Below the pieces are notes generated by a model that had not been told where the DNA came from, ran no database searches, and saw nothing but the letters and a program-made list of their open reading frames with translations. Of a stretch of DNA of 27,152 nt, positions 1 to 27,152 are shown piece after piece. The stretch's first letter is position 1, and the number at the start of each line of letters is the position of its first letter. Position numbers and translations under genes: made by a program. The stretch comes from a virus, in the IMG/VR virus record IMGVR_UViG_3300046468_001313, positions 1 through 27,152 of that record; one strand, given 5' to 3'.

Positions 1-112
1 GTAAAATTTTATATTCTAATTGGTTCTCTTCAATAGCAGACATTAATAACAAAATATCCTTATCCCTTCTACCCTTACCTGAAAAGTCATGTGATGTATA
101 TATGTAGAACAT
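1..112 (-). CDS. Unknown protein, N-terminal 37 residues only (runs off window)
   Basis: An open frame starts at the ATG complementary to 110-112 and stays open to the window edge, beginning MFYIYTSHDFSGKGRRDKD. No family is recognised from this fragment. There is no clear Shine-Dalgarno site. Instead GTTAAATA followed by AGATT stands directly before the ATG, the same spacing seen at five other genes here. The gene is the next one downstream of tRNA-Glu on the same strand. The reading frame is fairly sure; the function is unknown. Confidence 0.6.
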   Translation of the reverse strand, partial: MFYIYTSHDFSGKGRRDKDILLLMSAIEENQLEYKIL

Positions 113-125
113 AATCTTATTTAAC
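113..125 (-). promoter_or_regulatory. Late-promoter-like motif abutting the ATG
   Basis: The minus strand reads GTTAAATA-AGATT-ATG. It is a weaker match to the T4 late consensus TATAAATACTATT than other copies here, but has the same five-base gap to the start codon. Confidence 0.35.
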
Positions 126-134
126 TAAAAAGAA

Positions 135-209
135 TGGTACCCTGTAGGAGAATCGAACTCCTGTTGCATGGATGAAAACCATGTGTCCTAACCACTAGAC
201 GAACAGGGC
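135..209 (-). tRNA. tRNA-Glu (UUC)
   Basis: The minus strand folds as a full cloverleaf. The acceptor stem GCCCTGT pairs with ACAGGGT through a G-U first pair. The anticodon stem CATGG/CCATG closes the loop TTTTCAT, giving anticodon TTC. The T-loop TTCGATT is standard and the CCA end is encoded. It lies between the structured stretch at 219-429 and the partial gene at the window start. Confidence 0.95.
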
Positions 210-218
210 ATAAAATTT

Positions 219-297
219 GGCGGGATGGTTCACACTTTACACTCACGTCGTGTAATAAATTGTGGACTGGTGTTGCTTCGTGAACCTGTCCCTGCCC
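219..297. ncRNA. Structured non-coding domain A (candidate RNA, strand uncertain)
   Basis: A long irregular helix can be drawn: GGC (219-221) with GCC (294-296), GGGA (222-225) with TCCC (289-292), and GGTTCAC (227-233) with GTGAACC (280-286). Inside it TTACAC (237-242) pairs with GTGTAA (250-255) around a seven-base loop. No convincing reading frame occupies the stretch. It lies about 10 bases from tRNA-Glu. The pairing is seen directly; that it is a functional RNA is inferred. I do not recognise a known family (not tmRNA, RNase P or SRP RNA by motif). Confidence 0.45.
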
Positions 298-330
298 GAG
301 GTTATTAACCCCCTATTGATAAATAGGTAT

Positions 331-429
331 GAGGAGCGGTACACTTTGGGAATTTACCATGGGGAACAGTAGCAACTACACTCACCTTTTTACCCAAACC
401 CAGTTTACGAAATACCACACGGGCTCCTC
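331..429. ncRNA. Structured non-coding domain B (candidate RNA, strand uncertain)
   Basis: The two ends close as a perfect 7-bp stem, GAGGAGC (331-337) with GCTCCTC (423-429). Further pairs nest inside: GGTA (338-341) with TACC (413-416), TTTGGG (345-350) with CCCAAA (393-398), and a small hairpin GTAG-CAA-CTAC (369-379). Between domains A and B are two more hairpins, GGTTA-T-TAACC (300-310) and CCTATT-GATA-AATAGG (312-327). On the plus strand GATAAATA-GGTAT (318-330) ends exactly one base before the closing stem, where a late promoter would start transcription. Flanking genes are on the minus strand, so the strand is open. Confidence 0.45.
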
Positions 430-449
430 AATTAACTTTTTCTTAATTG
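429..449. other. Hairpin at the 3' end of the 82-aa gene
   Basis: CAATTAA (429-435) and TTAATTG (443-449) are perfect inverted repeats around a seven-base loop. On the minus strand no T-run follows, so it is not a textbook terminator. It could mark the border between the mRNA and the structured region. On the plus strand the loop supplies a T-run (437-441) just after domain B. Confidence 0.35.
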
Positions 450-680
450 CCTTGACAGTTCTGCAGTAACTCTACGTTCCTCTAACTGTGTCTTAAATGC
501 AACTAAGTCATCTTCCTGTAAAATTCGCTTCATGGCATCATGTGGCCTTACATCTAATTGTCTTGCCACAAAAGCAGAAAATTCTATTAAATCATATCTG
601 CCCATGTTGTGTTTTTTACATATGGCTTCGACATCTACTTGACTATTAAATTCTTCGTCTTTGTACATATCTTTACTCAT
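432..680 (-). CDS. Hypothetical protein, 82 aa
   Basis: A small charged, soluble, probably helical protein starting MSKDMYKDEEFNSQVD. There are no cysteine clusters, membrane segments or signal peptide. I do not recognise a family. It is the first gene after a near-consensus sigma70 promoter (686-713), whose -10 lies only a few bases before the start region, so it is probably expressed early. No strong Shine-Dalgarno sequence is visible. Its stop falls in the hairpin at 429-449, which separates it from the structured non-coding stretch. Confidence 0.7.
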   Translation of the reverse strand: MSKDMYKDEEFNSQVDVEAICKKHNMGRYDLIEFSAFVARQLDVRPHDAMKRILQEDDLVAFKTQLEERRVTAELSRQLRKS

Positions 681-685
681 ATCTT

Positions 686-713
686 ATTATACTTGTTTAA
701 ATTGATTTGTCAA
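686..713 (-). promoter_or_regulatory. Sigma70-type (early) promoter
   Basis: On the minus strand a -35 TTGACA (708-713) and a -10 TATAAT (686-691) are separated by 16 bases. The flanking sequence GGTTGACAA recurs in the promoters at 4000-4027 and 5780-5807. The TGA inside the -35 box is also the stop codon of the upstream gene. Confidence 0.8.
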
Positions 714-997
714 CCTTTTGTATGTTGGGTATAGGAACTAATTAAGTCATCGCCTTTTAATTGTTCGCCAAACCAAATGGTACATTTGGTTCCTTTGGGT
801 CTATCACCTAGAAGGGACCTTTGAATACGCCCATCATTATATCTGACATCCATTACTCTACCATCATCTGGTCTTTTTTCGTACCACATGTTTGTAGTTT
901 TAGTATCAAATGTATGTAAATCTTTGACACCGTCTGCCCATTCTTCTGCTTCAAGTAAGACTCGTTGTCTTTCTACTACTTCGTCATATTGTCCCAT
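710..997 (-). CDS. Hypothetical protein, 95 aa
   Basis: A soluble acidic protein beginning MGQYDEVVERQRVL, with a Trp/Tyr-rich middle (NMWYEKRPDDGR). The family is not recognised. The start is supported by the late motif TATAAATA-TTATT directly in front of the ATG. The first bases after it, ATGGGACAAT, are shared with the PAAR gene at 17822-18088, which has the same arrangement. Its stop lies inside the -35 box of the next promoter. Late expression is inferred from the motif. Confidence 0.7.
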   Translation of the reverse strand: MGQYDEVVERQRVLLEAEEWADGVKDLHTFDTKTTNMWYEKRPDDGRVMDVRYNDGRIQRSLLGDRPKGTKCTIWFGEQLKGDDLISSYTQHTKG

Positions 998-1010
998 AAT
1001 AATATTTATA
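998..1010 (-). promoter_or_regulatory. T4-like late promoter abutting the ATG
   Basis: The minus strand reads TATAAATATTATT immediately followed by ATG, one base from the T4 late consensus TATAAATACTATT. The TAA of the upstream gene (1006-1008) lies inside it. With T4-type geometry the transcript would start at or near the ATG. Confidence 0.7.
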
Positions 1011-1542
1011 CCTCAGTTTCTGGATCTTGTAAAGTTAGTGGTTCTTCTAATGCTTCTTCATGCTCAAACTCTAATAGTTCCTCTTTCATTTCAACAATAC
1101 CAAATGCATCTTCCAGTTCTGAACCTACAGCATCTCCTAGTAGCCAACTTACACTACATTGGCTTATAGTAAAGTCACCTGCATTTAGTGTTCCCATAAA
1201 ATCATTTGAAAATTCACAATATAATAAATCTGCATCACAGTCAGGATTATTGTCTAACCAAGTCTGAAATGCTACTGTTGGAGGACTCCAGGCACTATCA
1301 AAGTGTCCAGATATTTCTGAATAAGTCTCTCCCTCATCAAACTCTAATCCATGATCACCTTTTATATCCCATTTAGTACCCCAATTATTTACTGCATCAT
1401 TGTACTCCCAGCCACCATCTAAGGGTGCTATTGCAGATAAAAGTCCATTATCTGTTTTATCGTCCTCTAGGATATCCCAAATTCTTTTTAATTCTACAGT
1501 AGGTCCGCCCATTCTAACTTGATTATTGCACCAATTAGGCAT
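1006..1542 (-). CDS. DUF1281/Api92-like protein (ferredoxin-like fold)
   Basis: The protein (178 aa) opens MPNWCNNQVRMGG and carries NNWGTKWD near residues 52-59, the two hallmarks of the DUF1281/Api92-like family (YubB ferredoxin-like fold) found on phages and plasmids. The family's biochemical role is not established. The C-terminal third is Glu/Leu-rich and acidic, and more variable. A strong Shine-Dalgarno sequence (GGAGG) precedes the start, which overlaps the end of the upstream gene by eight bases, so the two are probably translated together. Family assignment is from memory of the motif. Confidence 0.75.
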   Translation of the reverse strand: MPNWCNNQVRMGGPTVELKRIWDILEDDKTDNGLLSAIAPLDGGWEYNDAVNNWGTKWDIKGDHGLEFDEGETYSEISGHFDSAWSPPTVAFQTWLDNNPDCDADLLYCEFSNDFMGTLNAGDFTISQCSVSWLLGDAVGSELEDAFGIVEMKEELLEFEHEEALEEPLTLQDPETEV

Positions 1543-1798
1543 TTATTACCTCCAATTTTTCTATCTGTCTTAAGTAATCGTCTACTTCAGGATCATTTAA
1601 ATGTCCAAGTACATCTGATGTAATGCCTGTGTCATAACATAAATCTTTACCTTTAAGAACTGCTAATTCCCATTTTCCGTCTTTACCACCGTAACTATAA
1701 CTGTGCTTCACAACACTTGCACCGTAGCCATTAGGAAAACTGTATACTTTTTGTATACCGTCATGTACTTTATTTGTTTCTTTTAAATATATTTTCAT
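1535..1798 (-). CDS. Hypothetical protein, 87 aa
   Basis: A small soluble protein beginning MKIYLKETNKVHDG, with a Gly/Tyr-rich strand-forming centre (GYGASVVKHSYSYGGKDGKW). It has no membrane segment or metal motif. The family is not recognised. It overlaps the DUF1281-like gene by eight bases, and its ATG abuts the stop of the upstream membrane-protein gene, so the three form one translational unit. The recurrence of such overlaps supports it as a real gene. Confidence 0.7.
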   Translation of the reverse strand: MKIYLKETNKVHDGIQKVYSFPNGYGASVVKHSYSYGGKDGKWELAVLKGKDLCYDTGITSDVLGHLNDPEVDDYLRQIEKLEVINA

Positions 1799-2160
1799 TA
1801 TGTTATTGCCTTAATTATTTCTACAAACACTTTACCGTATTTTGCAAACCAACCTTGCTCTTCGGTTAGTGCAATACCATAGTTGTTTGCAATCTGTATT
1901 GCTGTTTCTGTGTCTAAGAATGCTCCACCGACAAGTACAAACCCTGCACTTGATACTAGTAAATACATGTGGTCGTTATCTCTATAACTATGTATAATTA
2001 TCATCATAGTACCAACAAATAACAGCAAGTAAGAAGTAAGTTCCATGTGAGGATTTACGCCTAATGCCATAGTCATTCCAAGAAACAAAAATGTACAACC
2101 TACAATTTTTAATGTAGACTGTATAAAATTATTAATTTGTTTCTTTTGTTTACTAGTCAT
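1798..2160 (-). CDS. Small membrane protein, 120 aa, about three TM segments
   Basis: Three hydrophobic stretches are visible: about residues 17-35 (starting IVGCTFLFLGM), 42-58 (LTSYLLLFVGTMMIII) and 67-83 (MYLLVSSAGFVLVGGAF). The N-terminus is basic (MTSKQKKQINN), suggesting it faces the cytoplasm. No conserved catalytic motif is seen, so it is an inner-membrane protein of unknown role. Its start codon shares a base with the stop of the 56-aa gene upstream (TAATG), which indicates translational coupling. Confidence 0.7.
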   Translation of the reverse strand: MTSKQKKQINNFIQSTLKIVGCTFLFLGMTMALGVNPHMELTSYLLLFVGTMMIIIHSYRDNDHMYLLVSSAGFVLVGGAFLDTETAIQIANNYGIALTEEQGWFAKYGKVFVEIIKAIT

Positions 2161-2330
2161 TAGTCGTCCAATCCATGTTCGTAATTTCTAGACTTTTCTT
2201 TGTATCCATAGAAACTACCTTCCTTTTCATCGTCTTTGTTTTTATTAAGACTTTTTTCACTTGCACCAAGTGGGTCAAGTAAAACTCTTTCCCTTCTTGA
2301 TAGTTGTGCGTTTTCTGGTTTGTCGTACAT
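2160..2330 (-). CDS. Hypothetical protein, 56 aa, highly charged
   Basis: The frame starts MYDKPENAQLSRRERVLLDP, continues with a Lys/Asp/Glu-rich middle and ends in a Tyr-containing tail (YGYKEKSRNYEHGLDD). It is probably partly disordered. The family is not recognised. It is supported by tight TAATG overlaps at both ends: its start overlaps the DNA ligase stop and its stop overlaps the start of the membrane protein. Those overlaps are the main reason to call it, since it is short. Confidence 0.65.
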   Translation of the reverse strand: MYDKPENAQLSRRERVLLDPLGASEKSLNKNKDDEKEGSFYGYKEKSRNYEHGLDD

Positions 2331-3595
2331 TATATTTTTTCTCCTAGTTCAAAACCTCTAAATGTCTTAAACCTTGGGAACCTAAGGCTCCAAGTGTCGC
2401 TGTCTTGCCCTATAGTAGCCGCATCAGCTCTTACTTCAACAAGTTGTCCAACAACTTTATCCTGAGCCGCCCAAACGTCTTTACGCATGTCGTCACTAAG
2501 ACCACTACCAACATTTACATGGAAGAACTTGCCATCATCTTCTCCCTCTACTACAAGAGCACCTAACATGCCTTCGTTTTTGCCTGTGCCTTCTTCTAAT
2601 GATACAACTTTAAGTGTTACTTCAATAAAAGGTTTGACCTTTAACCAAGCATGTGAACGTTTGCATTTGTACCCTTCACTATCAGGCTTAATCATAAGTC
2701 CTTCGTAGCCTTCTGCAAGAGCATGTTTGTTAAGTTTATCAAACTCTGCTTGGCCTTCTTCAGTATCAAAGTCTACACTAAATGCATCAACAACTTTAAT
2801 TTTACTGTCTTCAATAACAGTATCAATCATACGTTTACGTCTTTCAACTGATGTAATTGGCGTATACCCTGCTTCAAATTCTTCAAGTGTTAGCATATCA
2901 AATAGTGCCAAGTATGCGTCTTCAGTGTTAGCACCTGATTTTCTATGTACTTGCTTCATTAATGTTTGGAAGTCCTCACTCATCACTTCACCATCAAATA
3001 CTAATCCATTGTACTCAGGCTTACTAAGTGCATCTTCTATAAGATTAAAGTTAGGAAGTATTTTACCATTACGTGAATATAATGTAGCACTACCTTTTTG
3101 CACAATAGCAATAACTCTTACACCATCATACTTGTATTCAACTGAACAAGCACCTTTAATTTTCTTAGGGTGTTTAGCACCATCATGTGCCAACATACAA
3201 CCAAAAATTGGAACTGTGCCTTTTTGCACACCATTAACTGTACCAACACTAACACCACAACGTAGGTCTTTTAGCAGTATTCTTCTATACCAGTCGTTCC
3301 ATTGTTCGTTTGTTGCTAAGTCGCACAAGTCTATAATGGCATCTCTAGCCGCATGGCCAGTTAATTCTCTCTCATACAAGCCTTCAGCAAGTACATAAAA
3401 GTCTGCATTAGTAATGCCTTTACCATCTGTCTCACTAACAGGAACCTGTTGTACACCAAATGTAACTAAAGGATTAAGTGCCCATTGCAAACCCTGTCTA
3501 AAATCTGCTTCAGCAATATGATCAGCAACAACACCCTCTTTAAAAAGTCTGCTGTTATCTGTTTCCAGTTTTTGTATTATGTTCCAAGGGTTCAT
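2330..3595 (-). CDS. ATP-dependent DNA ligase
   Basis: Seals nicks in duplex DNA using ATP, as in phage replication, recombination and repair. The nucleotidyltransferase motifs are in order: EYKYDGVR at residues 153-160 with the adenylated lysine K155, FDGEVM at about 200-205, EGLMIKP at 298-304, and WLKVKP at 317-322. An OB-fold-type C-terminal part follows. At 421 aa it is a little shorter than T4 gp30 (487 aa). An N-terminal helical domain of about 140 residues precedes the catalytic core. It starts next to the stop of the 122-aa gene and is followed by a TAATG overlap. It is probably transcribed from the promoter at 4000-4027. Confidence in the function is high. Confidence 0.95.
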   Translation of the reverse strand: MNPWNIIQKLETDNSRLFKEGVVADHIAEADFRQGLQWALNPLVTFGVQQVPVSETDGKGITNADFYVLAEGLYERELTGHAARDAIIDLCDLATNEQWNDWYRRILLKDLRCGVSVGTVNGVQKGTVPIFGCMLAHDGAKHPKKIKGACSVEYKYDGVRVIAIVQKGSATLYSRNGKILPNFNLIEDALSKPEYNGLVFDGEVMSEDFQTLMKQVHRKSGANTEDAYLALFDMLTLEEFEAGYTPITSVERRKRMIDTVIEDSKIKVVDAFSVDFDTEEGQAEFDKLNKHALAEGYEGLMIKPDSEGYKCKRSHAWLKVKPFIEVTLKVVSLEEGTGKNEGMLGALVVEGEDDGKFFHVNVGSGLSDDMRKDVWAAQDKVVGQLVEVRADAATIGQDSDTWSLRFPRFKTFRGFELGEKI

Positions 3596-3963
3596 TATAC
3601 ATTCCTCACTAAATTTGAACCTGCATGGTCCATAATGTTACCATCTTTATCTATAGCAGGACTAGTTGTTGCATGGATTACTTTATCGTAATCTCTAATA
3701 TCAATGCCTGTTCTTGATAAAATACTGTTAGCAACTCTTTCTCTCATTAATTTAAGAAAAGGAACATTTACACTTACAGGATATTCAGAACCTTCTGGGT
3801 GGTCTACATTCTCTTCATGATTAACCCACATGGCTTCTAGACTTGTAAGTTGAATATTGACTGAATTGTCATTGTTTTCATTATAACAAGTAACAGTTGA
3901 AATCCAGTAACCATCTACTGAAACAATTTTGTCCTTGCTTTGGTTTTTTGTGTATATATTCAT
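3595..3963 (-). CDS. Hypothetical protein, 122 aa
   Basis: A soluble protein beginning MNIYTKNQSKDKIVSVDGYW. It has beta-rich sequence in the first half and a helix with RERVANSILSRTG around residues 75-87. I see no catalytic motif and do not recognise the family. It has a clear Shine-Dalgarno site (GGGAG) and is the first gene after the sigma70-type promoter at 4000-4027. It is therefore the leader gene of the transcript that includes DNA ligase, and its stop overlaps the ligase start. Confidence 0.7.
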   Translation of the reverse strand: MNIYTKNQSKDKIVSVDGYWISTVTCYNENNDNSVNIQLTSLEAMWVNHEENVDHPEGSEYPVSVNVPFLKLMRERVANSILSRTGIDIRDYDKVIHATTSPAIDKDGNIMDHAGSNLVRNV

Positions 3964-3999
3964 TAAATTTACTCCCGTTTTTTTATTTAATATACATAT

Positions 4000-4027
4000 A
4001 GTATAGCAAAAAACTAGGATTTGTCAA
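4000..4027 (-). promoter_or_regulatory. Sigma70-type (early) promoter with extended -10
   Basis: The minus strand has TTGACA (4022-4027), a 16-base spacer and TATACT (4000-4005) preceded by TGC, an extended -10. The upstream AAAGGTTGACAAATC is almost identical to that of the 686-713 promoter. It drives the 122-aa gene and the ligase unit. Confidence 0.85.
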
Positions 4028-4044
4028 CCTTTTTCTGGCAAAAA

Positions 4045-4057
4045 GATAAATAGATTT
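4045..4057 (+). promoter_or_regulatory. Late-promoter-like motif, plus strand
   Basis: GATAAATA-GATTT on the plus strand lies about 100 bases upstream of the only plus-strand gene in this part of the window (4158-4292). It matches the core of the other late motifs. Its use here is an inference. Confidence 0.4.
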
Positions 4058-4067
4058 GTAACAAGAT

Positions 4068-4085
4068 TGTAACATAAGTGTTACA
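4068..4085. repeat. Inverted repeat in the 4158 gene leader
   Basis: TGTAACA-TAAG-TGTTACA is a perfect 7-bp inverted repeat. GTAAC is repeated just before it (4058-4062) and just after it (4091-4095). It could be a leader hairpin or an operator between the divergent promoters. Confidence 0.5.
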
Positions 4086-4157
4086 TTAAAGTAACGGTTC
4101 ACTAAGTGATGAGTTACTGACATTATACAATTTTGTTCATACATATAGGAGAATAAA

Positions 4158-4292
4158 ATGGCGAATCCATTAGGAATAGTAGCCAGGTTAACCCACCAAA
4201 CATTTGGCACGGCATCTGATTACTACAATAAATTTGATTTAATGATGAAAAGAGGGACATTAGAATACGCTCTTTATAAATTATCTAGGTAA
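4158..4292 (+). CDS. Tiny plus-strand protein, 44 aa
   Basis: The frame begins MANPLGIVARLTHQTFGTAS and ends YALYKLSR. It is a basic, helical, soluble-looking peptide. It is called because of a strong Shine-Dalgarno site (AGGAG about seven bases before the ATG), a leader with promoter-like and hairpin sequence, and its lone opposite orientation. The last 12 bases overlap the 3' end of the convergent exonuclease gene. I do not recognise it. A small host-takeover or regulatory peptide is possible but unproven. Confidence 0.55.
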   Translation: MANPLGIVARLTHQTFGTASDYYNKFDLMMKRGTLEYALYKLSR

Positions 4293-4820
4293 TACGTTAA
4301 AGTCTTTAAAAAACTGTTGAACGCATACTGCTTGCCAGTGTGCGTCAGCCTGAGCATCATGTAAATTTTGCTGTATAGCCTTACGAGGATCTACAGGCAT
4401 CATCTTAAATAATGTTCTGCAATCGTTTACTTGCCAAAAGAACCAATTCATATGATGACCAAAGTCTCTGAATAGGTGTTCTATAATAACCATATCAAAT
4501 TGGGGACCTTGGCACCAAATTGCTTCACACCCTGTTAGCCAAGCATTAAGTTCTTTCATAAAAGTATCTACAGGCACTCTACCTTCGTCTGTAAAGGCAA
4601 CATCCTGTATGGCTTGGTCTTGTTTAGCCCACCACTCTAATGTTTTATCATCAACGAATCTACCTTTATCTGTTTGCTCATCAGCATCTAGTTTCCAATG
4701 CTTTCCATCATGAGGTTCATTAGGTGTGAAAGGATCAAACTTTACCCCACCCACAGATAATATGACACTTTCAGGTAGTGTACCTAAAGTTTCTATATCT
4801 ATCATTGCATGTGTGGCCAT
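4281..4820 (-). CDS. 3'-5' exonuclease of the DEDDh type (exoribonuclease-like)
   Basis: The protein (179 aa) begins MATHAMIDIETLGTLPESVILSVGGV, with the metal-binding Asp-Ile-Glu of motif Exo I (D8, E10). A C-terminal HDAQADAH at about residues 153-160 supplies the catalytic His and Asp of the DEDDh class. The pattern fits the phage '3'-5' exoribonuclease, Rv2179c-like' family (DUF5051) rather than a polymerase proofreading domain. Members trim RNA or single-stranded DNA 3' ends; the substrate here is unknown. Its start overlaps the end of the upstream gene. The gene is complete. Confidence 0.8.
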   Translation of the reverse strand: MATHAMIDIETLGTLPESVILSVGGVKFDPFTPNEPHDGKHWKLDADEQTDKGRFVDDKTLEWWAKQDQAIQDVAFTDEGRVPVDTFMKELNAWLTGCEAIWCQGPQFDMVIIEHLFRDFGHHMNWFFWQVNDCRTLFKMMPVDPRKAIQQNLHDAQADAHWQAVCVQQFFKDFNVLPR

Positions 4821-5167
4821 TATGCACTCTCCTTTTTATAATTTGCCATTGCTTCTTTTATCATTTTACGATATTCGCCCATTAACTGCCAACCATTTAG
4901 ATCACCAGTTGTTTGTATATCAAACCCATAACCTGACTTTTCAGTTCTACCATTACTATAAGAAACTTGGGTAACTGGACCAAATACTATTTTGTAATAC
5001 TTCTGCTCGTAGTATTTGCCTCTGCTGTCACCACTGATCCAGTAAGAATCTTCTTTACCTTTTACTGGTGTCATTTTAGCACCAGTACATCTTTCTATAA
5101 ATCTTTTTAAACTTTCAGTAGGCTGATAATCTGTTGAAAGTACAGTTGTATTTCTTTCCTTAATCAT
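4820..5167 (-). CDS. Hypothetical protein, 115 aa
   Basis: A soluble protein beginning MIKERNTTVLSTDYQPTESL. Its centre is rich in Tyr and beta-strand residues (YYEQKYYKIVFGPVTQVSYS) and its C-terminal helix is basic (EYRKMIKEAMANYKKESA). No catalytic motif is visible and the family is not recognised. It sits between the YodL-like gene and the exonuclease with one-base overlaps at both ends. It belongs to the transcript starting at the promoter at 5780-5807, so early expression is likely. Confidence 0.7.
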   Translation of the reverse strand: MIKERNTTVLSTDYQPTESLKRFIERCTGAKMTPVKGKEDSYWISGDSRGKYYEQKYYKIVFGPVTQVSYSNGRTEKSGYGFDIQTTGDLNGWQLMGEYRKMIKEAMANYKKESA

Positions 5168-5745
5168 TATACAGCCTCCGCAATTCTGTTAACCGCAATA
5201 TCTGTACTGCTAATAATATTAGTAATGTCAGAAAATCCGTAACTGTCGACCATGTGGTACGTTGTATGCTTTACTATATCGCTAGGGTCCATGACCTCAT
5301 AGCCGACCTGCGGAACTTCTGCTATTATATCTCCAACACTTAATGAGTGCATGTTTCTGTATTCAATAGTTTTACCATCTCTTACAAATGACTTCATTGT
5401 GAAACCACTTACATGACTATCAAACACAATGTCTTCCATTGTGTCTTCATCTAAGTATTGTTGATTAAGTATAGCAAATACTTCATTTTTGCTTTTTACA
5501 GTATAGTCCATATCGCCATTACTAAGACCATTGTATCTGCCATCTACTTCACATACTTTAGTATAATGTGAAAAGTATTCTGTTTTAAAATTTACTTTTC
5601 TGCCTTCACCTCTACCATGCATAGTTTCCATTTTTGCATGATATAGTGGATATTTTTTAGCGGCTCCTGTGTGTCCGCCTTCGTTTGAATTGACGTAATC
5701 GTGTATTTCGTCACTTACTTGGATTTGATAAACTTCATATAACAT
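5167..5745 (-). CDS. Protein with a possible YodL-like C-terminal domain, 192 aa
   Basis: The C-terminal third contains MHSLSVGDIIAEV (about residues 132-144) followed by YHMVDSYGFSDI (about 163-174). This spacing and wording resemble the YodL domain (SLSVSDI...Y.CDSFGF) found in mobile-element and phage proteins, whose molecular role is not established. The N-terminal two thirds (LYEVYQIQVSDEIHDYVNS) is unfamiliar. It is the first gene after the sigma70-type promoter at 5780-5807 and has a good Shine-Dalgarno site (GGTAGGAG). The domain call is from motif memory and moderate. Confidence 0.6.
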   Translation of the reverse strand: MLYEVYQIQVSDEIHDYVNSNEGGHTGAAKKYPLYHAKMETMHGRGEGRKVNFKTEYFSHYTKVCEVDGRYNGLSNGDMDYTVKSKNEVFAILNQQYLDEDTMEDIVFDSHVSGFTMKSFVRDGKTIEYRNMHSLSVGDIIAEVPQVGYEVMDPSDIVKHTTYHMVDSYGFSDITNIISSTDIAVNRIAEAV

Positions 5746-5779
5746 AAAAACTCCTACCTTTTTATTTAATTACTATACT

Positions 5780-5807
5780 AGTATAGCAGAAAAAGGAGAG
5801 TTGTCAA
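5780..5807 (-). promoter_or_regulatory. Sigma70-type (early) promoter with palindromic -10
   Basis: The minus strand has TTGACA (5802-5807), a 16-base spacer and TATACT (5780-5785) preceded by TGC. The -10 lies in a perfect 14-base palindrome, CTATACTAGTATAG (5773-5786), which could be an operator. It drives the 5167-5745 gene. Confidence 0.85.
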
Positions 5808-5836
5808 CCGTTTTTATGTATATTTTTTTAAGTTTT

Positions 5837-6715
5837 TTATAGTTCTAATTTAAAGTCATCTGGTAATTCTGGTGTTTCGCCTACTGGTGATAGTTGTCCT
5901 GCACCCTTTACGCCTTCTTCCCACACCATTTTTTCAAAAGGATCTTGTTTTCCTTCTTTTACCTTACCCCAAAATTCTGAAGGAGTGCCCATTTTATCTA
6001 AAAACCAAGCAATTTTGTGTGCTGAATTTACACGAGCATTTTGCATATCTGTATGTCCAAAGTCTTTAGGGTCACTTGGGTTGCCTTCCATATACTTACG
6101 ATTCTTAAATGTTTCGTCATCATTGTTGCCTGTGATGTCTGCTCTGTCATGAATAAACTCAAAGTCTACTCTTTCAAAGATATCTAACATGTATGCAATA
6201 TGACTTAGCCAAGCATCGTTCTGTGCGTTTTGACTTAGATGTCCCATTAGGATAAACCAGTCTTTAGGTACAATTGGCAATATAGCATAAGGATGTCCAT
6301 TGTGATTATCCTTAGGGCCTAACAGTTTAAATTGTCCATTGTACTGATCAATTACTTCGTCCCAGCCTTCTGTAACCATTAAACAGTCATCGTTCCAAAA
6401 GAAGAACCAGTCTCCTGTGGCCGCACCTGCTAATGTATTAACGTATATGTGTAAATTTTCATATCCAAGAGGTTTGAAAATACTTGCCCTTGCTTCTATT
6501 CCTACTTCTTTTAGATCTTCTGCAATCTCTTCTTTAATAAAATCTATAACACTTTGATCATCTTCATCTACACCAAATAATATTTCTAAACGTTCTGGGT
6601 GACTTGCTTTGCTTACTAAAGATTTTAAACTTTTTCTTAATACTTCCCTACGTCCTCTTGTGGGTAGTAATACTGATATTACTGATTGTTCTGTTTTAGG
6701 TTGTTGTTTTGCCAT
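5837..6715 (-). CDS. Glycosyltransferase, GT-A fold (GT2-like)
   Basis: Predicted to transfer a sugar from a nucleotide donor. It begins with the GT-A strand-loop SVISVLLPTRGRREVL (residues 11-26). It has a donor-site acidic motif in WFFFWNDDCLM (about 103-113), standing where GT2 enzymes carry DxD. The second half, with FEFIHDRADITGNNDDET, is less familiar. The start overlaps the end of the upstream glycosyltransferase gene by 20 bases and has a GAGGT ribosome site. The pair, followed upstream by an oxygenase fusion, looks like a glycan-decoration block, acting on virion proteins, host surface or DNA. The target is unknown. Confidence 0.75.
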   Translation of the reverse strand: MAKQQPKTEQSVISVLLPTRGRREVLRKSLKSLVSKASHPERLEILFGVDEDDQSVIDFIKEEIAEDLKEVGIEARASIFKPLGYENLHIYVNTLAGAATGDWFFFWNDDCLMVTEGWDEVIDQYNGQFKLLGPKDNHNGHPYAILPIVPKDWFILMGHLSQNAQNDAWLSHIAYMLDIFERVDFEFIHDRADITGNNDDETFKNRKYMEGNPSDPKDFGHTDMQNARVNSAHKIAWFLDKMGTPSEFWGKVKEGKQDPFEKMVWEEGVKGAGQLSPVGETPELPDDFKLEL

Positions 6716-7628
6716 CTTGACTTACCTCTTGTTTTCTTGAATGATCGTTTTCGCCTGTAAATAGTTTTCTTATATTTCCGCGGAATGTATAATGACCTAC
6801 ATGGTTAAGTGCTGTACGAGGGTCTAAGTAGACCGTACCGCCCATGTTTTGCCATGTCCTACAAAACATATAGTCCTCAGATAAGTAACGTCTGCTCTCC
6901 GGATCTATGACAGTATCAAATAATGCATACATAAATGGTTCAAACTTTTGATCTACATTAATGTCATTTACATATTTGTATTCAGGATGTTTATCAAACA
7001 TATCTTGTATTACATCTTTTCTGATACACATAAAGCCTGTTCCTGCGTCTTTAAGTTTTACTAAGTTATCTTCTATTTGTACTGATGGTGTCCTGTTACC
7101 TTCTTTGTCGGTTACAAAGTCAAAGTTTACAACATAGTTTGAACTATGTCCTTCAATTGTTTCTTCTGTTTCTGAATCATCTGCTCTTGCGGCACCAATA
7201 ATACTATTCCAATTGATTGCTTTCTTAGGATATGCACCAACAACTATTGGCTTGTCATATGCAACCATTCTTAAAATATCTTCAGGATTAAATTCTATAT
7301 CAGCATCTATAAAAAATAAATGTGTTGCTGATGTATTTTCCATAAAGAAACTAGTAAGTGTATTTCTACCTCTAGTTACTAGACTTTCATTTGCTAGTGT
7401 ACTAACAGTATATTGTATACCGTACTTGTTAAAGAGTATCGCAAGTCTCATCATACTTCTAAAGTATGGCTCGCCAAGTTGTCCACCGTAACACGGAGTT
7501 GCAATAAAAATATGTTTTTGTCTAAGTAATCCTAACGGTACTTCTATCTTTTCGTCTAGCAACTTATACATTACATCACTGCTATTTTCTTGCACTTGCT
7601 CTTTTGCTTTTGCTTTTTTCTTTGCCAT
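6696..7628 (-). CDS. Glycosyltransferase, GT-A fold
   Basis: The 310-aa protein has a Lys-rich start (MAKKKAKAKEQ), then the GT-A opening IFIATPCYGGQLGEPYFRSM (about 40-59). RGRNTLTSFF precedes the clear DxD donor site FIDADIEF at residues 106-113. A late His (HVGHYTF) is placed as in other GT-A enzymes. Proteins of this layout are common in marine T4-like phages. It may glycosylate a virion or cell-surface substrate, which is an inference. It is followed by a second glycosyltransferase (20-base overlap) and lies three bases from the oxygenase fusion gene. Confidence 0.8.
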   Translation of the reverse strand: MAKKKAKAKEQVQENSSDVMYKLLDEKIEVPLGLLRQKHIFIATPCYGGQLGEPYFRSMMRLAILFNKYGIQYTVSTLANESLVTRGRNTLTSFFMENTSATHLFFIDADIEFNPEDILRMVAYDKPIVVGAYPKKAINWNSIIGAARADDSETEETIEGHSSNYVVNFDFVTDKEGNRTPSVQIEDNLVKLKDAGTGFMCIRKDVIQDMFDKHPEYKYVNDINVDQKFEPFMYALFDTVIDPESRRYLSEDYMFCRTWQNMGGTVYLDPRTALNHVGHYTFRGNIRKLFTGENDHSRKQEVSQDGKTTT

Positions 7629-7631
7629 TTT

Positions 7632-8768
7632 TTACCTTGTGTGTCCTAATAATAAATCTGGGTCTTGTTCGTCATTTATATATTCAAATATCTTATCTAA
7701 ATACTCTTTTTCTTGTTTGTTATTTAACAATATTCTTTCGTCAACAAATAAAAGATCGGTATCATTAGCAAATGCTAGTTCAATTAGTTCATCTCTTCTT
7801 GTTTTATCATAGGTCATGCCTAATATACTTGGTATTATTATACCTTGTATATGTTTGTCCTTAATAAAGTCCTCTAGCATTGGTTCCCAATGACAAAAAC
7901 TTAATTCCAAGGGATAGTCTACTGGAACTATTCCCATATCTTTACAAAACTGTGACATTATCATACTTGTAACAAAGAATGGTGTAGTCTCACAAAATCT
8001 GCTATTCATGTCAATGTAGTTTATCCAGTTTTTACTTGTATCCACACCTGTAAGAGGTTGTCTATATTCTCTATGTAATCTAAAATAACCACCTGGTCTA
8101 CGTCTACCATAGTTACCGCCTTTAACTAGTACCCTAGTATCAAAACTCCAACGTGTGATATCAGTATCGTTATTAATATTGCCATGTATGTGACCTTGCT
8201 GAAATAACCAAGTTTGTCCTGGTGATGCATTACATGGTATACTATGCTTTAAGCACTCTTCTTGTATTTTTTTATAGTCCCATTGCTCTTCGTAGGTACG
8301 TTGAGTAATTTCCCTACTGGCTTCCCAAGGTAAAATTTGCATACTATTAGAGTCCCATGCTTCTGTAATAGGGCTCCATATACTAAACATACCTGGCCCA
8401 TGTCCATACCATATACCCTGATGGAAGTTTAATGTTCTTCCGTGTTTTGCTTGATTAGGTATAACTACTCTAACACCAACTACATCTTGTACCATAAAGT
8501 CTGCACCGTCTAAACGAGGTCTTGCAACATCGTCCATAAAGTCATCTAGTTTCTTAGCAAACTCTTCGGTCTTACATATACGTTGTATGTCCCACACAAA
8601 ATCATTAATCTCGTTAGGAGCCATTACTTCATGTAGTTTTTCTAGTTCTTTTACTTGGGGATATTTTTCTTGTACTGCGTCTATAAAGTACTGTCGCCAA
8701 TTATATTTCTCATGATCATGATCTATTAATTGGTTGTCCCACCTTGGGTCTAATGTGTTTAATTTCAT
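7632..8768 (-). CDS. 2OG-Fe(II) oxygenase fused to a LIC12192-like carbohydrate-cluster domain
   Basis: The N-terminal half resembles phytanoyl-CoA-dioxygenase-type 2-oxoglutarate/iron oxygenases. It has NFHQGIWYGHGPG (His about residue 116) and GHIHGN...TRWSFDTRVL (about 192-214), giving an iron-binding His and the Arg that holds 2-oxoglutarate. The C-terminal 110 residues resemble the 'sporadic carbohydrate cluster' LIC12192 family (LELSFCHWEPMLEDF..., IQGIIIPSILGM, then a paired-helix end). These are usually separate neighbouring genes, so this looks like a fusion. I chose the internal Met (MKLNTLDPRW), giving 378 aa, because a longer frame would run into tRNA-Gly. TGTAAATA-GAGAT abuts this ATG. 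Likely role: sugar modification alongside the two glycosyltransferases. Confidence 0.7.
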   Translation of the reverse strand: MKLNTLDPRWDNQLIDHDHEKYNWRQYFIDAVQEKYPQVKELEKLHEVMAPNEINDFVWDIQRICKTEEFAKKLDDFMDDVARPRLDGADFMVQDVVGVRVVIPNQAKHGRTLNFHQGIWYGHGPGMFSIWSPITEAWDSNSMQILPWEASREITQRTYEEQWDYKKIQEECLKHSIPCNASPGQTWLFQQGHIHGNINNDTDITRWSFDTRVLVKGGNYGRRRPGGYFRLHREYRQPLTGVDTSKNWINYIDMNSRFCETTPFFVTSMIMSQFCKDMGIVPVDYPLELSFCHWEPMLEDFIKDKHIQGIIIPSILGMTYDKTRRDELIELAFANDTDLLFVDERILLNNKQEKEYLDKIFEYINDEQDPDLLLGHTR

Positions 8769-8781
8769 ATCTCTATTTACA
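8769..8781 (-). promoter_or_regulatory. Late-promoter-like motif abutting the ATG
   Basis: The minus strand reads TGTAAATA-GAGAT-ATG. TAAATAGAGATATG is shared exactly with the start of the plus-strand gene at 15840. It lies between tRNA-Gly and the oxygenase fusion, with the usual five-base gap. Confidence 0.45.
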
Positions 8782-8790
8782 ACCTTAAAG

Positions 8791-8865
8791 TGGAGCGGAT
8801 GCCGAGAATCGAACTCGGATCTAAACCTTGGCAAGGTCTCATAATAGCCGTTATACTACATCCGC
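8791..8865 (-). tRNA. tRNA-Gly (GCC)
   Basis: The acceptor stem GCGGATG/CATCCGC is perfect. The anticodon stem AGACC/GGTTT closes loop TTGCCAA, giving GCC. The T-arm CCGAG-TTCGATT-CTCGG is standard and CCA is encoded. It is one base downstream of tRNA-Asp, so the two are probably processed from one transcript. Confidence 0.95.
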
Positions 8866-8866
8866 C

Positions 8867-8943
8867 TGGCGATCCAGAAGAGACTCGAACTCTCAACTTC
8901 CGCCGTGACAGGGCGGTGCTCTAACCAATTGAACTACTGGACC
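8867..8943 (-). tRNA. tRNA-Asp (GUC)
   Basis: The acceptor stem GGTCCAG pairs with CTGGATC. The anticodon stem CCGCC/GGCGG closes loop CTGTCAC, giving GTC. The T-loop TTCGAGT is standard and CCA is encoded. It is the first tRNA after the promoter at 8954-8982. Confidence 0.95.
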
Positions 8944-8953
8944 AATTTGTATT

Positions 8954-8982
8954 AGTGTAACAAAGGTTTATTACTTTGTCAA
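8954..8982 (-). promoter_or_regulatory. Sigma70-type promoter inside the tRNA cluster
   Basis: The minus strand has TTGACA (8977-8982), a 17-base spacer and TACACT (8954-8959) preceded by TGT. It lies between tRNA-Ala and tRNA-Asp, so tRNA-Asp and tRNA-Gly have their own host-type promoter. Confidence 0.75.
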
Positions 8983-8983
8983 G

Positions 8984-9059
8984 TGGTGGAGATGATAGGG
9001 ATCGAACCTACGACCTACTGGTTGCAAACCAGTCGCTCTCCCAACTGAGCTACACCCCC
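8984..9059 (-). tRNA. tRNA-Ala (UGC)
   Basis: The acceptor stem GGGGGTG pairs with CATCTCC with two G-U pairs. The anticodon stem ACTGG/CCAGT closes loop TTTGCAA, giving TGC. The D-arm (AGCTCAGTTGGGAGAGC) and T-loop are standard and CCA is encoded. Confidence 0.95.
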
Positions 9060-9072
9060 AACCGGAGTGTGA

Positions 9073-9297
9073 TTACTTATTATTTCTATTTAAGTATGCA
9101 GTCATTCTATCACCAACTGCTTTTGAGTTTTTAGCAATGTTGTTGCCAATTGTTTCAGCATTCTTCATAATGTTCTTGCTGATTTCCTCTGCGTTCTTTT
9201 GAACGTTTTCACCAACTTTAGTCCAATCAAACTCAGTATTAACTACCTTTTTGACTGCTTTCTTTTTCGCAGGTGCTTTTGCTTTTGCTTTTGCCAT
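9073..9297 (-). CDS. Basic protein with 11-residue repeats, 74 aa
   Basis: The first 20 residues are almost only Ala and Lys (MAKAKAKAPAKKKAVKK), as in histone-H1-like or phasin tails. Three successive 11-residue repeats follow: VQKNAEEISKN, IMKNAETIGNN and IAKNSKAVGDR. These should form an amphipathic helix of the kind that lies on lipid or coils around a partner. The family is not recognised. A very strong Shine-Dalgarno site (AGGAGG) precedes the start. The gene sits between tRNA-Thr and tRNA-Ala and would share the late promoter at 9422-9434. DNA or membrane binding is inferred from composition only. Confidence 0.75.
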   Translation of the reverse strand: MAKAKAKAPAKKKAVKKVVNTEFDWTKVGENVQKNAEEISKNIMKNAETIGNNIAKNSKAVGDRMTAYLNRNNK

Positions 9298-9335
9298 AAT
9301 GGCCTCCTGTTGCTATTGCAACATTATTAAAGTAA

Positions 9336-9411
9336 TGGTGCTGGTAGTCGGGTTCGAACTGACGACCTACTGATTACAAATCAGTTGCTCTACCAACTGA
9401 GCTATACCAGC
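9336..9411 (-). tRNA. tRNA-Thr (UGU)
   Basis: The acceptor stem GCTGGTA/TACCAGC is perfect. The anticodon stem ACTGA/TCAGT closes loop TTTGTAA, giving TGT. CCA is encoded. The T-stem GTCAG/CCGAC has one A-C mismatch. The late-type promoter at 9422-9434 is about 10 bases upstream. Confidence 0.93.
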
Positions 9412-9421
9412 CTTTATTACG

Positions 9422-9434
9422 ACAAGTATTTATA
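9422..9434 (-). promoter_or_regulatory. T4-like late promoter ahead of tRNA-Thr
   Basis: TATAAATACTTGT on the minus strand. It stands between the terminator at 9461-9486 and tRNA-Thr, so it could restart transcription for the tRNA/74-aa-gene cluster late in infection. Confidence 0.6.
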
Positions 9435-9460
9435 ATTTATAAGAAATAGAAGTCAGAAAA

Positions 9461-9486
9461 AAAGAGCACAATTAATTGTGCTCTTT
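9461..9486 (-). terminator. Rho-independent terminator
   Basis: AAAGAGCACAATT and AATTGTGCTCTTT form a 26-base perfect palindrome. On the minus strand it runs into TTTTTTT (seven T), which fits termination after the 56-aa gene at 9499-9669. On the plus side the T-run is broken. Confidence 0.9.
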
Positions 9487-9498
9487 GTTTAATAGAAA

Positions 9499-9669
9499 TT
9501 ATTTATCTGAGAATGGTTTTTTAGAAACAAATTCGTTAAGACGCTCGGCTTCTTTAAGTACTTCTTCTGTAGTAGGCATATCTTCAGGATTTTTTGCTTT
9601 TGCCTGAAGTATCTCTTTCGCCTCTCTTACCAAATCCAAACGTATCTCGTATGGTGTTTTGTTAGACAT
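9499..9669 (-). CDS. Conserved small phage protein, 56 aa
   Basis: It begins MSNKTPYEIRLDLVREAKEI and contains MPTTEEVLKEAERLNEFVSK. The pattern PYEIR-x-L...PTTEE-V-x-x-A-x-x-LN-x-FV recalls small conserved hypothetical proteins of marine T4-like phages, including cyanophages. It is a helical, soluble protein with no known function. It has its own late-type promoter (9698-9710), a Shine-Dalgarno site (AAAGGA) and a strong terminator directly after it, so it may be a single-gene transcript. Confidence 0.75.
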   Translation of the reverse strand: MSNKTPYEIRLDLVREAKEILQAKAKNPEDMPTTEEVLKEAERLNEFVSKKPFSDK

Positions 9670-9697
9670 CTTTTAATCCTTTAACCTATGTTATTAT

Positions 9698-9710
9698 GCA
9701 TCTATTTATC
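9698..9710 (-). promoter_or_regulatory. T4-like late promoter
   Basis: GATAAATAGATGC on the minus strand, about 28 bases upstream of the 56-aa gene's ATG. This copy leaves room for a leader with a ribosome site. Confidence 0.6.
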
Positions 9711-9743
9711 GTGAATCTGATGTGCCATTAAAACTATGTATTG

Positions 9744-10001
9744 CTATTTCTTTTTCTTTAATTTGGTAATTTCTTTTTCTAAATTATCTAATCTTTCTGC
9801 AATCAATGGAAACTGCTTTCTAAACTTTGCGTCCTTTTTAGCAACTTCTATATCGTATTTAACTGCAAGGTATTCCATAAAGTTATCAACTTTCTTTTGA
9901 AACCATATCCCCATTTTAGTTTTCTGAAACCACTGATAAAAACTACTACCTATAATGCTAGATAGTATTGCCTTTAGTGATAGTATAATTAACCAATTCA
10001 T
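9744..10001 (-). CDS. Membrane-anchored coiled-coil protein, 85 aa
   Basis: Residues 1-19 (MNWLIILSLKAILSSIIGS) are a hydrophobic anchor. An amphipathic middle with several Trp/Phe follows (FYQWFQKTKMGIWFQKK). The C-terminus looks like a coiled coil ending in a Lys run (ERLDNLEKEITKLKKKK). The layout suggests a single-pass inner-membrane protein with a cytoplasmic basic tail. I do not recognise a family; a membrane-acting or lysis accessory role cannot be excluded. It lies just after the lipase gene and is probably in the same late transcript. Confidence 0.7.
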   Translation of the reverse strand: MNWLIILSLKAILSSIIGSSFYQWFQKTKMGIWFQKKVDNFMEYLAVKYDIEVAKKDAKFRKQFPLIAERLDNLEKEITKLKKKK

Positions 10002-10010
10002 AATATATCC

Positions 10011-10817
10011 TTATTTAGGTAATTGTTCGCCGCTATCATCCATGTTGTATAAGTATTCATGGTACAATCCCATACTATGATCAGCAAAGCCATCTATTAA
10101 ATTAAAAGATTTAAGTGCCATCCAATGACCTCTACATTTATCTTTAAAACGTTGTGACCAAGTTGCTGGCCTAATGTTACCATATGTATTAATATATCTT
10201 AATACTCCGCTATGTTTAAAACATAAGAATGAAGGAGGTACTGCTGTAACGGCATCGTTATTGTTTCTATATCTATAATATTTAATACCGTCTAATGCTG
10301 GTAAAAATGCCTTTGTGCCAACTCTAGGTTGTCCAAATGTATGTAGTCCGCCATTAGGTTTCAGCTCAGCCGCAACTAGTACTGCCATTGCTCCGCCTAA
10401 ACTATGTCCTGTGACCCATAAAGTTTTGTTGCCTTTCTTATCATGTTTTGCAAGTGCTTCTTTAATACCAGGAATAACCTTATCATACTCTGCATAAAAT
10501 CCTCTATGTACTCTACCTGCTATATGATGTTTTACTGGAAACATTTTTAAGTCTGCAAGTACATCATTTATTGCTGTAGGCTCTGTACCTCTACAAGCAA
10601 TAAGTACATCTGTTTTATCACTCATTACATATGCCTGTGCACCGTCTACATCTATAAATGTTGGTGGTAATGGTTTATTTAAAAACTTTTTAAGTGGTGC
10701 TAAGTCCTTTATACCCGGTCTTGCTACTAAAAGTTCCTCTGGTGATTGATAACATTGATGAGCATACATACTCAACAACAAACCGCGATCGCGGTACGAC
10801 ATATCTTTTACTGACAT
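10011..10817 (-). CDS. Class 3 lipase-like alpha/beta hydrolase
   Basis: The 268-aa protein has the nucleophile elbow GHSLGG at residues 137-142 (Ser139), the oxyanion-side ACRGTEP (74-80) and HRGFYAEYD (104-112). Candidate triad partners are Asp188 in RNNNDAVTAVPP and His202 in FKHSGVLRY. This is the Lipase_3 (fungal lipase-like) layout: hydrolysis of lipid or other acyl esters. No signal peptide is visible, so it acts in the cytoplasm, leaves on lysis, or is packaged in the virion. A Shine-Dalgarno site (AAGGAG) and a late-type promoter (10848-10860) precede it. A role in membrane breakdown at lysis or virion entry is inferred. Confidence 0.85.
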   Translation of the reverse strand: MSVKDMSYRDRGLLLSMYAHQCYQSPEELLVARPGIKDLAPLKKFLNKPLPPTFIDVDGAQAYVMSDKTDVLIACRGTEPTAINDVLADLKMFPVKHHIAGRVHRGFYAEYDKVIPGIKEALAKHDKKGNKTLWVTGHSLGGAMAVLVAAELKPNGGLHTFGQPRVGTKAFLPALDGIKYYRYRNNNDAVTAVPPSFLCFKHSGVLRYINTYGNIRPATWSQRFKDKCRGHWMALKSFNLIDGFADHSMGLYHEYLYNMDDSGEQLPK

Positions 10818-10847
10818 TTGTTACTCCTTAATAATAAATATTATTAT

Positions 10848-10860
10848 AGTAGTATTTATC
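10848..10860 (-). promoter_or_regulatory. T4-like late promoter
   Basis: GATAAATACTACT on the minus strand, followed by a leader with AAGGAG before the lipase ATG. The same 13 bases occur before the tail-fibre gene (24850-24862), supporting a genuine late element. Confidence 0.75.
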
Positions 10861-10886
10861 AGTTTAGACTATATTATATTGCTCCA

Positions 10887-11480
10887 TTAACCATTTTTTC
10901 TTTTGTATGAAGTATCTCCATCTGCATACTTGTGATTGATCTCACTATGGTGTTGTTCATCTGCTCTTACTTTTTTAATTAGATCACTTAGTTTAGCAGT
11001 CTTTTTCATCTTATAATACTTTATTGCTAATTCAGGAGCAGGAACATTTTCTACTACTCCACTCTCAACCATAGCCAAATAATCTGTATAACTGCGGACT
11101 GCTTCTTCTTCAAAGTAACCTATCATTCTGTGTGCTGTTTTATAATCTATTGCATAAAGTAATGCATAAAATATCATAAAGATAAATTGTGCTAACAAAA
11201 CTAGTAGCCTTTCAACAATGTTTGGTTTAGCAATCTCTATAAAGAACATTAAATGCATTCTTTCGTTTTCTGCTTCTGCCAACATTTCTCTGATATCAGG
11301 ACCGTATCCTGTTTTCATTTTACGCAAACTTTTGAAATGTAATATCATACCTGCTACCATGCCTGGCACACCTGCTACGGTTTCTAATACTACTGCTCTG
11401 TGTCCATATCTTTTTGCAAAAAAAGTATCAGCCATAAAACGGAAAAACTTGGTCATACTCATTGCAAAAACATTTCTCAT
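10887..11480 (-). CDS. aox: Alternative oxidase (ubiquinol oxidase, di-iron)
   Basis: Oxidises ubiquinol with oxygen and forms water without pumping protons, at the inner membrane. All di-iron ligands of the family are visible: E33 in LETVAGVPG, E73 and H76 in ENERMHL, the EEEA motif at 124-127, and E175/H178 in RADEQHH. NVPAPELAI and INH near the C-terminus also match. At 197 aa it is compact and lacks the N-terminal extension of plant enzymes. Wording is closer to the bacterial/mitochondrial AOX type than to plastid PTOX of cyanophages. It overlaps the 48-aa gene and lies near FdxA, suggesting that the phage redirects host electron flow. Confidence 0.93.
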   Translation of the reverse strand: MRNVFAMSMTKFFRFMADTFFAKRYGHRAVVLETVAGVPGMVAGMILHFKSLRKMKTGYGPDIREMLAEAENERMHLMFFIEIAKPNIVERLLVLLAQFIFMIFYALLYAIDYKTAHRMIGYFEEEAVRSYTDYLAMVESGVVENVPAPELAIKYYKMKKTAKLSDLIKKVRADEQHHSEINHKYADGDTSYKRKNG

Positions 11481-11623
11481 TCTTGTTTGTCCTTGTACTT
11501 TTCTTTACGTGGTATTACTTTAGTTTTGTCTTTCTCTACTCTATGGCCGTAGGCAGTTTCTGTATCAAACAGTACTCGATGAAATCTAGTCTTCGGGACT
11601 TCTTTCTTAATTTTCTTCGACAT
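11477..11623 (-). CDS. Small basic protein, 48 aa
   Basis: The frame begins [20 protein letters not shown] and ends EKYKDKQE. It is strongly basic with no membrane segment, and the family is not recognised. Its start overlaps the end of the FdxA gene by 17 bases, with GGTGA in front. Its TGA overlaps the ATG of the alternative oxidase (ATGA). That coupling on both sides is why I call it and suggests it is made together with the oxidase. Confidence 0.65.
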
Positions 11624-11942
11624 GTTTTTCACCTATTGCTATTGCCTCATCTATACTATACGGACTTTCATGTGCCATTGGCTCTTTTGTTTCCGCAATG
11701 TTAGGCCATATATCAGCCATTTTTGCATTTATTTCTATAAACGGTATTTGTTCTGCAGGTAATTCGTCATCGCTCCAAATCGCTTCTACAGGACATTCTG
11801 GTTCGCACAAAGCACAATCAATACACTCATCAGGATTGATTACCAGCATGTCTGGTCCTTCATAGAAACAGTCTACAGGACAAACCTCTACGCATTTTGT
11901 GTCTTTACATCCGACACATGGACTACCTACTACAAAACTCAT
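11607..11942 (-). CDS. fdxA: 7Fe ferredoxin, FdxA type ([3Fe-4S][4Fe-4S])
   Basis: A small soluble electron carrier (111 aa). [17 protein letters not shown] near the start and [12 protein letters not shown] further on place cysteines as in Azotobacter ferredoxin I. C9, C17 and C50 would hold the 3Fe cluster; C21, C40, C43 and C46 would hold the 4Fe cluster. [18 protein letters not shown] is highly typical. Phage ferredoxins of cyanophages are the 2Fe-2S plant type, so this one points to a non-photosynthetic proteobacterial host (inference). It has both a sigma70-type promoter (11966-11993) and an abutting late motif (11943-11955). It is followed by the 48-aa gene and alternative oxidase. Confidence 0.95.
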
Positions 11943-11955
11943 AAACGTATTTATA
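11943..11955 (-). promoter_or_regulatory. T4-like late promoter abutting the fdxA ATG
   Basis: TATAAATA-CGTTT-ATG on the minus strand. The eight-base core is a perfect T4 late match and is exactly five bases from the start codon. Confidence 0.65.
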
Positions 11956-11965
11956 TAAAATTGTT

Positions 11966-11993
11966 ATTATATATGAAATATTATCAATGTCAA
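11966..11993 (-). promoter_or_regulatory. Sigma70-type promoter upstream of fdxA
   Basis: TTGACA (11988-11993), a 16-base spacer and TATAAT (11966-11971) on the minus strand. It partly overlaps the stop of the small gene upstream. With the late motif it gives fdxA two possible modes of expression. Confidence 0.8.
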
Positions 11994-12157
11994 CTATTAA
12001 TAATCAACGATGCTAAAAGCAAGAGCAATGATATGGTTCCTAAGAAGAAAAAGGCTACGAGAAATGCAAACCAAATGATTGCCATTGGCTTAATTTCAAA
12101 TTTGTCTTCGGATTTTTTACCAACGCCTAATACAGCCTTGATTGCATTTGCTATCAA
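11990..12157 (-). CDS. Small membrane protein, 55 aa (TTG start proposed)
   Basis: The frame reads [M/L]IANAIKAVLGVGKKSEDKF, then one strong membrane segment of about 30 residues rich in Phe and Leu (MAIIWFAFLVAFFFLGTISL onwards). No ATG is available before the conserved-looking N-terminus. The TTG overlapping the upstream stop (TTTTGA) is the best start and would couple it to the 59-aa gene. If an internal ATG is used instead, only the membrane segment is made. The family is not recognised. Confidence 0.5.
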   Translation of the reverse strand: MIANAIKAVLGVGKKSEDKFEIKPMAIIWFAFLVAFFFLGTISLLLLLASLIINS

Positions 12158-12333
12158 AACAAATACTGGTTAAATAACATTACTGCTAACATCATTCCAA
12201 ATACAACAACCTGTACCACTGCTGGGATAACTACAAACAACTTCATTACATTAAAGTCGCCTTTCATAAAGAAGTCTGTTTCCATCCATTCTGCCTGTTC
12301 TTCAGGCGTTGCATCTTTTACTACGTTATTCAT
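12154..12333 (-). CDS. Small single-pass membrane protein, 59 aa
   Basis: It begins MNNVVKDATPEEQAEWMETD and ends with a hydrophobic segment (about residues 35-59, VVIPAVVQVVVFGMMLAVML). That gives an acidic cytoplasmic head and a tail anchor. I start at this ATG, which has AAGGAT in front, rather than at an upstream TTG. The family is not recognised. It lies in a chain of tiny genes leading into fdxA and alternative oxidase. Confidence 0.6.
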   Translation of the reverse strand: MNNVVKDATPEEQAEWMETDFFMKGDFNVMKLFVVIPAVVQVVVFGMMLAVMLFNQYLF

Positions 12334-12340
12334 ACTATCC

Positions 12341-12403
12341 TTAGTTTGTTGGATGCCAAGGAGCAATCCAATATTTAAAAAATACTCTTTTAAATTCTTT
12401 CAT
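12341..12403 (-). CDS. Possible 20-aa micro-protein
   Basis: The frame is MKEFKRVFFKYWIAPWHPTN. Its ATG overlaps the stop of the 41-aa frame upstream (TGATG), and its stop is followed by the Shine-Dalgarno site of the 59-aa gene. It is too short to judge by composition. It could instead be a translational link between its neighbours. Confidence 0.35.
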   Translation of the reverse strand: MKEFKRVFFKYWIAPWHPTN

Positions 12404-12528
12404 CAAAACAAAACTGATAGACATAAAAACCAACTTCCCCAAAGTAGGGCATAACATAATGCCTCTAATTTGTCGCCTGTCTTTTTGAATATCCCTGATT
12501 TGTCTATAAATTTATATACTAATGTCAC
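12403..12528 (-). CDS. Small membrane micro-protein, 41 aa (GTG start)
   Basis: The frame is [M/V]TLVYKFIDKSGIFKKTGDK followed by a hydrophobic end (LEALCYALLWGSWFLCLSVL). It looks like a basic head with one membrane helix. It starts at GTG one base after the stop of the 79-aa gene and ends in a TGATG overlap. The tight packing supports translation. The family is not recognised. Confidence 0.5.
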   Translation of the reverse strand: MTLVYKFIDKSGIFKKTGDKLEALCYALLWGSWFLCLSVLF

Positions 12529-12529
12529 T

Positions 12530-12769
12530 TTATATTCTCACTATTTCTATTTCGTCATTTCTGTATGTGCTTTCTGATATGTTCATGTTATCTAATATCA
12601 TTGTGACTTGACTGCGTAATGCTGGGTTTTCCCCTACTGTACCTGTTTTAATTACTATTGGTAAATTAAACATTCTATCTGCAATCCTCTCCCTTAATCT
12701 ATTTCCTAACTCTTCCTTCTCGTACTTTCTTACATCTATGACTTCGTTATTATTAACTAGCCATTCCAT
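12530..12769 (-). CDS. Hypothetical protein, 79 aa
   Basis: A soluble protein beginning MEWLVNNNEVIDVRKYEKEE, with alternating strand and helix patterns (FNLPIVIKTGTVG, LRSQVTMILDNMNI). There are no membrane segments or metal sites. The family is not recognised. It starts one base after the TAG of the 33-aa gene, with GGGGAT in front as a ribosome site, and is followed by the micro-membrane genes. Confidence 0.65.
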   Translation of the reverse strand: MEWLVNNNEVIDVRKYEKEELGNRLRERIADRMFNLPIVIKTGTVGENPALRSQVTMILDNMNISESTYRNDEIEIVRI

Positions 12770-12770
12770 G

Positions 12771-12872
12771 CTATATCCCCGGCGTTATCGCCACTAAAGA
12801 AATTATAAATATTGTTGCCAGAGCGGTAACTTCAACTTGATCTTTAATTTTGCTTAATTTTTTCTCGCTCAT
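12771..12872 (-). CDS. Small membrane protein, 33 aa
   Basis: The frame is MSEKKLSKIKDQVEVTALAT followed by IFIISLVAITPGI: a basic head and one short membrane helix. A GGAG ribosome site lies upstream. It overlaps the 45-aa frame by 29 bases and abuts the 79-aa gene. The family is not recognised. Confidence 0.5.
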   Translation of the reverse strand: MSEKKLSKIKDQVEVTALATIFIISLVAITPGI

Positions 12873-12981
12873 CACTAATGCTCCAGTCAACAATCTCCCG
12901 AACACTTCGTAATGCACCGTATAGGTTGTCGGATGTCTGTATAGACATACTTAACCATATTGTGAATAAACTTCTTATCAT
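12844..12981 (-). CDS. Possible small protein, 45 aa
   Basis: The frame is MIRSLFTIWLSMSIQTSDNL followed by YGALRSVREIVDWSISDEREKIKQN in two helical stretches. No Shine-Dalgarno site precedes it; an internal Met (MSIQTSDN) is an alternative start. A perfect TATAAATA core lies about 45 bases upstream. This would be the first gene of the micro-gene/ferredoxin/oxidase chain in the late transcript. Confidence 0.4.
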   Translation of the reverse strand: MIRSLFTIWLSMSIQTSDNLYGALRSVREIVDWSISDEREKIKQN

Positions 12982-13021
12982 GATGGGAGGTTGATATAAT
13001 TTCAGTTTATATTATGTTATA

Positions 13022-13034
13022 CTGGGTATTTATA
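13022..13034 (-). promoter_or_regulatory. T4-like late promoter
   Basis: TATAAATACCCAG on the minus strand, in the gap between the PP-loop gene terminator and the 45-aa gene. It probably begins the late transcript through the micro-genes. Confidence 0.6.
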
Positions 13035-13097
13035 CACATGCATTTGAAACACCTAGAATATAGGCTGATTTTGGATTATTTGGTATTTTAGTGTATT

Positions 13098-14192
13098 TTA
13101 AAAATCGAATTTGTATCGATTTACAGGATTTGCTTCTGTTTTTATTATTTCTTTTTTATAATCTTTATACAAATTATACAAAATATCAGGCATTATTATG
13201 TTCCTGCCTCTCTTACCCTTACCTACAATAGACTTTCTGTTTTTCAACATCATGCCTACAGTCTTAGGAGCTCTATCATGCATCGGAAATCTATATAGCA
13301 TATCAAACTGATTATACACACCACTTTCAGATGCTAATATTTTCTTTAAAGATTCAAATCCTGTTGTTTCAGACTTCTGCGGTATTAATCCTTCTATAAT
13401 ATTATTGTACCATGCATATTTAAACAGGTAATTATCTGTTCTGTAAGGACTACGTGAACGGTACAGTTTGTTATCATCTATTTTAACATTTCTTCCATCG
13501 TTCTCTATGTAGATTTTTTCTTTCTTAACCACATCTATATTATTTTTAAAACCAGCATAAACCAATTCAGGAGAATGGTAGTATATATCTCGTAAGCATG
13601 TAATATTGTTTTTGTTACAAAATAAGTAATAAGGAGATAATATATCATGATAAAAATTATCACTCATTCTCATTTTGTGTTCTTTATTTTCAGAATCATA
13701 TTTAAATAATGGAGGATCTCCTCCCATTAATATATTATCTATACCATAGTCTGATTTTAATATATCTAACCAATGCAGATGTACAGCAAGTTGAGGACTA
13801 AAGTTAGCATATTGTTTACCGTAATTAAAATGTAAATTTCTAGTAAAGAAATTGGATAAATCTATATCTATTATCTTTAGAGGAATATTATTAATATCAG
13901 ATACATGCTGTGCCATATAAACATCTTCTGCATTACAAATTGTGCCGTTCCATATAGACCTATATGTATAGGCTGTAATATCTTTTTTAAGTTCTTTTGC
14001 AAGTGCTAAACTAAACTGACTATCAAGGCCACCACTTAAAGAAATATTTACTTTACTAATATCTTTTAATAAATCATTAGCACAAGACAAGACAGACTTG
14101 TTTGTTTCTTTGGCCAAGAACTTTACATAGAATGCTTCAGACAAATCTATCTGTATGCCTGGGGTGTTTCCTAATTCTAAATAAGTTTCCAT
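13098..14192 (-). CDS. PP-loop ATPase, asparagine-synthase-like
   Basis: The 364-aa protein has the PP-loop motif ISLSGGLDSQFSLALAKEL with SGGLDS at residues 53-58. This motif binds ATP for adenylating a carboxyl or similar group. The wording LSGGLDSQ and the following helix-strand (AYTYRSIW, ENNIPLK-type IIDID) resemble the synthase half of asparagine synthetase. The N-terminal glutaminase domain is absent. The C-terminal half (SRSPYRTDNYLFKYAWYN) is unfamiliar. The substrate is unknown; amide or lactam formation on a peptide, sugar or base is possible. It is divergent to the subtilase gene and ends in a hairpin terminator. No Shine-Dalgarno site is visible. Confidence 0.75.
   Translation of the reverse strand: METYLELGNTPGIQIDLSEAFYVKFLAKETNKSVLSCANDLLKDISKVNISLSGGLDSQFSLALAKELKKDITAYTYRSIWNGTICNAEDVYMAQHVSDINNIPLKIIDIDLSNFFTRNLHFNYGKQYANFSPQLAVHLHWLDILKSDYGIDNILMGGDPPLFKYDSENKEHKMRMSDNFYHDILSPYYLFCNKNNITCLRDIYYHSPELVYAGFKNNIDVVKKEKIYIENDGRNVKIDDNKLYRSRSPYRTDNYLFKYAWYNNIIEGLIPQKSETTGFESLKKILASESGVYNQFDMLYRFPMHDRAPKTVGMMLKNRKSIVGKGKRGRNIIMPDILYNLYKDYKKEIIKTEANPVNRYKFDF
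13102..13122 (-). terminator. Rho-independent terminator overlapping the PP-loop gene end
   Basis: AAATCGA (13102-13108) and TCGATTT (13116-13122) pair around a seven-base loop. On the minus strand the stem runs into TTTTTAAAA. The last coding bases of the PP-loop gene lie in the stem. Confidence 0.65.
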
Positions 14193-14217
14193 AAATAAAT
14201 TAAATTTTGCTTAATAT

Positions 14218-14230
14218 GATAAATACATAT
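14218..14230 (+). promoter_or_regulatory. T4-like late promoter, plus strand
   Basis: GATAAATACATAT on the plus strand, about 42 bases before the subtilase ATG. The leader carries GGAG before the start. It is one of the few plus-strand copies and sits before one of the few plus-strand genes. Confidence 0.65.
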
Positions 14231-14271
14231 AGTAAATAGTTATCAAAAACTTTTAAATTTGGAGATTTATA

Positions 14272-15795
14272 ATGGCGGCATATATTGTAGCACTTAACAG
14301 CGGAACCCATGCAGATGCAACGGCGGCACAGAATGCCATCACAGGTGCGGGGGCAACAATTACGGAAACGTACAGTTTTAACTTAACATATAAAATAGAT
14401 TGTACTGCAGAACAACTTGCCGCAATAAGTGGCGTATTGCATAGTTCTTTAGACGATGCGACAGAAGATTTAGCATCACAATACTCAACAGATCATTTAA
14501 AATTCCTTTGTAATGACGTAACTAATAGTTTAGCAACGGCATATGATCCTCTTAAAACAGGTACAGATAGCCATGTTTATTTACTAGACACTGGTATTAA
14601 TGCAAGTCATACAGAATTCGGCAGTTCTACTATAAACAACTTACATAGTTTATATACAGTAGACGGCAATCCAGATTACGCAGATTCAACTGGTCACGGT
14701 ACTGCAATGGCAAGTTTGATTAATGGAGACAATATTGGTGTTTCACCAAATGCTACATTACATAACGTAAAAGTTATGAATGCATCGACTACATCCTTAA
14801 CAGTAGGTAACATGGTTGGTGCTCTAAACGAAGTATTAGTACACCATCAAGCAAACACTCCAAGTAAAGTTAAAGCAGTTTGTATCCCATGGATCACTGC
14901 TAAAAATAATTTAATTGATGCTAAACTAGAAGAATTAGAATCACATAACTTAATGGTTGTATGTTCAGCAGGTAACAATGCCGCTGATGCAGACAATTAC
15001 TCTCCAGCAGGTTTAGACCAAGTTATGACTGTAGGCTCACATAATGCAAGTTATGTAGTTGGTGGTTTTGGTGCTAATGCAACTTGGGAAGGTGGCGACG
15101 CTGGATCTAACTTAGGGGAAGAGGTTGATATTTATGCATTAGGTTCTAATGTAAGTATTGCTGATCACAGTAATACATCAAACTACGGCTCGGCATACGG
15201 AACAAGTGGCTCTACAGCCATAGTTGCAGGATTATCTGCACAATATGTAGAATCACATCCTAGTGCAACTGCAACACAAATTAAATCATTCATGGTAGCA
15301 GAAGGAGGAGTACGTGGTAGAGGAGCAAATATAACTTTTGATTCCGCACTTGTAACTTCAACTGGTGCTAACGTGTCATTACTAAAAAAATCTATAGCAC
15401 TTAGTCCTCAAACTAACGATGTTAATTTAGCATCTTATCCTTCAGGTATTATACTTACAGTTGCTAACGGGCAAACTGGAACAGTAAACGTTGGACTTAA
15501 CTCAGAGGCTTCTAATGTTAGTGTATTAGCATTTAGTCCTGTACCACCATTTGCAACCTTTAATACAGGTACTGGTGTTTGTGCTGTAGACACAACAAGT
15601 AATATGACAGGCGTAAATGTTCCTGGTAAGTACCACTTTGCTGTAAGAGGAGAAATAGGCGGTGTTACTAAAGTAGAAGAATTCACAATCGGCGTATATA
15701 CTACAAGTGAAGAAGAACTAGATGCGGCTAATGAATTTTACTATGATGGTTCAAGTTACGACCAAGTTGTAAACTTTAACTCTACTAAAGAGTAA
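14272..15795 (+). CDS. Subtilisin-like serine protease (S8), probable virion protein
   Basis: The 507-aa protein starts with an I9-like inhibitor/prodomain (AAYIVALNSGTHADATAA to about residue 65). The subtilase core follows with Asp106 in VYLLDTGIN, His142 in STGHGTAMASLI, the oxyanion Asn in CSAGNNAADADNYSP (about 231-245) and Ser312 in YGTSGSTAIVAG. GTSGSTA replaces the common GTSMA. After about residue 360 comes a beta-rich Ig-like tail. There is no signal peptide. The late promoter and lack of secretion signal suggest a capsid- or tail-associated protease, or one maturing a phage product; both are inference. It is plus-strand, unlike nearly all neighbours. Confidence 0.88.
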   Translation: MAAYIVALNSGTHADATAAQNAITGAGATITETYSFNLTYKIDCTAEQLAAISGVLHSSLDDATEDLASQYSTDHLKFLCNDVTNSLATAYDPLKTGTDSHVYLLDTGINASHTEFGSSTINNLHSLYTVDGNPDYADSTGHGTAMASLINGDNIGVSPNATLHNVKVMNASTTSLTVGNMVGALNEVLVHHQANTPSKVKAVCIPWITAKNNLIDAKLEELESHNLMVVCSAGNNAADADNYSPAGLDQVMTVGSHNASYVVGGFGANATWEGGDAGSNLGEEVDIYALGSNVSIADHSNTSNYGSAYGTSGSTAIVAGLSAQYVESHPSATATQIKSFMVAEGGVRGRGANITFDSALVTSTGANVSLLKKSIALSPQTNDVNLASYPSGIILTVANGQTGTVNVGLNSEASNVSVLAFSPVPPFATFNTGTGVCAVDTTSNMTGVNVPGKYHFAVRGEIGGVTKVEEFTIGVYTTSEEELDAANEFYYDGSSYDQVVNFNSTKE

Positions 15796-15826
15796 TCGTT
15801 CTTTACAAACAAATCTTATAAGATCT

Positions 15827-15839
15827 ATTAAATAGAGAT
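15827..15839 (+). promoter_or_regulatory. Late-promoter-like motif abutting the ATG, plus strand
   Basis: ATTAAATA-GAGAT-ATG on the plus strand, in the short gap after the subtilase gene. TAAATAGAGATATG is identical to the start of the oxygenase fusion gene (8766-8779, minus strand). Confidence 0.45.
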
Positions 15840-16826
15840 ATGGAAAATATCTTTATAGATCTTACATCTAAAAATAATCAATATATCTGCATTGAGTCAC
15901 AAGGTTCTTGGTTATTTCATAGGTTCGGTAAAAGACAAATAGACAACAAAGAATTAAATTTTGCTGTCCTAAAGAAGTACCTTAAAAAACAATCCCCAAA
16001 GCAAATAACTCTTTATAGTATTTTAGGTGATCCAATGGAATACACTAAAATATTAGATTTATTACACTTTTGTAGGAAATCAGACATAGTTGTAAATATT
16101 AATACTAATGGTTTCAGTAAAAAGATAGAAAAAACTTTAGCACATAATATAGAGTTCTGCTTTAAGATATATGGATACAAGGATACGTTAGATATTATCA
16201 TACCTGATGTAGATAAAAATTTATATAAAAATCTTGATCTTGACTTTAAATGCAAACCAAGAATACAATACATGTTGTACCAACACAATTTACATGATGT
16301 TATAAATGTAATAGACCTATGTGAAAAGAAAGGCTTTGCATTAGAATTACATCCAGGAGTATGTGTATACAACGACCTTAATCATATTATAACTCAAGAA
16401 GGTGAATGGTTATATGACATTAAAGGAATAAACGAACAAGACTTTACTTGCTTATATACATCTTATACTGACTTTACTGAACTAAAAGAAATATTTAAAA
16501 AGTATAAAAAGGATAATTTAAATCTTATTCAATCTAATGAGGGATACCATTTATTAAAAAATTATATTAAAGATACAGGTTTAAGTATAAATGAAGTATC
16601 ACTGCCAAATGTTAATTGTACTGAAGAATATAATTATCAGGATTGTATATCATACAAAGGTCATTTATTTAACAGTATAGAAAAAATGACAATAGTATCT
16701 AATTCTTATGTACCAGATTGGTTACCTGATAAGTTTGATACTCTTAATCCATATCAACGTAATATATTTAATGTTCTATGCGAGTTTGCAAATAGTGATA
16801 AAAAGACTATAGAGTCTTTGATATAG
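15840..16826 (+). CDS. Radical-SAM-like barrel lacking the cysteine motif (pseudo-rSAM)
   Basis: The 328-aa protein has strands and turns typical of radical SAM barrels: ITLYSILGDPMEYTKILDLL (GDP at 63-65) and VVNINTNGFSKK (TNG at 89-91), followed by alternating strands and helices. The Cys-x3-Cys-x2-Cys motif before the first conserved turn is missing; only one Cys stands there, in ICIESQGSWLFHRFG. If the fold call is right, it cannot bind the usual 4Fe-4S/SAM cluster and may act as a partner or substrate-binding subunit of the true radical SAM enzyme at 16807-17820, to which it is convergent. Fold inference is moderate; no enzyme activity is claimed. Confidence 0.55.
   Translation: MENIFIDLTSKNNQYICIESQGSWLFHRFGKRQIDNKELNFAVLKKYLKKQSPKQITLYSILGDPMEYTKILDLLHFCRKSDIVVNINTNGFSKKIEKTLAHNIEFCFKIYGYKDTLDIIIPDVDKNLYKNLDLDFKCKPRIQYMLYQHNLHDVINVIDLCEKKGFALELHPGVCVYNDLNHIITQEGEWLYDIKGINEQDFTCLYTSYTDFTELKEIFKKYKKDNLNLIQSNEGYHLLKNYIKDTGLSINEVSLPNVNCTEEYNYQDCISYKGHLFNSIEKMTIVSNSYVPDWLPDKFDTLNPYQRNIFNVLCEFANSDKKTIESLI
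16802..16819. terminator. Hairpin terminator between convergent genes
   Basis: AAAGACT-ATAG-AGTCTTT is a perfect 7-bp stem. On the minus strand it is followed by TTTTT, fitting termination of the radical SAM gene. It lies in the overlap of the two convergent coding ends, so both stop codons are in or next to the hairpin. Confidence 0.6.
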
Positions 16827-17820
16827 ATATATCAGAAATATTATTACAGAAGTCAAAGGGACATACAGTTTTTGTCTCGGGTAACTCCCAATAATCATTT
16901 GATATATTACCAAATGTTTTTGCACCACACCAACTACTGTAAATTTCGCCACTAGCATCTATATTTAAACTTTCAAATCCTAAGTGACATCTAAGTCCTC
17001 TAAATGTATTTAAACCTTTATCTATAATTTGATGACCTTGTACATATTCTGCGGTGCCATCGTCGTATAAAAATTCCGTCATAAATGCATTTGGATCAGG
17101 AGCCGGGAAATCATCTTCTACATCTGATTCTCTTCTTGTTTCCTGTTGCTTAATTCCTGGTTGTTGTAAGACGTTTTTTTCTTGCTCTGTGTATTCCCAG
17201 TATGTTTTTTGCTTACTATGACGCCCTAAGAGCTTCTGATACATGGTCTTTACACATATACTTACATTATTGTAATGGTTAAGTTCACAGTCTAAAAATA
17301 AATTTCTTAGTTCTTCTGCAAAATATCCTAATTCTTCTACCCGTCCGCCTATGCCAGCAATATTAATATCTATAAAAACATCTTCTTTTATTTCGTTTAT
17401 TACATTTATAAAATGTTGCTTGTCTTGTGATAAAGGATGAAAGGTTAGTACTACTGCATTCATATAATCTTTAGCCTTAGACCACCATTTAACTGTTCTA
17501 CTGGCGTTTGTGTAGACTGTGCTGTTAGTATTATGCTCACTTATTGTTCTTATTATATCTTCAAATCCAGGTATAACTGTAACTTCGCCACCTATTAATT
17601 CATAATCAACACGTTTACCTAAACTATTGTAATATGTAGAAAACCTATTAATAGCATCAATATATTGATCTTTACCTAACCATGGCTTACTGCCATCGTG
17701 TAATTGGGGAGGACAATACTCACATTCGTAATTACAAGAATTACCCATGTTCCATTGTATTCTAATATAATTGTTATCGTTTCTGGCGTGGGGACCTTTT
17801 ACGGAGACCAGATTGGGCAT
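16807..17820 (-). CDS. Radical SAM protein with extra C-terminal cysteines
   Basis: The 337-aa protein has SCNYECEYCPP, a canonical Cys-x3-Cys-x2-Cys (C29, C33, C36), for the SAM-cleaving 4Fe-4S cluster. ELIGGEVTVIPGFEDII and VYTNASRT follow as the GGE and next barrel strand. The C-terminal part holds Cys in LRCHLGFESLNIDASGEIY, SSWCGAK and VCPFDFCNN, resembling an incomplete SPASM-type auxiliary cluster region used by peptide-modifying enzymes. I start at MPNLVSVKG, four bases downstream of the PAAR stop; a longer frame would overlap PAAR. It probably modifies a peptide or protein; the target is unknown. Its 3' end overlaps the convergent pseudo-rSAM gene. Confidence 0.85.
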   Translation of the reverse strand: MPNLVSVKGPHARNDNNYIRIQWNMGNSCNYECEYCPPQLHDGSKPWLGKDQYIDAINRFSTYYNSLGKRVDYELIGGEVTVIPGFEDIIRTISEHNTNSTVYTNASRTVKWWSKAKDYMNAVVLTFHPLSQDKQHFINVINEIKEDVFIDINIAGIGGRVEELGYFAEELRNLFLDCELNHYNNVSICVKTMYQKLLGRHSKQKTYWEYTEQEKNVLQQPGIKQQETRRESDVEDDFPAPDPNAFMTEFLYDDGTAEYVQGHQIIDKGLNTFRGLRCHLGFESLNIDASGEIYSSWCGAKTFGNISNDYWELPETKTVCPFDFCNNISDISISKTL

Positions 17821-17821
17821 T

Positions 17822-18088
17822 TTAAGGAGTGAAAACTGAGATAGCACCAAATGATACAGAGTGTCCACAACTTGTAGGACTTCCTGTTCTTGCTACGTTT
17901 CTTCCTTCTACAAAAACTGTAAAACTACCTGATATTATAAAAGAAGATGTATGAGGGGGTTCGCCGTGGGGTGAGACAAAATCTCCTATCAGTGATACTG
18001 GCATTCCTTCACAAAAGACAGTTTTTGCACAAGGCTCCATAACCATGCCAGGTCCTACTAAACTATATTTTTTTGCCAATTGTCCCAT
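17822..18088 (-). CDS. PAAR-domain tail-spike tip protein
   Basis: The 88-aa protein matches PAAR tip proteins such as T4 gp5.4, which cap the central spike and sharpen it for membrane piercing. GDFVSPHGEPPHTSSFIISG and VARTGSPTSCGHSV supply three His (41, 46, 76) and one Cys (74), the expected zinc-binding set. It starts MGQLAKKY directly after the late motif GATAAATACTATT, without a leader. The first ten bases of coding sequence match those of the 95-aa gene at 997. The radical SAM gene begins one base after its stop. Confidence 0.9.
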   Translation of the reverse strand: MGQLAKKYSLVGPGMVMEPCAKTVFCEGMPVSLIGDFVSPHGEPPHTSSFIISGSFTVFVEGRNVARTGSPTSCGHSVSFGAISVFTP

Positions 18089-18101
18089 AATAGTATTTAT
18101 C
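18089..18101 (-). promoter_or_regulatory. T4-like late promoter abutting the PAAR ATG
   Basis: GATAAATACTATT-ATG on the minus strand differs from the T4 consensus TATAAATACTATT only in the first base. Transcription would start at the ATG. Confidence 0.8.
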
Positions 18102-18104
18102 TAA

Positions 18105-18434
18105 TTAACTATCGTCTTCTGGCTCTTCTTTTGGTTTTTCTTCTACTATCCTTAAATAATCTTCAGCACTTTCTTCTATAGTTTCACTTATAGATAAAAT
18201 TTTATCTGTTGTGAATTCTACTTGTTCTGTTATAGACGTAAATGTAAAAGGAACTACTGCAATTGAGTTGTCTTGATTATCGCCTGCGTTGCTTAATACA
18301 ACCATTTTAGGATGTGTTAGAACCATTAACTTATTGTCATCGTCGGTACCTATAAATTTACCTATGATTTCTAATCCTGTTAATGTTTTTATAGTTACTA
18401 CTTTATTGAGGAACTTTTTTAATTCTATAATCAT
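18105..18434 (-). CDS. LSm/Hfq-like small protein, 109 aa
   Basis: The first 50 residues (FLNKVVTIKTLTGLEIIGKF, then IGTDDDNKLMVLTHPKMVVL) have the five-strand pattern of Sm-like folds, with the G-x-x-x-x-G and hydrophobic strand 2-3 turn. The C-terminus is an acidic Glu-rich tail (EEKPKEEPEDDS). Sm-like proteins bind RNA; whether this one does is not known. Similar small proteins sit near RNR genes in marine T4-like phages by recollection, not checked. It overlaps the NrdB end by four bases. Confidence 0.55.
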   Translation of the reverse strand: MIIELKKFLNKVVTIKTLTGLEIIGKFIGTDDDNKLMVLTHPKMVVLSNAGDNQDNSIAVVPFTFTSITEQVEFTTDKILSISETIEESAEDYLRIVEEKPKEEPEDDS

Positions 18435-19528
18435 AAACTAAAGCCTTTAAATGTGTCTTCATTTACGTCTTGTTTTGTACCACCTATAACGTATGATGAA
18501 ATTTCTGTTTCTTGAGGGGCAACCTGTACTGAACTCCCTGTTATCCATTGTTGAGTCCAAGGTAAAGGATTACTACCACTATTATATACCTTTTCTAAGC
18601 CTACGGCATGCATTCTTTTGGCCGCGATAAACTCTACATATTGCTTTAATAGTTCAGCATTAAGTCCTATTATACTTCCATCTTTAAACAAATACTCTGC
18701 CCATGCTTTCTCTTGCTCTACTGCTTCTATAAACATTTCCTTACATTCTTCTGCACACTCTTTTTGTATCTTTGCAAAGTCTTTATCCTCTTGTGGTAAA
18801 AACTTTAGCATTTGTTGTGTACTTGCTAGGTGGACATTTTCGTCTCTGGCTATTAGTTTAATAATTTTAGCATTACCTTCCATTCTTTTAAGTTCAGCAA
18901 ATGCCCAACTACATGCAAAGGATACATAAAAACGTACACCTTCTAATATGTTTACACTCATTAAACATTTGTATATTCTTTTCTTATGCTCGTATAGATC
19001 ATATTTTTTACTGCCGGTATCTCTAAGCAAATTATATTCTATTAATTTATCATAGTTTTCTGTAATACTATCTGCACAATCGCATATTTCTTTAATATCT
19101 AACATTTCGTCAAATACTTTACTAGGATTTGCATACACATTCCTGATTATATGTGTGTAACTTCTACTATGTATAGTTTCTGAAAATGCCCATGTCTCTA
19201 TCCATGTTTCTAACTCCGGAAGACTAACTACAGGCAGAAGAGCAATATTAGGTGAACGACCCTGCACACTATCTAATAGTATTTGTCTTTTTAAGTTACT
19301 TGTAAAGATATGCTGTTCATGATCTGATAAGTTTTTAAAGTCAGTTGCATCTTTAAGGATATCAACTTCTTCAGGTCTCCAAAAGAACCCTAATTGTTTA
19401 TCAGTAAGTTTATCAAACTGTTTATATTTAAGTGTATCATATCGTTGTACTACAGGACCTCCTGATGGATCTAAGAACATTTTAACCTTTGTATGGTCAA
19501 CTCTATTTTTTGTATTTAAAACTGTCAT
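18431..19528 (-). CDS. nrdB: Ribonucleotide reductase class Ia, beta subunit
   Basis: Provides the tyrosyl radical for making deoxyribonucleotides. The 365-aa protein keeps the di-iron and radical residues: D86 in ILLDSVQGR, E117 and H120 in FSETIHSRSYTH, the radical Tyr124, E196 in ILEGVRFYVSF, and E230/H233 in RDENVHLAS. These line up with Escherichia coli NrdB (D84, E115, H118, Y122, E204, E238, H241). Its start abuts the NrdA stop. Together they supply dNTPs for phage DNA. Confidence 0.97.
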   Translation of the reverse strand: MTVLNTKNRVDHTKVKMFLDPSGGPVVQRYDTLKYKQFDKLTDKQLGFFWRPEEVDILKDATDFKNLSDHEQHIFTSNLKRQILLDSVQGRSPNIALLPVVSLPELETWIETWAFSETIHSRSYTHIIRNVYANPSKVFDEMLDIKEICDCADSITENYDKLIEYNLLRDTGSKKYDLYEHKKRIYKCLMSVNILEGVRFYVSFACSWAFAELKRMEGNAKIIKLIARDENVHLASTQQMLKFLPQEDKDFAKIQKECAEECKEMFIEAVEQEKAWAEYLFKDGSIIGLNAELLKQYVEFIAAKRMHAVGLEKVYNSGSNPLPWTQQWITGSSVQVAPQETEISSYVIGGTKQDVNEDTFKGFSL

Positions 19529-21816
19529 TATATTTTACAACTCTCGCAATCGTCTTCGTCTACTTCACTTATAGCAAGTTGGTCAGTAGCATCGTCTTTG
19601 TTTATATCTATTTCACCTTGGCCATCGTATGTATTGTTATAATACAACTGTTTGCCGCCATACTTATAGAACATTAGAATATCCTGTATCAATACACTCA
19701 TTGGTACTTTTTCATCTTCATAGTGTTCTGGATTGTATGATGTATTTACCGAAATTCCCTGATCTATGTACTTTTGTAGTACCGCCATTATTTTTAAATA
19801 TCCTTGTGGAGACTTTTGATCCCATAATAAATCATACTTATTTTTGTAGTAAGGGTATCCTGGTACTACTTGTTTTAATACACCATGTTTGCTTTGCTTA
19901 ATACTTACATAACTACGTGGTGGTTCAATACCGTTTGTACTGTTACTAATCTGTGCTGATGTTTCTGCAGGCATAAGTGCCATTAGTGTTGAATTACGGA
20001 TACCTGTTTCTTTAAGTTGCTTACGCAATCCTTTCCAATCCTGTCTTTCTTTGTGTTTAACTAACTCGTCAACTTCTTTCTTATATGTTTGGTTAGGTGT
20101 AATACCGTGTCCGTATTTTGTTTCTTCGTTGCCTGATATTTTACCCTTCTCGATGGCTAGATCTGCACTTGCCTTAATTAAACTATAACTCCATGCTTCA
20201 GCCCATTCATCAACTAACTCTAAGTTAGGATCTTGATAATTTGTATCGTGTTTCACTAACCAATATGCAAAGTTTATAATACCTACTCCTAATGGACGTC
20301 TATTCATTGTGCTAAGTTCTGCCGCAAGTACTGGATACTCTTGATAATCTAATAATTCATCTAACCCTCTTACTGCTAGATTACATACATTATTCATTTC
20401 AGACAGGTCTTTTAATATACCCCAATTTACAGCACTCAATGTACACAAACTTATTTCGCCTGTAGGATCATTTATGTCAGATAATGGCTTGGTTGGGAGG
20501 TTGATTTCACAACAAAGATTACTTTGTTTAATCGGTGCCACGTCTTCTATAAAAGAACCATGGGTATTTGCATGATCAACATTCATTAGATATATTCTAC
20601 CTGTATCTTTTCTTTCTGTTACAAACGAAGAAAATAATTCTATAGCAGGAATAGATTTCTTTCTAATACTAGTCATACGTTCTGCTTTTTCATATAACTC
20701 TTGAAACTTGTCTTGATCATTAAAGAATGTCTCATATAATTCAGGTACTTCATGTGGTGAGAATAATGTTATATTACCACCAGTAATTAATCTTTCGTAC
20801 ATCAGTTTATTAAACTGTATGCCATAGTCCATGTGACGCACTCTGTTGTCCTCTGTGCCTTTATTATTCTTTAGTACTAATAAGTCCTCAACTTCCAAAT
20901 GCCAAATAGGGTAGTATAATGTGGCGGCTCCGCCTCTTACTCCACCTTGACTACAACTTTTTACAGCAGACTGAAACATTTTATAGAATGGAATAACTCC
21001 AGTATGTGTTGCATCACCGTTTCTGATTGCTGAGCCTACTGCTCTAATACTTCCTGCACCTATACCAATACCAGCCTTTTGACTTACATACTTAACAATA
21101 GCACTAGATGTTGCGTTAATACTATCCAAACTGTCATCAGTCTCTATGAGTACGCAACTGCTAAATTGTCTTTGAGGAGTTCTAACACCTGCCATAACTG
21201 GCGTAGGCAAAGAAATTTTGAAAGTACTAATAGCATCATAGTATGCCTTCACATAACTCATTCTAGTTTCTGCTGGATACTTGCTGAACAATGTAGCCGC
21301 AATCATCATATATGCTACTTGTGGTGTTTCAAATATTTCGCCAGTACTTCTGTTTTGTACCAAGTACTTGCCACGGAATTGTTCCATAGCCGCATAGGTT
21401 AAAACTTCATCTCGGTCGTGTCTGATATAAGTTTGTAGTGTATTAATTTCTTCTTTTGTATACAGTTCTACAAACTCTGGATCATAGAAGCCTGAGTCTA
21501 TATTGTCTTGTATGATATCACATAAACAAGGAGGAGTAAAACTATCATAGACCATTTTACGCAGATGATAGTTAATAAGTCTACCTGCTACATATTGATA
21601 ATTTGGTGTTTCTTCTGAGATTAAATCTGCGGCACTTTTAATAAGTGTCTCTTGAATATCTTCTGTTGCTATAGATTCAAAGAACTGAATCTTACTATTG
21701 ATTTCTACTTCCGATGCACTAACTCCTGATATGTCTTCACACGCATACATAACTACTTTATGTAACTTATCAATATCTAATGGTTCAAGTGCGCCGTCTC
21801 TCTTTTTAACTTGCAT
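19528..21816 (-). CDS. nrdA: Ribonucleotide reductase class Ia, alpha subunit
   Basis: The catalytic subunit (762 aa; E. coli 761). The N-terminal MQVKKRDGALEPLDIDKLHK is the ATP-cone allosteric domain. Active-site cysteines are visible in FSSCVLIE (substrate strand), NLCCEINLP (radical Cys) and SLCTLSAVNW. The glycyl-free class I end motif SNSTNGIEPPRS is present. The C-terminus DDCESCKI carries the swinging Cys pair that takes electrons from glutaredoxin or thioredoxin. It is the first gene after the promoter at 21862-21890, with GAGG as ribosome site, and is followed by nrdB. Confidence 0.97.
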   Translation of the reverse strand: MQVKKRDGALEPLDIDKLHKVVMYACEDISGVSASEVEINSKIQFFESIATEDIQETLIKSAADLISEETPNYQYVAGRLINYHLRKMVYDSFTPPCLCDIIQDNIDSGFYDPEFVELYTKEEINTLQTYIRHDRDEVLTYAAMEQFRGKYLVQNRSTGEIFETPQVAYMMIAATLFSKYPAETRMSYVKAYYDAISTFKISLPTPVMAGVRTPQRQFSSCVLIETDDSLDSINATSSAIVKYVSQKAGIGIGAGSIRAVGSAIRNGDATHTGVIPFYKMFQSAVKSCSQGGVRGGAATLYYPIWHLEVEDLLVLKNNKGTEDNRVRHMDYGIQFNKLMYERLITGGNITLFSPHEVPELYETFFNDQDKFQELYEKAERMTSIRKKSIPAIELFSSFVTERKDTGRIYLMNVDHANTHGSFIEDVAPIKQSNLCCEINLPTKPLSDINDPTGEISLCTLSAVNWGILKDLSEMNNVCNLAVRGLDELLDYQEYPVLAAELSTMNRRPLGVGIINFAYWLVKHDTNYQDPNLELVDEWAEAWSYSLIKASADLAIEKGKISGNEETKYGHGITPNQTYKKEVDELVKHKERQDWKGLRKQLKETGIRNSTLMALMPAETSAQISNSTNGIEPPRSYVSIKQSKHGVLKQVVPGYPYYKNKYDLLWDQKSPQGYLKIMAVLQKYIDQGISVNTSYNPEHYEDEKVPMSVLIQDILMFYKYGGKQLYYNNTYDGQGEIDINKDDATDQLAISEVDEDDCESCKI

Positions 21817-21861
21817 GTGTGTCCTCGTCTGTTTTATATAAGATATATTTATTTCTATCTT

Positions 21862-21890
21862 ATTGTAATATAAAACTATATAAATGTCAA
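21862..21890 (-). promoter_or_regulatory. Sigma70-type promoter for nrdA-nrdB
   Basis: TTGACA (21885-21890), a 17-base spacer and TACAAT (21862-21867) on the minus strand. The leader to the nrdA ATG carries GAGG. It marks the change from virion genes to nucleotide metabolism. Confidence 0.8.
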
Positions 21891-21897
21891 TGTGTTT

Positions 21898-22320
21898 CTA
21901 TGCTAATTCAAATTGGTTATGAATTTGGAATACTGTGGAGTTCTCTTTTACATAATCCCAAGAAACTATCTCACCAGGTGTAAAATTATATACTGATTCT
22001 CTATCATATATAACCAGTCCTGATGTCCCTGTTATGTTATTACTTATCACAGGAAGTTGTATCGTGTCTTTAGATATGAAACCTTTATTAATGAGTGTAG
22101 ATAGTAAGATTAATGTTACTCCGCTTTGGCATAAGTACCCTTCATTAACTATCTCAAAAGGTGTGGGCCAACTACTAGGTGTGTAATAATCTAGATATCT
22201 AGGTAATGTATCTATAGTAGCAAACTCTTCTAATACATCTATAATATCACTATGAGTTTTCTGCCTAACGTTGCGCCAAATATGTAATCTTTCTGAGCCA
22301 GATAGGTTTTTACGAAACAT
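21898..22320 (-). CDS. Hypothetical protein next to the tail fibre, 140 aa
   Basis: A soluble protein beginning MFRKNLSGSERLHIWRNVRQ, with a hydrophobic helix-like segment in the middle (GYLCQSGVTLILLSTLINK, about 73-91) and TPSSWPTPFEIV just before it. The C-terminal part is strand-rich. The family is not recognised. It is six bases downstream of the tail-fibre gene and would be in the same late transcript, so a structural or assembly role is possible, not shown. Confidence 0.65.
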   Translation of the reverse strand: MFRKNLSGSERLHIWRNVRQKTHSDIIDVLEEFATIDTLPRYLDYYTPSSWPTPFEIVNEGYLCQSGVTLILLSTLINKGFISKDTIQLPVISNNITGTSGLVIYDRESVYNFTPGEIVSWDYVKENSTVFQIHNQFELA

Positions 22321-22326
22321 TATCCC

Positions 22327-24831
22327 TTAGGAAACCCAACGCCTCTGTATAAACTTCATATCAAGTTCTAAAGTAGTAGTGTTAGTTGTTGATAAAGATA
22401 TCTCATTAGTTGTATCATCATAACTTGCATTAAATTCTAAATTTCCAGTTACAACATCCTTAAGGTCTGTTGCAACATCTTGTAAAATTACATTAGAACG
22501 TCCAGTAGTAGCATTTTCATAAGTATTTAATAATATAGTGCCTACTCTTCTATAGTTACCATCTGTTGTTCCGTCATACTTAACAGTATATTCTAAAACA
22601 TGTGTATCAAATGTTGTTGCATCTATAGTAAATGGAACTCCTTGTTGAATTATGTTTCCGCTGGTTTCTATGGTAGCAACATTTGTAGTAGTGAAGTCTG
22701 TTGTTGCTTGTCCGGCCGCTGATGCCTGAGATGTAAGTAATTCTATATTTAATTTTGTAGTAAGTAACCCTTGCTTTAATGGTTCTATTACTGTACCAAA
22801 ATATAGATTGTTAGTAATGTATGCAAAATCTTCTGCTTCTTCTTTACTAGCAAATTCTATGTCATCATTTTCAGAACCTATTGTTACACTATAAGATTCT
22901 ATATTACCAGGCTCTGGGTCACTATATATTTGGTTAGTTGACACAGATTCAAATAAATTTATCTCTGTATCCATTAATTTTTCTTCTAGCCAATTTTCTA
23001 ATTTTGCTTTGACCGTTGTATTTCTATCGTACAGTTTACTACCATATACATAATCATTGTCTAAAAGTTGTAATGTTCCTAATGTGTCTGCTGTGTCATT
23101 ATGTAATCTAAAATTAAAAGGAGCACTTGTTTTAGATGCCTTACTTGTTATGTATACTCTATTAGTAGTGCCTGGAACTAATGCTAAATTCTCCCATGCT
23201 TTAGCATCAGACTTGTTATTTACATTTGCTGATGCTTCTGTTAAGTTTACAAAACTACTTAAATCTGTACTTCTAACAGGAGTTACATGTCCTAAAGTAT
23301 CACTACCAAATACAACATTTGCTGTACCACTTACATTAGATGAACCTGCTCCAGCCGCCGCAATAAAGAACGTATTATCTGTAACTGCTTCTATTAATGT
23401 AGCATCACCATTAGCAACTTGTCCTGATACTGTACTTCCTATAAGTTTAAACTGCCCGCCTAGTGGAACCCCATGATTAGTACTAAATATTTGTACATTT
23501 GCGCCTGTATTGTCTGTACCATAATTTATATAATCTAAGTTATTAGCAACTTCACTAGCGACACTTCCTTCTGTAACCGTAAACGTATTTGTTCCTACTG
23601 TTTGTACTTCATATGTTTTATTTGAATTAGCATCAAATTGTCCTGCTCCTCCGCCTATAAATCTTACAGTATCATTCACTGATAAACCGTCTACATTACC
23701 TGTTATAGTTGTTGTACCGCCTGAGGATACTGCCGCAGTAACTGGCCTATTTGTTTGCCATGTATTACCTGAAGGTAATGTAAATGAAATTGCTGTTGTA
23801 TTACTTGATGTTAAAGGAATTGCTTTATCGTTTGCCCAACTATTTGCTAGGCCTTCACAGTATACATAATTAAAATAACTACTGGCATTAAACTTTTCAC
23901 CTGTATTTGATACTGCTACATTTACTGTAGATCCTGATGATGTAAAGGTTACATTTGACACTACAGAATTTGCATTACTTGTAAGTAAATTACCTAATGT
24001 TGCAAAACTAATATTGGCTGTACTATCTGCTACTATAGAGATATGCTTATATTCTAATCCAATCTGTCCTACGCCTGTTGTAGGCGATACTCTAATATAT
24101 TTTTCGTCTATTTTTCTATAGTCTGGGATAGAGTATTGATCATAAAAATTTTGAGATGCACTATGGAATGTTATTCTATTATTGGCTGAGCTAAATCCTT
24201 CTAATGCTTGTATAACTGCTGTATTACTATAATATGTAATTGCAACCTCATCTGTAGAAGTTAAAAAGTTTCTAAGTGTTACAGTATGAGTATTTGCTAA
24301 GGCAGTATTAGAATTAAAGAAGTAATCATTAGCAACAAGGGTAGATGCATCTGCAGTATCGTCACCTGTTAGCACTTCACCATTCTTTGATACTGTAATA
24401 GTATTGGCTGTAAATGCCAAATTAGATATTAAATTGATAAACTTCCCATCTACAACTGTATTTGCAAATGTTGATCTAGTATCTGAACTAGAATTAGGAA
24501 GTGTATATGTTTTACTTGTACTAGGAGTGTAACTAATAGTTTTTTCTGTACCTGTAAATGTTCCTGCAGAGTATCGTATATGAGGAACTGTAAATTTTAT
24601 TATTTGATTATGTGGAATACTAACAGTTTGAGTCTTAGCCTGGTTATGATTTTCGATACTAAGAAACTTACTATTTTCTCTATCTACAGTTGGGTCCGAA
24701 CCGATGTAAACTTGTTTACTGTCAGTCGCTAATCCCATTTCCCCTGGTCGTAATGGATTTGGAAGGTCCTGTTTCAGCCCTCGTCTGTTTTGTATTCTTG
24801 AAACAATTACATTATTGTTTGATGTTGCCAT
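22327..24831 (-). CDS. Large tail-fibre-like structural protein, 834 aa
   Basis: The N-terminal region VSRIQNRRGLKQDLP, then LRPGEMGLATDSKQVYIGSD, matches the attachment-type domain at the start of many phage fibre and tropism proteins (R-x-Q-x-RRG...L-x-x-GE-x-G-x-x-TD...YIG). The rest is rich in Thr, Ser, Asn and Val with many short beta-type repeats (TITVSKNGE, TNTFTVTEGSVAS, TITGNVDGLSVNDTVRFIGG), fitting a trimeric beta fibre that touches the host. It is preceded by late promoter 24850-24862 and a TTAGGAG ribosome site. Confidence 0.8.
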   Translation of the reverse strand: MATSNNNVIVSRIQNRRGLKQDLPNPLRPGEMGLATDSKQVYIGSDPTVDRENSKFLSIENHNQAKTQTVSIPHNQIIKFTVPHIRYSAGTFTGTEKTISYTPSTSKTYTLPNSSSDTRSTFANTVVDGKFINLISNLAFTANTITVSKNGEVLTGDDTADASTLVANDYFFNSNTALANTHTVTLRNFLTSTDEVAITYYSNTAVIQALEGFSSANNRITFHSASQNFYDQYSIPDYRKIDEKYIRVSPTTGVGQIGLEYKHISIVADSTANISFATLGNLLTSNANSVVSNVTFTSSGSTVNVAVSNTGEKFNASSYFNYVYCEGLANSWANDKAIPLTSSNTTAISFTLPSGNTWQTNRPVTAAVSSGGTTTITGNVDGLSVNDTVRFIGGGAGQFDANSNKTYEVQTVGTNTFTVTEGSVASEVANNLDYINYGTDNTGANVQIFSTNHGVPLGGQFKLIGSTVSGQVANGDATLIEAVTDNTFFIAAAGAGSSNVSGTANVVFGSDTLGHVTPVRSTDLSSFVNLTEASANVNNKSDAKAWENLALVPGTTNRVYITSKASKTSAPFNFRLHNDTADTLGTLQLLDNDYVYGSKLYDRNTTVKAKLENWLEEKLMDTEINLFESVSTNQIYSDPEPGNIESYSVTIGSENDDIEFASKEEAEDFAYITNNLYFGTVIEPLKQGLLTTKLNIELLTSQASAAGQATTDFTTTNVATIETSGNIIQQGVPFTIDATTFDTHVLEYTVKYDGTTDGNYRRVGTILLNTYENATTGRSNVILQDVATDLKDVVTGNLEFNASYDDTTNEISLSTTNTTTLELDMKFIQRRWVS

Positions 24832-24849
24832 ACTAAAAGTCTCCTAACT

Positions 24850-24862
24850 AGTAGTATTTATC
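24850..24862 (-). promoter_or_regulatory. T4-like late promoter for the tail fibre
   Basis: GATAAATACTACT on the minus strand, identical over 13 bases to the lipase promoter, with a normal leader and Shine-Dalgarno site (TTAGGAG) before the ATG. Confidence 0.8.
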
Positions 24863-24873
24863 ATCTAATGCTA

Positions 24874-25542
24874 TTACTTGGAGTAATAGTCTGCAAGTCT
24901 GTCAGACCATTTATTACAATATTCCTCAAACTCGTCGTCTTTAATAACAAAGTCAGCATAATTGCCTTCTCTGTCTATCATAAGTATAGCAACCTTTTTA
25001 ATATTGCTACCAAACATTTCATTGTGTGCTAATGCGTATGCACAACCTTGCATGAAATAGTCTTCAATCCATTTACGAGGCTTGATCTTTTTAGATGTTT
25101 TAAAGTCTATGATTGCTTCTTCTCCTTCCCACATGCCTATACCATCGGCGGTACCGGCATATAATCCTTGTGCAATCAAGCCTACTTCAACACCGTATAT
25201 TTCGTCTACTTTACTTAGGCCCTTATCTATCATTTCATCAACCATATTCTTAGCCATCACACTAATATGATTATTTCCTTTGATTTCGTATTCTTCAAGT
25301 AGGATATACTTTTCTAATGCATTATGTACTTTAGTTCCAAGTCCTGCAGACTCTGTGCTTATACGATTTGCTTCTGCATCGCCTACTCGCTTACGCCAGT
25401 TTATCAGTGCGGTTTTGTCTCCAGTATCTCCCAAGATAGTAGTAACACTAGGAACAGGATTGTTATCCTCACCTACGTATTTTCTGCCTTGTTTTGTTTG
25501 TACTCGTTTGAGTTTAGGGTATTCGTATTTGTTTTTCAGCAT
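24874..25542 (-). CDS. PD-(D/E)XK nuclease (Cas4/RecB-like exonuclease)
   Basis: The 222-aa protein carries GTKVHNALE (His at about 73), GTADGIG (Asp133) and AIIDFKTSKKI (Asp146, Lys148), in the order of the RecB/Cas4-type PD-(D/E)XK fold. YFMQGCAYALAHNE follows with the conserved Q-x3-Y helix. No Cas4-type four-cysteine cluster is seen. Such proteins in marine T4-like phages are annotated as exonucleases and may degrade host DNA or process phage DNA. It lies between two structural genes. Confidence 0.82.
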   Translation of the reverse strand: MLKNKYEYPKLKRVQTKQGRKYVGEDNNPVPSVTTILGDTGDKTALINWRKRVGDAEANRISTESAGLGTKVHNALEKYILLEEYEIKGNNHISVMAKNMVDEMIDKGLSKVDEIYGVEVGLIAQGLYAGTADGIGMWEGEEAIIDFKTSKKIKPRKWIEDYFMQGCAYALAHNEMFGSNIKKVAILMIDREGNYADFVIKDDEFEEYCNKWSDRLADYYSK

Positions 25543-25571
25543 ATATCTATTACTTTATTAAGTAAAGATAT

Positions 25572-25892
25572 TTACCAGGATATATTCCAAACTATGGTAT
25601 TATTGGATTCTGTATTTGTTGTAATGTTGATGCCGTAACCTAGATCAATAAAATGTTTTTTAACATAGTCTATTTGATCTTGCTTAGTTGGGTCAGTTAT
25701 AATGCTATTATGTACATTGTAATAAACATTACTTGTAGTCATTGTGGTATTTGATGAGATATTTGCATATAAAACACCAGCATCTATATTAGCAAATACT
25801 TTACTTTCTATACTTGTAATTTCCCCGTGTACAGTAATATTATTTCTAGTATCTTTTCTTGCCTGAGTGGCATTTACAAATATGTTAGCCAT
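25572..25892 (-). CDS. Virion-type conserved protein, 106 aa
   Basis: It begins MANIFVNATQARKDTRNNIT and contains TTMTTSNVYYNVHN and DQIDYVKKHFIDLGYGINIT, ending IVWNISW. The pattern resembles small structural proteins conserved in marine T4-like phages (cyanophage and similar). The function is not known. Its start overlaps the stop of the 108-aa gene and a Shine-Dalgarno site (GGAG) precedes it. It is probably part of a late virion cluster. Confidence 0.65.
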   Translation of the reverse strand: MANIFVNATQARKDTRNNITVHGEITSIESKVFANIDAGVLYANISSNTTMTTSNVYYNVHNSIITDPTKQDQIDYVKKHFIDLGYGINITTNTESNNTIVWNISW

Positions 25893-26218
25893 TATAACTC
25901 CGATTTAATATCGCTCATTGCTTGGTTACCAGCCATGCTACTTACATTAACTGATGGGTCGCTTTGGTCTACATCTATACCTAATTCTGAACTAGGTATA
26001 ATCATCACTTTATTAACTGATGATGCAAAACCGCTTTGGTCCACTGCTTGTATTATTTCATCTACACTTGCAGGGTAACCTTGTTTTGCTAAAACTTCTT
26101 CAAACTTTTTCATAGAAATCTTTTTTATATCTTTTGCCATCGCTATGGATAAAAGATCGCTAACTGCTGAAATTAATTCATCGTTATAAGATTCTTGTAA
26201 AAGTTCATGCAGTCGCAT
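25892..26218 (-). CDS. Hypothetical virion-region protein, 108 aa
   Basis: It begins MRLHELLQESYNDELISAVS, with a helical N-terminal half and an acidic, Ser-rich tail (DVDQSDPSVNVSSMAGNQ). The opening MRLHELL is common among small structural or assembly proteins of marine T4-like phages, by recollection. The family is otherwise not recognised. It sits between the large Gly/Ala-rich protein and the 106-aa protein with minimal gaps. Confidence 0.6.
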   Translation of the reverse strand: MRLHELLQESYNDELISAVSDLLSIAMAKDIKKISMKKFEEVLAKQGYPASVDEIIQAVDQSGFASSVNKVMIIPSSELGIDVDQSDPSVNVSSMAGNQAMSDIKSEL

Positions 26219-26221
26219 ATA

Positions 26222-27151
26222 TTACTCTATTGGTGCTCTGCCTAATGGCTCTTCTTCTGGTCCTGCCGCCGCTGGTACATTATCACCTACTGCTAGATCA
26301 TCTATACTTGGCTCTTCTGGTGCTAAGTCTGTTGGCATAGCATCTGCACTTGGATCTGTTAAATCACCCATTCCGCCCATACTGCCTTCGCCTGTAAGTC
26401 CACCAACAATTCCGTCTATACTGCCTTTACTTGCTTTAGTAGTTTCTAAATGACTTGATAGTATTCCTTCCATGCTGTCTTTAAATTGCGCCGCCTGTTG
26501 AGCACCCATTTCGGAACTCATTTGGTCTGCAATCGCTGGAATGTCTTCGTTAACCATTCTACCAATTCTTTCTATTTGATCTTGAATATCGTCTGCTAAA
26601 GCTCTAACTGCCATAACAACTTCTGCTTCTTCTACTTTAACTTCTTCAGATAGCATATCTGCTATTATATCGTCAAACATATTCATATTATTTTCCTCTA
26701 CAGACTCTGCTGTTTTACTCATTGCGTCTTTAACTTCTTCTGGTTTCATATCAAGTTCTTTAGCAATATCTTCAACACTCTTACCGTCTTTTTGTAATTT
26801 ATACATGTATGAGATGCTGTCTGTTAATTTACGTTCTGCAATTTTTCTACCAAACATTTGTATACCTTGTGGTAAAGCATCTTCTTCTAGGCCGTTTAGG
26901 AAGCCTATTACTGAATCTCTGCTTTTGCCTGATACTTCTGCAAACATGTCTAGTTTCTCTTGTATTGAGTCATAACTTTCTAAGTCTTCTATAGCAATAC
27001 CCATTTCTTCGGATAGTCCTCTTAGTACAGAATCGGTAAGTTTATCACCAATTATGCCGCCTGCGGCCGCTGTACCAATTTGTCCTAGTCCGCTACCTAT
27101 AGCCGCACCTACTGGTCCGCCTATTGCGGCTCCTATTGCCGGTGCCGCCAT
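26222..27151 (-). CDS. Virion-type protein with glycine-zipper N-terminus, 309 aa (may extend beyond window)
   Basis: The visible start is MAAPAIGAAIGGPVGAAIGS, a glycine-zipper hydrophobic segment through about residue 34 able to insert in a membrane. A helical, charged middle follows (SVEDIAKELDMKPEEVKDAM, resembling a small helix-turn-helix-like repeat). The C-terminus is disordered, acidic and Pro/Asp-rich, ending PLGRAPIE. Marine T4-like phages carry a virion protein with a similar tail. A role in membrane passage during DNA entry is an inference. The ATG is one base from the window edge, so the true start may lie outside. Confidence 0.6.
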   Translation of the reverse strand: MAAPAIGAAIGGPVGAAIGSGLGQIGTAAAGGIIGDKLTDSVLRGLSEEMGIAIEDLESYDSIQEKLDMFAEVSGKSRDSVIGFLNGLEEDALPQGIQMFGRKIAERKLTDSISYMYKLQKDGKSVEDIAKELDMKPEEVKDAMSKTAESVEENNMNMFDDIIADMLSEEVKVEEAEVVMAVRALADDIQDQIERIGRMVNEDIPAIADQMSSEMGAQQAAQFKDSMEGILSSHLETTKASKGSIDGIVGGLTGEGSMGGMGDLTDPSADAMPTDLAPEEPSIDDLAVGDNVPAAAGPEEEPLGRAPIE

Positions 27152-27152
27152 G

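What the first reader, a model, noticed from the sequence alone, without database searches (positions are those of the whole stretch)
219..429. Possible undescribed structured RNA beside tRNA-Glu
Two nested helical domains and two linker hairpins fill a gap with no gene. Domain A pairs GGTTCAC/GTGAACC; domain B closes with GAGGAGC/GCTCCTC. The density of perfect inverted repeats is far above the flanking AT-rich sequence. On the plus strand a GATAAATA-GGTAT motif ends exactly where domain B begins, which would place a late transcript start at the first base of the closing stem. I recognise no known family. ACACTCAC occurs in both domains (239-246, 378-385).
Basis: partly seen in the sequence, partly recalled or inferred. 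Interest (0 to 1): 0.85.

Follow-up and report, generated by a model that had tools for sequence, protein, structure and literature searches.

The report
Two new phage RNA elements beside tRNA-Glu
Next to a glutamate tRNA gene in this virus sit two separate, previously uncatalogued folded RNA elements that recur, with matching base-pair changes, in about ninety other environmental phage sequences, so they are real RNAs whose job (probably controlling transcription into the gene behind them) is still unknown.

Summary
The structured RNA is real, but it lies on the minus strand, reading towards tRNA-Glu. It is not one nested RNA: it is two independent families in tandem.

Element B (window 429-331 -) recurs in about 50 IMG/VR contigs, with an invariant core. 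All eight P1 pairs show changes on both sides (97.9% of cells paired; covariation 0.597 against 0.171 shuffled). Element A (317-219 -) recurs in about 47 contigs (0.358 against 0.117). G-U to A-C counts of 30:3 and 37:1 fix the strand.

Neither element matches any of 4,227 Rfam families. BLAST found neither among 50,697 sequenced phages, and a pattern scan of 84,980 prokaryote species genomes found no B.

The elements occur as B-A, B-C-A, B alone or A alone, directly upstream of tRNA-Glu(UUC) or of small ORFs. Seven of 35 distinct B elements sit at the start of a near-perfect sigma-70 promoter transcript (background 0.24%). A ends in a GC-rich closing stem plus U-tract.

I favour cis-acting leaders that act on the transcribing RNA polymerase (attenuation or put-like antitermination); this is inferred (about 0.35). 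A trans-acting ncRNA released from the tRNA precursor is the main rival.

The parts
331..429 (-). Element B: closing helix P1 (423-429 with 331-337), P2 GGUA 416-413 with UACC 341-338, P3 GGG 401-399 with CCC 350-348 capped by a variable hairpin; invariant core GGUAUUUCGUAAA...GGG / CCC...GUGUAC
   Evidence: Model R1 hit 329-430 - at 89.3 bits, E 1.4e-21; 32 distinct homologues; P1 8/8 pairs with changes on both sides; P3 GGG/CCC becomes AGG/CCU in L117/L160
219..317 (-). Element A: AAUAGGGG hairpin (GGGnn...nnCUC), then closing stem GGG..GGGACAGG / CCAUCCC.CC, variable helix UUCAC/GUGAA, internal helix AGUC/GAC
   Evidence: Model R3 hit 217-321 - at 109.5 bits, E 1.1e-19 (the window is also in the seed); 24 distinct homologues, 8 pairs with changes on both sides
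212..215 (-). Short U-tract directly after the closing stem of A (AAAUUUUAU, then tRNA-Glu)
   Evidence: UUUU in the first 12 nt after A in 65% of distinct A elements against 8.5% after random CC dinucleotides in the same contigs
312..327 (-).
   Evidence: Present only in window, L002, L003, L010, L012, L014; absent in other B and A loci
135..209 (-). tRNA-Glu (UUC), 9 nt downstream of A
   Evidence: ARAGORN; Rfam RF00005 61.6 bits
432..680 (-). 82-aa ORF directly upstream of B; homologous ORFs precede B in L002, L003, L010, L012, L014, L019
686..713 (-). Perfect sigma-70 promoter-like site TTGACA-16-TATAAT, expected to drive ORF82-B-A-tRNA-Glu
   Evidence: 12 of 12 matches; consensus match only

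Best explanation
Shown: on the minus strand two independent structured RNA families, B then A, form the untranslated stretch between an 82-aa ORF and tRNA-Glu. Both are maintained by compensatory changes across many phage contigs. Inferred: they are cis-acting leader or intercistronic elements that act on the transcribing RNA polymerase. The nascent RNA folds into the conserved core as it leaves the polymerase, and that core decides whether transcription continues into the gene just behind it (tRNA-Glu here, small ORFs elsewhere). It could do so by binding the polymerase itself (like HK022 put RNA) or a ligand or protein, with the closing stem plus U-tract of A, or a separate terminator, as the gate. 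Which of these signals operates is not known.
For: B starts at the likely first transcribed base: 7 of 35 distinct B elements have an 11-12/12 sigma-70 promoter whose -10 box ends 6-10 nt before P1, background 0.24%. Elsewhere B or A follows a stop codon by a few nt. All are co-directional with the next gene. A fills the whole stop-codon-to-Shine-Dalgarno gap in L120, L121, L122, L129, L135, L142, L153. A ends in a GC-rich closing stem followed by a U-tract (65% against 8.5%). L028 has an intrinsic-terminator-like hairpin between B/C and tRNA-Glu, and the same sequence stands in its relative L022. P1 of B is followed by UAUUUUUU in L024/L040. Wherever B or A directly precedes a tRNA, it is tRNA-Glu(UUC). 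HK022 putL is a 73-nt RNA at the very start of an early transcript that acts on RNA polymerase without a dedicated protein (PMC9378689).
Against: In L057/L059 (after B) and L145 (after A) a fresh promoter-like sequence stands between the element and the next gene, so the element cannot gate that gene alone. U-tracts are short (3-6), and the small-ORF group of B has none. Downstream genes are unrelated, which is unusual for a riboswitch. One B per contig would also suit a trans-acting RNA. No transcript data.
Confidence: 0.35

Rival explanations
1. Trans-acting ncRNA: B, B-A or B-C-A is a stable small RNA. It starts at a host-type promoter, or is released by cleavage from an ORF or tRNA-Glu precursor, and acts on a host or phage target.
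For: One B per contig, even in a 340-kb contig. Own sigma-70 promoter at P1 in several loci. Unrelated neighbour genes. Clusters with other RNA genes. A ends like an sRNA (stem plus U-tract). In L057/L059 and L145 the next gene has its own promoter-like site.
Against: Always co-directional with, and within a few nt of, the next gene or tRNA. The specific, long-lived link to tRNA-Glu suggests a cis relation. A fills the stop-to-SD gap inside operons.
Confidence: 0.27
2. Transcript stability or processing element: the folded leader protects the 5' end or directs host RNase cleavage so that tRNA-Glu or the next mRNA is released and stable.
For: 5'-terminal helix at the transcription start in several loci; intercistronic position elsewhere.
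Against: A simple helix would do; about 30 invariant, largely unpaired positions need another reason. tRNAs are matured by RNase P without such leaders.
Confidence: 0.18
3. New self-cleaving ribozyme (B in particular): variable open P1, variable capped hairpin, invariant internal loops.
For: Core anatomy; the minimal form is only 58 nt (L060).
Against: No Rfam ribozyme match. One topology only, no circular permutations seen. P1 starting at the transcription start leaves little to cut off.
Confidence: 0.08
4. Metabolite- or tRNA-sensing riboswitch of the usual kind (for example T-box-like, with the GAR triplet and UGGU facing tRNA-Glu).
For: Leader position; CGARUGGUA in most B elements; tRNA-Glu downstream.
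Against: The triplet is GUG in the window's own group, which does precede tRNA-Glu. Triplet and UGGU are adjacent, so one tRNA could not be read at both ends. No T-box Rfam hit. Downstream genes do not share a pathway.
Confidence: 0.12

Closest known systems
HK022 put RNA (putL/putR), RNA-only antitermination element
   Same: Phage RNA of about 70 nt at the very start of a transcript from a sigma-70 promoter, or further inside it; no dedicated protein known
   Different: put is two stem-loops in lambdoid phages (PMC9378689). B is one closed helix with internal loops and a capped P3. No sequence similarity was tested or claimed.
wcaG and manA RNA motifs (marine and cyanophage leader RNAs, Rfam)
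   Same: Structured RNAs in 5' UTRs of marine phages, mostly known from metagenomes; in L017, A lies in front of an NAD-epimerase-like gene
   Different: No match to these or any Rfam model even at E<=10; different core sequences; also precede tRNA-Glu
Phage tRNA-operon RNAs of unknown function (T4 RNA C and RNA D)
   Same: Stable-RNA-like units among phage tRNA genes (from general knowledge)
   Different: Not compared by sequence here; B and A also occur away from tRNAs
Intrinsic terminator
   Same: A: GC-rich closing stem followed by a short U-tract
   Different: About 100 nt with an invariant internal core; sits in front of genes, not at operon ends (except L145)

Membership tests
Any Rfam 15 family | Match to a covariance model | tested here: not met
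   Window and three relatives at E<=1-5, L017 at E<=10: only tRNAs and one 8.6-bit chance hit
tmRNA | tRNA-like ends and tag reading frame | tested here: not met
   ARAGORN finds no tmRNA in the window or relatives; no RF00023 match
Protein-coding gene | Conserved open reading frame | tested here: not met
   B core lengths fall in all three classes mod 3; no frame is open in all B or all A elements
put-type RNA antiterminator | Located just downstream of an early promoter | tested here: met
   For 7 of 35 distinct B elements; the others lie inside operons, as putR lies 270 nt downstream of its start
put-type RNA antiterminator | Two-stem-loop fold | tested here: not met
   B folds as one closed helix with P2/P3
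put-type RNA antiterminator | Suppresses termination by binding RNA polymerase beta' zinc-binding domain | not testable with these tools
   Needs in-vitro transcription
T-box riboswitch | Specifier codon matching the regulated tRNA, separate UGGN bulge | tested here: not met
   GAR in most B elements but GUG in the window group; UGGU directly adjacent
Intrinsic terminator (element A) | GC-rich stem followed by U-run | tested here: inconclusive
   UUUU in 65% of A flanks against 8.5% background, but tracts are short; the terminator scan finds none in the window
Self-cleaving ribozyme | Site-specific cleavage | not testable with these tools
   No Rfam ribozyme match; cleavage assay needed

The most novel reading that the evidence does not exclude
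B and A (and a third module, C) are new classes of regulatory RNA that phages plug in front of tRNA-Glu and small genes to control host RNA polymerase without a protein: a modular RNA-only antitermination or attenuation toolkit spread over unrelated phages, including jumbo phages.
Probability: 0.25. Interest if true: 0.88.

Novelty: new variant of a known kind. Interest (0 to 1): 0.72.

Why it matters
Two RNA families with strong covariation and an almost invariant core were found in roughly ninety uncultivated phage contigs, yet they are in neither Rfam nor, by BLAST, in any of 50,697 sequenced phages. A conserved core of this kind usually means catalysis, ligand binding or binding to a large cellular machine. 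If they act on RNA polymerase they would widen the single well-studied example of RNA-only antitermination (HK022 put). Their steady link to tRNA-Glu raises a directly testable question: why would a phage control one tRNA? Covariance models for both families now exist and can be run on any virome.

Tried and rejected
Plus-strand RNA from a late promoter: rejected by wobble asymmetry and by absence of the motif from most homologues. Divergent tmRNA: no hit. Conserved ORF: rejected. T-box reading of CGARUGGU: rejected because the window's own group has GUG and the two sites touch. Vibrio phage phi 3 match: an AT-rich tandem repeat, not B. Prokaryote genome pattern hits: all 10 lack the GGTA core before TTTCG, so chance. 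Weak second model hits in L060, G012, G013: the one read (L060) has no core. Pelagibacter phages HTVC008M and Mosig and phage C48C1, which carry relatives of a protein downstream of B: no B. An alternative core fold (CGAR/UUUCG hairpin whose UGGUAU loop pairs with GUGUACY as a pseudoknot) remains possible; covariation cannot decide because the 3' strand never varies and five sequences break one pair. Folding-energy z-scores and inverted-repeat density did not help.

Full report
Setting. The window is an IMG/VR virus record of 27,152 bases. Most genes read on the minus strand. It carries a DNA ligase and both ribonucleotide reductase subunits and five tRNAs. The finding lies between an 82-aa ORF (680-432 -) and tRNA-Glu(UUC) (209-135 -), with a perfect sigma-70-type site at 713-686 - upstream.

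Checking the observation. The claim of unusual inverted-repeat density is not supported (2 against a mean of 1.9), and folding energy is unremarkable on either strand. Rfam finds only tRNAs. From the single sequence alone the case would be weak.

Homologues. Relatives of the upstream protein and a pattern from the closing stem gave loci in which the whole 211 bp is 83-94% identical, better kept than expected for a spacer. A pattern from the inner part of the 99-nt domain, GTGGTATTTCGTAAANTGG, then hit 34 contigs. In every one the 3' half of the motif (CCC...GTGTAC), which was not part of the pattern, is present and is enclosed by a different but complementary helix. Wider gapped patterns and a covariance-model search of the domain-A loci added more: about 50 contigs in all.

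Element B. In 32 distinct sequences all eight P1 pairs change on both sides, 97.9% of cells are paired, and the covariation score is 0.597 against 0.171 in shuffles and 0.09-0.16 in slid controls. The seed set was chosen by core sequence, not by P1, so P1 covariation is independent of the search. P3 (GGG/CCC) is invariant in the seed but becomes AGG/CCU in L117/L160. The variable cap of P3 runs from 5 to about 80 nt; the smallest complete element is 58 nt (L060). G-U outnumbers A-C 30 to 3 over P1 plus pair 15-101, which sets the sense strand: minus in the window.

Element A. Domain A alone was found in L017, so it is a separate family. A wider scan yielded 24 distinct sequences in about 47 contigs. 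Eight pairs change on both sides; covariation is 0.358 against 0.117 shuffled and at most 0.12 slid; G-U to A-C is 37 to 1. The alignment was hand-mapped to the structure, which favours it somewhat; the size of the difference from the slid controls is the safer figure.

Where they occur. Order is always in the sense of the next gene: promoter-B-A-tRNA-Glu (L023, L033, L165, L169), promoter-B-C-A-tRNA-Glu (L117, L160), ORF-B-A-tRNA-Glu (window, L002, L003, L010, L012, L014), B-tRNA-Glu (L019, L025, L029, L030, L035, L056, L060, L061, L076), B-C-terminator-tRNA-Glu (L022, L028), B before small membrane-protein and cell-wall-hydrolase-like genes (L020 group), and A between a stop codon and the next Shine-Dalgarno (L120, L121, L122, L129, L130, L135, L142, L153). 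Sources. Wherever one of them directly precedes a tRNA, it is tRNA-Glu, although several contigs carry other tRNAs as well. Each contig searched carries one B. A protein downstream of B in the L020 group is related to proteins of Pelagibacter phages HTVC008M and Mosig, which suggests SAR11-type hosts for that group; hosts of the others are not known.

Transcription. For 7 of 35 distinct B elements an 11-12/12 sigma-70 site ends 6-10 nt before P1, against 0.24% of random positions. The seven include related pairs (L117/L160 and possibly others), so they are fewer than seven independent events; further loci (L049, L056, L165) look the same but were missed or excluded by the script's rules. A is followed by UUUU in 65% against 8.5%.

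Absence elsewhere. BLAST of B and A against 50,697 phage genomes found nothing credible. Paper searches found no description, but only open-licence papers are held.

Mechanism. Shown: sequence, structure, strand, position, recurrence. Inferred: function. I put cis-control of transcription elongation first (0.35), because the elements sit at transcript starts or fill intercistronic gaps in the sense of the next gene, A ends like a terminator, and a true terminator-like hairpin follows B/C in L022/L028. A trans-acting RNA (0.27) is close behind, because of the single copy, unrelated neighbours and the loci with a new promoter-like site after the element. Stability or processing element, riboswitch and ribozyme follow.

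Novelty. New RNA families by every library available here; as a kind, they join the known class of phage leader or small RNAs found by covariation, hence 'new variant of a known kind'. A categorical claim would need a mechanism.

Noticed in passing
L022/L028 between B and tRNA-Glu; L117 13220-13318; L160; possibly L025, L035, L076: A third recurrent module (C): in L022/L025/L028 it contains an H-type-pseudoknot-like AGTCAAC.GCACTTGGACT...AGTGCAT.AGAGTAG; shorter GATCAA...GATC.G.GTAG forms lie before B or A in L035/L076/L117/L160.
   Followed up: partly
window 713-680 -: The perfect sigma-70 site ends 6 nt before the ATG of the 82-aa ORF, so its mRNA may be leaderless.
   Followed up: no
L028 7533-7512 -: Intrinsic-terminator-like hairpin ACCCCCAG...CTGGGGGT TATTTTT directly in front of tRNA-Glu.
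   Followed up: partly
L017 10659-10800: Element A alone in front of an NAD-dependent-epimerase-like ORF (MKIFITGADGFIGSHL...).
   Followed up: no
L059 (339,794-base contig) 5015-4940 -: A jumbo-phage-sized contig carries a single B with its own promoter, followed at once by a second promoter-like site and a SprT-like metalloprotease ORF; L019 has a similar protease ORF after its tRNAs.
   Followed up: no
window 14272-16826 +: The only long plus-strand gene pair (507 and 328 aa); the first has no PHROG match, the second a weak radical-SAM-like match.
   Followed up: no
L098 2717-3055 (Pelagibacter phage Mosig): Annotated phage-encoded tmRNA (SsrA) next to late-transcription genes.
   Followed up: no
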